In this document: positions 1 through 64,000 of the stretch, piece by piece
How the letters are laid out: each line of letters opens with the position of its first letter
How positions within the stretch are numbered: the first letter of the stretch is position 1
Assembly: GCA_001464055.1 (NCBI GenBank)
Contig: LNET01000055.1
Span: 1 to 64,000, forward strand
Source: Burkholderiales bacterium Ga0077543
GTDB lineage: Bacteria > Pseudomonadota > Gammaproteobacteria > Burkholderiales > Burkholderiaceae_C
Direction: 5' to 3'
Length of the DNA stretch: 64,000 nucleotides
Position numbers and translations under genes: made by a program
The notes under the pieces: model-generated
Told to the model about the DNA's origin: nothing
Database searches by the model: none
The model's input: the letters and a program-made list of their open reading frames with translations, nothing else

Positions 1-1
1 C

Positions 2-1093
<1,092 letters not shown>

Positions 1094-1172
1094 GGCAGCG
1101 CCCCCGCGCCAGGGCTTTGGCGCAGAATGCCCCGGACACAGGCCGGCGTCGGGCCTGAAGGGATTTTTCTGC

Positions 1173-4037
1173 ATGGCTCATCCGATTCCCCTTCCGCGTT
1201 GCGTTCTGTTGGTTCTGGTCGCAGCGCTGAGCGGATGCGCCACCGTGCCGCCCGCGGTCACTGCCAGCGCGTCGGCGGTTGCCGCAACGCCAGTGGCCGC
1301 GGCGTCGCCAGCAGCCCTGCCTGTCGTTCCCGCTGTGGTGCCCGTTCCCGCGGCCAAACCTGGAACCGCCGCCGCACCGGCGGCTGCGCCCGCCCCGGCG
1401 GCCGGCACGCCGCCCACCTTCGCCAGCATCATCAAGGACGCGCGCCGCGTCGAAGGCCCGCTCACCTTGTGGCAGAAGGAAGACAAGGTCTGGATCGAGC
1501 TTGCGCCCGACCAGTTCAACAAGCCCTTCCTGCTCAGCCCGAAGATCAAGAACGGCATCGGCGAAGGCGGCGTGCTCGGCGGCCTGATGGTCTACGACAG
1601 CATCAACGGCATCGGCGGGCCGCTGGTCGTGGAATTCGTGCTCGTGCACAAGACCGTGCGCCTGCAGGCCCGCAACATGGACGTGATGGCGCGGCCGGGA
1701 ACCCCCGAAGCCCGTGCGCTGGCCGCTTCGTACTCCAACAGCCTTTTGGCCGCCACGCCGGTGGCCAGCGGCCCGCACCCCGACCGCAAGAGCGTGCTGA
1801 TCGAGGCCAACGCGCTGTTCCTGAACGACCTGATGGCCATCGGCCAGCGCCTGCAGCGCGGGCTGCGCGCGGGCTACAGCTTCGAACGCGGCAACTCCGT
1901 CATCACCGCGACCCGTGGCACGGCCGAGGCCACCATCATCGAAACGCAGATGCACTTCGTCGGCGGCGGCTCCCAGCCACAGCAGCCCGGCTTGCTGGGC
2001 GCGCTGCTGGGTGCACCCCCCGCCAGCAGCGCACGCTTCCTGCCCGACGCCCGCAGCATGCTGGTGGGCATGCATTACTCGCTTGCGCCGCTGCCCGCCA
2101 CGCCCATGGCCACGCGCCCGGCAGACCCGCGCGTGGGCCTGTTCACGACCAGCATGCTCGACTTCAGCGACGACCTGCAGCGCAGCCCGCGCCAGCGCTT
2201 CGTCAACCGCTGGCGCCTGGAGAAGAAAGACCCGGCCGCGCCCATCAGCGAACCGGTGCAGCCGATCGTCTTCTGGATCGACAGGAACGTGCCGCTCGCC
2301 TATCGCGAGACGGTGCGCAGCGCCATCCTGGAGTGGAACAAGGCCTTCGAGAAGATCGGTTTTCGCGACGCCATCGTCGCCCGCCAGCAGCCCGACAACG
2401 CCGACTGGGACACGCTGGATTACGGCCGCGCGTCGGTGCGCTGGATGCTGAACGCAGAACCGGCCTTCGGCGCCATCGGTCCCAGCCATGTCGACCCGCG
2501 CACGGGTGAAATCCTCGACGCCGACATCGCCTTCGAAGGCATGTCGGCGCGCATGGTGCGCGGCGTGCGCAGCCAGGTGCTGGCCGGCAACCGCCTGGGC
2601 GACATGACGGCCCGGGTCGACATCGGCCCGGCTCCCGACTTCGCACCCCGGCTCGACCTGGGCCTGCTGCAGCCCGGCGCGGTGCACGAGCACGGCGCGC
2701 ATTGCCTGCACGCACAGCTGGGCATGGAGCAGATGGGCTACGCCATGGACGTGATGGAAGCCCGCGGCGAACTCGAGCCCGACAGCCCGATGGCCCAGCA
2801 GTTCGTGCTGGACTACGTGAAGGACTCGATCATGCACGAGGTGGGGCACGCCCTCGGGCTGCGCCACAACTTCCGGGCCTCGCGTGCCTACACCGAAGCA
2901 CAACTGTCCGATCCCGAATTCACCCGCGCCCACGGCACCACGGCTTCGGTGATGGAGTACAACGCGGTGAACCTGCCGCGTCCCGGCGAACGGGGTGGCA
3001 TGCCTTTCCAGTCGACGCTGGGCCCCTACGATTACTGGGCCATCGAATATGCCTACAAGCCCCTGAGCGCAGCGCCCGGCAGCGCCGAGGAAAAGGCACA
3101 GCTGCAGGCCATCGCCGGACGCAGCGCCGAGCCCTTGCTGGCCTTCGGAACCGACGAGGACAGCGCTTTCGGCCTCGATCCGGAGACGCTGCAGCTGGAC
3201 CTGGGCAGCGACCCCGTGGCCTTCGCCGCCAAGCGCCTGGAAATCGCGCGCGACCTGTTCAAGCGCCAGGAAACCCGCGCGCTGGCCGCCGACCGCGACT
3301 ATGCGGTGCTGCGCCGCTCGGTCGACTATGCGCTGGGCGACGCCACCCGCGCGGTGGGCGTGCTGGTGCGCCAGATCGGCGGGCTGCGAACACTGCGCGA
3401 CTTTCCGGGCAGCGGCCGCGACCCGCTGCAGCCGGTGGACAGCGCGGTTCAACGGCAGGCCCTGGACCTGATCTCGACCTCGGTGCTGTCCCGCAGCGCG
3501 CTGAGCCTGTCGCCGGCCCTGCAGCGCCGCATGGCCCCCGACTTCCTGGATCGCGGCGACGGGCTGGCGCCCGCGACCGACTATTCCATGTCCGAACGCT
3601 TGCTGAACCTGCAGCGTGCGGTGCTGAACTACCTGATGAGCGATTTCGTGGCCCGTCGCGTCCTCGACAACGCCGAGAAGTTCGACCGACCCGCCGAAGC
3701 TTTCGCGCTGAGTGAGCTGTACGCGCGCCTGGACCGCGACGTCTGGGACGGCCTGCCGGCCCAGCTGGCCAGCAGGAGCGGCATCCCCGGCCCGCGGCGG
3801 GAACTGCAGCGCGATCATGTCAACCGGCTGGCCGGCGCCGTGCTGCGGCCGGCGGGTCAATCGCGCGCTGACGCGCGAGGCCTGATGCGCGAGCAGGCTC
3901 TGGCCCTGCAAACCCGGCTGCAGGCCGCCCAACGCCAGGCAGCGCGCGCCGACACGGAAACCCGGGCCCATCTGGCCGACAGTCTGGACACACTGCGCCA
4001 GGCGCTCTCGGCACCGCTGGCCCGGCAGGCCCTCTGA
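1173..4037 (+). CDS. Zinc-dependent metalloprotease lipoprotein (DUF5117/DUF4953 type)
   Basis: A 954-residue protein. The chosen ATG is followed by a lipoprotein signal peptide with lipobox LSGC near residue 22; the open frame extends far upstream, but only as overlap with ettA. A Pro/Ala-rich linker (about residues 25-75) tethers the mature domain. The zincin signature HEVGHALGLRHNF lies at residues 555-567 (metal ligands H555, H559, H565; catalytic E556), with the N-terminal DUF5117-like and C-terminal DUF4953-like regions expected for this family. It probably acts as an outer-membrane-anchored periplasmic or surface peptidase; the substrate is unknown. It lies 79 nt downstream of ettA with no obvious terminator between them, so co-transcription is possible but functionally unexplained. 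Confidence 0.85.
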   Translation: MAHPIPLPRCVLLVLVAALSGCATVPPAVTASASAVAATPVAAASPAALPVVPAVVPVPAAKPGTAAAPAAAPAPAAGTPPTFASIIKDARRVEGPLTLWQKEDKVWIELAPDQFNKPFLLSPKIKNGIGEGGVLGGLMVYDSINGIGGPLVVEFVLVHKTVRLQARNMDVMARPGTPEARALAASYSNSLLAATPVASGPHPDRKSVLIEANALFLNDLMAIGQRLQRGLRAGYSFERGNSVITATRGTAEATIIETQMHFVGGGSQPQQPGLLGALLGAPPASSARFLPDARSMLVGMHYSLAPLPATPMATRPADPRVGLFTTSMLDFSDDLQRSPRQRFVNRWRLEKKDPAAPISEPVQPIVFWIDRNVPLAYRETVRSAILEWNKAFEKIGFRDAIVARQQPDNADWDTLDYGRASVRWMLNAEPAFGAIGPSHVDPRTGEILDADIAFEGMSARMVRGVRSQVLAGNRLGDMTARVDIGPAPDFAPRLDLGLLQPGAVHEHGAHCLHAQLGMEQMGYAMDVMEARGELEPDSPMAQQFVLDYVKDSIMHEVGHALGLRHNFRASRAYTEAQLSDPEFTRAHGTTASVMEYNAVNLPRPGERGGMPFQSTLGPYDYWAIEYAYKPLSAAPGSAEEKAQLQAIAGRSAEPLLAFGTDEDSAFGLDPETLQLDLGSDPVAFAAKRLEIARDLFKRQETRALAADRDYAVLRRSVDYALGDATRAVGVLVRQIGGLRTLRDFPGSGRDPLQPVDSAVQRQALDLISTSVLSRSALSLSPALQRRMAPDFLDRGDGLAPATDYSMSERLLNLQRAVLNYLMSDFVARRVLDNAEKFDRPAEAFALSELYARLDRDVWDGLPAQLASRSGIPGPRRELQRDHVNRLAGAVLRPAGQSRADARGLMREQALALQTRLQAAQRQAARADTETRAHLADSLDTLRQALSAPLARQAL

Positions 4038-4071
4038 TCCTGAGTGACCGCCCCGCCGACACCCGGCGGGC

Positions 4072-4089
4072 TTGTCACTGAGCTGTCAC
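4072..4089 (+). promoter_or_regulatory. Pho-box-like direct repeat upstream of the orphan winged-helix gene
   Basis: TTGTCAC-TGAG-CTGTCAC: two 7-bp units separated by 4 bp (11-bp period). This is the architecture of a PhoB half-site pair (consensus CTGTCAT-N4-CTGTCAT). A weak -10-like hexamer CAGCAT (4100-4105) follows 10 bp downstream, as in Pho promoters where the box replaces the -35. Binding by PhoB is inference. Confidence 0.6.
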
Positions 4090-4110
4090 CGGCCGGCGTC
4101 AGCATGCAGC

Positions 4111-4719
4111 ATGGCCGAGATTTCCACCCGTGCACCCGCCGCCGTCGTCCTGCTGCTGCCGCGCAACGGCGAACCACTGTCTGGGCTGGTGTTTCACGTG
4201 GGCGATCAGACCCAGCCGCAGCCGATGCTGAACGGCCCCAGTGATGACCTGCTGCAACTGGCCAGCCGGCTGCTGCAGGCGGCCAGCGAATGGCTCGTCC
4301 CTGGCACGACGCGGCAGGTCGATTTCCCCGCGCCGACAGAACACACATCCCACAAGGCCGGCCCGCGGCGGCCGCTCAAGGCCGGGCCCTTCCATGTCGA
4401 CGGACCCCACCGCCTGGTGCGTTGGCGTGGCCCCAAAGGCTGGCGCCCCATCGATCTGACGGACATCGAGCGCCGCCTGCTGTGCCAGCTGCTGGCGGCT
4501 CCGGGCCAGGTCTGCAGCCGCAGCGACATCGCCACAGGGGTCTGGGGCAGCGAGGCACACAACCTTCGCACCGTCGATCAGTGCGTGCGCCGCCTGCGGC
4601 GGTCGATGCTGGCTGCCGGTGTGCCCGATTGCATCAAGACCGTGCGCGGCGTCGGCTACCGATTGGTGCCGGCCGTGGCCCGGCCCGGCAGCACGCGGGA
4701 CATCGATGACGTGAATTGA
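4111..4719 (+). CDS. Winged-helix DNA-binding protein lacking a receiver domain (OmpR/PhoB-type C-terminal domain)
   Basis: A 202-residue protein. The C-terminal part (about residues 110-192) is an OmpR/PhoB winged helix ending in the hallmark TVRGVGYRLVP. The first about 100 residues do not look like a receiver: there is no N-terminal acidic pair, no phospho-acceptor Asp in an LLD context and no KPF motif. An in-frame TTG at 4072 is an alternative start, but it sits inside the Pho-box-like repeat, so ATG 4111 is preferred. The next gene is phoB, 57 nt downstream and separately preceded by its own Pho-box-like repeat. Likely a transcription factor regulated by phosphate; the target genes and any signal sensed by the N-terminal half are unknown. 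Confidence 0.72.
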   Translation: MAEISTRAPAAVVLLLPRNGEPLSGLVFHVGDQTQPQPMLNGPSDDLLQLASRLLQAASEWLVPGTTRQVDFPAPTEHTSHKAGPRRPLKAGPFHVDGPHRLVRWRGPKGWRPIDLTDIERRLLCQLLAAPGQVCSRSDIATGVWGSEAHNLRTVDQCVRRLRRSMLAAGVPDCIKTVRGVGYRLVPAVARPGSTRDIDDVN

Positions 4720-4736
4720 GGCACCCCGGCCGGCCG

Positions 4737-4768
4737 CTGTCACACGGCTTTCACGGCGGCGCCATAAA
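4737..4768 (+). promoter_or_regulatory. Pho-box-like repeat and -10 element of the phoB promoter
   Basis: CTGTCAC-ACGG-CTTTCAC occupies 4737-4754 (7-4-7 layout). After 8 bp comes the -10-like CATAAA at 4763-4768, the spacing expected of a PhoB-activated promoter. Transcription would begin about at the phoB ATG (4777), and no Shine-Dalgarno sequence is visible. This suggests autoregulation of phoB and a leaderless or near-leaderless transcript. Confidence 0.65.
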
Positions 4769-4776
4769 TTTCCTCC

Positions 4777-5481
4777 ATGGCACACATCCTGATTGTTGAA
4801 GACGAGCCCGCGATCGCCGAACTGGTGGCGATGAACCTGCGGCACGACGGTCACCAGGTCAGCATCGCCGGCCATGCCGACGAGGCCCAGCGCAGCGTGC
4901 AGTCCGAGCTGCCAGACCTGGTCCTGCTGGACTGGATGCTTCCCGGGGAACCCGGCATCGCGCTGGCCAGGCGTTGGCGTGCCGACGCCCGCACTCGCCA
5001 GATGCCGATCGTGATGCTGACCGCGCGAAGCCAGGAAGGCGACGTGGTGCAAGGTCTGGACGTGGGCGCCGACGACTACCTGGCCAAGCCCTTTTCCACG
5101 GCCGAGTTGCTGGCGCGCATCCGTGCCGTGCTGCGCCGCAAGGCCCCCGAGACGCTGGACACCGCCGTGCAGGTGGGCCCCTTGCGGCTGGACCCCACCA
5201 CCATGCGCGTGAATGCGTCCAGCGGCGACGTGCATCTGGGCCCTACGGAATTCCGCTTGCTGCGCTACCTGATGACCTACCCTGAACGTGTTCACAGCCG
5301 CAGCCAGCTGCTGGACCGCGTGTGGGGCGACCACGTGTTCATCGAAGAGCGCACTGTCGACGTGCACATCAAACGCCTGCGCGACGCGCTGGCCGACACC
5401 GGCTGCGCCGGGATGATCGAAACCGTGCGCGGCGCCGGCTACCGCCTGGCCAAGCCCGCCACCGCTGCCCTGGCTAGCTGA
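4777..5481 (+). CDS. phoB: Phosphate regulon response regulator PhoB
   Basis: A 234-residue OmpR-family response regulator. The receiver domain (1-120) has the acidic pocket E8/D9, phospho-acceptor D52 in LLDWMLPG, T82 and K104 (AKPF). The winged helix (about 135-230) contains GPTEFRLLRYLM, SRSQLLDRVWGDHVFIEERTVDVHIKRLR in essentially PhoB-diagnostic form, and ends TVRGAGYRLAK. The expected partner kinase phoR and the pstSCAB-phoU genes are not next to it: upstream is the orphan winged-helix gene and downstream is convergent ybbA, whose stop overlaps this gene's 3' end by 8 nt. A Pho-box-like repeat upstream suggests autoregulation. A PhoB paralogue rather than the main PhoB cannot be excluded because of the missing neighbours. 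Confidence 0.85.
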   Translation: MAHILIVEDEPAIAELVAMNLRHDGHQVSIAGHADEAQRSVQSELPDLVLLDWMLPGEPGIALARRWRADARTRQMPIVMLTARSQEGDVVQGLDVGADDYLAKPFSTAELLARIRAVLRRKAPETLDTAVQVGPLRLDPTTMRVNASSGDVHLGPTEFRLLRYLMTYPERVHSRSQLLDRVWGDHVFIEERTVDVHIKRLRDALADTGCAGMIETVRGAGYRLAKPATAALAS

Positions 5482-6145
5482 CCAGCCTGCCGGCTTCGAT
5501 TCGCAGCTGCCGGTCGCAGCGCGCGGCAATCTGGCGGTCGTGGGTCACCAGCACCAGGGTGGTGCCGGCCTCGCGGTTCAGTTCGAACATCAGCTGCATC
5601 ACCGTTTCCCCGGTGGCGAAGTCCAGGCTGCCGGTGGGTTCGTCGGCCAGCAGCACCGCCGGGCGCACGACGAAGGCGCGGGCCAGCGCCACTCTTTGCT
5701 GTTCACCACCCGACAGCACCTTCGGGTAGCGCGACAGCCGTTCGCCCAGCCCGACGCGCTTGAGCATTTCGGTGGCGGCGGTGCGGGCGTCGGCCCGGCC
5801 CATCAGTTCCAGCGGCAACATCACGTTTTCCAGGGCGGTCAGGTTCGCCAGCAGCTGGAAGCTCTGGAAGACGAAGCCCACATTGCGGCTGCGCAGTTCG
5901 GCGCGCGCGTCCTCGTTCAGCTTGAACAGGTCTTGCCCGGCCAGCAGCACGCTGCCCGAAGTGGGGGTGTCCAGCCCGGCCAGGATGCTGAGCAGGGTGC
6001 TCTTGCCCGAACCCGAAGCACCGACGATGGCCACGGACTCCTGCGGGAGAAGTTCGAAGTCGATGTCATGGAGTATGGTCAGTGACCCGGTGGAATCGGC
6101 CACCTGCTTGGTGATCTTCTTGACGGCAATGATGGGTTCCGACAT
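5474..6145 (-). CDS. ybbA: ABC transporter ATP-binding protein, YbbA/LolD-like
   Basis: A 223-residue ABC ATPase: Walker A GASGSGKST at residues 42-50, signature LSGGEQQR near 145, Walker B VLLADEPTGSLD and H-loop LVTHD. The MacB/LolD-type sequence and the position divergent to tesA match the widespread ybbA-tesA arrangement, in which YbbA pairs with a large FtsX-like permease YbbP. No permease gene is adjacent here; on the strand of transcription the next gene is convergent phoB. The start was chosen at the Met preceding SEPIIAV; an in-frame extension upstream would run into tesA. Only 22 nt separate the two divergent start codons, so promoters must overlap the coding sequences. Confidence 0.82.
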   Translation of the reverse strand: MSEPIIAVKKITKQVADSTGSLTILHDIDFELLPQESVAIVGASGSGKSTLLSILAGLDTPTSGSVLLAGQDLFKLNEDARAELRSRNVGFVFQSFQLLANLTALENVMLPLELMGRADARTAATEMLKRVGLGERLSRYPKVLSGGEQQRVALARAFVVRPAVLLADEPTGSLDFATGETVMQLMFELNREAGTTLVLVTHDRQIAARCDRQLRIEAGRLVS

Positions 6146-6167
6146 CGACTCTGCTTTTGATCTTGAC

Positions 6168-6824
6168 GTGACAAGCCCGGCGCGGCGCGCCTGGCTGCGC
6201 AACTGTAGCCTGGGCCTGGCTTCGGCCTGGTTCGCCCAGGCAGCCGCCGCACAGGCCGCAGGGCCGCGTCACACGGTGCTGGTGGTGGGCGACAGCCTGT
6301 CGGCGGAATACGGCCTGGCGCGGGGTGCCGGCTGGGTGGCGCTGCTGGAAAAGCGGGTGGCGGCCGAAAAGCTCGGCGCCCGCATCGTCAATGCCAGCAT
6401 CAGCGGCGACACCACCTCGGGCGGGCGTTCGCGCCTGCCGGCGCTGCTGAAGCAGCACAAGCCCAGCATCGTGCTCATCGAACTGGGCGGCAACGACGCC
6501 CTGCGCGGCCTGCCACTGTCGATGACCCAGGACAACCTGCTGGCCATGACGCGCGCCAGCAAGGCGGCAGGCGCCAGGCCCGTGCTGCTGGGCATGGCCG
6601 TGCCACCGAACTATGGCCGCCAGTACGGCGAAGACTTCACCAGACTCTTCGCCACCGTGGCCAAGGCCGAGAACGCGGCCCTGGTGCCCTTCTTCCTGGC
6701 CGGCGTGGCCGACGGGCCCGACGCCGACAAGATGTTCCAGCCCGACCGCATTCACCCGAGAGCCGAAGCCCAGCCGCGCATGCTGGACAACGTCTGGCCG
6801 GTGCTGAGGCCGCTGCTGCGTTGA
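6168..6824 (+). CDS. tesA: SGNH/GDSL esterase (TesA-like arylesterase / lysophospholipase)
   Basis: A 218-residue exported hydrolase. The GTG start is chosen because it is followed by a clear signal peptide (basic RRAWLR, hydrophobic stretch, AQAAAAQA cleavage region near residue 30). SGNH blocks: GDSLS with nucleophile S43, the oxyanion Gly in SISGDTTSGG, GGND at 107-110, and D193/H196 in DRIHPR. TesA-type enzymes hydrolyse acyl esters, lysophospholipids or thioesters in the periplasm; the substrate here is not determined. It is divergent from ybbA and convergent with the DUF6600 gene, with nested inverted repeats between them (6839-6872). Confidence 0.87.
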   Translation: MTSPARRAWLRNCSLGLASAWFAQAAAAQAAGPRHTVLVVGDSLSAEYGLARGAGWVALLEKRVAAEKLGARIVNASISGDTTSGGRSRLPALLKQHKPSIVLIELGGNDALRGLPLSMTQDNLLAMTRASKAAGARPVLLGMAVPPNYGRQYGEDFTRLFATVAKAENAALVPFFLAGVADGPDADKMFQPDRIHPRAEAQPRMLDNVWPVLRPLLR

Positions 6825-6838
6825 GCTGAAGACCGGCG

Positions 6839-6872
6839 CCTGAACGGCTGGCCGGCCGTTCGGGCGTTCAGG
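6839..6872. terminator. Possible bidirectional stem-loop between tesA and the DUF6600 gene
   Basis: CCTGAACG (6839-6846) pairs with CGTTCAGG (6865-6872), and a nested AACGGC/GCCGTT repeat lies at 6843-6860. It is placed between convergent genes and overlaps the last codons of the minus-strand gene. There is no U-run, so it is a weak terminator candidate. Confidence 0.4.
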
Positions 6873-8454
6873 GCTCGGCGTTCCCGCGCCAGCCGCCGCG
6901 GCCCGGGCCCATCGGCTGCTGCTGGGGTCTCTCGGGCGCCTGGGGTGCTTCAGCGCGCTGCGGCGGCGGTGCTGGCGGTGGCGGCGCTGCGGGCGCTGGT
7001 GCGGGCCGGGCAGCGGGTGCCGGTGCCATCGTCACAGGCCGCGGTGGGCCCATGGGCGCGATTGCTGCGGCCGGCGGCGCAGCCTCGCCCGGGTTCCGAC
7101 CGGGCTGCATGTCGCGACGGCCGTCGCCCCGGTCGTCACGACGCTCGTCGCGCCGATCTCCCCGATCGTCCCGACGTTCGTCGCGGCGGCCGTCCTGCCG
7201 GTCGTCACGCCTGTCTTCGCGACGGTCCATGCGCCAGTCCCTGCGTTCGTCGCGCAGTTCCGGGCGGGGGCCGTCGATGCGGATGCCGTCGATGCGCACG
7301 CCGTCGATCCGGGTGCCGTCGCGGCGGCCGCCGTCGGCGCGCCAGTCGGGCCGGCCCGCCAGCGGCGGCCTGTCGCCGCGGCCGAAGGCCGGGCCGTCGA
7401 TTCGCTCGGCGTGGCGCGGTGTGTGGCGGTAGCCAGGCACATAACGTTCCCGCGGCGACAGCGGCGCCCAGCCCGCCCCCGGGCCGTGGCGGCCCCCGAT
7501 GCGCACCGTACCCGACCAATGCACCAGGCCCGGGCTGAACACCGGCCGCGCGACATAGGCCCCGGGCACCCAGCCCCAGCGGTTGTTCCATTGCACCCAG
7601 CGGCCATAGTGGAAGGGCGCAAAGCCCCAAGGGGCGCTGTCCACCCAGGTCCAGCCCCAGGGGCGCACCCAGGCCCAGCGGCCGTGCTTGTAGGGCGCCC
7701 AGCCCACGCTCACCTGCAGCGGATACCAGACCGGGCCGTAGTCGGGGTGGCGGTCCCAGCGGCCGTGGCGGTCCAGTTCGGCCACGCCGGTCATCTCGGG
7801 CGAAACGAACTGTTCGCTCGCCGTTCGGGTTTCCTCGCGGCCGTCTTCGCGCAGCACGCGTTCGGCGAAGACGTCGTCGGCAGGGTTGCCCCAGGCGTGG
7901 CGCAATTCGGTCCGGTCGCGCCAGAGTTCGGCCTGTTCGCCGGTGGCGATGTCGAAGCCGAACTCGTCGTCGACGCGAAGCTCACCGCGCCAGCTGCTGG
8001 CATGGGTGCGGTCGTCGGTGCGGTCGATGCGGTAGTGCCCAGCACGCAGCGGCCGCAAGCGGGCTTCGGGGGTGACGATCTCGATTTCGCCCGCCACCTG
8101 GCCCGAGCGCACGCGCAAGGCCAGGCTGCCAGTCTTCAGCTGGAACAGCATGCGTTCGTCGTCCAGGCGCACCACTTCCAGTTCGGTGCGGCTGTGCAGG
8201 CGCAGCGTGGTCGAACCCACCTGCAGCTCGGCCCGGCCCACCGGGCCGGTGGAAATGCGGTCGCCATCGGTCAGCGGCAGGTTCGGCTCGGCCGGCGACC
8301 AATCTCCGGCCACGCTGTCGAAGCCGTAGACCTGCCCCTGCACCGCGGCCAGACGCCCCACCCTGCCGGGCGGGTCCTGCTGTGCCAGGGCTGGCGTCGA
8401 CAGCCAGGCGAACAGGACGATGAAGAAAGCCAGTGGGGTGCGGTGTGTCTTCAT
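6868..8454 (-). CDS. Exported FecR-like / DUF6600 protein with Trp-Tyr-rich repeats and a charged low-complexity tail
   Basis: A 528-residue protein with a signal peptide (MKTHRTPLAFFIVLFAWL, cleavage at ALA-QQ near residue 24). Residues about 35-150 resemble a FecR-type domain (DGDRISTGPVGRAELQVG, LRLHSRTELEV). Residues about 220-330 carry the DUF6600 aromatic repeats (WYPLQV, GWAPYKHGRWAWV, WGWTWVDSAPWGFAPFHYGRW, WGWVPG). The tail has RIDG repeats, a long Arg/Asp stretch (RRDERRDDRGD) and Pro/Ala-rich sequence. The function is unknown; members are typically found in the periplasm or envelope. GAGGG just upstream of the ATG serves as ribosome-binding site. It is monocistronic in appearance. 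Confidence 0.8.
   Translation of the reverse strand: MKTHRTPLAFFIVLFAWLSTPALAQQDPPGRVGRLAAVQGQVYGFDSVAGDWSPAEPNLPLTDGDRISTGPVGRAELQVGSTTLRLHSRTELEVVRLDDERMLFQLKTGSLALRVRSGQVAGEIEIVTPEARLRPLRAGHYRIDRTDDRTHASSWRGELRVDDEFGFDIATGEQAELWRDRTELRHAWGNPADDVFAERVLREDGREETRTASEQFVSPEMTGVAELDRHGRWDRHPDYGPVWYPLQVSVGWAPYKHGRWAWVRPWGWTWVDSAPWGFAPFHYGRWVQWNNRWGWVPGAYVARPVFSPGLVHWSGTVRIGGRHGPGAGWAPLSPRERYVPGYRHTPRHAERIDGPAFGRGDRPPLAGRPDWRADGGRRDGTRIDGVRIDGIRIDGPRPELRDERRDWRMDRREDRRDDRQDGRRDERRDDRGDRRDERRDDRGDGRRDMQPGRNPGEAAPPAAAIAPMGPPRPVTMAPAPAARPAPAPAAPPPPAPPPQRAEAPQAPERPQQQPMGPGRGGWRGNAEP
7271..7330 (-). repeat. 15-nt tandem repeat encoding RIDG units inside the DUF6600 gene
   Basis: Four consecutive 15-nt units starting CCGTCG (7271, 7286, 7301, 7316). 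The first three share CCGTCGAT and encode the VRIDGIRIDG-type pentapeptide repeat; the fourth has diverged. Confidence 0.8.
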
Positions 8455-8543
8455 AGGCCCTCAACGCACGAGCCGCGCAGGGCGACGACGGGTGCAACGT
8501 AAAGCAATGTGAGGCTGCTGGCAAGCGCGGCGCCGCCCCGGGC

Positions 8544-9080
8544 TCAGTCGTCGGCGTCGACCGGCAGTTCCGGGAACAGCACGCTGGTGAAGCCCAGTTT
8601 CGTCAGGTCGGTCATGCGGGTGGGGTACAGGCGTCCGATGAGATGGTCGCATTCATGCTGCACCACGCGGGCGTGGAAGCCGTCGGCTTCGCGGTCGATT
8701 TCCCGGCCCCGGGCGTCGAAACCCCGGTAGCGGATGCGGGCATGGCGCGGCACCTCGCCGCGCAGGCCGGGCACGCTGAGGCAGCCTTCCCAGCCGTCGA
8801 CCATCTCGTTGCCCAGCGGGGTGATGACGGGGTTGATCAGCACCGTGGGCGGCACAGGGGGTGCGTCGGGGTAGCGCACGTTGTGGGTGTAGCCGAAGAT
8901 GACGAGTTGCAGGTCGACACCGATCTGCGGTGCGGCCAGGCCGGCGCCGTTGGCCGCGGCCATGGTCTCGAACATGTCGGCGATCAGCGCATGCAGTTCT
9001 GGCGTGTCGAACTGCTGGACAGGCTGGGCCACGCGCAACAGGCGCGTGTCCCCCATCTTCAGGATCTCGTGAACGGCCAT
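8544..9080 (-). CDS. def: Peptide deformylase
   Basis: A 178-residue protein with all three deformylase motifs: [10 protein letters not shown] (45-54), EGCLSV with metal ligand C100, and QHECDHLIG with H142, E143 (catalytic) and H146. It removes the N-terminal formyl group from nascent proteins using a bound Fe or Zn ion. The start is the Met of [10 protein letters not shown]; upstream in-frame sequence is non-conserved. It lies 52 nt downstream of the permease gene and, with ligA, appears to be the last gene of a ligA-permease-def transcription unit. The usual def-fmt pairing is not present, so a second def elsewhere in the genome is likely (inference). Confidence 0.94.
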
Positions 9081-9132
9081 GGTCGGGGTCTCGGTGAGGG
9101 GTCGAAGGGGCGAAGGGGCGAAGGGAGGGGTT

Positions 9133-10410
9133 TCATCCCGACCAGCGCAGCCAGAGCCAGGTGATGAGCAGCGTGGCCGCGGTGACAGGCGCGCCGGTGC
9201 GCAGGTGGGTCTTCCAGTCGATGATGACACCGCAGCGGCGCGCCGCGTCGACGACGATGATGTTCGCGATGGAGCCCACGATGAGCAGATTGCCCGCCAG
9301 CGTGCTGACCAATGCCAGCAGCGTCCCCGCCTGCAGGCCCTGCCCAGGCGGAACCGCGGGCAGCAGCAGCATCACCGCCGGTACGTTCGACACCAGGTTC
9401 GACAGCAGCAGCGTCATGCCGAACATCGTGTCGGTGTCGGTCAGGTCGACACCGGCCTGCGCCAGGGCCGCCATGCCCTGCTGCGTGAGCCCGCTGACTT
9501 CGAGCGCGTGGTTGACGACGAACAGGCCGACGAACAGCACCAGCAACTGCCAGTCGACCAGGGCCAGCAGGCGCGACGAGTGGAAGCGTTGGCTCAGCAG
9601 CAGCAAGCCTGCAGCCACCAGGGCCGCCACGTCGCGCGGCCAGTCGGTGAAGAGGAACACCGCCACCAGGGCCAGCGCCACGGCCAGTCCCAGGGCGGTT
9701 TGCCAGGCATCGAAGGCGGGCTCGTCTTTCGCCAGCGGCAGCGGCAGCGCTGGCGCGCCCGTCACGCCAGTCACGCCAGGGCGGGCCTGCTGATGCCGCA
9801 GTGGCCAGGCCAGCAGGCCCCAGAGCGCCAGCAGCCCCAGCAGCACCGGCACCAGCGCCTGTTTCAGGTAGGCGGCGAACGACAGGTCCAGCACCTCGCC
9901 GATGAGCATGTTCTGGGGGTTGCCGATCAGGGTGGCGGCCGAACCGATGTTGCTGGCGCAGGCCAGTGCCAGCAGGCAGGGCACGGGGTCGACACCGCGA
10001 CGCAGGCAGGCCTGGGCCAGCACAGGCGCGATCGCGAGGCAGACCACGTCGTTGCTGAAAACGGCCGAGAGCATGCCGCTGACGGCGATCACCACCCCCA
10101 GCAGCCCCGCCGGCCCCAGCGGCAGGCCGGCCATGTGGCGCGTCACCGCGCCGTAGAAGCCGCCCAGCCGCATCTGGGCCGACACCAGCATGAACGAGAA
10201 CAGCAGCAGCACCGTGGGCAGGTGCACCGCCTGCGCGGCCTGCGCCGGGCTGAGGCCACCCACGCCGACGACGGCGATGGCCCCCAGCAGCGCCACGCCG
10301 GTGCGATCCAGCCGCAAGCCGGGCAGGCCGCCCAGGATCATGCCCAGGTAGACCAGGCCGAAGATCAGGCCCACGACGATCACGTCGCCGCCGGGCGGCA
10401 GGAAGTTCAT
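9133..10410 (-). CDS. SLC13/ArsB-NhaD superfamily anion permease
   Basis: A 425-residue polytopic membrane protein with about 10-12 hydrophobic segments. The paired re-entrant motifs of the ion-transporter superfamily are visible: [19 protein letters not shown] in the N-terminal half and [13 protein letters not shown] / [15 protein letters not shown] in the C-terminal half. These resemble citrate/arsenite/Na+-H+ antiporter-type carriers; the substrate cannot be inferred from sequence alone. The start at MNFLPPGGD lies 4 nt after the ligA stop, so it is probably co-transcribed and translationally linked with ligA. It is an odd partner for a DNA ligase. Confidence 0.78.
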
Positions 10411-10414
10411 GCCT

Positions 10415-13960
<3,546 letters not shown>

Positions 13961-15031
13961 TCAGCTGAACAACCGCCGCGCGGCCGGGCTGCCGGCCGCC
14001 AGGTCCAGCGCTTCGAGCTTGTCGTACAGCTCCTCGAGTTCCTGGGCAATGCTGGCAAAGGCGGCCAGCGGCAAGGGTGCGCCGTGGTCGTCGACGACGG
14101 TGGCGTCCATGTCGTCGGCCAGCGCGGTGGCGGCGCGGTGCCAGGCTGGATAGGGTTCGGCCGAGCGCGCAGTTTGCGGCACGTCCAGGCTGAGCGTGAA
14201 CGAGCGAACTGCCGCGGCCTGCGGGTCGGGCCCCAGCGCCGCCAGCGCGGCCTGCGCGTCGACCGACAAGGCCAGCATGGGCGGCGCAAAATCCTCGGCG
14301 GCCGGCACCACCATGCGTCCCGGCACGGTGCCGGCCAGGAAACCATGCCGCGCCGCGCACTGATGGATGTAGCCCACCGACCAGGATACGCCGTTGGACT
14401 TGAGCGTCAGGGTCAGCTGCGCGTCGAGCGGGCTGGTCAACCCGTCGAGTTCCCGCGCCCGGGCCACCACGTCCAGCATGTCCGGGGCGTCGGGCGTGGC
14501 CCCCAGTGCATCGGCAAACACCTGCACCTTCTGCACGAATTCAGAGTATTCGATCTCGTTCAGCGCCCCGCCGCGGTTGGCCATCTGCACGCCCGCCTGC
14601 AGTTCGCCGTAGCGGCGACCGGGGCTGGGCGGCTCCCATTCACCGGTCTCGGTGTCCAGGCCTTCGATGTAGAACGGCTTGCTGCCGGCGCGGCGTGTGG
14701 GGGGCAGGTGGGCAAGCACGGCTTCGCCGGCCACTGGGGCGTCCAGCGCCAGCGGCACCAGGGCGTCGATCAGGGCATCCAGGCGCGGCACCTGGCGCTG
14801 CGGCATGCGCGCCGCTGACAGGTCGGGCTGGGTGTCGTCGGCCTCGGGGCTGGCGCCCAGGCTGGGTTCCTGGCGCTCGCTGGCCGTTGCAGCAAGCCCG
14901 GGCTCCACGGCCACCGCCGCCGCTTTCGGCCGCAGCCGGCGGGTCTGCCACCAACCGTGCAGCACCACCGCGGCCAGCACGGCCGCACCCAGCAGCAGCA
15001 GGGCCTGAGTGAGCGTGAGTTCGACGCCCAT
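13961..15031 (-). CDS. zipA: Cell division protein ZipA
   Basis: A 356-residue protein with an N-terminal membrane anchor (about residues 6-26, LTQALLLLGAAVLAAVVL), a basic stretch (RRLRPK), an acidic/Pro-rich linker, and a C-terminal FtsZ-binding-type domain (about 210-345, with PRMVVPAAEDFAPPMLALSVD and FTLSLDVPQT). ZipA tethers FtsZ to the inner membrane; betaproteobacterial members diverge strongly from E. coli. The call rests on topology plus context: it starts 8 nt after the smc stop and precedes ligA on the same strand, the well-known smc-zipA-ligA order. Without the context the sequence alone would be only moderately convincing. Confidence 0.82.
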   Translation of the reverse strand: MGVELTLTQALLLLGAAVLAAVVLHGWWQTRRLRPKAAAVAVEPGLAATASERQEPSLGASPEADDTQPDLSAARMPQRQVPRLDALIDALVPLALDAPVAGEAVLAHLPPTRRAGSKPFYIEGLDTETGEWEPPSPGRRYGELQAGVQMANRGGALNEIEYSEFVQKVQVFADALGATPDAPDMLDVVARARELDGLTSPLDAQLTLTLKSNGVSWSVGYIHQCAARHGFLAGTVPGRMVVPAAEDFAPPMLALSVDAQAALAALGPDPQAAAVRSFTLSLDVPQTARSAEPYPAWHRAATALADDMDATVVDDHGAPLPLAAFASIAQELEELYDKLEALDLAAGSPAARRLFS

Positions 15032-15039
15032 GGCGGCGT

Positions 15040-18000
15040 TCAGGCAGCCTCGACCAGCGAAACGGCGGATTCCATATCGACCGCGACGATGCGGCTGACG
15101 CCCTGTTCCTGCATGGTCACGCCAATCAGCTGTTCGGCCATTTCCATGGCGATCTTGTTGTGGCTGATGAACAGGAACTGCGTGCCCTTGCTCATCTCGG
15201 TGACGAGATTGCGGTAGCGCTCGGTGTTGGCGTCGTCCAGCGGCGCGTCCACCTCGTCCAGCAGGCAGAACGGCGCCGGGTTCAGCTGGAAGATGGCGAA
15301 CACCAGCGCAATCGCCGTCAACGCCTTTTCGCCGCCGCTCAGCAGGTGGATGGTGCTGTTCTTCTTGCCGGGTGGCTGCGCCATCACCTGGACACCCGCG
15401 TCCAGGATCTCGCCGCCCGTCATCACCAGCCGCGCATTGCCGCCGCCGAAGAGCGTGGGGAACATGCGGCCGAAGTGTTCGTTGACCTGGTTGAAGGTGG
15501 AGGCGAGCAGGTCGCGAGTTTCCAGGTCGATCTTGCGGATGGCGTCTTCCAGCGTGCCGATGGCATCCAGCAGGTCGGCGTTCTGCGCGTCCAGGAAGGT
15601 CTTGCGTTCGCGCGCCTGCACAAGTTCGTCCAGCGCCGCCAGGTTCACCGCACCCAGCGCCGCGATCTCCTTGTTGATGCGGTCGATCTCGGTCTGCAGG
15701 CCCCAGAGCTTCACGCTGCCGGCCTCGATGCCCTGGGCCAGCGCAACCAGGTCGACCTCGGCCGCGCTCAGCTGTTCCATGTATTGCGCGCCACCCAGCT
15801 GCGCGGCCTGAAGTTCCAGCTGCAGCCGTGTGATGCGTTCGCGCAGCGGTGCCAGGCTTTGCTCGAAGCCCATGCGCTGCTCGTCGGCACGGCGCATCTG
15901 GGCGCTGAGCTCGTCGTATTCACTGCGCGCGGCGGCCAGCAGCTGTTCACGTTCCAGGCGCACCGCCAGCGCTGCCTGCAGGCCCGACTGCGCCGCCTGG
16001 TCGTCGAAGGCGCCCAGTTCCAGCTGCAGCTGTTCACCGGCCTGCACGTTCGCCGCCACCTGCTGGGCGGCCGTGTCGATGCTGCGCTGCAGTTCGGCCT
16101 GGCGCGCCACCAGCGCGCGGGCCTGGAAGCGGGCTTCCTGGGCCTGGCGTTCCAGGCTGCGTTGCTGTTCGCGGGCGTCGGACAGGCGGCGTTCGCAGGC
16201 GATGACGGTGTCGTCGAGTTCGGCGTGCTTTTCCTGCGCGGTGCCCAGGTGAACGTCGAGTTCCTCGAAACGGCCTTCACCGGTGGCGCGGCGCTCTTCC
16301 AGGCCTTCGAGCTGGGCGTCGATCTCGGCCAGTTCCTCGTTCAGCTGATCGCGGCGCGAGCTGGCGGCGTCGGCCTGCTGCGACAGACGCAGCAGTTCGA
16401 CATGCAGGCTGTGCGCGCGGGTCTGGGCCTCGCCGGCTTCGCGGCGCACGCTGGCCAGGCGCTGGGAGGCTTCGGTGTAGGCCGCTTCCAGACGCACCGA
16501 CTGCGTCTTGGCGTCGTCGGCCAGCATCGTCTGGGCGCGTTGCTGGCGGGTCAGGTTCTCGATTTCCTGGGCACGTGCCAGCAAGCCGGCCTGTTCGCTG
16601 TCGGGTGCGTAGAAAGCCACGGCGTGCTGGGATACCGCATGGCCTTCACGCGTCATGATGACTTCGCCGTGGGTGAGCACGCTGCGCCCGGCCAGGGCTT
16701 CGTCCAGGCTGGTGGCGGTGTAGACACCTTCGAGCCAGTCGCCCAGCAGCGCCCGCAGGCCGACGTCGCCCAGGCGCAGCAGGTCGGCCAGCAGCGGCAG
16801 GCTCTGGTGGGTGCGCGGGGCCACGCCCGTGGGCAGGGCATAGAACGCCAGCTTCGCGGGCGGCGCGTCCTGGGCGAAGGCCCGCACCATGTCGAGCTTG
16901 CCCGCAGAGATCGCGCTGAGCCGTTCGCGCAAGGCCGCCTCCAGCGCGGTTTCCCAGCCGGTTTCGATGTGCACCTGTGTCCACAGCCCGGCCAGGCCTT
17001 CCAGGCCATGGCGCTGCAGCCAGGGCTTGAGCTTGCCTTCGGTCTGCACCTTGTCCTGCAGCGCGCGCAAGGCCTCCAGGCGTGCGGCGATGTCGGCCAG
17101 CCGGCCCGATTCGGTGTTCACGGCCGACTGCGCGGCGCGGCGCTGTTCATCCAGCGCGGGCACCTGTTCGGCCAGTTCCTGCAGGCGGGCATCGGCCAGA
17201 GCGTGGCCTTCGGCGGCATCGGCTTCCTGCAGCTTCAGCGCTTCCAGCTTCGCGGTGTCGGGCGCCTGCAGGCCCTGGCGTTCCTGAGCACGGCGCTCGC
17301 GCTGGGTGCGCAGCGACCGCAGTTGTTCGTCGATGCTGCGGCTTTCGGCCGCCAGCACCTGGATCTGCTGCTGCACCTGGGCCACCGCCGCGCGCTGCGC
17401 GTTGCTGGCAGCCTGCGCGGCGCGCACTTCATCTTCCATCGAAGGCAGGCTCAGGCCCTGTTCCTCGGCCTGCGCGGCCAGCACACCGGCCTGTTCCTCG
17501 GCGCCTTCGATCTGCGCGGCCAGGTCCTCGAGTTCGTTGCGGGCGTCCTGCTCGCGACCGGCCCACTGCGCGTTCTGCGTCTGCAGTTCGGCCAGCCGCG
17601 CCTGCGCACGCTGGCGGCCTTCGACGACGTAGCGGATGCGCTCTTCCAACCGGCTGACTTCCAGCGCCGCTTCGGCCAGGAATCCCTGCTTGCCATGCAG
17701 CGCGTCGCTCGCGGCGTAGTGGGCCTGGCGCACGGTTTCCAGCTGGGCTTCGACCTGGCGCAAATCGGCCATGCGGGCTTCCAGCGCGATGGCGGCTTCG
17801 GCCGCTGCGGTCTTCACGCGGGTTTCTTCGCCCGCGGCGTCGCGGTGTTTCAGGAACCACAGCTGGTGCAGTTTCAGCGTGCCTTCGTCCTGCAGCCGGC
17901 GGTAGCGCGTAGCCACCTCGGCCTGGCTTTCCAGCTTGTCGAGGTTGCTGTTCAGTTCGCGCAGGATGTCGTCGACGCGGGTGAGGTTCTCGCGAGTGTC

Positions 18001-18555
18001 TTTCAGCCGGTTTTCGGTCTCGCGCCGGCGTTCCTTGTACTTGCTGACGCCCGCGGCTTCTTCCAGGAACAAGCGCAGTTCCTCGGGGCGGCTTTCGATG
18101 ATGCGGCTGATGGTGCCCTGGCCGATGATGGCGTAGGCCCGCGGGCCCAGGCCGGTGCCGAGGAACACGTCCTGCACGTCGCGGCGGCGCACGGGCTGGC
18201 CGTTGATGTAGTAACTGCTGGTGCCGTCGCGCGTGAGCACGCGGCGCACGGCGATCTCGGCGTAGGTATTCCACTGGCCGCCGGCGCGGGCGTCGGCGTT
18301 GTCGAAGACCAGCTCGACGCTGGCGCGGCTGGCCGGCTTGCGGTGGCCGCTGCCGTTGAAAATGACGTCCTGCATGGATTCGCCACGCAGCTCGCTCGCC
18401 TTGCTTTCGCCCAGCACCCAGCGCACGGCGTCCATGATGTTGCTCTTGCCGCAGCCGTTCGGACCGACCACGCCCACGCGCTGCCCAGGCAGCTGGAAGG
18501 TGGTGGGTTCGGCGAAGGACTTGAAGCCCGAGAGCTTGATCTGGTTCAGGCGCAT
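15040..18555 (-). CDS. smc: Chromosome segregation protein SMC
   Basis: A 1171-residue SMC ATPase. The head has Walker A GPNGCGKSN (31-39), and Q-loop and SKYKERRRETENRL follow at the start of the first coiled coil. Long coiled coils flank a hinge at about 500-650. The C-terminal head has LSGGEKALTAIALVFA and Walker B PFCLLDEVDAPLDD. Homodimers with ScpAB load and compact the chromosome. The start is the Met of MRLNQIKLSGFKSF; the upstream in-frame residues lack homology. It is divergent from queF (118 nt apart) and is followed 8 nt later by zipA, so the two are an operon. Confidence 0.97.
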   Translation of the reverse strand: MRLNQIKLSGFKSFAEPTTFQLPGQRVGVVGPNGCGKSNIMDAVRWVLGESKASELRGESMQDVIFNGSGHRKPASRASVELVFDNADARAGGQWNTYAEIAVRRVLTRDGTSSYYINGQPVRRRDVQDVFLGTGLGPRAYAIIGQGTISRIIESRPEELRLFLEEAAGVSKYKERRRETENRLKDTRENLTRVDDILRELNSNLDKLESQAEVATRYRRLQDEGTLKLHQLWFLKHRDAAGEETRVKTAAAEAAIALEARMADLRQVEAQLETVRQAHYAASDALHGKQGFLAEAALEVSRLEERIRYVVEGRQRAQARLAELQTQNAQWAGREQDARNELEDLAAQIEGAEEQAGVLAAQAEEQGLSLPSMEDEVRAAQAASNAQRAAVAQVQQQIQVLAAESRSIDEQLRSLRTQRERRAQERQGLQAPDTAKLEALKLQEADAAEGHALADARLQELAEQVPALDEQRRAAQSAVNTESGRLADIAARLEALRALQDKVQTEGKLKPWLQRHGLEGLAGLWTQVHIETGWETALEAALRERLSAISAGKLDMVRAFAQDAPPAKLAFYALPTGVAPRTHQSLPLLADLLRLGDVGLRALLGDWLEGVYTATSLDEALAGRSVLTHGEVIMTREGHAVSQHAVAFYAPDSEQAGLLARAQEIENLTRQQRAQTMLADDAKTQSVRLEAAYTEASQRLASVRREAGEAQTRAHSLHVELLRLSQQADAASSRRDQLNEELAEIDAQLEGLEERRATGEGRFEELDVHLGTAQEKHAELDDTVIACERRLSDAREQQRSLERQAQEARFQARALVARQAELQRSIDTAAQQVAANVQAGEQLQLELGAFDDQAAQSGLQAALAVRLEREQLLAAARSEYDELSAQMRRADEQRMGFEQSLAPLRERITRLQLELQAAQLGGAQYMEQLSAAEVDLVALAQGIEAGSVKLWGLQTEIDRINKEIAALGAVNLAALDELVQARERKTFLDAQNADLLDAIGTLEDAIRKIDLETRDLLASTFNQVNEHFGRMFPTLFGGGNARLVMTGGEILDAGVQVMAQPPGKKNSTIHLLSGGEKALTAIALVFAIFQLNPAPFCLLDEVDAPLDDANTERYRNLVTEMSKGTQFLFISHNKIAMEMAEQLIGVTMQEQGVSRIVAVDMESAVSLVEAA

Positions 18556-18673
18556 GGCTCGCGCCGCAGGGCTGCGGCGGGGTGTCCGGGTGGATTCTGT
18601 AACTTGTTGATTTGCTTCGCGTTTTGCGCTTTGAGCGAGGCTGGCGAAGGGGCTGGATGATAGCATCGCGACC

Positions 18674-19120
18674 ATGCCCAAGACCCCCATCCGCAAGACC
18701 GGCGAGCGCCCCAAACCGGCAGTGCCGCCCAGCGCACCGTCGCGAGAACTGCAGGCCTTCCCGAACCCGGCCCCCGAACGCGACTACGTCATCCGGTTCG
18801 ACGTGCCCGAGTTCACCTGCCTGTGCCCTTTGACCGGTCAGCCCGACTTCGCGCACTTCAGCATCGAGATCGTCGCCGACAGGCTGTGCGTCGAAACGAA
18901 GAGCCTGAAGCAGTACTTCTGGAGTTTCCGCAACGAAGGCGCGTTCCACGAGAAGGTGACGAACACCATCGCCAGCGACATCGTCGCTGCCATCGCGCCG
19001 CGCTTCCTGCGCATCCACGCCGACTGGTACGTGCGCGGCGGCATCCGCACCTACGTCACGGTGGAACATCGCCGCAAGGGCTGGAAGCCGGCGCCGAAGG
19101 TGGAGCTGCCGGCGGCATGA
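18674..19120 (+). CDS. queF: NADPH-dependent 7-cyano-7-deazaguanine reductase QueF (unimodular)
   Basis: A 148-residue unimodular QueF. The catalytic C51 in CLCPLTGQPD is followed seven residues on by D58, and the substrate motif ETKSLKQYFWSFR begins at residue 74. It reduces preQ0 to preQ1 in queuosine biosynthesis. No preQ1 riboswitch-like leader is visible: the -10-like TAGCAT at 18661-18666 lies 7 nt before the ATG, leaving no room for a leader. Its stop codon overlaps the start of the SET-domain gene (ATGA), so the two are translationally coupled. Confidence 0.94.
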   Translation: MPKTPIRKTGERPKPAVPPSAPSRELQAFPNPAPERDYVIRFDVPEFTCLCPLTGQPDFAHFSIEIVADRLCVETKSLKQYFWSFRNEGAFHEKVTNTIASDIVAAIAPRFLRIHADWYVRGGIRTYVTVEHRRKGWKPAPKVELPAA

Positions 19121-19551
19121 CGGCCGGCCCGGCTCCGGCCCGGCCGGCTTATCAGAAGTTCGCGGTCGACGTGGCGCCCAGCGCCATCGACGGACAGGGC
19201 GCCTTCGCCGCCGAGCCCATTCCCCCGCGGCTGAAGATCGGCGAGATCCGGGGCGAAAGCATCAGCGTGGCCGAGGCCCGCATCCGCGCCACGCGCAGCG
19301 AACGCATCATGATCGTGGAGCTGTCCAGCCGACGCGCCATCGACTTCAGCAAGAGCGTCGACCCCATGCGCTACACCAACCACAGCTGCCAGCCCAATGC
19401 ACGATTGTGCATACGGCAGGGGCGGGTGGAGTTCTATGCGCTGCGTGCCATCCATGCGGGCGAAGAGATCACCGTCAACTATGGCGAGACCCACCACGAA
19501 GGGAGACTGACCTGCCGCTGCGGCGCGGCGGGTTGCAGCGGCCGACTCTAG
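19117..19551 (+). CDS. SET-domain protein-lysine methyltransferase-like protein
   Basis: A 144-residue protein that is essentially only a SET domain with a post-SET tail. It shows the GxG-type start (SAIDGQGAFAAEPI), NHSCQPNA (AdoMet/substrate pseudoknot), GEEITVNYG and a C-terminal CRCGAAGC cysteine cluster that can close the active site with Zn. SET enzymes methylate lysine; bacterial substrates are mostly unknown. The ATG overlaps the queF stop, so it is co-translated with queF. The functional link to tRNA modification is not evident. Confidence 0.83.
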   Translation: MTAGPAPARPAYQKFAVDVAPSAIDGQGAFAAEPIPPRLKIGEIRGESISVAEARIRATRSERIMIVELSSRRAIDFSKSVDPMRYTNHSCQPNARLCIRQGRVEFYALRAIHAGEEITVNYGETHHEGRLTCRCGAAGCSGRL

Positions 19552-19741
19552 ACAACACGGTTTGATGTTGGATCTGGACAAGGCTGGTGCATACGTCCCA
19601 TCTGCGAGCCCTGCGACCTTTCCCGGCCTTTTCCCTCGCCGCCCAGGACCAGAAGCTGCAGAAACCCATGCCGCAGACGCCGGCCGGTGACGAACGCATC
19701 GCCGCCAAAGGGCCTGTGCGAGAGCGAGACGCGGCGGCCGA

Positions 19742-19747
19742 GATAAT
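19742..19747 (+). promoter_or_regulatory. -10-like hexamer of the dapC promoter
   Basis: GATAAT, 8 nt upstream of the dapC ATG, within the 204-bp gap after the SET gene that otherwise holds nothing recognisable. The spacing predicts transcription starting about at the start codon (very short or no leader). Confidence 0.45.
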
Positions 19748-19755
19748 CACGATCC

Positions 19756-20985
19756 ATGAACCCGCTGCTTTCCCGCCTGCATCCCTATCCATTCGAACGC
19801 TGGCGCGAGCTGACGCGCAACATCACCCCGAACCCGGCCCTGCGCCCCATCAGCCTGGGCATCGGCGAGCCGAAACACGCCACACCCGCGCTGATCGAGG
19901 AAGCGCTGGTTCGCGCCCTGCCCGGCCTGAGCAGCTACCCCGCCCCCGCGGGTGAACCGGCGCTGCGCGAAGCCATTGCCGGCTGGGTGCAGCGCCGTTA
20001 CGGTGTGACGCTGGACGTGGGCACGCAGGTGTTGCCGGTCTCGGGTTCCCGCGAAGCCCTGTTCGCCTTCGCGCAGACCGTCATCGACCCCAACCGGCCC
20101 GGCGCCACCGTGGCCTGCCCCAATCCGTTCTACCAGATCTACGAAGGCGCAGCCCTGCTGGCCGGTGCGCAGACGGCCTTCGTGGCCAGCGACCCGGCCC
20201 GCAACTTCGCTGCCGACTGGGCTGCCGTGCCGGACGAGACCTGGGCACGCACGCAACTGCTCTACGTCTGCAGCCCCGGCAACCCCACCGGCGCGGTGAT
20301 GCCGCTGGCCGAATGGCAGCAGCTGTTCGAACTGAGCGACCGGCACGGCTTCGTCATCGCCAGCGACGAGTGTTATTCCGAGATCTACTTCCGCGAGGAA
20401 GCGCCGCTGGGCAGCCTGCAGGCCGCCCAGGCCCTGGGCCGCGACGACTTCCGCAACCTGGTGGCCTTCACCAGCCTGTCCAAGCGCAGCAACGTGCCGG
20501 GCCTGCGCTCGGGCTTCGTCGCCGGCGACGCGAAGCTGCTCAAGGCCTTCCTGCTCTACCGCACGTACCACGGCAGCGCGATGAGCCCGGTGGTGCAGCG
20601 CGCCAGCGTCGCCGCCTGGAACGACGAGGCGCATGTCGTGGCCAACCGTGCGCTGTACCGCGAGAAGTTCGCACAGGTCACGCCGCTGCTGGCGCAGGCG
20701 CTGGACGTGGCCCTGCCCGACGCCGCCTTCTACCTGTGGGCGCGCGTGCCCGAGCGGAAGGGCGGACGCGACGAAGTCGCCTTCGCCCAGGGCCTGCTGG
20801 CTCAATACAATGTGAACGTCCTGCCCGGCAGCCTGCTTGCACGCACGGCCGACGGGTCCAACCCCGGCACCGGCCGCATCCGCCTGGCCCTGGTCGCCTC
20901 CACCGAAGAATGCCTGGAAGCCGCGCGCCGCATCGTCGCGTACTGCCAGGCACCCAGCCCCCACTCCTGCGAAAGCCCTGCATGA
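19756..20985 (+). CDS. dapC: Succinyldiaminopimelate aminotransferase DapC
   Basis: A 409-residue fold-type I PLP aminotransferase: substrate loop [15 protein letters not shown]-phosphate region [31 protein letters not shown] and Schiff-base lysine K243 in [15 protein letters not shown]. It carries out N-succinyl-2-amino-6-oxopimelate to N-succinyl-LL-diaminopimelate in the lysine/peptidoglycan pathway. The assignment among class I/II aminotransferases is secured by the following dapD (ATGA overlap) and by dapE two genes further on. Confidence 0.92.
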
Positions 20986-21794
20986 CCGTCCAACAGCTTC
21001 AGCCCGTCATCGACCTGGCCTGGGAAAGCCGTACCGAGATCAACGCCATCAACGCGCCCGAAGTGCGCGAAGCCGTCGAGTCCACGATCAAGGAACTGAA
21101 CGCCGGCCGGCTGCGCGTCGCCGAGCGCCGGGGCGTGGGCGACTGGGTCGTCAACCAGTGGGTGAAGAAGGCCGTGCTGCTGAGCTTCCGGCTGAACGAC
21201 AACCAGATCATGCGCGCCGGCGACCTGGGCTTCTTCGACAAGGTGAAGACGAAGTTCTCCTGCATGGACGAGGCCCAGATGCGCGCCTCGGGCGTGCGCG
21301 TGGTGCCACCGGCCGTGGCGCGGCGCGGCAGCTTCATCGGCCGCAACGTCGTGCTGATGCCCAGCTACGTGAACATCGGCGCCTATGTGGACGAAGGCAC
21401 GATGGTCGACACCTGGGCCACCGTGGGCAGCTGCGCGCAGATCGGCAAGAACGTGCACCTGAGCGGCGGTGTGGGCATCGGCGGCGTGCTGGAACCACTG
21501 CAGGCCAACCCCACCATCATCGAAGACAACTGCTTCATCGGCGCGCGCAGCGAAGTCGTCGAAGGCGTCATCGTCGAAGAGAACTCCGTCATCAGCATGG
21601 GCGTCTACATCGGCCAGAGCACCAAGATCTACGACCGCGTGAGTTATGGCCGCATTCCGGCCGGCAGCGTGGTGGTTTCGGGCAGTCTGCCCAGCAGCGA
21701 CGGCACGCACAGCCTGTATTGCGCGGTGATCGTGAAAAAAGTCGACGCCCAGACCCGTTCCAAGACCAGTATCAACGACCTGCTGCGGGCATGA
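20982..21794 (+). CDS. dapD: 2,3,4,5-tetrahydropyridine-2,6-dicarboxylate N-succinyltransferase DapD
   Basis: A 270-residue acyltransferase. An N-terminal helical domain contains [27 protein letters not shown] left-handed parallel beta-helix of hexapeptide repeats follows ([34 protein letters not shown]), with the flexible loop and [19 protein letters not shown]. It succinylates tetrahydrodipicolinate using succinyl-CoA. The start codon overlaps the dapC stop (ATGA). Length is typical. Confidence 0.97.
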
Positions 21795-21826
21795 TGTCCT
21801 GTTGACCTGACAGGAGCGGAGCGGCA

Positions 21827-23017
21827 ATGTCGAACAATCTGGAACGTGTACTGCGCCTGATGGCGGAGAAGAATGCGTCCGACGTCTACATGTCGGCGAA
21901 CACGCCCATCCTGATCAAGATCCACGGCCAGATCCTGCAGCTGTCCGACCAGGTGCTCAGCACCACGCAGACCCGCCAGCTGCTGGCCGAGCTGTTGACC
22001 CCGCAGCAGCTCGAAGAGCTCGACGACACCGGCGAACTGAACGTGGGCATCGGTATCCCGCGCGTCGGCAGCTTCCGCTTGTCGGCATTCAAGCAGCGCG
22101 GCTCGATCGCCGCGGTGTTCCGTTGCATTCCCTTCGTCATCCCCTCGCTGGACAGCCTGGGCGTGCCCGAGCTGCTCAAGCGGCTGGTGATCGAGAAGCG
22201 CGGCCTGATCCTGATGGTGGGCGCCACCGGCACCGGCAAGAGCACGACGCTGGCGTCGATGCTGGAGCACCGCAACACGCAGATGACCGGGCACATCCTC
22301 ACCATCGAGGACCCGATCGAATTCCTGTTCACGAACAAGAAAAGCATCGTCAACCAGCGCGAAGTGGGGCGCGACACGCAGACCCTGCAGGTGGCGCTGA
22401 AGAACGCGCTGCGCCAGGCACCTGACTGCATCCTGATCGGCGAGATCCGCGATCGCGAGACCATGACGGCGGCGATCAGCTATTCACTGTCGGGGCACCT
22501 GGTGCTGGCCACGCTGCACGCCAACAACAGCTACCACGCGCTCGGCCGCATCCTGTCCTTCTATTCCCCCGAAGCGCGGCCCACGTTGCTGTCCGACCTG
22601 GCCAGCGGCCTGCGTGCCATCGTCAGCCAGCGGCTGCTGCGCGCCAACAGCGGCGGCCGCGTGGCGGCGGTGGAGGTGCTGCTGAATTCGCAGCTCGTCA
22701 GCGAAATGATCGAAAAGGGCGACATCAGCGACGTCAAGGCCGCGATGGAAAAGAGCCTGGCCGAGGGCTCGCAGACCTTCGAACAGGACATCGCGCGGCT
22801 GATCGAGCAAGGCGTGATCAGCCGCGACGAAGGCCTGTCGCACGCGGACTCGCCAACCAACCTGCTGTGGCGCCTGCAGAACGACCAGTCGCCGATCTCG
22901 CGCGTGGCGCCCAAGCGCGAAGAGTCGGACGCGCCCACCTTCACCGAGATCACGATCGAGTCACACGCCGAGGACGCCCGTCCGGCCAACGAGACACCCT
23001 GGAGCGTGCGCAAGTGA
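21827..23017 (+). CDS. pilU: Type IV pilus retraction ATPase, PilT/PilU family (PilU-like)
   Basis: A 396-residue secretion-type hexameric ATPase. It has an N-terminal PAS-like domain, Walker A GATGTGKST at 132-140 (PilT usually has GPTGSGKST), Asp-box TIEDPIEF, Walker B CILIGEIRDRETM and His-box TLHANNS. The C-terminal TFEQDIARLIEQGVIS matches PilU more than PilT, and a hydrophilic 45-residue tail follows. A Shine-Dalgarno GGAG precedes the ATG. It lies inside the dap cluster, between dapD and dapE, without other pilus genes. The role would be accessory pilus retraction; PilU versus PilT is moderately certain. Confidence 0.85.
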   Translation: MSNNLERVLRLMAEKNASDVYMSANTPILIKIHGQILQLSDQVLSTTQTRQLLAELLTPQQLEELDDTGELNVGIGIPRVGSFRLSAFKQRGSIAAVFRCIPFVIPSLDSLGVPELLKRLVIEKRGLILMVGATGTGKSTTLASMLEHRNTQMTGHILTIEDPIEFLFTNKKSIVNQREVGRDTQTLQVALKNALRQAPDCILIGEIRDRETMTAAISYSLSGHLVLATLHANNSYHALGRILSFYSPEARPTLLSDLASGLRAIVSQRLLRANSGGRVAAVEVLLNSQLVSEMIEKGDISDVKAAMEKSLAEGSQTFEQDIARLIEQGVISRDEGLSHADSPTNLLWRLQNDQSPISRVAPKREESDAPTFTEITIESHAEDARPANETPWSVRK

Positions 23018-23040
23018 TGCGCCCGCCGGGCATGGACTGA

Positions 23041-24183
23041 ATGCAGACGCTGCGCCTGGCCGAACAACTCATTGCCTGCCGTTCCGTGACGCCGGCCGAC
23101 GCCGGCTGCCAGGAACTCCTTGCCAACACGCTGTCGGCCGCCGGTTTTGCCGTGGAACGGCTGGACGCCGGCCCGCCAGATGCGCGCGTCGCCAACCTGT
23201 GGGCAGTGCACGGCAGCGGCCCGGCCGGGCCTACCCTGGCCTTCGCCGGACACACCGACGTGGTGCCCACCGGCCCGCTGGAACGCTGGACGAGCGACCC
23301 CTTCGTGCCCAGCCACCGCAACGGCCGGCTGTACGGCCGCGGCGCCGCCGACATGAAGGCCGCTGTCGCCGCGATGACCCTGGCCGCCTGTACATTCGTG
23401 CGGGCGCAGCCCATGCACCCGGGGCGCGTGGCCCTGCTCATCACCAGCGACGAAGAAGGACCTGCGCTGCATGGCACGCGCCATGTCGTTGAATTGCTGC
23501 AGGCCCGCGGCGAAAGCATCGACGCCTGCCTCGTCGGCGAACCGACCTCGGTCGACCGGCTGGGCGACATGGTGAAGAACGGCCGCCGCGGCACGCTGTC
23601 GGGACGGCTCACCGTGGTCGGCAGGCAGGGCCACATCGCCTACCCGCAACTGGCCGCGAACCCGCTGCACCTTCTGGCGCCGGCGCTGGCCGAACTGGTG
23701 ACCACGCGCTGGGACGAAGGCAACGCCTTCTTCCCCCCCACCAGTTGGCAGGTGAGCAACGTACACGCTGGCACCGGCGCCCTGAACGTGATTCCCGGCG
23801 AACTGGTGCTGGACTTCAACTTCCGCTTCAGCACCGAGAGCACGCCCGAGGCCCTGCAGGCCCGCGTGCAGGCCGTGCTGCAGCGTCACGGCGTACCGCA
23901 TCACATTTCCTGGACTCTGGGGGGCGAACCCTTCCTGACTCCACCCGGTACGCTGAGCGCGGCCCTGGTCGCGGCGATCCAGGCCGAGTGCGGCCTGACG
24001 CCCGAGCTGTCGACCACCGGCGGCACTTCCGACGGCCGCTTCATCGCCAGGCTGGCGCCGCAGGTGATGGAATTCGGCGTCGTCAACGCCAGCATCCACC
24101 AGATCGACGAGTGGGTCGATGTCGATGCCATCAAGCCGCTGGTGCGCATCTATCGCGGCGCGCTGGAACGGTTTCTGGCATGA
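23041..24183 (+). CDS. dapE: Succinyl-diaminopimelate desuccinylase DapE
   Basis: A 380-residue M20 metallopeptidase. The dinuclear zinc site is visible as H71 (AGHTDVVP), D104 (GRGAADMK), the EE pair E137/E138 (TSDEE) and E166 (VGEPTS), plus GTSDGRF and the C-terminal NASIHQIDE. The dimerisation 'lid' contains [17 protein letters not shown]. It releases succinate from N-succinyl-LL-DAP. It starts 23 nt after the pilU stop, and its own stop overlaps the prmB start (ATGA). Confidence 0.95.
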
Positions 24184-25070
24184 ACACGCCCGCTTGCGCC
24201 ACCGTCATCACCGCCATCGAAGCCGCAGCAGCCCGGCTGGAGGCCGCCGGCGTGGCCTTTGGCCACGGCACCACCAATGCCTTCGACGAAGCCGCCTGGC
24301 TGGTGCTGTGGCGCCTGGGCCTGCCGCTGGACGCCCTGGACGAGGTGGCCGAGCAAGCCGTCGATGCGGCGCAGGCGCTCGCCGTGGAAGCCCTCGTCAG
24401 CGAACGCATCGCCAGCCGCCGCCCCGCGGCCTACCTGACCGGCGAAGCCTGGCTGCAAGGCGTGCCCTTCTTCGTCGACGAACGCGTCATCGTTCCGCGC
24501 TCGCTGATTGCCGAACCGCTGGCCGATGGCACCCTGGACACCTGGCTTTCCGCCAGCACCCGCCGCGTGCTCGACCTGTGCACCGGCAACGGCAGCCTGG
24601 CTGTGCTGGCCGCGCTGGCCTGGCCCGAAGTGCAGGTGGACGCCACCGACCTGAGCGCCGAGGCGCTGGCCGTGGCCGCGAAGAACGTCGAACGCCACGG
24701 CCTGCAGCAACGCATCACGCTGCGCCAGGGCAACGGCCTGGCGGCAGCGCGCGGCCCCTACGATCTGATCCTTTGCAACCCGCCCTACGTGAACCGTGCC
24801 TCGATGACCGCCCTGCCCCCTGAATACCAGGCCGAACCCGCCATCGCGCTGGACGGCAACACCGAAGGCGGCCACGACGGCATGGACTTCATTCGCCGCC
24901 TGATCAAGGGCGTAGCCCGCCAGATGAGCGAGGACGCCGTGCTGGTGCTCGAAGTGGGCAATGAACGCGCCCACTTCGAAGCCGCCTTCAAGCGCCTGCC
25001 CGCCATCTGGTTGCCCACCAGCGCCGGCGACGACCAGGTGCTTCTACTGACACGGGATCAATTGACATGA
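24180..25070 (+). CDS. prmB: Ribosomal protein uL3 N5-glutamine methyltransferase PrmB
   Basis: A 296-residue AdoMet-dependent methyltransferase of the HemK/PrmB family. It has an N-terminal helical domain, motif [14 protein letters not shown], and the glutamine-recognising NPPY at residues 200-203. The long form with the [22 protein letters not shown] region and [19 protein letters not shown] favours PrmB over PrmC. It modifies the GGQ-like glutamine of ribosomal protein L3. Its ATG overlaps the dapE stop. It is followed by a duplicated 70-bp repeat. Confidence 0.92.
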
Positions 25071-25075
25071 GCCGC

Positions 25076-25223
25076 CACGCTCGCTTGCGCTCGCTGCCCC
25101 CCAAGGGGACGCGAATCACCCTTGGGACGGCCCGGCAGGTGATTCAAAGCCCCCACGCTCGCTTGCGCTCGCTGCCCCCCGCGGGGGCGCAAATCACCCT
25201 TGGGACGGCCCGGCAGGTGATTC
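25076..25223 (+). repeat. Two direct copies of a 70-bp REP-like element
   Basis: Copies at 25076-25145 and 25154-25223 (period 78 bp) are nearly identical. Each starts CACGCTCGCTTGCGCTCGC, passes through a C-run/G-run hairpin, and ends with AATCACC...GGTGATTC, a terminal inverted pair. The second copy ends 1 nt before the ABC-F start codon, and its AGGTGA provides the only visible Shine-Dalgarno. This looks like a small interspersed palindromic element rather than gene sequence. Confidence 0.8.
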
Positions 25224-25224
25224 G

Positions 25225-27207
25225 ATGATCACCATCCGCGACATCACCCTTCGCCGCGGCGTGAAGGTCGTGCTGCAGAAGGCCAGCGTGGTGATGCAGC
25301 CTGGCGAAAAGGTGGGGCTGATCGGCCGCAACGGCGCCGGCAAGTCCAGCCTGTTCAGCCTGCTCACGCACCGGCTGCAGGCCGATGCGGGCGATGTGGA
25401 GATCCCCCCGCGCTGGCGCGTGGGTGAAGTGGCACAGGACATGCCCGAAACCGAGGACGGCGCGACCGAATTCGTGCTGCAGGGCGACATTCCGCTGATG
25501 GAAGCCCAGGCCGAACTGGCCACCGCCGAAGCCGCCGACGACGGCGACGCCATGGCCCACGCCCATGTGGCGCTGGACGAAGCCGGCGCCTTCGACGCCC
25601 GCGCCCGCGCCCAGGCCCTGCTGATGGGGCTGGGCTTCAAGGGTGAGGAGCTGGACAAGCCTGTCAACAGCTTCTCGGGCGGCTGGCGCATGCGCCTGCA
25701 GCTGGCGCGTGCGCTGATGTGCCCGGCCGACCTGCTGCTGCTGGACGAGCCCACCAACCACCTGGACCTGGACGCCCTGGTCTGGCTGGAAGCCTGGTTG
25801 AAGCGCTTCGAGGGACTGATGGTCGTGATCAGCCACGACCGCGAATTCCTCGACGCCATCTGCCGCGTCATCGTGCATCTGGACGATTGCACGCTCACGC
25901 GCTACAGCGGCAACTACAGTGCCTTCGAAGAGATGCGCGCAGAACGCCTGAGCCAGGCCGCTGCAGCCTTCGGCAAGCAGCAGGACCGCATTGCCCATCT
26001 GCAGAAATTCATCGACCGTTTCAAGGCCAAGGCGAGCAAGGCCAAGCAGGCGCAAAGTCGCGTGAAAGCGCTGGCGCGCATGGAAAAGCTGGCGCCGGTG
26101 TTGACCGCCAGCGACTTCAACTTCGAGTTCCGCGAGCCGCTGAGCCTGCCCAACCCGATGCTGTCGTTCGACGGCCTTCAGTGTGGTTACGGTTCGACCC
26201 AGATCGTCGGCAACATCAGCCGGTCGGTACTGGCCGGCCAGCGCATCGGCATCCTGGGCGCCAACGGCCAGGGCAAGAGCACGCTGGTGAAAACCATCGC
26301 GAAGGCACTGCAACCGCTGGGCGGGGTGATGACCGAAGGCAAGGGCCTGAGCATCGGCTACTTCGCGCAGCAGGAACTGGACGTGCTGTCGATGGACGAC
26401 GGCCCGCTCATGCACATGGTGCGGCTGGCGCGCGATGTCGGCCCGGCCGGGCGTGAACAGGAACTGCGCGACTTCCTAGGCACCTTCCGTTTCACCGGCG
26501 CGATGGTGACGCAGGCAGTGGGCTCGCTGTCGGGCGGCGAGAAAGCCCGCCTGGTGCTCGCGATGCTGGTCTGGCAGCGCCCCAACCTGCTGCTGATGGA
26601 CGAGCCCACCAACCACCTGGACCTGACCACGCGCGAGGCGCTGTCGATCGCGCTGAACGAATTCGAGGGCACGGTCATGCTGGTGAGCCACGACCGGGCC
26701 TTGCTGCGCGAGGTCTGCGACGAATTCTGGCTGGTCACCCGTGGCGGCGTGTCGCCGTTCGACGGCGACCTGGACGATTACCAGAAGTGGTTGCTCGACG
26801 TCTCCCGCGCATTGAGCAAAGGCCAGGAACCGCCGCCCGTGCCGGGAAATGCCCTGGCCGCGGCCACCGCGGTTTCCTCCCCCGCCGCTGCTCCGGCGCC
26901 TGCTGCCAAGGCCACGCAGAAGCCCGCCAGCCGGGACGACCGCAAGCAGGGCGCGCAGGCCCGCTCGCAGCTGGCCAACCGCACCCGGCCGCTGCGCATG
27001 GAAGTGCAGCAGATCGATGCCCGGCTGGCGGCGCTGGGCGCCGAGAAGCTGGACCTGGAAGGCCAGCTGGCGCGCGGAAAACTGCCTTCGGGCGGTATTG
27101 CCGACATCGGCCGCAGGTTGAACCACATTGCCGCTGAAGTGGTGACGCTGGAAGAGCGCTGGCTCGAACTGCAGGGCGAGATCGAGGCCATCAACGCCGC
27201 GGCCTGA
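25225..27207 (+). CDS. yheS: ABC-F family ATPase, YheS-like ribosome-associated protein
   Basis: A 660-residue tandem ABC protein without membrane segments. Domain 1 has Walker A GRNGAGKS (34-41), signature FSGGWRMRLQLA and LLLDEPTNHLDLDA. A P-site tRNA interaction linker rich in Lys/Arg follows (DRFKAKASKAKQAQSRVKAL). Domain 2 has Walker A GANGQGKST (about 346-354), LSGGEKARL and LLMDEPTNHLDL. An Ala/Pro-rich region and a C-terminal coiled coil complete it. YheS-type factors act on stalled ribosomes; this is family knowledge. The start codon lies directly at the end of the upstream repeat. Confidence 0.88.
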   Translation: MITIRDITLRRGVKVVLQKASVVMQPGEKVGLIGRNGAGKSSLFSLLTHRLQADAGDVEIPPRWRVGEVAQDMPETEDGATEFVLQGDIPLMEAQAELATAEAADDGDAMAHAHVALDEAGAFDARARAQALLMGLGFKGEELDKPVNSFSGGWRMRLQLARALMCPADLLLLDEPTNHLDLDALVWLEAWLKRFEGLMVVISHDREFLDAICRVIVHLDDCTLTRYSGNYSAFEEMRAERLSQAAAAFGKQQDRIAHLQKFIDRFKAKASKAKQAQSRVKALARMEKLAPVLTASDFNFEFREPLSLPNPMLSFDGLQCGYGSTQIVGNISRSVLAGQRIGILGANGQGKSTLVKTIAKALQPLGGVMTEGKGLSIGYFAQQELDVLSMDDGPLMHMVRLARDVGPAGREQELRDFLGTFRFTGAMVTQAVGSLSGGEKARLVLAMLVWQRPNLLLMDEPTNHLDLTTREALSIALNEFEGTVMLVSHDRALLREVCDEFWLVTRGGVSPFDGDLDDYQKWLLDVSRALSKGQEPPPVPGNALAAATAVSSPAAAPAPAAKATQKPASRDDRKQGAQARSQLANRTRPLRMEVQQIDARLAALGAEKLDLEGQLARGKLPSGGIADIGRRLNHIAAEVVTLEERWLELQGEIEAINAAA

Positions 27208-27338
27208 CCGGCCCTGCGATGATCGGGGGCGGTTCGCCGACGACGACATCGCCGGGCTGATCCGCGAGCGAATGCCCGGCAAGCACCAGACCCCAGCCCG
27301 CGGACATCACGCCGCAATCCACCCGAAGGAGACTCACC

Positions 27339-27773
27339 ATGGCCATCGACGCCAAGATCTACACCGCCACCGCCACCGCCACGGGCGGCCGCGCCGGCAC
27401 CGCCAAGAGCAGCGACGACCGCCTGGCGGTCACCCTGTCCACGCCCAAGGCCCTGGGCGGCGACGATGGCCAGGGCACCAACCCCGAGCAGTTGTTCGCA
27501 GCCGGATACTCGGCCTGCTTCATCGGTGCGATGAAGGCCGTGGCTGGGCGCCAGAAGCTCAGTTTGCCGGCCGAGGTCTCGATCACGTCCAGCGTCGCCA
27601 TCGGGCCGATGACAGGCAAGGCCGGCGCCTTCGGTGTTTCTGTCGACATGGCCATCAGCGTCCCCGGCATGGACCGCGCTGCGGCCGAGGCCCTGGTCGC
27701 CGCGGCCCACGAGGTTTGCCCGTACAGCAATGCCACGCGCGGCAATATCGAGGTCACATTGAAGGTGGTCTGA
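27339..27773 (+). CDS. ohr: Organic hydroperoxide resistance protein Ohr
   Basis: A 144-residue OsmC/Ohr-fold thiol peroxidase. The reactive C60 sits in AAGYSACFIGAMK and the resolving C127 in HEVCPYSNATRGNI; NPEQLFAAGY is typical of Ohr rather than OsmC. It reduces organic peroxides using lipoyl-protein or thiols. AAGGAG lies 8 nt before the ATG. No OhrR regulator gene is adjacent, and I see no obvious operator in the 131-bp upstream gap. Confidence 0.93.
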   Translation: MAIDAKIYTATATATGGRAGTAKSSDDRLAVTLSTPKALGGDDGQGTNPEQLFAAGYSACFIGAMKAVAGRQKLSLPAEVSITSSVAIGPMTGKAGAFGVSVDMAISVPGMDRAAAEALVAAAHEVCPYSNATRGNIEVTLKVV

Positions 27774-27831
27774 CGACGGCCGCGTGACACCCCCGTGACC
27801 CGGGGGCTCGATCCGCCCCTGGCCGGCCAGG

Positions 27832-27862
27832 CCGTCACGGCTTCGTCACAAGGGGTTTTTAA
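27832..27862 (+). promoter_or_regulatory. Pho-box-like repeat and -10 of the PEP-CTERM gene
   Basis: CCGTCAC-GGCT-TCGTCAC at 27832-27849 (7-4-7 layout, 11-bp period) is followed after 7 bp by the -10-like TTTTAA at 27857-27862. It is the third such arrangement in this window. The gene start is 34 nt further on, with a good Shine-Dalgarno. Confidence 0.6.
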
Positions 27863-27895
27863 GGTCAGTTTCTGCAACGCACAGGAGCTCAGACC

Positions 27896-29542
27896 GTGAC
27901 ACTTCGCCCCATCCTCTCTGCAATGGCCGCCGCCGTGGCGCTGGCTTTCGTCACACCGTCCCAGGCCGCCAACCCGATTGCCGCGATCACCCCGCTGTGG
28001 ACCTTCAACCACAACGTCGCACCGACCATCGGTCGTTCCTCGGAAATCCTGCTCTTCGACGCCGCAACGCAGGCCCTGTGGGTCACGGGTGGCAACGGCC
28101 TGGACGTGCTGGACCTGGCTGGCAACCGCATCCAGACCTTCACCAGCACGGCCTTCGGCAGCATCAACAGCCTGGCCATCAGCGGCAACACGCTGGCCGT
28201 GGCCTTCACCAACGGCACCGACGCCGGCCTGCCCGGCAACGTGCAGTTCTTCGACACCACCACCTTCCTGAGCCAGGGCGCGAACGCCGCCCTGCTGGGC
28301 GGAGTCACGGTGGGTGCCGTCCCGGACATGCTGACCTGGACCGCCGATGGCAACCGCCTGCTGGTGGCCATCGAGGGCGAACGCCAGAGCGACAGCAACA
28401 ACCCTCCCGGCGGTGTCAGCCTGATCGACGTCAGCCGCACGGGGAACAGCCTGTCAACCAGCGTCAACACCGCCAACTTCACCGCCTTCGACAGCCAGGT
28501 GGCCAGCCTGCGCGCCAGCGGTGTGCGCATCGTCGGCAACACGCTGCCCTCAGTGGCCTTCGAGCCCGAGTACATCGCGATCGCGCCCAACGGACTGACG
28601 GCACAGGTGACGCTGCAGGAGAACAACGCCATTGCCGAACTGAACCTGCAGACCGGCCAGTTCACCCGCATCCTGCCGCTGGGCAGCAAGGACTTCAACG
28701 CAGCCGGCAATGCCATCGACCCGAGCGACCGGGACAATGCCGTCGGCATCTTCCGCAACATTCCGGTGAAGGGCCTCTACATGCCCGACGCCATCGTCAG
28801 CTACAGCGCCGGCGGCCAGGCCTTCTTCGTGATGTCCAACGAAGGCGACGCCTTCGTCGACGACGACGACATCGTGCGCCTGGGCAATGACGCCTATGTG
28901 CTGGATGCCACGGCATTTCCGGACGCGGCGGTGCTGAAACAGGACAGCAATCTGGGCCGGCTGAACGTGCTGCGCAACGGCGCCACCGGAGAACTGGCCA
29001 CGGGCACCCCGGCAACGGAGATCGTGACACTCGGCGGGCGCAGCTTCTCGATCCGCGACGCCGACGGCAACCTGGTCTTCGACAGCGGCAACCAGCTCGA
29101 GGTGGCGGCCCTGGCCGCAGGCGTCTATGCCGACGGCCGCAGCGACGACAAGGGTGTGGAACCCGAAGGCGTGGCGGTGTTCGAGCTGGCCGGTCGCACC
29201 CTGGCCTTCATCGGCCTGGAGCGCACCACACGCAGCGCCGTGGCCATCTACGACATCACCGACCCTGCGAACTCCAGCTTCCTGCAATTGCTGGTGTCCA
29301 GCGACACGAGCGTGCTGCGACCCGAAGGCCTGGCGGCGTTCGAAAGCAACGGCCGCTTCTTCCTGGCCGTGGGACACGAGTCGACCGTCGACAACATCAT
29401 CGCCGGCAGCGGGTCCAACCGCACCGTGCTGTTCGAGATCTCGCCCGTGCCCGAGCCCGGCACCTATGCACTGATGCTGCTGGGCGTGCTGGGCGTGGCC
29501 GCTTTCGCCAGAAGGTCGAGCAGCAAGGCCACTCGAGCCTGA
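27896..29542 (+). CDS. Choice-of-anchor I domain protein with PEP-CTERM sorting signal
   Basis: A 548-residue exported protein. The GTG start is preceded by AGGAG and followed by a signal peptide (residues 1-24, ending PSQA). The body is a beta-propeller-like choice-of-anchor-I domain (SEILLFDAATQALWVTGG, FEPEYIAIAPNGLTAQVTLQENNAIAELNL, GVEPEGVAVFELAG), a family sometimes annotated as alkaline-phosphatase-like or phytase/esterase-like. The end is a PEP-CTERM signal: VPEP at 518-521, hydrophobic LMLLGVLGVAAFA and a basic tail, implying exosortase processing. A Pho-box-like promoter upstream suggests expression in phosphate starvation. The last 79 nt overlap the convergent asparaginase gene. 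Enzymatic activity is unproven. Confidence 0.82.
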   Translation: MTLRPILSAMAAAVALAFVTPSQAANPIAAITPLWTFNHNVAPTIGRSSEILLFDAATQALWVTGGNGLDVLDLAGNRIQTFTSTAFGSINSLAISGNTLAVAFTNGTDAGLPGNVQFFDTTTFLSQGANAALLGGVTVGAVPDMLTWTADGNRLLVAIEGERQSDSNNPPGGVSLIDVSRTGNSLSTSVNTANFTAFDSQVASLRASGVRIVGNTLPSVAFEPEYIAIAPNGLTAQVTLQENNAIAELNLQTGQFTRILPLGSKDFNAAGNAIDPSDRDNAVGIFRNIPVKGLYMPDAIVSYSAGGQAFFVMSNEGDAFVDDDDIVRLGNDAYVLDATAFPDAAVLKQDSNLGRLNVLRNGATGELATGTPATEIVTLGGRSFSIRDADGNLVFDSGNQLEVAALAAGVYADGRSDDKGVEPEGVAVFELAGRTLAFIGLERTTRSAVAIYDITDPANSSFLQLLVSSDTSVLRPEGLAAFESNGRFFLAVGHESTVDNIIAGSGSNRTVLFEISPVPEPGTYALMLLGVLGVAAFARRSSSKATRA

Positions 29543-30438
29543 GCGGCACTGCTCTCGGCGCTGGCTGCCCGGCTGCGCGCCAGGTCCCCCACCACGCGGC
29601 CGCTGGCACAGCGCGTGCTCAGGCGCAAGGCCACCCCGGCTTGCGCAGCGCGGTCAGCGGCGGCCTCCAGCTCGGCGTGCAGGGTGCCATTGCCGGTGCC
29701 CGCCAGCACCAGGCCGTCGAAGCCGGCGGCCACGGCAGCGTCGACCAAGGCTGCATCGAAGCCGGCGTGGCTGGTGATCCAAGCGACGCGAGGCCAGCGT
29801 GCCAGCGGCCAGTCGCACAGCGCAGCACCCAGGGCCTGCCCCTGCGGCCAGGGCCTCAGGGGCAGCACCCGCCCTTCTTCGACCAGGGCCACCGGGCCGG
29901 CGGGCGCTGAATCGAAAGCCTGAAGCCGGTACGCGTCGACCTTGCGCACCTCGTCGCCGGCATGCACCTGGCCGGCGAAGGCCAGCAGGACACCCCGCGC
30001 GCCTGGTGTTCTTGCCACGGTCACCGCATCGACCAGGTTCTGCGGGCCGTCGGCCTGCAGCGAAGTGGCCGGGCGCATCGCTGCGGTCAGCACAACGGGC
30101 TTGGCCGGGGCCAGCACCCGTTGCAGGAAGAAGGCGGTTTCCTCGAGCGTGTCGGTGCCATGGGTGATGACCACGCCCACCACCTCGTCGCGGGCCAGTT
30201 CTGCCGCCAGCAAGCGCACCAGTGCCTGCCACAGCGCATGCGACATGTCCTTGCTATCGATCTGCGCCAGTTGCAGCGTGCGCAGCGGAACGCCTGCCAG
30301 CGCCGGCACGGCCGCCACCAGTTCGGCCACGCCAAGCTCGCCAGCGCGGTAGCCCAGGTTGTCTTCGGCATGCGCGGCACGGCCGGCGATGGTGCCGCCG
30401 GTGGCGACAAGCAGCAGATGCGGCGGGGTGTTTGCCAT
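29464..30438 (-). CDS. Asparaginase
   Basis: A 324-residue type I/II asparaginase-fold enzyme. The nucleophile T16 lies in ATGGTIAGR, and T95/D96 of the second motif in HGTDTLEETAFFL; TAAMRPATSLQADGP and LAGTGNG are also typical. There is no signal peptide, so it is probably cytoplasmic. It deamidates L-asparagine. The C-terminal about 26 codons are encoded antisense to the PEP-CTERM tail of the neighbouring gene; conserved family sequence ends close to LLLDLLAKA, so most of the overlap is real protein. It is divergent from lexA; a CATAAA -10-like element (30447-30452 on the minus strand) lies 8 nt before its ATG and overlaps the first LexA-box-like site. Confidence 0.88.
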   Translation of the reverse strand: MANTPPHLLLVATGGTIAGRAAHAEDNLGYRAGELGVAELVAAVPALAGVPLRTLQLAQIDSKDMSHALWQALVRLLAAELARDEVVGVVITHGTDTLEETAFFLQRVLAPAKPVVLTAAMRPATSLQADGPQNLVDAVTVARTPGARGVLLAFAGQVHAGDEVRKVDAYRLQAFDSAPAGPVALVEEGRVLPLRPWPQGQALGAALCDWPLARWPRVAWITSHAGFDAALVDAAVAAGFDGLVLAGTGNGTLHAELEAAADRAAQAGVALRLSTRCASGRVVGDLARSRAASAESSAAQARVALLLDLLAKAATPSTPSSISA

Positions 30439-30449
30439 GAACGCGGTTT

Positions 30450-30465
30450 ATGGATGAAAATACAG
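30450..30465 (+). promoter_or_regulatory. LexA-box-like site 1
   Basis: ATGGATGAAAATACAG resembles CTGT-N8-ACAG: the right half-site is perfect and the left half is 2/4. It overlaps the -10-like element of the divergent asparaginase gene. Confidence 0.5.
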
Positions 30466-30468
30466 TGG

Positions 30469-30484
30469 CTGGACAAAACGACAG
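30469..30484 (+). promoter_or_regulatory. LexA-box-like site 2
   Basis: CTGGACAAAACGACAG matches CTGT-N8-ACAG at 7 of 8 defined positions. It is 19 bp downstream of site 1 and 20 bp upstream of the lexA ATG. Two tandem boxes are also the arrangement at E. coli lexA, supporting autoregulation. Confidence 0.65.
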
Positions 30485-30504
30485 TCCAGGAAGGGTGAAC
30501 CCAG

Positions 30505-31203
30505 ATGAAGTCCAGCACGACCGAAAACCCGAAACTCACGCCGCGCCAGCAGCAGATTCTGGACCTGGTGCAAAGCGCCATCGAACGCACCGGCGCGCCA
30601 CCCACCCGCGCCGAGATCGCCGCCGAACTCGGCTTCAAGTCGGCCAACGCCGCCGAAGAACACCTGCAGGCCCTGGCGCGCAAGGGTGTGCTGGAACTGG
30701 TCAGCGGCACCTCGCGCGGCATCAGACTGAAAAGCGACACCCTGCGTTCGCTGGCTCAAGCCCGGCTCAGCCAGTTCGGCAAGCAATACAGCCTGCCCCT
30801 GCCAGACCTGGCCCAGCTCTGCCTGCCCCTGGTCGGCCGGGTCGCCGCCGGCAGCCCCATCCTGGCGCAGGAACACATCGACCAGACCTTCCAGTTCGAG
30901 GCCTCCTTGTTCCAGCGCCGCCCCGACTACCTGCTGAAGGTGCGCGGCATGAGCATGCGCGACGCCGGCATCATGGATGGCGACCTGCTGGCGGTGCAGA
31001 AAACCAGCGAAGCAAAGAACGGCCAGATCGTCGTCGCCCGCCTGGGCGACGACGTCACCGTCAAGCGCCTGCACAAGGTCGGCAGCCGCATCGAACTGCT
31101 GGCCGAGAACCCCGACTTCAGACCCATCGTCGTCGCGCCCGGTACCGACTTCGCGCTGGAAGGCGTGGCCGTGGGCCTGATCCGCAACACCCTGCTGATG
31201 TAG
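30505..31203 (+). CDS. lexA: SOS transcriptional repressor LexA
   Basis: A 232-residue repressor/autoprotease. The N-terminal winged helix includes [16 protein letters not shown] and [30 protein letters not shown]. The cleavage site is A115-G116 (VAAGSP). The S24 catalytic dyad is S150 (RGMSM) and K187 (DVTVKRL). It represses SOS genes and self-cleaves with RecA filaments. Ribosome-binding sequence AGGAAGGG precedes the ATG, and two LexA-box-like sites lie upstream. A Cdd1-like gene starts 4 nt after the stop and is likely co-expressed. Confidence 0.97.
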
Positions 31204-31207
31204 CGCC

Positions 31208-31537
31208 ATGAACACTGCCGCTGCCCTGTCGCCCCCGCGTGCTCTGAAGCCGCGCAAAGCCCGCCATGCGGGCGAATGTGAACAGCTCGAACAGCTGCCG
31301 AACATCGGCCCCAGCCTGGCTGAAGACCTGCGCAGCATCGGCGTGGTGCTGCCGCAGGACCTGGTCGGCGGCGACGCCTTCCAGCTTTATCAGGCACTGT
31401 GCAGGGCCAGCGGCAAGCGCCAGGACCCTTGCGTGCTCGACACCTTCCTGGCCGCCACCGACTTCATGCGCGGGGCACCGCCCCGACCCTGGTGGACCTA
31501 CACCGCGCAGCGCAAGCTGCAGTTCGGCACGGTCTGA
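31208..31537 (+). CDS. Helix-hairpin-helix (Cdd1 / 'pathogenicity locus' family) protein
   Basis: A 109-residue protein. After a basic N-terminus comes a helix-hairpin-helix-like segment LEQLPNIGPSLAEDLRSIGVVLPQDLVGGD, then LYQALCRASGKRQDPCVLDTFLAATDFM with two conserved cysteines, and a WWTYT end. This pattern matches the Cdd1 family (PF11731, sometimes called mitomycin-resistance-like). The molecular function is not established; the HhH suggests DNA or RNA contact. It is placed 4 nt after lexA, so under SOS control by read-through (inference). Confidence 0.75.
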   Translation: MNTAAALSPPRALKPRKARHAGECEQLEQLPNIGPSLAEDLRSIGVVLPQDLVGGDAFQLYQALCRASGKRQDPCVLDTFLAATDFMRGAPPRPWWTYTAQRKLQFGTV

Positions 31538-31551
31538 AGCAGCGCCCTGGC

Positions 31552-34002
31552 TCAGGGCTGGGTGGAGGGCAGCACCAGCACCTGCTCCGGCGGCACATCG
31601 GCCCACAGGGGAACGTAGTCGCCGCGCCGCCAGGGCTCGGCAAAGCTGCGGTACAGCGGCGAAAAGACGATGCCGCTCTGACCGGTGGAATGCATCACCC
31701 GTGAATTCGCCGGTGTGCCCAGGTCGTACAGCGCCCGCAGGCTTGGACCGTGCTCGTCCAGGTAGAGCTCGCCGGTGGTCTCGTCAGGACGCAGACCCAC
31801 GCGTGACACGTTCACCGTGTGCGTGTCGCCCCCCACAGGCACGCGCAATTCGAACAAGCCCGCCAGGGCCTTCACCCGGCTGAACGGCCGATGTTCAGAA
31901 CGTGCCAGGTGGGCCCGGCCCCATTGCCAGCGCGCCGGATCGTCCCCGAAACGGGCTTGCAGTTCGGCCAGCGCCCGCGAGAAAGCGGCGTCGGACTGCA
32001 TCGCGCAGGTCTCGGGCACAGGCGTGTTGCGGTCATCGCACCAGCTGTTGTCGCCAGCCGCCATGGTCGTACCCAGCACCTCGCTGTGGGTGCGGGTGCG
32101 CAGGCTGCGTTGCCACAATTCGGCACCCGCATCGTCGGCGAACAAGCCTTCGGCCAGTTGCCGGTGCCAGGCCCAGAAAATCAGCGGTGCAGCGGCTTCG
32201 GCCGTCATCTGCCCGTCGAAACCCTGAAGCTGCGCCTGCGCCGCAGTGGCCAGCGGGTGGCTGGACTGCGCCTTCAGCAACCAGGGCAACAGCACCGGCA
32301 CGGCCAGCGAACGGGTGTCCATCTGCAGTGCGGCCATGTCGTCCAGTGTGTGCTTCGGACGTGAGCGCAGCACCTGTTCGATGCGCTGCTGGCGCCACGG
32401 CGGGGCCCATTCGCTGGTCAGGAAGTGTGGATAGCCGGGCTCGGTGATGCGCTGGTTGGCGGTGGCAATGAAGCCTTCGGCTGCCTGCAGCACACGCGGC
32501 GTCTCGTCGGCTGGCACCCAGCCCACCCAGTCGTAGCGCGCATCCCAGCCGGGGGCGGGCACGTAACCCATCAGGTCGTGGTCGGGGCCGCGCAGTGGCA
32601 CGCGGCCGGGTGCCACCATCGCGATCCGGCCGTCTCGGTCGGCCACCACCATGCTCTGCATCGGGGCCACCCAGCGCCGGCTGGCGGCCAGGAAGTCGTC
32701 GACCGACTGCGCACGGTTGAAAGCCAGCGCCGGGCCCAGGGGGTCATTGTCCGGGTCCAGGGCGGTCCAGCGCATGGCCAGCACGAACGGCATGGCCGTG
32801 GGTGTTCCGGGTTTCCCGAGCACATCGTCGGCATGGCCGGCGTCGCTGATCACTGGCCCGTGGCGGCTGCGACGCACGGTGATCTCGACGTCGGGGCGGC
32901 CCTTGACGCGGATGATCTCGGTGTCCGTTTCAAAGCGCGCCCAGCCTTCGGGAGTGCGGTAGCGGCTGGGGTCGCTGGGGTCGACCTGCTCCAGGTAAAG
33001 GTCCTGCACGTCGGGCGCGGTGTTGGTGAAACCCCAGGCCAGGTGCTCGTTCGCGCCCAGCACCACCCCGGGCAGGCCAGGCAGAGTGGCGCCGGCCACT
33101 GTCAAGCCCGGTGATTCCAGACGCGCGAAGTACCACAGCGCGGGCGTGCTCAGCTTCAGATGCGGGTCGTTGGCCAGCAAGGGCTTGCCAGTGGCGCTGC
33201 GCTTGCCTGCCAGGACCCAGTTGTTCGAGCCCACGCCCTCCACTCCCGAAGGCGGCGCAGCATCGGCCATGCGCGTCAGACCGTCGAGCCAGCCCTGCTT
33301 CTGCGTCGCCGTTCCCAGCTTCAAGCCGCGGTACAGGGCGGCGTAGTCCGCCACCGGCAGCGGCACTTCGCCCGGGTAGGGCGGCAACAATTGCTGGATG
33401 CGGTGCACCGGCATCACCAGGGAAAGCCGCAGTCGCAGCAGCTCGCTCGACCAATTGCCGCCCAGGTCCCAGGCCATCATCAGGGCCCAGGCCAGGCTGT
33501 CGACCGGGGTCCAGGCCTCGGGCTGCAGGCCCAGCAGCAGGAATTCAGGCGGCCGGGCGCGCAGGCCGTCGGAGATGACTGCGTTCACGCCGTCGGTGTA
33601 GGCCTGCAGCAGCGTCCGCGACTCGGGCGCCAGGTTGTTCCACTGCACTTGTGCCGCCCGGTGCACACCCAGCGCCCGCAGGAAACGGTCGCCGTCCAGG
33701 GCTCCCGGGCCGAAAGCCTCGGCCAGGCGGCCGGCGCCGATGCGGCGATGGGTTTCCATCTGCCAGAGCCGGTCTTGCGCATGGGCCACGCCCAGACCCC
33801 AGGCGAGGTCGTGTTCGCTCGTGGCTCGGATGGTGGGGATGCCGTGCAGGTCGCGCTCGATCCGGACCTCGGCCCTGGCACCCGGCAGCATGAGCGTACC
33901 GGCCGTCACCGGCAAGGCGCGCTGGGCGTAGCCAAGCAGCAGCGCCGCGCACAGCGCCAGCAGCATCAGCAGGCCGAAGGCCAGACGTCGAATCCACTTC
34001 AT
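31552..34002 (-). CDS. Penicillin acylase family (Ntn-hydrolase) protein
   Basis: An 816-residue protein with an N-terminal signal/anchor segment (residues 7-25). The alpha-chain region includes RDLHGIPTIRATSEHDLAWGLGVAHAQDRLWQM. The autocatalytic processing point and nucleophile is S259 in GVGSNNWVLAG, followed by KPLLANDPHL. The beta-chain includes HGPVISD. Family enzymes are periplasmic amidases acting on beta-lactams, acyl-homoserine lactones or related amides; the substrate here is unknown. The start is the Met of MKWIRRLAFG, preceded by GGAA. It is convergent with the Cdd1 gene (14 nt). Confidence 0.9.
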   Translation of the reverse strand: MKWIRRLAFGLLMLLALCAALLLGYAQRALPVTAGTLMLPGARAEVRIERDLHGIPTIRATSEHDLAWGLGVAHAQDRLWQMETHRRIGAGRLAEAFGPGALDGDRFLRALGVHRAAQVQWNNLAPESRTLLQAYTDGVNAVISDGLRARPPEFLLLGLQPEAWTPVDSLAWALMMAWDLGGNWSSELLRLRLSLVMPVHRIQQLLPPYPGEVPLPVADYAALYRGLKLGTATQKQGWLDGLTRMADAAPPSGVEGVGSNNWVLAGKRSATGKPLLANDPHLKLSTPALWYFARLESPGLTVAGATLPGLPGVVLGANEHLAWGFTNTAPDVQDLYLEQVDPSDPSRYRTPEGWARFETDTEIIRVKGRPDVEITVRRSRHGPVISDAGHADDVLGKPGTPTAMPFVLAMRWTALDPDNDPLGPALAFNRAQSVDDFLAASRRWVAPMQSMVVADRDGRIAMVAPGRVPLRGPDHDLMGYVPAPGWDARYDWVGWVPADETPRVLQAAEGFIATANQRITEPGYPHFLTSEWAPPWRQQRIEQVLRSRPKHTLDDMAALQMDTRSLAVPVLLPWLLKAQSSHPLATAAQAQLQGFDGQMTAEAAAPLIFWAWHRQLAEGLFADDAGAELWQRSLRTRTHSEVLGTTMAAGDNSWCDDRNTPVPETCAMQSDAAFSRALAELQARFGDDPARWQWGRAHLARSEHRPFSRVKALAGLFELRVPVGGDTHTVNVSRVGLRPDETTGELYLDEHGPSLRALYDLGTPANSRVMHSTGQSGIVFSPLYRSFAEPWRRGDYVPLWADVPPEQVLVLPSTQP

Positions 34003-34159
34003 TCCGGGTTCCAGGCTGCGCAGGGCCGGCAAGACTAACCCGGCGCGTGTCGCAGTCGTGAACTGCCCGGCGAAGCCGCCGCTTCTCGCGCCATTGGCTC
34101 AGTGGCCGCAGGGGCACCATGGGCTCAGGTTCAAGCACCGCCCATCCGATAACCAGATC

Positions 34160-34579
34160 ATGAGACCGCTGAACATCCTGTCGCGCTGGCACCCCAGGTC
34201 CACCCTGGGCCCGGGAAACAGCACCCACCTGGGTGTACAGCCGCCGTCGCTGCGCCAGGCACCGGAATCGGCCTGGCACCGGGTGTTGTTCTGGCTGTTG
34301 GCACCGGCGCCCGGCCAGGCCGCGCCGCCCATGAATCGTGTACCGGGCATCCGCGTGGAATTCATGCGCGCGGTGGCCGATGTCGACAGCGAAGAAGCCG
34401 ACCAGCTGCGCGACCGCATCGCCCTGGCCCGCTCGCTGCGCGAACTGTGGCACCTGCGGACCGAAGTCTTTCGCGTCGTCGGACTGGCCTACAGCCAGCG
34501 CGAGGCTGAGGGACGGCTGTCCTTGCTGAACCGCCATTTCCCCACCCGTGCACCGCGTTCGCAGTTCGGATCCCTCTGA
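34160..34579 (+). CDS. Small protein of unknown function, paralogue A of a coupled pair
   Basis: A 139-residue soluble protein I do not recognise. The ATG at MRPLNILSRW is preferred: GATAAC (34148-34153) lies 6 nt upstream, and the in-frame sequence further upstream looks non-coding. The C-terminal half (EEADQLRDRI, LRELWHLRTEVFRVVGL, SRF-like end SQFGSL) is clearly similar to the next gene, so these are diverged tandem duplicates. The stop TGA shares one base with the next ATG (TGATG), giving translational coupling. No catalytic motif, Cys cluster or membrane segment is visible. Confidence 0.65.
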   Translation: MRPLNILSRWHPRSTLGPGNSTHLGVQPPSLRQAPESAWHRVLFWLLAPAPGQAAPPMNRVPGIRVEFMRAVADVDSEEADQLRDRIALARSLRELWHLRTEVFRVVGLAYSQREAEGRLSLLNRHFPTRAPRSQFGSL

Positions 34580-34941
34580 TGAATTCTCCGCTCCTGACCC
34601 CTCCGGCCTCGGCTCCGCGCCACTTCACGAGCGCCCAGACCCTGGGTGTCGGCCTGCCAGGTGACCGCCAGGCCCGCATCGCCGCCCGCCGCGCATTCGT
34701 CGACCTGAAACAGACCTACCTGCTGGCCCTGGGCGAAGTGCCCGAAAACGAAGCCGGGTGGCTGCGCACGCAAGTGCGCTCAGCCGAAGAACCCGCCGAC
34801 TTGTGGCTGCTGCGCGGCCCGGTGTTCGCCGCCTTGACAGGTGTCGACCCGGAAACCCGCCGCCGCCGCCAGATGCTGCGTCGGGGGCTGGATTCGGTCT
34901 TTGCCGACAGCGAACCGCCCAGCAGCTTCGCGCCGCTGTAA
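34579..34941 (+). CDS. Small protein of unknown function, paralogue B of a coupled pair
   Basis: A 120-residue soluble, Arg/Leu-rich protein I do not recognise. The pattern NEAGWLRTQVRSAEEPADLWLLRGPVFAAL, then a basic RRRRQMLRRGLDSVF helix and the end SSFAPL, parallels the upstream protein position by position. It probably forms a homo- or hetero-oligomeric helical protein with it (inference). It is convergent with msrA, 17 nt apart. Confidence 0.7.
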   Translation: MNSPLLTPPASAPRHFTSAQTLGVGLPGDRQARIAARRAFVDLKQTYLLALGEVPENEAGWLRTQVRSAEEPADLWLLRGPVFAALTGVDPETRRRRQMLRRGLDSVFADSEPPSSFAPL

Positions 34942-34958
34942 AGCGGCACCTGGCCCGT

Positions 34959-35498
34959 TCAGGCCAAGGCGGCCTTGACGCGGTGGCGGAAGGTCTGGCG
35001 GAACTTCTCGACCTTCGGCGCCACGACCATCGCGCAGTAACCCTGGCCGGGGTGCTGGGCAAAGTAGTGCTGGTGGTAGGCCTCGGCCCGCGAGTAGCTG
35101 TCCTCGCGCTCGATTTCGGTGACCACCCGGCCCTTCAGATGCTCGTTCAGTTCGGATCGCACCGCCTGCGCCACGGCCTCCTGGTCGGGCGTGTGCCAGT
35201 AGATGCCGCTGCGGTATTGCGTGCCAATGTCGTTGCCCTGCCGGTTCAGCGTGGTCGGGTCGTGAACGACGAAGAAGATTTCAAGCACCTCGCGCAGGCC
35301 GATGCGCTCGGCGTCGAAGCTGACGCGGATGACCTCGTTGTGCCCGGTGGTCCCGGTGCACACCTGTTCGTAGCTGGGATTCGGCACATGTCCGTTGCTG
35401 TAGCCGCTTTCGACGGCGAGCACACCGTCGACCTGCTCGAACACCGCCTCGGTGCACCAGAAGCAACCTCCGCCGAGGGTGATGACCTGTTGTTTCAT
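34959..35498 (-). CDS. msrA: Peptide-methionine (S)-S-oxide reductase MsrA
   Basis: A 179-residue MsrA. The catalytic C12 lies in GGGCFWCTEAVF, followed by GYSNGHVPNPSYEQVCTGTTGHNEV and YRSGIYWH; resolving cysteine chemistry may use the CYC region near the C-terminus (GYCAM). It repairs oxidised methionine with thioredoxin. The start has an AGGAAAG ribosome-binding site. It is divergent from gcdH (93 nt). Confidence 0.95.
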   Translation of the reverse strand: MKQQVITLGGGCFWCTEAVFEQVDGVLAVESGYSNGHVPNPSYEQVCTGTTGHNEVIRVSFDAERIGLREVLEIFFVVHDPTTLNRQGNDIGTQYRSGIYWHTPDQEAVAQAVRSELNEHLKGRVVTEIEREDSYSRAEAYHQHYFAQHPGQGYCAMVVAPKVEKFRQTFRHRVKAALA

Positions 35499-35591
35499 GG
35501 ACTTTCCTGCGCTTTCGGGGTTGTCGCCAGAATGCCAGCGGCCACGGCCGGGGACTCTTTACACTGAAGCCTGATTATCCGGAGATGCACC

Positions 35592-36800
35592 ATGGCCGCG
35601 AAGTTCCAGTGGGATGACCCTTTCCAGCTCGATGCGCAACTGAGCGACGACGAGCGTGCGGTGCGCGACGCCGCCCACACCTACTGCCAGGAACGCCTAC
35701 AGACGCGGGTGTTGATGGCTGCACGCCACGAGAAGTTCGACCGCGAGATCATGAACGAGATGGGTGAGCTGGGCCTTCTGGGCAGCACCATCGAAAACTA
35801 TGGCTGCGCCGGCCTGAACCATGTCTGCTACGGCCTGGTGGCACGCGAGGTCGAACGCGTGGACAGCGGCTACCGCAGCGCGATGAGCGTGCAGAGCAGC
35901 CTCGTGATGCACCCCATCCACGCCTACGGCAACGAGGAACAGCGCCAGAAATACCTGCCGAAGCTGGCCAGCGGCCAGTGGGTGGGCTGCTTCGGCCTGA
36001 CCGAGCCCAACCACGGCAGCGACCCCGCCGGCATGCTGACCCGCGCCACCCCCGCCATGCGCGACGGCGTGGCCGGCTTCGTGCTGAAAGGCAGCAAGAT
36101 GTGGATCACCAACAGCCCCATCGCCGACGTCTTCGTCGTCTGGGCCAAGAAGGTGAACGACGATGGCACGGTCGGCGGCCAGGAAGCCATCCACGGCTTC
36201 ATCCTGGAAAAAGGCATGAAGGGCCTTTCGGCGCCGAAGATCGAAGGCAAGATGAGCCTGCGTGCCAGCATCACCGGCGAAATCGTCATGGACGACGTCT
36301 TCGTGCCCGACGCGCAGCTTCTGCCGAACGTCAGCGGCCTGAAGGGCCCGTTCGGCTGCCTGAACAAGGCGCGCTACGGCATCGCCTGGGGCGTGCTGGG
36401 TGCGGCTGAATTCTGCTGGCATGCCGCGCGCCAGTACACGCTGGACCGTCAGCAGTTCGGCCGCCCGTTGGCCGCCAACCAGCTCATCCAGAAGAAGCTG
36501 GCCGACATGCAGACCGAGATCACGCTGGGCCTGCAGAGCGTGCTGCGCGTGGGCCGGCTGATGGACGACGGCCAGGCCGCCCCGGAGATGATCAGCCTGA
36601 TCAAGCGCAACAGCTGCGGCAAGGCGCTGGACATCGCGCGCGCGGCGCGCGACATGCACGGCGGCAACGGCATCCACGACGAATACCACGTCATCCGCCA
36701 CATGATCAACCTCGAGACCGTGAACACCTACGAAGGCACGCACGACATCCATGCGCTGATCCTGGGGCGGGCGCAGACGGGATTGCAGGCCTTCTTCTGA
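35592..36800 (+). CDS. gcdH: Glutaryl-CoA dehydrogenase
   Basis: A 402-residue acyl-CoA dehydrogenase of the glutaryl-CoA type. It has FAD/substrate signatures [16 protein letters not shown] and [36 protein letters not shown], and catalytic base E381 in [20 protein letters not shown]. The sequence from [11 protein letters not shown]-like N-terminus to C-terminus matches GcdH rather than short-chain dehydrogenases. It converts glutaryl-CoA to crotonyl-CoA plus CO2 in lysine/tryptophan/aromatic degradation. GGAG precedes the ATG. The usual CoA-transferase/CaiB neighbour is absent. Confidence 0.93.
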
Positions 36801-36840
36801 CACCCATGCGCCAAGGTGCGGGCGGCGCTGGCGGAAGCGC

Positions 36841-37647
36841 ATGAACGCGGCGCTGCTGGCGCTGGGCATCGAGTCGTGGAAACCGGCCATCGGGGCGCTG
36901 CTGCTGCCGCCCGTGCCCTTCCTGCTGCTGGTGCTGTTGGGCGCCTGGCAACTCCTGCACAGGCGGCTGTTGGGCTGGTCCTTGCTCCTGCTGGCTTGCG
37001 CCGGCATCTGGCTGTCGGCCACCACCGCGGTGTCTCACCACGCCCGCCAGACGCTGCTGCGGCCACCGCCAGTGCTGCCTCCGGCCGAGATCGAGCGGCT
37101 GCGCCGTGCGCCGCAGACTGTGGTGGTCGTGCTCGGCGGCGGGCGCATTCCGCTGGCGCTGGAATACGGTACCGCGCAGCTTCACCCGCGCAGCATCGAA
37201 CGCCTGCGTTACGGCATCCACCTGGCCCGGCAGACCAGCCTGCCCATGGCCTTCAGCGGCGGTGTGGGCTGGGGCGGGCGAGACGGTGCTTCGGAAGCGG
37301 AAATCGCCGGGCAGACGGCACAAACCGACTTCGGCTTCAAGATCCGCTGGCAGGAAGGCGAGTCACGCGACACCCGCGAAAACGCCGCGCGCACCGTGGC
37401 CCTGCTGCGCGATCAGGGCGTGCGCCACATCGTGCTGGTGACTCACGGCTACCACATGCCCCGCGCCGGTCGGGCCTTTCGCGAGGCCATCGCCGCCGGG
37501 CCTGTGCCGATCCAGCTGACCCTGGCGCCGATGGGCGTGGGCGCCGACACCCGACTGCGGGCCGGCAACTGGTTGCCCAGCCTCAGCGGGGCCGAGGAAA
37601 CCAGGCTGGTGCTGCACGAATGGCTGGGTCTGCTGATGGGTGCCTGA
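36841..37647 (+). CDS. YdcF/ElyC (DUF218) family membrane protein
   Basis: A 268-residue protein with two N-terminal membrane segments (about residues 15-40 and 45-62) followed by a periplasmic DUF218 domain: VVVVLGGGRIPLALEYG, SIERLRYGIHLARQ, MAFSGGVGWG, ESRDTRENAARTVALL and VTHGYHMPRAGRAF. ElyC-like proteins act in cell-envelope or peptidoglycan homeostasis; the exact activity is unknown. It starts 40 nt after gcdH without a visible Shine-Dalgarno and is convergent with the DUF456 gene. Confidence 0.85.
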   Translation: MNAALLALGIESWKPAIGALLLPPVPFLLLVLLGAWQLLHRRLLGWSLLLLACAGIWLSATTAVSHHARQTLLRPPPVLPPAEIERLRRAPQTVVVVLGGGRIPLALEYGTAQLHPRSIERLRYGIHLARQTSLPMAFSGGVGWGGRDGASEAEIAGQTAQTDFGFKIRWQEGESRDTRENAARTVALLRDQGVRHIVLVTHGYHMPRAGRAFREAIAAGPVPIQLTLAPMGVGADTRLRAGNWLPSLSGAEETRLVLHEWLGLLMGA

Positions 37648-37675
37648 TCACCGCAGAACTGCAGCCTGGCGGCCG

Positions 37676-38158
37676 TCAGATCAGCAGCGCCCCGATGAAG
37701 ATGCCCACCATCATGAAAGCGATGACGACCTTGGCCACCAGCCCGGCCATGATGCCCAGCCAGGTGGCCACGCCCACCTTTACGGCGTTCTTCTGGTCGC
37801 GCCGGGCAAGATATTCGCCCACGGCGGCACCCACCAGCGGCATGAAGAGCACCCCCACGATGCCCATGAACAGACCCACCACCGTGCCGATGGCCGCACC
37901 CACCAGGGCCTGCCGGCTGGCCCCCACCCGCTTGGCACCCAGCAGCCCGGCAACGAAGTCCAGCACCCAGGCCAGTACCGCCAGCACAGCCACGAAGACG
38001 AGGGTGGTCACGGTCACGCGGCTGAAATCGTCGATCCAGGCCCCCAGCACGATGCCGGCCAGCACGAAGGCCGTGCCCGGCAGCGCCGGCAGCACGGTGC
38101 CGGCAAGACCGACCAGAATGAGGGCAACGCTCAGGGTCCAGAGCAGGGCAATCGACAT
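37676..38158 (-). CDS. DUF456 family membrane protein
   Basis: A 160-residue protein with four hydrophobic segments and Gly-rich turns: LVGLAGTVLPALPGTAFVLAG, WVLDFVAGLLGAKRVGASRQALVGAAIGTVVG and VGVLFMPLVGAAVGEYLA, matching DUF456. The function is unknown. It is a single gene between convergent ydcF and the divergent Tim44-like gene. The 184-bp gap before the latter contains only a GC-rich palindrome near 38310. Confidence 0.85.
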   Translation of the reverse strand: MSIALLWTLSVALILVGLAGTVLPALPGTAFVLAGIVLGAWIDDFSRVTVTTLVFVAVLAVLAWVLDFVAGLLGAKRVGASRQALVGAAIGTVVGLFMGIVGVLFMPLVGAAVGEYLARRDQKNAVKVGVATWLGIMAGLVAKVVIAFMMVGIFIGALLI

Positions 38159-38342
38159 GTGAGGGCGTCAGGCGCAGGTGAACACGCCAGTCCGGCGCCG
38201 GCGAATATTGCATGCTGACGGGTCATACTGCACCCACACCGAAAGGGGCCTTGGTTTGCCATCTGGCGCCCCCATGTGCAATGGCGTCACACTTCGGTTT
38301 GAATGGGCCGCGGGCCCGATCTCGAGACAAAGGACTGCTTGA

Positions 38343-39371
38343 ATGAACATCTGGATGAATCGCGCCATGACCCTGGCCCTCGGCGCAGCCGTTTGCCTGA
38401 CCACGGTGATTCCCCTGGACGCCGAAGCCAAGCGCCTGGGCGCTGGCCGTTCGCAGGGCATGCAGCGTGACATGCCTGCGCGCACGGCACCCGACGCACC
38501 GCCCGCCAAGCCGGCCCAACCGGCGCAGGGCGCCAACCCCGGCGCACCCGCTGCTGCGGCTGCTGGCGGCGCGGCTGCGGCCGCAGGCAAGCGTTCCTGG
38601 CTGGGACCCATTGCCGGCCTGGCCGCCGGCCTGGGCCTGGCAGCATTGTTCAGCAGCATGGGCCTGGGCGCAGAACTCGCCAACTTCGTGATGCTGGCCC
38701 TGCTGGGTGTCGCTGCGTTCTTCCTGGTGCGATTCCTCATGGCGCGGTTTGGTCGCGGTGCCAACCAGGGCGGCCCGGCGCTGGCCAGCGCTGCCGGCGG
38801 CAACGGCGGCAACAACAGTTTCCGCCAGGCCAGCCCGCAGACCGCCACGCCGGTCAAGCCCGCCGCTCCTGTGTTCGTCGACGAGCGGCCTGCGGCCTTC
38901 AAGCCCGCGCCCGAGCCCGTGGCGGCGGCAGCCCCTGTGGCTGCGGCTGCACCGGTGGCAACCGCCGCACCGGTGGCAGCGGCATTCGTCCCGGCTGCTT
39001 TCGACAGCGAAGGCTTCGCACGCATCGCCAAGATGATCTTCATCCGCATGCAGACGGCCAATGACGCTGGTGACCTGAACGACCTGCGCCGCTTCACCAC
39101 GCCGGAAATGTTCGCTGCCATCCGCCTGGACATCCAGGACCGCAACGGTGCTGTCCAGACCACCGACGTGGTGAGGGTCGACGCGCAGGTGCTGGACGTG
39201 GCCGACGAATCCGACCGTCAGATCGTCAGCGTGCGCTTCACCGGACAGGTGGTCGAAGAAGCCGGCGCTGCCGCGACCGACTTCGACGAGATCTGGCACC
39301 TGGTGAAGGACGCCGACAGCGCCGACAGCGCCTGGGCCATCGCCGGCATCGAGCAGAACCAGAAGTCCTGA
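38343..39371 (+). CDS. Tim44-like domain membrane protein
   Basis: A 342-residue protein. It has an N-terminal signal peptide, a Pro/Ala-rich spacer, two close membrane segments (about residues 88-130, WLGPIAGLAAGLGLAALFSSMGLG and ANFVMLALLGVAAFFLV), an Ala/Pro/Val low-complexity repeat (PVAAAAPVAA), and a C-terminal Tim44-like domain (about 220-338: FARIAKMIFIRMQTANDAGDLNDLRRFTTPEMFAAI). Bacterial members are of unknown function. AAAGGA precedes the ATG. A separate S9 peptidase gene follows 40 nt downstream. Confidence 0.85.
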   Translation: MNIWMNRAMTLALGAAVCLTTVIPLDAEAKRLGAGRSQGMQRDMPARTAPDAPPAKPAQPAQGANPGAPAAAAAGGAAAAAGKRSWLGPIAGLAAGLGLAALFSSMGLGAELANFVMLALLGVAAFFLVRFLMARFGRGANQGGPALASAAGGNGGNNSFRQASPQTATPVKPAAPVFVDERPAAFKPAPEPVAAAAPVAAAAPVATAAPVAAAFVPAAFDSEGFARIAKMIFIRMQTANDAGDLNDLRRFTTPEMFAAIRLDIQDRNGAVQTTDVVRVDAQVLDVADESDRQIVSVRFTGQVVEEAGAAATDFDEIWHLVKDADSADSAWAIAGIEQNQKS

Positions 39372-39411
39372 AGTCCCGGGCGGAGGGCGCGCGGCCGCTA
39401 CCATCGCGGCC

Positions 39412-41466
39412 ATGAGCCTTCCGTTCCACGCCCGCCGCCGCGCCACCCTGGTGCTGGCACTCGTCGCAGCCGCCTTGAGCGGCTGCGCTGCTTTGCAGGC
39501 TCCACCTGTCGCGCCTTCAGGCCCGCCCCTCGTGCCGCCCGCCGCCATGCGGGTCGAGGGCGTGCCCGCACTGTCCCTGGCCGTGCTGGGCCCGATTCAG
39601 CGCTACAGCCAGGTGCTGGGCCATGGTGTCGTCGACTGGCACCCGCAACGCCGCGAGATGCTGGTAGCGCACCGGCTGCCCGGTTCCAGCACGACCCAGA
39701 TCTTCCGCCTGCGCAGCCCGATGGCGGCGCTGGAGCCGCTGACCGACAGCGCTGACCCGGTGAGCAGCGCGCGCTGGGAACCTGCCCAGGGCCGCCATAT
39801 CGTCTTCACCCGCGGCACGGGCGGCGACGAGGTCTTCCAGCTGTTCCGGCTGGACCCGGAAAGCCGCAGCACCACGCAGATCACGCCGTCGGGCCAGCGC
39901 CACGCCTTCGGTGCCTGGGTGCCGGCGGCACCTGGGCAGGCGTCGCAGCTGCTCTACACCTCGGTGCCCATCGACCGCACTGCGCAAGGCGGCAGCCGGA
40001 CCAGCATCAGCACCAGCCTGACCCTGGTCGACCCGATGAACCCGGCAGGCGCGCGCCAGGTGGCCGAATTGCCAGGCGGCGGCTGGTTCGGGGTCGAGGT
40101 CTCACCCGACGGTCGGCAGGCCGCCATGACCCGCTATGTCTCGGCCACGAACAGCGAGGTCTGGCTCGTCGACCTGGCCAGCGGCCAGCGCCGCCAGATG
40201 CTGCCCGCTGCCGGCGAAAGCCTGACGGCGAGCCACTTCGCCGCGGGCTGGTCGCCCGACGGCCAGGCCTTGTTCGTCGTCAGTGACCGCGCCAGCGAGT
40301 TTCGCGAACTGATGCGTCTGGACATGACGACGCCAGCCCCGGCCGGGCTGAAGCGCCTGACCGCCCCGATTCCCTGGGACATCGAAGACGGCAACCTGGC
40401 CCCGGGCAGCGGCCTGCTGGCATTGACGGCCAACGTCGACGGCCGCGACGAACTGCGCCTGCTCGACGCCAGAACAGGCGCCGAGAAGCCCCTCCCTGCC
40501 GCTGCCCGGCTGCCCGTGGGCAGCGTCGGCAGCCTGCGCACCCATCCGGCCACCGGTGAGCTGGCCATGGTCATCAGCGGGGCGAAGGCGCCAGCGCAGG
40601 TCGTGACGATGGACCCGAAGACCGGCACCGTCGACACCTGGACCCGGCCCGTCACCCCGGCCGGGCTGGACCTGAGCAACCTGCCCGACCCCGAGATCGT
40701 GCGCTGGAAAAGCTTCGACGGACGCACCATCAGCGGCATCCTGTACCTGCCGCCGGCGAAGTTCACGGGTCGGCGGCCGGTCTACATGTCGGTGCACGGC
40801 GGGCCCGAGGCGCAGTCGAAACTGGGATGGAAGGGCCGGCTGAACTACCTGACCCAGGAAATGGGCATCGCCGTTTTCGAACCGAACGTGCGCGGCTCAT
40901 CGGGCTACGGCAAGACCTTCCTGAACCTGGACAACGGCCGCCTGCGGGAAGACTCGGTCAAGGACATGGGCACGGCCATCGACTGGATGGCCACGCACCC
41001 GAGGCTGGACAACCGTCGGGTGGTGGTTGGCGGCGGCAGCTACGGCGGCTACATGGCGCTGGCCGCCAGCGTCAGGCTCGCCGATCGCATCGCAGGGGCG
41101 GCATCCACGGTCGGCATCAGCAATTTCGTCACCTTCCTCGAGCGCACTGAAAGCTATCGCCGCGACCTGCGGCGCGTCGAATACGGCGACGAGCGCGACC
41201 CGGCAATGCGCAGCTTCCTGGAAAGCATTTCGCCGCTGAACCTGACCGACCAGATCAGCAAGCCGCTGCTGGTGGCGCAGGGCAAGAACGACCCGCGCGT
41301 GCCCTGGACGGAAAGCGAGCAGATCGTGCGCAAGCTGCAGGCCAAGAACCGCCCGGTCTGGTACCTGCTGGCCGACAACGAAGGGCATGGATTCGCACGG
41401 CGCGAGAACGCCGACTTCTACTTCGCCACGCTGGTGCGGTTCCTGCAGGACACCGTGCTGAAATAG
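39412..41466 (+). CDS. S9 family (prolyl oligopeptidase) lipoprotein peptidase
   Basis: A 684-residue protein with lipobox LSGC near residue 25, so probably a periplasm-facing lipoprotein. The N-terminal half forms a WD/TolB-like beta-propeller (WSPDGQALFVVSD). The C-terminal alpha/beta hydrolase has the triad S543 (GGGSYGGYM), D627 (GKNDPRVPW) and H659 (DNEGHGF). It likely cleaves short peptides, acylaminoacyl- or dipeptidyl-peptidase-like. The -10-like TACCAT (39399-39404) ends 7 nt before the ATG. It is convergent with the nitronate monooxygenase gene. Confidence 0.9.
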   Translation: MSLPFHARRRATLVLALVAAALSGCAALQAPPVAPSGPPLVPPAAMRVEGVPALSLAVLGPIQRYSQVLGHGVVDWHPQRREMLVAHRLPGSSTTQIFRLRSPMAALEPLTDSADPVSSARWEPAQGRHIVFTRGTGGDEVFQLFRLDPESRSTTQITPSGQRHAFGAWVPAAPGQASQLLYTSVPIDRTAQGGSRTSISTSLTLVDPMNPAGARQVAELPGGGWFGVEVSPDGRQAAMTRYVSATNSEVWLVDLASGQRRQMLPAAGESLTASHFAAGWSPDGQALFVVSDRASEFRELMRLDMTTPAPAGLKRLTAPIPWDIEDGNLAPGSGLLALTANVDGRDELRLLDARTGAEKPLPAAARLPVGSVGSLRTHPATGELAMVISGAKAPAQVVTMDPKTGTVDTWTRPVTPAGLDLSNLPDPEIVRWKSFDGRTISGILYLPPAKFTGRRPVYMSVHGGPEAQSKLGWKGRLNYLTQEMGIAVFEPNVRGSSGYGKTFLNLDNGRLREDSVKDMGTAIDWMATHPRLDNRRVVVGGGSYGGYMALAASVRLADRIAGAASTVGISNFVTFLERTESYRRDLRRVEYGDERDPAMRSFLESISPLNLTDQISKPLLVAQGKNDPRVPWTESEQIVRKLQAKNRPVWYLLADNEGHGFARRENADFYFATLVRFLQDTVLK

Positions 41467-41484
41467 CCTGAGGCCAGCAGCGCT

Positions 41485-42564
41485 TCAGGCCCTCAGCAGA
41501 CCCCGCGCTTCGCCCCAGACACGCTGCACCCAGACAGCGGCAGGCTCACCCGGGCTGCACAAGACGGCGGCCTGTCCGGCCCAGGCTTGCAGACGCTGCA
41601 GGTCGCCGGCCTGTTCTGCTTCCCGGCGCATCGCGGCCGTCAGGCCACGCTGCACCGGATACGGCGCTGGCGCAGGGGCGTCGGCCGCCGCCGCCGCACG
41701 CACATAGGCATTGCCGATGGCGCGAGCCCAACGGCCGGAGAAGGCCTGGGTCAGTCGCGTGTCAGTCGCCGCCAGTCCGGGCAAAGCCTGGGCCCAAGCC
41801 GCTGAAATGCCCGCTTCAGGGCTGGTCAGCAAGGCCGTACCGACCTGCACCGCACTGGCACCGAGCATCAGCGCAGCAGCCACGCCGCGGCCATCAGCCA
41901 CAGCCCCCGCGGCCACGACGGGCACGCGCACGGCGTCCACCACCTGCGGCAGCAGCGCAAACAGGCCGACAGCATCGTCTCGGCCACGCGAGGCATCGAA
42001 ACAGCCGCGATGGCCGCCGGCCTCGGCACCCTGGGCGACGACGACGTCGGCACCGGCGGCTTCGGCCAGCCGCGCTTCTGCAGGCGTGGTCACGGTGGCG
42101 AACCAGGCCACACCGGCGGCCCGGAAGCGTTGCACCCAGGCGGCGGGCAGCAGGCCCATGATGGTGGACACCGCCGCGGGCCGGGCCTGGAGCACGGCGA
42201 GGCACTGGGCGTCGAAATCGGGCGGGGCGGCGTCGCCGGCGGCGGCCGGCACCTGCGGGCCGAACCCGGCGAGGAACTGGCGCAGAGCCGCTTCGTGGCG
42301 GGCGTCGCGCACCGGGGTCGGGTCGGGTACCCACAGGTTCAGCTGCAGCGGGCCTGGGGTCTGGAGGCGGAAGTCGCTCACCCAGCGGGCAATGTCAGCG
42401 GGCTCGAGCAGCAAGGCCCCGGCCGCGCCCATGCCACCGGCGTTCGCCACGGCCGCGGCCAGCGCCACCGGCGATGCGCCAGCCATCGGCGCCATCAGCA
42501 AGGGCAGGCCCAGGCCGAAGCGGTGGGCAAAGGCCTGGCTGCGATCCAGCGGCCGCTCAGCCAA
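41485..42564 (-). CDS. Nitronate monooxygenase (2-nitropropane dioxygenase family)
   Basis: A 359-residue FMN-dependent TIM barrel: PLLMAPMAGASPVALAAAVANAGGMG at the N-terminus, VVAQGAEAGGHRG with catalytic H185, VPVVAAGAVADGRGVAAALMLGASAVQVGTALL for FMN phosphate binding, and the FSGRWARAIGN end. It oxidises alkyl nitronates such as propionate 3-nitronate. Its start overlaps the 3' end of the VOC-RidA gene by 8 nt, making it the third gene of the purL unit. Confidence 0.88.
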   Translation of the reverse strand: MAERPLDRSQAFAHRFGLGLPLLMAPMAGASPVALAAAVANAGGMGAAGALLLEPADIARWVSDFRLQTPGPLQLNLWVPDPTPVRDARHEAALRQFLAGFGPQVPAAAGDAAPPDFDAQCLAVLQARPAAVSTIMGLLPAAWVQRFRAAGVAWFATVTTPAEARLAEAAGADVVVAQGAEAGGHRGCFDASRGRDDAVGLFALLPQVVDAVRVPVVAAGAVADGRGVAAALMLGASAVQVGTALLTSPEAGISAAWAQALPGLAATDTRLTQAFSGRWARAIGNAYVRAAAAADAPAPAPYPVQRGLTAAMRREAEQAGDLQRLQAWAGQAAVLCSPGEPAAVWVQRVWGEARGLLRA

Positions 42565-43375
42565 GGCCGTTGCTCGCGCGCTTCAGTGCGGTGACCTCGA
42601 TCTCGATGCGCATGCGCGGGTCGGCCAGGCCGGCCTGCAGCATGGTCGCCGCCGGCCGCACCTCGCCGAAAGCGGCGCGAAGCACGGGCCAGCACGGTTC
42701 GAAGTCCTCGGTCTTCGGCAACAGGTAGTGCACACGCACCACGTCGGCCAGGCTGGCTCCAGCCTGAAGCAGGGCGGATTCGATGTTGCGCAGGCATTGA
42801 GCGGCTTGCTCGACGACGTCGTCGCTGATCGTCATCGCCGCATAGTCGAAGCCCGTGGTTCCCGAGACAAAAACCCAGTCGCCGGCAACAACGGCGCGCG
42901 AATAGCCGATGTCGGCCTCGAAGCGCGAACCCGAACCGATCAGTCGCCGCTCGTCGGCCACTGCCGCTGCAGCCTGCCCTGCGCCTTGCCAGAGCTGGAA
43001 GATATTGCCTTCGGGATCGTGCCCGTCGCACATCGTGCGGGTCTGCCCCAGACGGGTGGTCGTCCATTCGCGCACCACCGGGTCGACCGCGCCGCCCAGC
43101 GCCGCTGCGTATGCCCGCGACGCGGCGAGGCTGGCCACGCCGAACACAGGCTTGACGGGCGTGTTCTCGCGCCTTTGCGGCGGCTGGACGATGACGATGC
43201 CTTGTGCGTACCGGGCCGGTATGGCGTGCACGGTCAGCTGCGAATCGCCCGCCAGCAGCACCGCATGCGTCTGGTCGCCGCCCGCGGCTGCCATGCCGCA
43301 GACCTGCTGGTAGAAAGCCGCCAGGCGCGGCATGTCCTTGGCGAAGATGACGGCGCCGGTCAGTCCTGTCGTCAT
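42557..43375 (-). CDS. VOC (glyoxalase-fold) domain fused to a RidA/YjgF domain
   Basis: A 272-residue single-frame fusion. Residues 1-130 form a VOC module (TGAVIFAKDMPRLAAFYQQV ... DPEGNIFQLWQ). Residues about 143-268 form a RidA-type module (SGSRFEADIGYSRAVVAGDWVFVSGTTG, AAQCLRNIESALLQAGASLADVVRVHYLLP, RPAATMLQAGL, IEIEVTAL). RidA proteins deaminate reactive enamines/imines; VOC domains do varied metal-assisted chemistry. It lies 1 nt after the purL stop and 8 nt overlapping the nitronate monooxygenase. The fusion may couple two detoxification steps; no function is proven. Confidence 0.85.
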   Translation of the reverse strand: MTTGLTGAVIFAKDMPRLAAFYQQVCGMAAAGGDQTHAVLLAGDSQLTVHAIPARYAQGIVIVQPPQRRENTPVKPVFGVASLAASRAYAAALGGAVDPVVREWTTTRLGQTRTMCDGHDPEGNIFQLWQGAGQAAAAVADERRLIGSGSRFEADIGYSRAVVAGDWVFVSGTTGFDYAAMTISDDVVEQAAQCLRNIESALLQAGASLADVVRVHYLLPKTEDFEPCWPVLRAAFGEVRPAATMLQAGLADPRMRIEIEVTALKRASNGLG

Positions 43376-43376
43376 C

Positions 43377-46300
43377 TCAGGCCACCCAGGCTCTGGCGTT
43401 GCGGAACATCCGCATCCATGGGCTGTGCTCGCCTGGCGCGCCCGGCGACCAGCTCATCTGGATGTTGCGGAACACCCGTTCGGGGTGCGGCATCAGAGCC
43501 GTGAAGCGGCCGTCGGCGGTGGTCACCGCGGTCAACCCGGCGGGGCTGCCGTTCGGGTTGAACGGATAGGCCTCGGTGGCCGCGCCGGTGTTGTCGACGA
43601 AGCGCATCGCGCGGTGCACGGCGCCAGGGTTGCCGCGCTGGCTGAAGTCGGCACGGCCTTCGCCATGGGCCACGGCAATCGGCATCCGGCTGCCGGCCAT
43701 GCCCTGGAAGAACAGGCTCGGGCTGTCCAGCACTTCGACCATCGACAGCCGGGCTTCGAACTGCTGGCTGGCGTTGCGCGTGAAGCGCGGCCAGGCGGCG
43801 GCGCCGGGGATGATGGGGCTGAGCGCGGCCAGCATCTGGCAGCCGTTGCACACCCCGAGTGCAAAGCTGTCGGCACGGTTGAAGAATGCGGCGAAGGCTT
43901 CGGCCAGCACCGGATTGAACAGGATGCTGCGCGCCCAGCCTTCGCCGGCGCCCAGCGTGTCGCCATAGCTGAAGCCGCCGCAGGCCACCAGGCCGCGGTA
44001 ATCGGACAGCTTCGCGCGGCCGGCCTGCAGGTCGGACATGTGAACGTCGAAGGTGTCGAAGCCGGCCTGGTCCATGGCCCAGGCCATTTCCAGATGCGAG
44101 TTCACGCCTTGTTCGCGCAGGATGGCCAGCTTGGGCCGGGCGGTGTGCACGAACGGGGCAGCGACGTCCTGCTGCGGATCGAAGCTCAGATGCTGGTGCA
44201 GGCCCGGGTCGGCCGGGTCGCCAGCGGCCGCATGTTCTGCATCGGCGCAGGCCGGGTTGTCGCGCTGCTGCGCGATGCGCCAGCTCACACCGTCCCACTG
44301 CTGCTGCAGGTCCTGCACGCTGGCGCTGAACTGCAGCTTGGTGTCGCGCCAGACTTCGACCACGCCGCGCTCGTTGGGCTTGCCGATGAAGTGCGCATGG
44401 CGGCTCAGCCCGTGTTCGCGCAGGGTCTGCACCACCTCGTTGCGCACGGCGGTGGGCACCTGGATGACGACGCCCAGCTCTTCGTTGAACAGCGCCTGCA
44501 GCATCAGTTCGTTGCGGCGTTCGCTGACCTGGGTGGCCCAGTTCTTCGAATCGCCGTATTCGGCGCGGCTGTCGGCAATGCCGTCGCCTTCGGTGACCAG
44601 GATGTCCACGTTCAGGCTGACGCCCAGCCGGCCGGCGAATGCCATCTCGCACACCGCCGCCCACAGCCCGCCGTCGCTGCGGTCGTGGTAGGCCAGGATG
44701 CGGCCCTGCGCGCGCAGCGCGTTGATGGCGCCGACCAGCGACTTGAGCTGCAACGCATCGTCGACGTCTGGCACTTCATGGCCGAACTGGCCCAGCACCT
44801 GCGCGAGCATGCTGCCGCCCATGCGCTTTCGGCCCTGGCCCAGGTCGACCAGCAACAGGGTGGTGTCGCCCGACTGCAGCTGCGGCGTGAGCGTGCCGCG
44901 CACGTCGGCCAGCGTGGCGAAGGCGGTGACGACGAGCGAGACCGGCGCGGTGACCTGCAAGGCCCGCCCGCCCTCGGTCCAGCGGGTGCGCATGGACAGC
45001 GAATCCTTGCCCACCGGGATGCCGATGCCCAGCGCCGGGCACAGCTCCATGCCGATGGCATGCACGGTGTCGTACAGCGCCGCGTCTTCGCCGGGTTCGC
45101 CGCAGGCCGCCATCCAGTTGGCGCTGAGCTTGACGCGGTCGAGTTCGATGGGCGCGGCCAGCAGGTTGGTGATGGCCTCGGCCACCGCCATGCGGCCGCT
45201 GGCCGGGCCGTTCAGCGCCGCCAGCGGCGTGCGCTCGCCCATCGCCATGGCCTCGCCGCGGAAGCCGGCGTAGTCGGCCAGCGTGACGGCGCAATCGGCC
45301 ACCGGCACCTGCCAGGGGCCGACCATCGGGTCGCGGTGGCTCATGCCGCCCACCGTGCGGTCGCCAATGGTGATGAGGAACCGCTTGCTCGCCACACTCG
45401 GGTGACGCAGCACGTTCAGCGCCACCGTCTCCAGTTTCACGCCAGTCAGGTCCAGCGGCGCTTCGCTGCGCGCCACGCGCCGTACCTCGCGGTGTGTCTT
45501 GGGCGGCTTGCCCAGCAGCACGTCCATCGGCATGTCGATGACACGCTCGCCCCCAGGGCCGTCTTCCAGAATCAACTGGCGTTCGCCGGTCGCCGTGCCC
45601 ACCACCGCAAAAGGGCAGCGTTCGCGCGCGCACATCTGTTCGAACAGCGGCATCAGGTCGGGGTGGATGGCCAGCACATAACGTTCCTGGCTTTCGTTGC
45701 ACCAGGCCTCCTTCGGTGCCAGGCCGCTTTCTTCCAGCGGCACCTTGCGCAGGTCGAAGCGGGCACCCTGCCCTGCGCCGTCCACCAGCTCCGGAAACGC
45801 ATTGCTGATGCCACCGGCTCCGACGTCGTGGATGGCCAGCACCGGGTTGTTCGCACCCAGCGCCCAGCAGTGGTTGATGACCTCCTGCGCCCGGCGCTGG
45901 ATTTCGGGGTTGCCGCGCTGCACGCTGTCGAAGTCCAGCGCCGCGGTGTTGGCGCCGGCTGCCATCGAACTGGCGGCCCCCCCGCCCATGCCGATGCGCA
46001 TGCCCGGCCCGCCCAGTTGCACCAGCAGCGTGCCTGCGCCAAACGGCAGCTTGTGCGTCTGGGTCGCATCGATCTGCCCCAGGCCACCGGCGATCATGAT
46101 GGGCTTGTGATAGCCGCGCATCACACCCGCCACCGACTGCTCGAAGACGCGGAAGTAGCCGCCCAGGTTGGGCCTTCCGAACTCGTTGTTGAAGGCAGCA
46201 CCGCCCAGCGGGCCTTCGGTCATGATCTGCAGCGGGCTGGCGATGTGCGCGGGCTTGCCGATGGTACCGGCTTCCCAGGGCTCGGGCAGCCCGGGCAGGC

Positions 46301-47366
46301 GCAGGTGGCTGACGGAAAAACCCGTCAATCCGGCCTTGGGCCTGGCACCCCGACCGGTGGCGCCTTCGTCGCGGATCTCGCCGCCCGCGCCCGTGCTCGC
46401 GCCCGGGAAGGGGCTGATGGCGGTAGGGTGGTTGTGGGTTTCCACCTTCATCAGCACATGGGCGGTGGCTGCGCGCGCCGTGTACTGCGGCGCGTTGGTG
46501 AAGCCGTCCGGGCCCCAGCGCAGCACCGGGCTGCCGGCCATTACCGCGGCGTTGTCGCTGTAGGCCACCACGCTGTGCTGAGGGCTGGTTTTCTCTGTAT
46601 GGCGGATCATGCCGAACAGCGTGTGCGGCATGGCCACGCCGTCGATGCCGAAGCTGGCGTTGAAGATCTTGTGGCGGCAGTGTTCGCTGTTGGCCTGGGC
46701 GAACATCATCAGTTCGACGTCGCTGGGGTTGCGGGCCAGGGTCCTGAACGAGGCTTCCAGGTAATCGATCTCGTCGTCCGACAGCGCCAGACCGAATTCG
46801 CCATTCGCCTGCTCCAGCGCCGCACGGCCCCGGCCCAGCACGTCCACATGCACCAGCGGGGGTGCGGGCCGGGGCTGGAACAACTGGGCGGCGGCATCGC
46901 GTTCGAAGGCCACGCTTTCCGTCATGCGGTCGTGCAGCAGGGTCGCGACGGCATCGCGTTCCTCTGCCGACAGTGGCTTGGCCGCACTGAACAGTCCGCT
47001 TTTCAGCGCCAAGCGGTACTCGGTAACCCGTTCGATGCGGCGAACCACCAGGCCGCAGTTGCGGGCGATGTCGCTGGCCTTGCTGGCCCAGGGCGACACC
47101 GTGCCCAGGCGCGGCATCACCACCACCAGCGCGCCCTCGGCCTGACCGGTGCAGGCATCGCCGTAGGTCAGGAGGGCAGCCAGCCGGTCGTGGTCGGCGG
47201 CGGCCAGCGGCTGCTCGGTGTGCACCCAGTGCACATGGCGGGCCGACACGCCCGTGACACGGGCGCAGGCCGCCTGCACCTGGACCAGCAGCGCCCGCGC
47301 GCGAAAGTCGGAGAGCGCATTGCCGCCCTCGAAGGAAACCGGTGGAGTCGGCATGGAAGAGGGCAT
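43377..47366 (-). CDS. purL: Phosphoribosylformylglycinamidine synthase (FGAM synthetase), single-chain
   Basis: A 1329-residue large-type PurL. It has the N-terminal domain, the ATP-binding FGAM synthetase core ([69 protein letters not shown]) and a C-terminal glutamine amidotransferase ([16 protein letters not shown], nucleophile Cys in [27 protein letters not shown]). It catalyses step 4 of purine synthesis. The start is at MPSSMPTPP; an ATG 12 nt downstream (47354) is an equally possible start. No clear Shine-Dalgarno is visible. It is divergent from map (70 nt) and leads an operon with the VOC-RidA and monooxygenase genes. Confidence 0.95.
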
Positions 47367-47424
47367 CGAACGCTTCTGCAACGGGGCCGCTTCGGGCCAA
47401 ACCACGATTTTAGGGGCCGAGTGG

Positions 47425-47430
47425 GATAAT
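47425..47430 (+). promoter_or_regulatory. -10-like hexamer of the map promoter
   Basis: GATAAT ends 6 nt before the map ATG in the 70-bp purL/map divergent gap. Predicted initiation is at or next to the start codon, and no Shine-Dalgarno is present. Confidence 0.45.
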
Positions 47431-47436
47431 GCCCGG

Positions 47437-48342
47437 ATGGCGATTCCCATCAAAACCGCTGCCGACATCGACGGCATGCGCCTGGCCGGCCGACTGGCTT
47501 CCGAGGTCCTGGACATGTTGACCCCGTACGTGAGGGCCGGCGTCACCACCAAGGAAATCGACCGTCTGGCGCATGACTACATGGTCAATGTGCAGGGCGG
47601 CATCCCGGCCACGCTGGGCTATCAGCCGGCAGGCTATCCGGCCTACCCGGCTTCACTGTGCACCAGTCTGAACGACGTCGTCTGCCACGGCATTCCCGAC
47701 GACCGGCCCTTGAAGAACGGTGACGTCATCAACATCGACGTCACCGTCATCAAGAACGGTTGGCATGGTGACAACAGCCGCATGTTCGTCGTCGGCGAAG
47801 GCAGCATCGCCGCCCGCCGGCTGTGCAAGATCACCTTCGACGCGATGTGGAAAGGCATCGTCAAGGTTCGCCCTGGTGCGCGCCTGGGCGACATCGGTCA
47901 CGCCATCCAGACCTTTGCGGAAAACGAAGGCTTCTCCGTCGTGCGCGAATTCTGCGGCCACGGCGTGGGCGCGAAGTTCCACGAAGAACCGCAAGTGCTG
48001 CACTACGGCCGCCCGGGCACGCTGGAAACGCTGGAGCCCGGCATGATCTTCACGATCGAACCCATGATCAACGCCGGCAAGCGCGACATCAAGGAAGACC
48101 GCAAGGGTGCCCGCCCCTACGACGGCTGGACCATCGTCACGCGCGACCGCTCGCTGTCGGCGCAGTGGGAACACAGCGTGCTGGTCACCGAGACCGGCTA
48201 CGAGGTTCTCACGGTATCGGCCGGCAGCCCCGACGCGCCGGAGTTCGCCAGCGCCGGCTACGGCGGCAGTGTCGGCCGGCACCCGTCGGCCACGCTCCAG
48301 GCACCGGCGGACCGCGCCTCGGCGCTGGTCACGTCGCCCTGA
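47437..48342 (+). CDS. map: Methionine aminopeptidase type I
   Basis: A 301-residue pita-bread-fold metallopeptidase. The metal ligands D101 and D112 ([17 protein letters not shown]), H175 ([14 protein letters not shown]), E208 (FTIEPM) and E245 (WEHS) are all present. It has about 35 extra residues beyond the normal 264-residue length, forming a Ser/Ala/Pro-rich C-terminal tail (after VLTV). It removes initiator Met. The ATG at MAIPIKT lies right behind a GATAAT element. glnD begins 25 nt downstream. Confidence 0.94.
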
Positions 48343-48367
48343 GCGGCCTGCGCCCATCCTGCCTGCC

Positions 48368-51027
48368 ATGCCTCCTGCAACCCCGCCCGGCGGCACGGCA
48401 ACCGGGTCGGTGGCTGCGCTGCGCGCGCAGTTCCGAAGCGGCAAGGCGGAGTTGCTGGCCCAGTTCAACGCCAGCCGGCCGAGTTCAGCCGCCGTCACGC
48501 GCCTGTTGCGGGGCTTGATGCGCCACGTCGACGCCACTCTGGCAGAAGCCTGGGCCGATGCGATGATGCCGGCCGAGGCCACGCTGGTAGCCGCGGGCGG
48601 TTACGGCCGGGGCGAGCTCTTCCCGCATTCGGACATCGACGTGCTGGTGCTGCTGCCCAACGACGTCAAGCATGTGGCGCAACCACGCGGTGACCGCAGC
48701 GCCCCGGGCACGCCGGGCGAAGCCCTGCGCCTGGCGATCGAGCGCTTCGTCACTGCCTGCTGGGATATCGGGCTGGAGATCGGCTCCTCGGTGCGCAGCG
48801 TCGAAGAATGCCTGGAAGAAGCGCGCCGCGACGTCACCGTGCAGACGGCCTTGCTCGAGTCGCGGCGCGTGTGTGGCTCGCAACGGTTGTTCAAGCAGTT
48901 ACAGGACACCCAGGCCCAGGCCATGGACCCGCGCGCCTTCCTGCGCGCCAAGACCCTGGAGATGCAGCAGCGTCACACCAAGTACGAGGGCACGCCGTAC
49001 GCGCTGGAACCGAACTGCAAGGAAAGCCCTGGCGGGCTCCGTGACCTGCAGGTCGTGATCTGGGTCGCGCGCGCGGCCGGCCTCGGACGCACCTGGACAG
49101 AACTGGCTGCAAAAGGCCTGATCACGAAGTTCGAAGCCAGCCAGCTGAGCAAGCACGAGTGCACGCTCAAGCTCATCCGGGCCCGGCTGCATGCCGTGGC
49201 AGGCAGGCGCGAGGACCGCCTGGTCTTCGACCTGCAGACTGCCGTGGCCGAGAGCTTCGGCTACAAGGCCACGAAGGAACAGCGCAGCAGCGAAGTGCTG
49301 ATGCACCGCTACTACTGGGCGGCCAAGGCGGTGACGCAGCTCAACCAGATCCTGATGCTGAACATCGAGGAGCGCGTCACCGACAGCGAAACCCTGCCGA
49401 TGCGCCCGATCACCGCGCGCTTCCTGGACCGCGCGGGCATGCTCGAAGTGGTCAGCGACGACCTTTACCTGACGAACCCGCACGCCATCCTGGAAACCTT
49501 CCTGGTCTACCAGCAGACGCCAGGTCTGTCCGGACTGTCGGCGCGCACGCTGCGGGCGCTTTACAACGCGCGCAACGTGATGGGCGCCGACTTCCGCAAG
49601 GACCCCATCAACCGCGAACTGTTCCTGGACATCCTGCGCCAGAAGTCAGGCACCACGCACGTGATGCGGTTGATGAACCAGACCAGCGTTCTGGGCCGGT
49701 ACCTGTGGGTGTTCCGCCGCATCGTCGGGCGCATGCAGCACGACCTGTTCCACGTGTACACGGTCGACCAGCACATCCTGATGGTGGTGCGCAACATGCG
49801 CCGCTTCTTCATTCCGGAGCATGCGCACGAATACCCGTTCTGCAGCCAGCTCGCGGCGCAATGGGACGCGCCATGGTTGCTGTACGTGGCCGCCATCTTC
49901 CACGACGTCGCCAAGGGCCGCGGCGGCGACCATTCCGAGCTGGGGGCCGTGGACGCGCGGCGCTTCTGCCGCGACCACGGCCTGTCGCGCGAAGACACGG
50001 CGCTCATCGAATTCCTGGTGCTGCAGCACCTGACGATGAGCCGCATCGCGCAGAAGGAAGACCTGTCCGACCCGGAAGTCATCCAACGCTTTGCCGAACT
50101 GGTGGGCACGCCGCGCCGGCTGACCGCGCTGTACCTGCTGACGGTGGCCGACATCCGGCCTGGAAGGGCAAGCTGCTGGAAGACCTGTACCGCTACACCC
50201 TGCGCGCGCTGGGTGGCGCGCAGCCGAATCTGGACGCAGAGATCGAGGCGCGCAAGCAGGAAGCGCGGCAGAACCTGGCCCTGCATTCGGCGCTGCCCGG
50301 CACCGAAGAGCCGCTGTGGAAGACGCTGGAAGTCAGCTACTTCGCGCGCCACGACGCCGCCGAGATCGCCTGGCACGCCCGTTCGCTGTGGCGGCACGTG
50401 CAGGCCCAGGTGCCGATCGTGCGCGCCCGACCGTCGTCAGTGGGCGACGGGCTGCAGGTGCTGGTCTATGCGCCTGACCGACCCGACCTGTTCGCGCGCA
50501 TCTGCGGCTACTTCGACAATGCCGGTTTCAGCATCCAGGACGCCAAGATCCACACCACGCGCGCCGGTTACGCGCTGGACACCTTCCAGGTCGTGAGCCT
50601 GGTCGGCGGCGCCCTGGCCGATGCCGCGCACGAGCACGACGTGCCTTACCGCGACCTGATCTCGCTGGTCGAGACCCAGGCCACGCTGGCCCTGGCCAGC
50701 AGCGGCCCGCTGCCCGAACCGCAGCGTCGCCGTGTCTCGCGCCGCGTGAAGAGTTTCCCCGTGACCCCACGCGTGTCGCTCAGCCCCGACGAACGTGCCC
50801 AGCGCTGGCTGCTCACGGTGTCGGCCAGCGACCGGTCGGGCCTGCTTTACGACGTGGCGCGCGTGCTCGCCCGCTATCAGGTCAACCTGCAACTGGCCAA
50901 GGTCAGCACGCTGGGCGAACGGGTCGAAGACACTTTCCTGGTGGACGGCGCTGCCCTGCAGCAGAGCAAGGCGCAACTGCGCATCGAGAGCGAGCTGCTC
51001 GATGCCGTCGCTTCGCCTGCCAACTGA
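48368..51027 (+). pseudogene. glnD: [Protein-PII] uridylyltransferase GlnD, interrupted by a frameshifting deletion near 50157
   Basis: The two halves of GlnD lie in different frames. The first half reads MPPATPPGG..., nucleotidyltransferase [15 protein letters not shown] (D89/D91), the PII-UTase region, the HD phosphohydrolase [16 protein letters not shown] (about residue 510) and then YLLTVADIR. After ATCCG at 50153-50157 the frame changes, and [18 protein letters not shown] (from 50164) continues +1-like through two ACT domains to the stop at 51027. Family members have GTSPKVWNA between ADIR and WKGK; those codons plus one base (25 nt) are missing. In the first frame translation would end at 50596 after a non-homologous tail. 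Restoring 25 nt gives 894 residues, the normal length. Either a recent knockout or a sequence error; loss would disconnect nitrogen sensing. Confidence 0.85.
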
Positions 51028-51041
51028 AGGGGCCCAAGACC

Positions 51042-52115
51042 ATGGCCATGCGCATCATCACCGCCGTCGAGGCGGTCGCCCGGCTGGCGCAGTTCGACAC
51101 CGTGATCGACGCCCGCAGCGAAAGCGAGTTCGCCGAAGACCATCTGCCCGGCGCCGTCAACTGGCCGACGCTGAACGATGCCGAGCGCGCGCTGGTGGGC
51201 ACCGAATACAAGCAGGTTTCAGCGTTCGACGCGCGCAAGCATGGCGCCGTGCTGGCCGCACGCAATATCGCCAGCCACATCGAACGCGAAGCACAGCAGC
51301 GCCCGCAGAGCTGGAAGCCTTTGGTGTACTGCTGGCGCGGCGGGCAACGTTCAGGCTCTCTGGGCACGGTGCTGGGCGCCATCGGTTTCACGGTGCAGGT
51401 GATGGAAGGCGGTTACCGGGAATTCCGCCGCGTCGTACTCGCTGAACTGCAGACCCTGCCGGAACAGCTGCAGTTCCACGTGCTCGGCGGCCGCACCGGT
51501 TCGGCCAAGAGCCGCTTGTTGCAGGCACTGCAACATGAAGGCGCGCAGGTGCTGGACCTGGAAGCACTGGCCGCCCACCGCGGCTCGGTGCTGGGCCCAT
51601 TGCCCGGGCAGCCGCAACCCAGCCAGAAAAGCTTCGAGACGGCAGTGTGGCAGGCTTTGCGTGGCTTCGACACCGAACGCCCTGTGTTCGCCGAAAGCGA
51701 AAGCCGCACCATCGGCCGCCTGCGCGTGCCCGAATCGCTGCTCGAAAGGCTGCGCGCTTCGGCCTGCACCGCGGTGCAGATGCCGGTGGCGTCGCGCGTG
51801 GCCTTCCTGCTCGAGGACTATGCCCACTTCCTGGGCGACCCGGACATCTTCTGCAGCCGCCTGGACGTGTTGCGACCGGTGCAGGGAAATACCGTCATCG
51901 AAAGCTGGCAAGAGCGCGCCCGCGCCGGCCATTGGGCCGAAGTGGTGCAGGAACTGCTGGTGCAGCACTACGACCCTGTCTACGACCGGTCGACGGCACG
52001 CAACTACCAGCAGTTCGGCCAGACCGGGCCTCTGGTCCTGCCCGACGGCGACCCCGACACCCTGGCCGCCGCAGCCCGTCGATTGATGACCAGCTGCACC
52101 CAGGCCCTCGCATGA
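51042..52115 (+). CDS. mnmH: tRNA 2-selenouridine/geranyl-2-thiouridine synthase MnmH (SelU)
   Basis: A 357-residue protein. The N-terminal rhodanese domain carries active C97 in VYCWRGGQRSGSL. The C-terminal P-loop domain has GGRTGSAKS at 149-157, a Walker A in which the residue before Lys is Ala instead of the usual Gly. It replaces sulfur by selenium (or geranylates) in the wobble base of certain tRNAs. No selD gene is nearby. It starts 14 nt after the glnD stop, and its own stop overlaps the DUF2189 start. Confidence 0.9.
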   Translation: MAMRIITAVEAVARLAQFDTVIDARSESEFAEDHLPGAVNWPTLNDAERALVGTEYKQVSAFDARKHGAVLAARNIASHIEREAQQRPQSWKPLVYCWRGGQRSGSLGTVLGAIGFTVQVMEGGYREFRRVVLAELQTLPEQLQFHVLGGRTGSAKSRLLQALQHEGAQVLDLEALAAHRGSVLGPLPGQPQPSQKSFETAVWQALRGFDTERPVFAESESRTIGRLRVPESLLERLRASACTAVQMPVASRVAFLLEDYAHFLGDPDIFCSRLDVLRPVQGNTVIESWQERARAGHWAEVVQELLVQHYDPVYDRSTARNYQQFGQTGPLVLPDGDPDTLAAAARRLMTSCTQALA

Positions 52116-52873
52116 ACGGCAGAGCACCGCCGACGGCCGCTCCCCCGAACGTGCGCAGCGTCGGCTTTGACCGCCCCCTGGCCTGGCTGCGGCTGGGCTG
52201 GGCCGACCTCTGGCGCCATCCGCTGCCGGGCCTGCTGCATGGCCTGACGGCCATGCTGTTCGGCTGGTTCATGCTGGCCTGGGCGCACGAAGACTTCTGG
52301 ATCCTGGCAGGTTCCTTCAGCGGCTTTCTCATCGTCGCGCCGATCGTGGCCACCGGCCTGTATGCGGTCAGCCGCGGGCTGGAAACAGGCCAGCGCCTGC
52401 GCCTGGCCGACCTGCTGGACGTCTGGCGATCGCAAGACCCTCGGCTGATGCATTTCGGTCTGCTCCTGGGCCTGGCCGGCACGGGCTGGGTGATGACCTC
52501 GGCGGCGATGGTCACGAGCTTTGCCGACCTGCCCATCGTCCGCCCCATCGACTTCCTGCGCCACGTGGTGCTGCACGAGACGAGCTGGGTGTTCGAAGCC
52601 TGGCTGATGCTGGGCGGCGTGCTGGCAGCACCGGTGTTCGCGTCGAGCGTGGTCGCCATCCCGCTGCTGCTGGACCGGCCGGTCGATGTGCTGGGTGCGG
52701 TGCTGACGAGCTGGAAGGCTGTGGCGGCCTCGCCCGGGCCGCTGGCCTTTTGGGCGGCCTTGTTGTGGGTCATTACCGGGCTGGGCATGGTCACCGGCCT
52801 GCTCGGCCTGATCGTGGTGGTGCCCTGGCTGGCCCATGCCAGCTGGCACGCCTACCGCGAACTGGTCGAGTGA
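52112..52873 (+). CDS. DUF2189 family membrane protein
   Basis: A 253-residue protein with about six hydrophobic segments: LLHGLTAMLFGWFMLAW, FLIVAPIVATGLYAVSRGLE, FGLLLGLAGTGWVMTSAAMV, LGGVLAAPVFASSVVAIPLLLD and LLWVITGLGMVTGLLGLIVVVPWLAHASWHAYREL. This matches DUF2189, a cytochrome-c-oxidase-subunit-I-like uncharacterised family. The start overlaps the mnmH stop (ATGA); the stop shares a base with the DUF2788 start (TGATG). The function is unknown. Confidence 0.85.
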   Translation: MNGRAPPTAAPPNVRSVGFDRPLAWLRLGWADLWRHPLPGLLHGLTAMLFGWFMLAWAHEDFWILAGSFSGFLIVAPIVATGLYAVSRGLETGQRLRLADLLDVWRSQDPRLMHFGLLLGLAGTGWVMTSAAMVTSFADLPIVRPIDFLRHVVLHETSWVFEAWLMLGGVLAAPVFASSVVAIPLLLDRPVDVLGAVLTSWKAVAASPGPLAFWAALLWVITGLGMVTGLLGLIVVVPWLAHASWHAYRELVE

Positions 52874-53091
52874 TGTTCGGCTACACCGAAGAGCAGATCG
52901 CGAATTTCGGCCTGACGTTCGGCGTCAGCGCCTTCATGCTCTACATGGCGTTCATCATCTGGCGCCTGGCGCGGGACACCAAGGCAGGCAAGCTGGGTAC
53001 CTTCGTGCTCTTCCTGGCACTGGGCTTCGGCATGCTGGGCTTCGTGGCCAAGGCCATCATCAAGGCCGTGATCGGCGAAGCGGCGGAATAA
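52873..53091 (+). CDS. DUF2788 family small membrane protein
   Basis: A 72-residue protein with two hydrophobic helices (FGLTFGVSAFMLYMAFIIWRLA and GTFVLFLALGFGMLGFVAKAII) separated by a basic loop RDTKAGK, matching DUF2788. The function is unknown. It is translationally coupled to the DUF2189 gene and is followed by a strong stem-loop shared with the convergent phaB. Confidence 0.85.
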   Translation: MFGYTEEQIANFGLTFGVSAFMLYMAFIIWRLARDTKAGKLGTFVLFLALGFGMLGFVAKAIIKAVIGEAAE

Positions 53092-53093
53092 AG

Positions 53094-53130
53094 AAACGCC
53101 GCCCAGGGATGGCTGCCCTGGACGGCGTTT
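53094..53130. terminator. Bidirectional intrinsic terminator between DUF2788 and phaB
   Basis: A 15-bp stem (53094-53108 with 53116-53130, one C-A mismatch) with a 7-nt loop. AAACGCC at one end pairs with GGCGTTT at the other, providing short A/T flanks in both directions. Confidence 0.75.
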
Positions 53131-53154
53131 CAGGTCGAACGCGCGAAAAACGCG

Positions 53155-53892
53155 TCAGCCCATGTGCATGCCGCCGTTGCAGCTGAAGTCGGCACCCGTC
53201 GAAAAGCCCGAGTCTTCGCTGGCCAGCCAAGCCACGATGGAGCCGATTTCCTCGGGCGTGCCCAAGCGCTTGACCGGGATGGTGGCAACGATCTTCTCCA
53301 GCACTTCAGGCTTGATCGCGCGCACCATGTCGGTGCCGATGTACCCCGGGCTGACGGTATTCACGGTGACACCCTTGCTGGCCACTTCCTGGGCCAGGGC
53401 CATCGTGAAACCGTGCATGCCGGCCTTGGCAGCCGAGTAGTTGGTCTGTCCGGCCTGACCCTTTTCACCGTTGACCGAACTGATCTGGATGATGCGGCCC
53501 CAGCCCTTTTCCACCATGCCCGGCACCACCTGCTTGGTGACGTTGAACATGCTGTTCAGGTTCGTGTCGATGACGGCTTTCCAGTCCTCGGGCGTCATCT
53601 TCAGGAACATGCGGTCCTTGGTGATGCCGGCGTTGTTCACCAGCACGTCGATCGCGCCATGTTCGGCATTGGCCTTGGTGAAGGCGTCGACCGTGCTCTG
53701 CCAGTCGGCGACATTGCCGACGCTGGCGTAGAAGGTGTAGCCCAGGGCTTTCTGCTCGTCGAGCCACTTGTTGAAGTCGCGGCTGGGGCCGCAGCCCGCA
53801 ATGACCTTGAAGCCTTCCTTGTGCAGGCGCTGGCAAATGGCGGTTCCGATGCCACCCATGCCGCCGGTGACGTATGCGACTTTCTGAGCCAT
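53155..53892 (-). CDS. phaB: Acetoacetyl-CoA reductase PhaB
   Basis: A 245-residue short-chain dehydrogenase: NADPH motif GGMGGIG (10-16), NNAG, catalytic Ser in QISSVNG and YxxxK in NYSAAKAG, and the PhaB-typical GQTNYSAAKAGMHGFTMALAQE and the C-terminal GADFSCNGGMHMG. It makes (R)-3-hydroxybutyryl-CoA for polyhydroxybutyrate. The chosen ATG has AAGGAG 8 nt upstream; an upstream in-frame start is weaker. It is the third gene of phaC-phaA-phaB; phaR does not follow. Confidence 0.96.
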   Translation of the reverse strand: MAQKVAYVTGGMGGIGTAICQRLHKEGFKVIAGCGPSRDFNKWLDEQKALGYTFYASVGNVADWQSTVDAFTKANAEHGAIDVLVNNAGITKDRMFLKMTPEDWKAVIDTNLNSMFNVTKQVVPGMVEKGWGRIIQISSVNGEKGQAGQTNYSAAKAGMHGFTMALAQEVASKGVTVNTVSPGYIGTDMVRAIKPEVLEKIVATIPVKRLGTPEEIGSIVAWLASEDSGFSTGADFSCNGGMHMG

Positions 53893-53926
53893 GTTCTTGA
53901 ACTCCTTGATGTTGGATTGGTGATTC

Positions 53927-55108
53927 TCAGCGTTCAACGGTCAGGGCGACACCCATGCCACCCCCTATGCAGAGACTGGCAATGCCCTTCTTCGCGTCAC
54001 GGCGCACCATCTCGTGCAGCAGCGTCACCAGGATGCGGCAGCCGCTGGCGCCAATCGGGTGGCCGATGGCAATGGCACCGCCGTTGACGTTGACCTTGCT
54101 CGTGTCCCAGCCCATTTCCTGATGCACGGCGCAGGCCTGGGCCGCGAAGGCTTCGTTGATTTCCAGCAGGTCCAAGTCCTGCGGCTTCCAGCCGGCGCGC
54201 TCCAGCGCGCGGCGCGCCGCCGGCACGGGGCCCATGCCCATGATCTTCGGGTCCAGGCCGGCGCTGGCATAGCTGGCAATGCGCGCCAGCGGTGTCAGGC
54301 CCAGGGCCTTCGCTTTGGCGGCCGACATCACCACCACGCCGGCCGCACCGTCGTTCAGGCCGCTGGCATTGCCCGCGGTCACGCTGCCGGTCTTGTCGAA
54401 GGCCGGGCGCAGGCCGGCCAGGGCCTCGGCGCTGGTCTTCTTGTTGATGTACTCGTCGGCCGCGAAGACGACCGGGTCGCCCTTCTTCTGCGGAATGCTG
54501 ACCGGCACGATCTCGTCCTTGAAGCGGCCGGCTTCCTGGGCGGCGGCGGCCTTCATCTGGCTGGCCAGGGCCAGGGTGTCCTGGGCCTCGCGGCTGATGC
54601 CGTACTGGCGCGCCACGTTTTCCGCCGTGGTGCCCATGTGGTACTGGTTGTAGACGTCCCACAGGCCGTCGGTGATCATGCTGTCGACCATCTTCCAGTC
54701 GCCCATGCGCTGGCCGTCACGCGAGTTCATCAGCACGTGGGGCGACAGGCTCATGCTCTCCTGCCCGCCAGCGATGACGATCTCGCTGTCGCCGTCGCGG
54801 ATGGCCTGCGCCGCCAGCATCACCGCCTTCAAGCCCGAGCCGCAGACCTTGTTGATGGTCATCGCCGGCACGGTGTCGGGAAAACCGGCCTTGATGACGG
54901 CCTGGCGCGCGGGGTTCTGGCCGACGCCGGCGGTCAGCACCTGGCCCAGGATGACCTCGCCGATCTGCCCGGCTTCGAGCCGGGCGCGTTCCAGCAGCGC
55001 CTTCAGCACGGTGGCTCCGAGTTCGGAAGCCGGCGTCTTGGCCAGGGTACCGCCGAACTTGCCCACCCCGGTGCGGGCAGCGGCGACGATGACGATTTCG
55101 GTGCTCAT
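53927..55108 (-). CDS. phaA: Acetyl-CoA C-acetyltransferase (beta-ketothiolase) PhaA
   Basis: A 393-residue thiolase with nucleophile C89 ([11 protein letters not shown]), H350 (GHPIGASG) and C380 (LCIGGGMG). It condenses two acetyl-CoA to acetoacetyl-CoA for PHB. It is preceded by CAGGAG and by a 98-nt phaC-phaA gap that contains a hairpin. It precedes phaB by 34 nt. Confidence 0.96.
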
Positions 55109-55153
55109 GGGACTCTCCTGAAAAAGGACATGCTGCTCAAAAGGGAGACAAGA

Positions 55154-55197
55154 CCCAGCTTACCGCCGCGGAGGGTAGCGAGCGCCGGCGAGCTGGG
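55154..55197 (-). other. Intercistronic hairpin between phaC and phaA
   Basis: CCCAGCT (55154-55160) pairs with AGCTGGG (55191-55197), with nested CGCCG (55164-55168) and CGGCG (55186-55190). There is no T-run, so it is more likely an mRNA stabiliser or attenuator within the pha operon than a full terminator. Confidence 0.45.
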
Positions 55198-55207
55198 GCG
55201 CTTCATT

Positions 55208-56953
55208 TCATGCCTTGACTTTGACGTAGCGGCCGGGGGCGGGTTCGATGGCCTTGAATTGGCGGTTTCCCGGGGTCTTCGGCGCGGGCACCAGCTTGCC
55301 GCCGTAGGGCTTGAGCCAGTCGGTCCACTGTGGCCACCAGCTGCCGGGCACTTCGGTGGCGGTGTCGAACCACTCTTCGGCACTGACAGGCAGCTTGTCG
55401 TTGACCCAGTGGCTGCGCTTGACCTTGGCCGGCGGGTTGATGACGCCGGCAATGTGGCCGGAAGCCCCCAGCACGAATTTCACCTTCGGCACGCGTGCGC
55501 TGCCCCTGAGCAGGGGCACCGATGCGTAGGCGGCCGTCCAGGGCACGATGTGGTCCTCGCGCGACCCGTAGATGAACACCGGCGCCTTGATCTGCCCGAG
55601 GTCGACCTTTTCGCCGCAGACCGTCAGCGCGCCCGGCTTCTTCAGTTCGTTCTGCAGGTAGGTGTGGCGCAGGTACCAGCAGTACATGGGCCCGGGCAGG
55701 TTGGTGCTGTCGCCGTTCCAGTACAGCAGGTCGAAGGGCGGCGGGCTTTCGCCCTTGAGATAGTTCGCCACCACGTAGTTCCAGACCAGGTCGTTCGGAC
55801 GCAGGAAGCTGAAGGTGGTGGCCAGCTCCTGGCCTTTCAGCAGGCCGGGGCCGCCTGGCGCCTGGTTGCCCAGCGTCATCTCGCGCAGCTTGACCATCTG
55901 CTCGTCGATGAAGATGTCCAGGATGCCGGTGCTTTCGAAGTCGAGCAGGGTGGTCAGCAGCGTCAGGCTGTGGGCTGGCTGTTCGCCGCGCGCGGCCAGC
56001 ACGGCCAGCGCCGTCGACAGCAGGGTGCCGCCGACACAGAAGCCCAGCATGTTGATCTGATCCAGGCCGGTGATGGCCTGCACCGCGGCAATGGCGGCCA
56101 GCGGACCCTGCTCGATGTAGTCGTCCCAGCCCATGGCCTTGAGCGACTCGTCGGGGTTGCGCCAGCTGATGACGAAGGTGCGGTGGCCCTGTGCCACGGT
56201 GTGGCGGATGACCGAGTTCTCGGGCTGCAGGTCGAGGATGTAGAACTTGTTGATGCAGGGCGGCACGAACAGCATCGGCCGCTCGAAGACCTTGGCCGTG
56301 AGCGGCTTGTATTCGATGAGCTGCATCAGCGCGTTCTCGAACACCACCGTGCCCTCGGTGGTGGCGACGTTGCGGCCGACCTCGAACACGGTCTCGTCGG
56401 TCTGCGAGACATGGCCTTTCTTCAGGTCTTCCAGCAGGTGCTGCATGCCGTGGGCGATGCTTTCACCCTTGGTCTGGATGGCCTTGTCCAGCGCTTCGGG
56501 GTTCAGCGCCAGGAAGTTGCTGGGGCTGGCGGCGTCCACCCACTGCTGCACGGCAAAGCGCACCCGCGCCTTGGTCTTGGCGTCGGCTTCCAGGCTGTCG
56601 GCCATCTGCATCAGGGTACGGGCGTTCAGCAGGTACATCTGGGCGGTGAAGGCCGCGGCAGGATTGCCCAGCCAGGCACTGGAGGCAAAGCGGCGGTCGC
56701 CCAGGGCCGGCGCCGGCGCCTTGGCATCTGACTGCAGTCGCTGCAGCGAGCTGTTCCACATCTCGGTGGCCTGCTGCAGGTAATCGGACTGCAGTCGGGC
56801 CAGGCTGGTCACGGGCAGACTGGCCATCGGCATGCTGCCGGTGGGCAGGGCAGCAGCGCCGGTCATCGCACGCCACATGTCCCCCATCGCTACCCCGAAT
56901 GCATCGGCCGGGTCGGACGCCATTTTCTTGCCCGGGTTAGGCTCTTGCTTCAT
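55208..56953 (-). CDS. phaC: Class I poly(R)-hydroxyalkanoate synthase PhaC
   Basis: A 581-residue class I synthase. The lipase-like box GFCVGG has nucleophile C306; D467 (GSREDHIVPW) and H500 (ASGHIAG) complete the triad; an N-terminal alpha-helical region and FVPPCINKFYILDLQPENS are typical. It polymerises 3-hydroxyacyl-CoA on granule surfaces. AGGAG precedes the ATG. First gene of phaCAB; the 147-bp divergent gap to the small membrane protein must hold its promoter. Confidence 0.97.
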   Translation of the reverse strand: MKQEPNPGKKMASDPADAFGVAMGDMWRAMTGAAALPTGSMPMASLPVTSLARLQSDYLQQATEMWNSSLQRLQSDAKAPAPALGDRRFASSAWLGNPAAAFTAQMYLLNARTLMQMADSLEADAKTKARVRFAVQQWVDAASPSNFLALNPEALDKAIQTKGESIAHGMQHLLEDLKKGHVSQTDETVFEVGRNVATTEGTVVFENALMQLIEYKPLTAKVFERPMLFVPPCINKFYILDLQPENSVIRHTVAQGHRTFVISWRNPDESLKAMGWDDYIEQGPLAAIAAVQAITGLDQINMLGFCVGGTLLSTALAVLAARGEQPAHSLTLLTTLLDFESTGILDIFIDEQMVKLREMTLGNQAPGGPGLLKGQELATTFSFLRPNDLVWNYVVANYLKGESPPPFDLLYWNGDSTNLPGPMYCWYLRHTYLQNELKKPGALTVCGEKVDLGQIKAPVFIYGSREDHIVPWTAAYASVPLLRGSARVPKVKFVLGASGHIAGVINPPAKVKRSHWVNDKLPVSAEEWFDTATEVPGSWWPQWTDWLKPYGGKLVPAPKTPGNRQFKAIEPAPGRYVKVKA

Positions 56954-57100
56954 GTGTGTCTCCTGAGGCTGTGCTGGGGTTCCAGGCCCGATCGTCGCCG
57001 GGTTCAGGGCAGTTGCCCGTGCGAGGTTGTACTTAGCCCGGCTTACCTTGCCATGACGCCGGCTTGGCGTCCTTCGAGAAAATCATACGTTGCCCACACC

Positions 57101-57403
57101 ATGTATCTGGTTGCCATCGGTTGGATCTACGTCGTGCTCATGATGGCCCTGGCCGAGGCCATGTCGCCCCAGGGCACGGTGCTGGGCGCGTTGATCACTT
57201 TCGTGTTCTACGGTCTGATTCCCATCAGCATCATCGTCTACATCATGGGAACACCGGGCCGGCAACGCGCGCGGCGCAAGGCCGAAGCGGCCGAGCGGGA
57301 AGCGGCGATGGCCGCGGCCGGAACGGACGATTCAGCTGCGGCGCCAGATGGCAGCAGCCAGGCGCCCGCTGAGGCCGTCGCGCCTGAAGGAAAAAAAGTC
57401 TGA
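57101..57403 (+). CDS. Small conserved membrane protein of unknown function
   Basis: A 100-residue protein: two hydrophobic helices (MYLVAIGWIYVVLMMALAEA and LGALITFVFYGLIPISIIVYIMG), then a basic segment RQRARRK and an Ala/Glu-rich hydrophilic tail. I know of no function. It is divergent from phaC. The last 72 nt are antisense to the conserved 3' end of pgeF. Confidence 0.78.
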   Translation: MYLVAIGWIYVVLMMALAEAMSPQGTVLGALITFVFYGLIPISIIVYIMGTPGRQRARRKAEAAEREAAMAAAGTDDSAAAPDGSSQAPAEAVAPEGKKV

Positions 57404-58117
57404 GGGCTCGGCAACGGTGCACCGGCCGGAACCGCTGATCGAAGCGGCCGGAACCCCTGCGGCCTGCAGGCGGGCCGCCGCCAGAGCCGGCAGATCGGCC
57501 AGCCAGCGCGCCGAACCGTCGGCACGCGGGCGGTAGGCGAACTCTGCAGGCTCGGCGTCTTCGGGGCTGCGGCCGAAACCGGCCAGCACGTCGGCACCGA
57601 CCTCGAAGGCCCGGGGTCCGATGCAGGGCCCCAGCCAGACCAACAAGTCCTTCGCCGCCACGTCGGCGCCCCGCTCCAGCGCCTGCAAGGTGGACTCGAG
57701 CACGCCGGCGGCCAGGCCGCGCCAGCCGGCATGGGCGGCGGCGACGGCGCTGCCGTCGCGCGCCACCAGCAGCACCGGCAGACAGTCGGCCACCAGCACG
57801 GTACAGGCCACGCCGATGTCGGAGGTCCAGGCACCGTCGGCAGGCGGCAGGTCGGCGCCTGGCGAATTGCGGTCCAGGCGCAGCACCGTGGTGCCATGCA
57901 CCTGGCGCAGCCAGACCGGCCGGGCCCCCAGCGCGCTGGCGAATCGAGCGCGGTTCGCGGCCACGTGTGCCGGGTCGTCGCCACAGGCCCCTCCCAGGTT
58001 CAGGCTGGCCCAGGGGCCCTGGCTCACGCCGCCCTGGCGCGTACTCATCGCGGCGCCGACGGCACGGGGCAAAGGTGCGGCCCAGTGGGGCTGCAACAGC
58101 GGTGGCAAGGCGTGCAC
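57332..58117 (-). CDS. pgeF: Peptidoglycan editing factor PgeF (YfiH / multicopper polyphenol oxidase family)
   Basis: A 261-residue DUF152/YfiH protein. Metal-site residues H74 (RQVHG), C112 (ADCLPVLL) and H129 (AAAHAGWRG) are conserved, with WLGPCIGP and the C-terminal FFSFRRDGLSGRLAA. Members act as purine nucleoside phosphorylase/laccase-like enzymes; PgeF removes misincorporated L-Ser muropeptide precursors. The C-terminus overlaps the small membrane protein gene by 72 nt in opposite orientation. It begins 14 nt after the maiA stop, so it may be in one transcript with it. Confidence 0.92.
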   Translation of the reverse strand: MHALPPLLQPHWAAPLPRAVGAAMSTRQGGVSQGPWASLNLGGACGDDPAHVAANRARFASALGARPVWLRQVHGTTVLRLDRNSPGADLPPADGAWTSDIGVACTVLVADCLPVLLVARDGSAVAAAHAGWRGLAAGVLESTLQALERGADVAAKDLLVWLGPCIGPRAFEVGADVLAGFGRSPEDAEPAEFAYRPRADGSARWLADLPALAAARLQAAGVPAASISGSGRCTVAEPSDFFSFRRDGLSGRLAAAIWRRS

Positions 58118-58131
58118 GCGTGAGTGCCGGG

Positions 58132-58764
58132 CTATTCCGCGTCGGGGCAGTTTTCGGGCCGGGTCCGCTCGAAGGCTTCGAGCTGCATGCAGCGGTCGAA
58201 GACGCGCAGCACCTGCGGCACGTGGTCCAAGCGGCAGTCGAAGCGGCGGGCGTTGAAGATCTGCGGCACCAGCACGCAGTCGGCCAGCGTCGGGGTGGCG
58301 CCGTGGCAGAAGTCAGCCGGCTGTCGGTTGAGCTGGGCTTCGACCACCGCCAGGCCGGTTTCCACCCAGTGGCGGTACCAGCGATTTTTGTCGTCTTCGC
58401 CCACTTTCAGATCGCGGGCCAGGTAGCGCAGCACGCGCAGGTTGTTCAGCGGATGGATCTCGCAGGCGATGTCCAGCGCCATGGCACGCACCCGCGCCCG
58501 TTCGAGCGGCGTGCCTGGCAGCAAGGATGGCGTGGGGTGGACCTCGTCGAGGTATTCGATGATGGCCAGCGACTGCGTGATCGAAGCGTCGCCGTCGCGC
58601 AGCAGCGGCACCAGTCGTGACGCCGAGACGCTGGCATAGGACTCGGCCAGTTGTTCGCTGCGGGCCAGGTGCACGGGCAGATAGTCGTAGTCCAGCCCCT
58701 TCAGCGCAAGGGCAATGCGCACCCGGTACGAGGCCGACGAGCGGAAGTAGCTGTACAGGTCCAT
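58132..58764 (-). CDS. maiA: Maleylacetoacetate (maleylpyruvate) isomerase, zeta-class GST
   Basis: A 210-residue glutathione S-transferase of the zeta class: SSASYRVRIALALKGL at the N-terminus, with Ser/Cys activation site region, Q-S-L-A-I-I-E-Y-L and DIACEIHPLNNLRVL. It isomerises maleyl to fumaryl compounds using glutathione. Its start lies 5 nt after the stop of an FAH-family hydrolase, suggesting gentisate or homogentisate ring-cleavage product breakdown. Confidence 0.9.
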   Translation of the reverse strand: MDLYSYFRSSASYRVRIALALKGLDYDYLPVHLARSEQLAESYASVSASRLVPLLRDGDASITQSLAIIEYLDEVHPTPSLLPGTPLERARVRAMALDIACEIHPLNNLRVLRYLARDLKVGEDDKNRWYRHWVETGLAVVEAQLNRQPADFCHGATPTLADCVLVPQIFNARRFDCRLDHVPQVLRVFDRCMQLEAFERTRPENCPDAE

Positions 58765-58769
58765 GGCCG

Positions 58770-59462
58770 CTACCTCACCGCCACCCGCAAGGCGCCCAGG
58801 CCGGCAATCTGTGCTTCCATCACATCGCCGCGCACCACCGCGGCCACCCCGGCCGGTGTGCCGGTGTAGATCAGGTCGCCGGGCTGCAGGGTCCAGCCCT
58901 GGCTGAGTTGTTCAATCGTATCGTTCACGCTCCAGATCAGGTCCTTCAGGTCGCCATGCTGGCGTGTGCTGCCGTTCACCGTGAGGCTGATGGCACCCGT
59001 GAGGAGTTCGCCGCATTGCGCCATGGGCACGATGGTGCCGATGGGCGCCGACTGTTCGAAGGCCTTGCCCACGCACCAGGGCCGACCCTGCTTCTTCATG
59101 TCGTTCTGCAGGTCGCGGCGCGTCATGTCCAGCCCCACGGCGTAGCCATAGATGTGGCGCGGTGCGTCGGCAGCGCTGATGCCGCTTCCGCCTGTGCCGA
59201 TGGCCACCACCAGCTCCACTTCGTGGTGCAGGTTGGCAGTGAGCGTGGGGTAGTCGATCTGCCCGGTCTCGCCCGCAGCCACCGGCACCACGGTGTCGGC
59301 CGGCTTGAGGAAAAAGAACGGCGGCTCGCGGCCGCTGAACCCCATTTCCACTGCGTGGTCGACATAGTTTCGGCCGACGCAGTAGACGCGGTGCACGGGA
59401 TAGCTTCCACCCCCGGCGACGGGAACGGCAACGAGGGGCGGCGGGGCGATCACGAAGGACAT
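58770..59462 (-). CDS. Fumarylacetoacetate/fumarylpyruvate hydrolase family protein
   Basis: A 230-residue FAH-superfamily protein: VYCVGRNYVDHAVEM, metal ligands in LHHEVELVVAIG, GYAVGLDMTRRDLQNDMKKQGRPWCVGKAFEQSAPIG and TGTPAGVA. The short single-domain form resembles fumarylpyruvate hydrolase of the gentisate pathway, consistent with the maiA neighbour. ATG 59462 is preferred because AGGA lies 9 nt before it; a GTG start 15 nt upstream is an alternative. Exact substrate uncertain. Confidence 0.88.
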   Translation of the reverse strand: MSFVIAPPPLVAVPVAGGGSYPVHRVYCVGRNYVDHAVEMGFSGREPPFFFLKPADTVVPVAAGETGQIDYPTLTANLHHEVELVVAIGTGGSGISAADAPRHIYGYAVGLDMTRRDLQNDMKKQGRPWCVGKAFEQSAPIGTIVPMAQCGELLTGAISLTVNGSTRQHGDLKDLIWSVNDTIEQLSQGWTLQPGDLIYTGTPAGVAAVVRGDVMEAQIAGLGALRVAVR

Positions 59463-59560
59463 GGCGTCTTCCTGCACAACATAGGAGCGGGCCGGGCGCC
59501 CGCAGGGCTTTCATGATGCCATGCAGGTGGCCGCCCCCGGGGCGCCGCTACACTGCCGCG

Positions 59561-60106
59561 ATGCAACTGCCCCGCCGCATCCAGCACTGCCGGGTCTGCG
59601 GCAACCGCGCCGAATACCGCGTGCCCGCCGACGACAACCGCGAACGCGCCACCTGCACCGTCTGCGGCGAAATCCACTACGAGAACCCGCTGAACGTGGT
59701 GGGCACCGTGCCGGTCTGGGGCGACCAGGTGCTGCTGTGCCGCCGCAACATCGAGCCGCGCTACGGCCTGTGGACCCTGCCGGCCGGATTCATGGAACTC
59801 GGCGAGACCACGGCCGAAGGTGCGATGCGCGAGACCGTGGAAGAGGCTGGCGCGCACATCGAGCTGCAAGGCCTGTTCACGATGCTGAACGTGGTGCGTG
59901 CCGGCCAGGTGCACCTGTTCTACCGCGCCCGCATGCTCGACACGCATCTGGACCCGGGCCCGGAAACCATCGAAGCAAGACTGTTCCGCGAAGACGAGGT
60001 CCCCTGGGACCAGCTGGCCTTTCGCACCGTGCGCGACACGCTGGCGCTGTTCTTCGAAGACCGGCGTCGCGAGCGCTTCGGCGTGCACACCGGCGACATC
60101 GCCTAG
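59561..60106 (+). CDS. Zinc-ribbon NUDIX hydrolase
   Basis: A 181-residue protein. An N-terminal zinc ribbon is formed by C10, C13, C32 and C35 (CRVCG ... CTVCGEIHYENP). The complete Nudix box runs from G76 to A98 (G-x5-E-x7-REuxEExGu). It likely cleaves a nucleoside diphosphate derivative such as NADH or ADP-ribose (inference). A TACACT element lies 6 nt before the ATG. Its TAG stop shares the CTAG palindrome at 60103-60106 with the lapD stop. Confidence 0.88.
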   Translation: MQLPRRIQHCRVCGNRAEYRVPADDNRERATCTVCGEIHYENPLNVVGTVPVWGDQVLLCRRNIEPRYGLWTLPAGFMELGETTAEGAMRETVEEAGAHIELQGLFTMLNVVRAGQVHLFYRARMLDTHLDPGPETIEARLFREDEVPWDQLAFRTVRDTLALFFEDRRRERFGVHTGDIA

Positions 60107-62037
60107 ACGCCGGCCACCGCCGTGCCGGTGGCACCGTCGAAGCCCAGCGCCCACAGGGCGGCCAGGTCGTCTTCGTCGCTGATGCCTTCGGCCAGGGCCT
60201 TCAGGCCCAGGCCGTGCACCAGGGCCACCAGGCTGGCTGCGTAGCCGCGCACGGCGTCGTCCTGCGCCACGCCCTGGGTGTGGCGGGCATCGATCTTCAC
60301 GTAGTCGATGCGCGTGGCATGCCATTGCGTCAGCGCCTGCGGCGATGCCCCGGCATGCTCGACACCCAGCCGGACACCCAGCGCCCGCCAGGCCAATGCT
60401 GCTGCGCGCAGCGTCGACAGGGCGGCGGGCTGGGTGCTTTCGACCCATTCGATCGACAACAGTCGAGAGGCCGCTGGGGCCTGCATCAGCCGCTGGGCGA
60501 CGATGTCCACGAAGCCAGGCTCGTCCAGTGAAGCCTGCGAGACATGCACGCCGCGCGCCACGCCGTCGCGGCCGATGGCAGCCAGCGCCAGGTCCAGCGC
60601 CGCCAGGTCCACCCGCGGCATCAGCCGGCTGCGCTGCGCCAGCGCCAGCCAGTCGCGCGCCGGGCGATAGGCGGATTCGGCATCGTCGGGACCGTCGAAA
60701 CCCGTGGGCGGGGGCCCGAACTGCACCCGCAGCGGGCATTCCAGATGCAGCAGCCGGCCCTGCGCGTCGATGACAGGGAACTCGGCCAGGCGGGTGCGGC
60801 CCTGCTCCAGCGCCGCGGCGATCTGGCTGCGCCAGGCGCGCGCCCCAGCGCTGTCCAGCGCACGGCGGTCGGCCTGCTCGACGACTGGGGCGTCGGCCAC
60901 TTCGGCTTCGGCCAAGGCGGCATCGGCTGCGGCCAGCGCCGCGCCCGACGACTGGCCACGCAGGCCATCCACCCCACCCACCGCGTAACGCGCCGACCCG
61001 GCACGCGCCAGCGGTGACGCGTTCAGCGCCGCCGCCAGCGAATGCGCCGTTTCCTCGGCCACGCCACTGGCCGGCAGCACCAGGCCGAAGTCGCAGCCGT
61101 TCAGCCGTCCGGCGGCGGCGCCGGGCACGCGATCGGCGTAAGCCAGCAGAACCTCGGCGCTGGCCGCGAGCAGGCGGTCGGTGGCCTCGAAGCCCAGGCG
61201 TTCGTTCACCGTGTCCAGCCGCAACACGCGCACGAGCAGCAGCGCGCTGCCGGGCGCGGCGGGGTCGGCCAGGCGGTCGGCCAGCCGACTGACGAAGTGC
61301 CGGCGCTGCAGCAGTCCGGTGACGATGTCGGTCTGCGCCTGACGCTGCAGCAGCGCGACCTGGTCGGCCTGGGCACTGAACACTTCCTTCAGCCGGCGCA
61401 CCATGGCGTTCATGCTGCGCGTCAGCTCACGCAACTCCGGCTGCGACGGCTCCACCGCCGTGTCGAATCGGCCCTGCTCGATGGCGCGGGCCTGCAGCAC
61501 CGTGGCCCGCAGCGGCCGCTGCCAGCCGCGCAGCAGCCAGGCCGTGGCAGCCACGGCCAACGCGGCCAGCGCGGCCAGGAAACTGGCCGTGTTCAGCGCC
61601 GCACCCCACAGCGCGGCGTGCACCCATCCCGGCTGCGATTCCACGACCAGGGTGCCCAGTTCTCGCCAGCCATCGCTGACTGCGGCACGGCCGGCCGGTG
61701 CAGGAATGGGCAAGGCGTCGACGAACCAGGCCGGGACCGCCGGCTGGCGGGCCACCAGTTCCCTGCTGAAGAGGGTCTCGCCTTGAGGACCCTGCAGCTT
61801 GAGCAGGCGGTAGTGCCCCAGGTCGAACTGCGCCGCGGCCACGGTCTGCAGCGCCGCCATGTCGCCGCGCTGCTGCGACAGCGCCAGCGCCAGCGAGGTG
61901 GCGGCGTCCTGATTGCGGGTGGCCAGTTCGCTTTGCAAGGCGTCGCGCGCGGCCAGCGTCTGCAGCCACAGGCTGCCCAGCAGGGCTGGCAACAGAACGG
62001 CCGCGATCAGCAGCGCCATGCGGCGGGTCATCGTCAT
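60103..62037 (-). CDS. lapD: LapD-like c-di-GMP receptor (degenerate GGDEF-EAL)
   Basis: A 644-residue inner-membrane protein. TM1 is at about 8-28, then a LapD_MoxY_N periplasmic domain, TM2 near residues 148-172, HAMP, S-helix, a degenerate GGDEF (NGCDF replaces GGDEF) and a degenerate EAL (ECPLR where EALxR is expected). LapD binds c-di-GMP in its inactive EAL domain and sequesters the LapG protease. The start at MTMTRRM has GAGGTGA upstream; ATG 62031 is an alternative. It follows lapG by 4 nt, the strongest context evidence. Its stop shares a CTAG with the NUDIX gene. Confidence 0.88.
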   Translation of the reverse strand: MTMTRRMALLIAAVLLPALLGSLWLQTLAARDALQSELATRNQDAATSLALALSQQRGDMAALQTVAAAQFDLGHYRLLKLQGPQGETLFSRELVARQPAVPAWFVDALPIPAPAGRAAVSDGWRELGTLVVESQPGWVHAALWGAALNTASFLAALAALAVAATAWLLRGWQRPLRATVLQARAIEQGRFDTAVEPSQPELRELTRSMNAMVRRLKEVFSAQADQVALLQRQAQTDIVTGLLQRRHFVSRLADRLADPAAPGSALLLVRVLRLDTVNERLGFEATDRLLAASAEVLLAYADRVPGAAAGRLNGCDFGLVLPASGVAEETAHSLAAALNASPLARAGSARYAVGGVDGLRGQSSGAALAAADAALAEAEVADAPVVEQADRRALDSAGARAWRSQIAAALEQGRTRLAEFPVIDAQGRLLHLECPLRVQFGPPPTGFDGPDDAESAYRPARDWLALAQRSRLMPRVDLAALDLALAAIGRDGVARGVHVSQASLDEPGFVDIVAQRLMQAPAASRLLSIEWVESTQPAALSTLRAAALAWRALGVRLGVEHAGASPQALTQWHATRIDYVKIDARHTQGVAQDDAVRGYAASLVALVHGLGLKALAEGISDEDDLAALWALGFDGATGTAVAGV

Positions 62038-62041
62038 CGTT

Positions 62042-62740
62042 TCACCTCGGGTCTGCGGGGGTCTGAGGCATGGCCGAGTATCCCCGGAAGCCTTCGGCTG
62101 TCGTCCGTGCCCACACATCGCGCCAGCGCGACAGGCGCACCAGCGGGTCGCCGGCAGGCGCTCCGCCGTTGCCCTGCCAGAGGCCTTCGGTGCTGAAGCT
62201 GAACACGGGTGTCAGGTCAGAGCGCTGGCTGGCGGGCAGCACGTCGGCACGCAGGTTGTCCAGGATCAAGGGCTCCTGCGCCGGTGTCGCCTGGTAGGCC
62301 AGAACCATGTGGGCCTGGGCCTGGTTGCCGATCTGCGCACGAACGTAGACCAGCCGCAGCCGGGCCGGCGGCGTGCCCACGGCCAGCAGGCTGGCGTACT
62401 TCGCGATGGCGTAGTCCTCGCAGTCGCCGCGGCCTTGGGACAAGGTTTCCAGCGGGCTGGCCCAGTGGTCCTCCTGGCTCCACACTTCGGTGTCAGGTGC
62501 GAAGCGGATGCGGCGGTTGTAGAACTGGTTGACGAGCCGCAGCCTGGCCTCGTCGTCCAGCAGGCTGGCTTCGCGCAGCATGGCCTGCAACGGCGCCAGC
62601 GCGGCTTCGGCGGCCGGGCCCAGCCGGCGCGCTGCCTGGGCCATCGGTTCGCTGTCCCAGGCTGCCAATGGCAGGATGCCGCAGGCCAGGGCTGCAGAGC
62701 CCAAGCAGGCGAGAACCGACCGGCGACGAATGAAACGCAT
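62042..62740 (-). CDS. lapG: LapG-like periplasmic cysteine protease (BTLCP)
   Basis: A 232-residue protein with a signal peptide (RRRSVLACLGSAALACGILPLAAW) and the transglutaminase-like Cys protease triad C107 (GRGDCEDYAIAKY), H144 (QAHMVLAY) and D161 (ILDNL). LapG cleaves the N-terminus of the surface adhesin LapA unless held by LapD. ATG 62740 is chosen; GTG 62755 is possible. It forms an operon with lapD. No LapA-like giant adhesin or type I secretion genes are in this window. Confidence 0.9.
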   Translation of the reverse strand: MRFIRRRSVLACLGSAALACGILPLAAWDSEPMAQAARRLGPAAEAALAPLQAMLREASLLDDEARLRLVNQFYNRRIRFAPDTEVWSQEDHWASPLETLSQGRGDCEDYAIAKYASLLAVGTPPARLRLVYVRAQIGNQAQAHMVLAYQATPAQEPLILDNLRADVLPASQRSDLTPVFSFSTEGLWQGNGGAPAGDPLVRLSRWRDVWARTTAEGFRGYSAMPQTPADPR

Positions 62741-62968
62741 GGCAAACCGCGGCACGGCGGCGGGGACGAACGGGCCACAGCAGGGCCGGCCCAGCGGAAC
62801 TGCCGGGCCGGCATGCCTGTGAAATCGTCCGTATGAAGCCCAACTTGAGCCAGAGCAAGGTGTTCAGGCTTTCGTCCGTGTCAGCCAGGAATCCGCCTGA
62901 CGCGTTACGCTTCGTGGATGCCACTGTTTCGGCATGCCACTTCCAAACCCAGAATCACGGAGCTCCAG

Positions 62969-63277
62969 ATGACTTCACGCCGCCAGTTCATTCAAATCGT
63001 CCCCGTTGCCGGAGCTGCCCTGCTGGGTGCCCGCACCGCGTCGGCCCAGGCCAACCTGCTGAACGAAAAGGACGCCCAGGCCGTCGCCCTGGGCTACGTG
63101 GCCGACGCCACCAAGGCCGACAAGGCCAAGTACAAGAACTGGGCCGCCGGCCAGCTCTGCAACAACTGCGCGCTGTGGCAGGGCAAAGCCACCGACCCCG
63201 TCGCTGGCTGCCCGCTGTTCGCTGGCAAGGTCGTCGCCGCCAAGGGCTGGTGCAGCGCCTACGCCAAGAAGGGCTGA
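62969..63277 (+). CDS. High-potential iron-sulfur protein (HiPIP)
   Basis: A 102-residue protein with a twin-arginine signal (SRRQFIQIVP) and cleavage near ASA-QA (residue 27). The four [4Fe-4S] ligands are C64, C67, C81 and C95 in CNNC ... CPLF ... WCSAY. It is a periplasmic electron carrier to oxidases or a photosynthetic reaction centre. GGAG precedes the ATG. A strong terminator follows. The 228-bp upstream gap shows no other gene. Confidence 0.94.
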   Translation: MTSRRQFIQIVPVAGAALLGARTASAQANLLNEKDAQAVALGYVADATKADKAKYKNWAAGQLCNNCALWQGKATDPVAGCPLFAGKVVAAKGWCSAYAKKG

Positions 63278-63296
63278 GTCACCGCTGGCACCCGCG

Positions 63297-63322
63297 AAAG
63301 CCCGCTTCGAGCGGGCTTTTTT
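63297..63322 (+). terminator. Intrinsic terminator of the HiPIP gene
   Basis: A 9-bp stem AAGCCCGCT / AGCGGGCTT with a TCG loop, followed by a run of T; it begins 20 nt after the HiPIP stop. Confidence 0.87.
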
Positions 63323-63372
63323 CCACGGTGCGGCCGGCTCCGGCTGCCGTCGGCCTGAAGCCAGCAACCGGC

Positions 63373-63399
63373 AAGAAAAAACCCGCCAGTGGCGGGTTT
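63373..63399 (-). terminator. Intrinsic terminator of the desaturase gene
   Basis: A perfect 9-bp stem AAACCCGCC / GGCGGGTTT (63379-63399) with a 3-nt loop. Read on the minus strand it is followed by a T-run, 28 nt after the desaturase stop. Confidence 0.82.
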
Positions 63400-63426
63400 C
63401 AGTCAAGTGCAGAACTGATTTCTCGA

Positions 63427-64000
63427 TCAGGCGTGCGCTTGCGCAGCGCGTAACTTCAGCGAGAACTCCTGCAATGCTGCGATACCGCTGTCCTCGGCCT
63501 TGCGGCACCAGGCTTGCAGGTCGGCGACCAATTGCTCCGCTGACACGTTGGTGCGGGTCCAAAGCGAACGCAGCTCCTCGCGCATCGCCACCAGCTTGGC
63601 CAGCTGCGGACTGTCGCCCAGGGCCTGCTGCAAACCGGGCTTGACGCGGCTGGGGATCTTGTCTTCGTCGCGGTGCAGCCAGGCCTTGGCCAGGCGCAGG
63701 TTGGTGACCCTGGCGCTGCTGGCGTTGCCCTTGGCCTTCAGCGTTTCCATTTCGGCACGTACCGCCCGCTGCATCTCGGTGGCGTACTTGGCCATCACCT
63801 CATAGCGGTTGGCGATGATGGCTTCCAGCGTCTTGCCGTCGGCCACCGCCTTCACTTCGCCCAGCGCCAGCTTCGGCGCCGTCTTGCGGACCTTGGCCAT
63901 GCCCAGGATCTCGAAGGTCCGGATGTAGAGCCAGCCGATGTCGAACTCGAAGGGCTTCACCGACAGCTTGGCCGACGTGGGGTAGGTGTGGTGGTTGTTG
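63427..64000 (-). CDS. Fatty-acid (acyl-CoA) desaturase, 5' truncated by window edge
   Basis: The gene runs off the right edge; the last 190 residues are present. They begin with NNHHTYPTSAKLS, which carries the third histidine box (HxxHH type) of a membrane-bound di-iron desaturase. DIGWLYIRTFEILGMAKVRKTAPKL follows, then a mostly helical C-terminal extension of about 150 residues rich in Lys/Ala/Arg. This long tail is typical of the DesA-like desaturases of Burkholderiales. The N-terminal membrane part cannot be judged. Confidence 0.85.
   Translation of the reverse strand, partial: NNHHTYPTSAKLSVKPFEFDIGWLYIRTFEILGMAKVRKTAPKLALGEVKAVADGKTLEAIIANRYEVMAKYATEMQRAVRAEMETLKAKGNASSARVTNLRLAKAWLHRDEDKIPSRVKPGLQQALGDSPQLAKLVAMREELRSLWTRTNVSAEQLVADLQAWCRKAEDSGIAALQEFSLKLRAAQAHA

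Follow-up and report, generated by a model that had tools for sequence, protein, structure and literature searches.

A private 25-nucleotide gap breaks the reading frame of glnD between its HD and ACT regions in a Burkholderiales assembly

The glnD gene of Burkholderiales bacterium Ga0077543 has, in the available assembly, one private gap of 25 nt that breaks its reading frame between the HD domain and the two ACT domains. The gene lies in the window, by which we mean the whole 64,000-nucleotide stretch of DNA that was analysed. The lesion is of an ordinary type and does not define a new kind of system, and nothing in the data demonstrates that nitrogen sensing has changed in evolution. We lean slightly toward an assembly or consensus error as its cause, with an intact gene in the living organism. 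With an intact glnD in the cells, the enzyme would act like any proteobacterial GlnD: PII would be uridylylated at low glutamine, and the UMP group would be removed from PII at high glutamine, as sensed by the ACT domains.

All coordinates of the broken gene refer to the forward strand. Frames, Pfam and NCBIfam matches together assign the nucleotidyltransferase, UR_UTase and HD regions to the first part of glnD (48368-50157). The ATG at 48368 is our choice of start, the ORF being open further 5', to a GTG at 48107. Pfam matches in the first piece (48368-50155) are NTP_transf_2 (PF01909; residues 70-102, 48575-48673), GlnD_UR_UTase (PF08335; 48938-49354) and an HD domain (PF01966; residues 495-566, 49850-50065). 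Their scores of 27 bits against a cut-off of 21, 142.9 against 21 and 30.8 bits against 22, respectively, indicate that all three of these regions of GlnD are present. From ATG 48368 the first frame remains open past 50157 as far as a stop at 50594-50596, which adds an out-of-frame tail (50156-50596) of 146 codons, 32 of them for arginine, plus the stop. The second part (50158-51027) is in the -1 frame and carries the two ACT domains, closing with the gene's native stop. Pfam found ACT in two stretches of this piece (50158-51024), and the best match is the second ACT domain (PF01842; residues 219-275 of the second piece, 50812-50982). Both ACT domains are therefore present, but after 50157 they are in the -1 frame instead of the single frame expected of GlnD.

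The domain order is the same as in GlnD (NF002837, PRK03059), and between them the two pieces cover nearly the whole of one model. The first piece covers positions 10-572 of the 857 positions of NCBIfam NF002837 and the second covers 582-856; because coverage jumps from 572 to 582, about nine model positions are missing. The difference between the window's gene and NF002837 is thus the 25-nt frame-breaking gap, about nine model positions in size and situated between HD and ACT. An earlier note on this DNA had proposed that the frames before and after about 50157 encode consecutive parts of glnD, and that a conserved segment is missing between HD and ACT; the frames, the Pfam domain positions and the NF002837 coverage agree with it on each of these points. 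Its calculation that restoring 25 nt would give 895 codons is also correct if the stop is included, since the gene, counted from ATG 48368 through the last base of its stop (51027), is 2660 nt long, to which 25 are added. No solved structure related in sequence to the first part was found at E ≤ 0.001. On one side glnD is flanked by what we take to be a map-like gene, and on the other by a gene that is presumably selU/mnmH-like.

The gap was assessed against 109 loci, of which 29 are from same-genus genomes (seven of the 36 same-genus relatives yielded no locus at the glnD site) and 80 are the best of at least 592 confirmed others, many of them bearing the name Rubrivivax or that of another member of the Burkholderiales. 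Within three pairs of loci the cores are identical, so that 106 of the 109 are distinct. In alignment, the window is a net 25 nt shorter across the glnD site than every one of the 109 loci. The comparison with close relatives' glnD that the earlier note had proposed therefore upholds its claim of a 25-nt gap that breaks the frame. All but one of the loci, 108 in number (105 distinct), contain both glnD pieces, and in all 108 the pieces share one frame. The nearest relative (G017) is 89% identical to the window in DNA, and alignment to it places the break between 50157 and 50158. Identity to this relative is 93% over the first 596 residues and 96% over the next 289, and because both parts are so similar the glnD break is no chance pattern. 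A search of 399 family genomes for the junction at 50157-50158, which lacks the 25 nt that the compared relatives have, allowed up to two mismatches and matched only the window's own genome; the same genus accounts for six of the 399, with the genome of the window among them. A junction common to relatives was accordingly rejected. A DNA search of the window's own assembly did not find a second glnD copy.

There is no indication that the ACT part has decayed. Compared with the nearest relative, its dN is 0.019 and its dS 0.448, and the resulting dN/dS of 0.042 can be set beside 0.094 for the first part of glnD and 0.081 and 0.176 for two neighbouring genes. When changes were assigned to branches with four outgroup loci, which leaves small counts, the ACT part had 0 replacement and 12 silent changes on the window's branch and 2 and 7 on the nearest relative's, with 8 and 54 unassignable. 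The corresponding counts for the first part were 4 replacement and 21 silent changes on the window's branch and 0 and 18 on the nearest relative's, with 30 and 101 unassignable. Against four more distant relatives, dN/dS was 0.21-0.26 in the ACT part and 0.28-0.31 in the first; dS is probably saturated at these distances, and we give the values no weight. The 289 codons of the ACT part contain no further stop codon. The relaxed selection or added lesions typical of a pseudogene were thus not found in the ACT part, although a very recent loss leaves no such trace. Because the ACT part is undecayed, the lesion is either very young or absent from the living genome.

An assembly or consensus error is supported by the absence of the gap from all 109 relative loci, by the occurrence of the junction in the window's own genome alone among 399, and by the undecayed ACT part with its 0 replacement against 12 silent changes. 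The alternative, to which we assign somewhat less than an even chance, is a real and very recent private deletion. The lack of relaxed selection and the absence of the gap from every compared relative weigh against it, the former with the reservation already made for very recent loss. In its favour are the single glnD copy in the assembly and the clean junction in a long contig: the contig is 165,650 bases long, and no N was found among the 163,600 bases that were read. Such a clean 25-nt gap inside a contig of this length also argues against error. Assemblers seldom produce a gap of this kind inside a long contig and one-base errors are commoner; the usual false pseudogene has a one-base error, smaller than the 25 nt seen here. 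The earlier note had judged a simple base-calling error unlikely, and the size is indeed unlike a simple slip, but an assembly or consensus error is still compatible with 25 nt.

The quality of the surrounding sequence also bears on the choice between error and deletion. A two-frame protein test was made against the nearest relative's contig, to which the window's contig aligns over 72,514 bases. It flagged 5 of the relative's 70 ORFs and 2 of the 61 in the window's contig; glnD alone combined two pieces of more than 85% identity (88% and 96%). The other six flagged ORFs each have at least one piece at or below about 69% identity; some are spurious, and the six are probably antisense ORFs or 5' overextension. 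A nucleotide-indel frame-walk, for which 13 further ORFs of low identity or coverage had been set aside, raised a flag in 13 of 48 conserved ORFs, one of them glnD. Overlong ORFs and the placement of gaps confound this walk; its count was not used, and the weight rests on the two-frame protein test. By that test the nearby frames are otherwise sound and no general frameshift problem is evident in the contig, which counts against an error and gives mild support to a real deletion. One of the six other ORFs flagged by that test belongs to a gene outside the window, at 66301-68565 of contig C55, with a 3' part (67064-68308) of 93% identity to the relative and an upstream part of 63% identity in another frame, a pattern that may be a frame change or a wrong start.

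In the nearest relative, the stretch that the window lacks has a GC content of 76%, and 27% of the 25-mers sampled from the window are at least as GC-rich. A GC-rich, hard-to-sequence spot was rejected for this reason, and the ordinary GC is a further point against an error. No microhomology was found at the break when the nearest relative's letters were substituted for the ancestral ones, and a deletion between short repeats was rejected; the absence of microhomology speaks for an error and against a real deletion.

The window's genome, in 130 contigs with 94.49% completeness and 2.06% contamination, looks like a metagenome-assembled genome (MAG). Stops in the alignment were seen in six of the 108 two-piece loci, four of them at alignment ends and two internal. 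The internal stops belong to two Polaromonas MAGs whose glnD is conserved apart from a single such codon, which lies in the first part in L087 and in the ACT part in L098. Internal glnD stops were thus present in 2 of 54 MAG-titled loci (one of which, L061, is represented by its first part only) against 0 of the 26 others among the 80, counts that fit assembly error or mixed populations. They point toward error but are too small to be given weight. Cooley and Wright attribute many bacterial pseudogenes in public assemblies to assembly errors, and not specifically in MAGs (PMC11017572). The window's glnD resembles the false pseudogenes described there in being a conserved, otherwise undecayed gene that is broken in a single assembly.

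Everything more exotic than an error or a recent private deletion is, taken jointly, improbable. The TGA that closes the tail shares bases with a GTG of the ACT frame, forming GTGA (50593-50596), and this GTG could allow re-initiation. A tolerated or adaptive GlnD without ACT, possibly accompanied by a separate ACT2 fragment made in this way, is nevertheless very unlikely. The overlap can be due to chance, there being 14 GTG codons in the ACT frame after the junction; no ribosome-binding site was seen by eye; most of ACT1 would be missing; and the arrangement is found in no compared relative. We consider it just as doubtful that this is a genuine natural allele that uncouples the PII-modifying enzyme from glutamine sensing, ACT2 being made as a small protein of its own through GTGA re-initiation. 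A nearly full-length protein would result from programmed -1 ribosomal frameshifting close to the junction, and both the -1 frame of the second part and the openness of the two frames over the junction are in keeping with such frameshifting. However, the gap takes out conserved residues and is in no compared relative, and no slippery heptamer of the form X XXY YYZ was found in any frame of the + strand from 50100 to 50596. Programmed frameshifting was rejected on account of the missing heptamer and is barely credible.

If the deletion is real, GlnD would have no ACT domains; its transferase and HD parts would run into a foreign tail of 146 residues. The truncation proposed in the earlier note thus stands insofar as the ACT domains are lost from the frame, but with 146 out-of-frame residues added it is no simple cut. 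Work by Zhang et al. (2010, J Bacteriol) reportedly showed that in ACT-deleted GlnD the removal activity remains but is blind to glutamine, and that transfer is strongly lowered. PII would therefore be expected to tend toward the unmodified state, and the constitutive PII modification that the note had suggested is not what such work points to. By analogy, if the protein is stable, uridylylation would be weak and deuridylylation would no longer be tuned by glutamine; PII would then tend to remain unmodified and the cell would probably behave as nitrogen-rich. If the protein is unstable, the cell would be a glnD null. The predicted product would be like the engineered ACT-less GlnD in lacking both ACT domains and unlike it in having a foreign tail and in being known here from sequence alone.

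Reviews place uridylylation in the N-terminal domain of GlnD and removal in the HD domain, with high glutamine favouring removal (PMC4285133, PMC6490700). A Sinorhizobium meliloti mutant whose GlnD lacks the N-terminal domain is viable but impaired, and its PII is unmodified under nitrogen limitation; the authors' reading is that the cells are locked in a high-nitrogen state (PMC3596328). That truncation is unlike the window's, but it illustrates that glnD lesions are survivable, which favours a real deletion. In a living population such a deletion would be a natural test of ACT-less GlnD outside the laboratory. The case serves mainly as a caution, since a break in a master regulator in a single draft genome is to be taken as altered nitrogen physiology only where sequencing reads bear it out. 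No natural glnD lesion like this one was found among the literature matches listed, in a search that covered the smaller part of the GlnD literature; the glnD variation in BCG is a synonymous base change (PMC7437937).

The genome encodes the partners found with GlnD systems. There are two PII proteins with Tyr51, plus a third, weaker PII match, and a second PF08335 protein is encoded on contig C73. The C73 protein has two PF08335 matches and looks like GlnE, and it was rejected as a second glnD. Because PII proteins and a GlnE-like protein were found, the usual PII cascade appears to be present, which is another point for an intact glnD in the organism and an error in the assembly. The weaker PII match (L121, G000:C43; PF00543, 53.6 bits) adjoins an ORF that we take to be a bicarbonate transporter of the SbtA type, an arrangement like that of SbtA-SbtB pairs. 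Six PF00142 matches, four of them over the cut-off, include no clear nitrogenase reductase, but the assembly is incomplete and the organism may still have nif. The two strong PF00142 (NifH-family) proteins, L132 (G000:C126) and L133 (G000:C26), are cut by contig ends; they are presumably BchL and BchX, and their neighbours are presumably bacteriochlorophyll-type genes. The organism looks like a phototrophic betaproteobacterium. Within the window, two ORFs that lie next to each other on the - strand (53155-55108), with 260 and 393 residues and 95% and 97% identity to the relative, look like a phaB-phaA pair.
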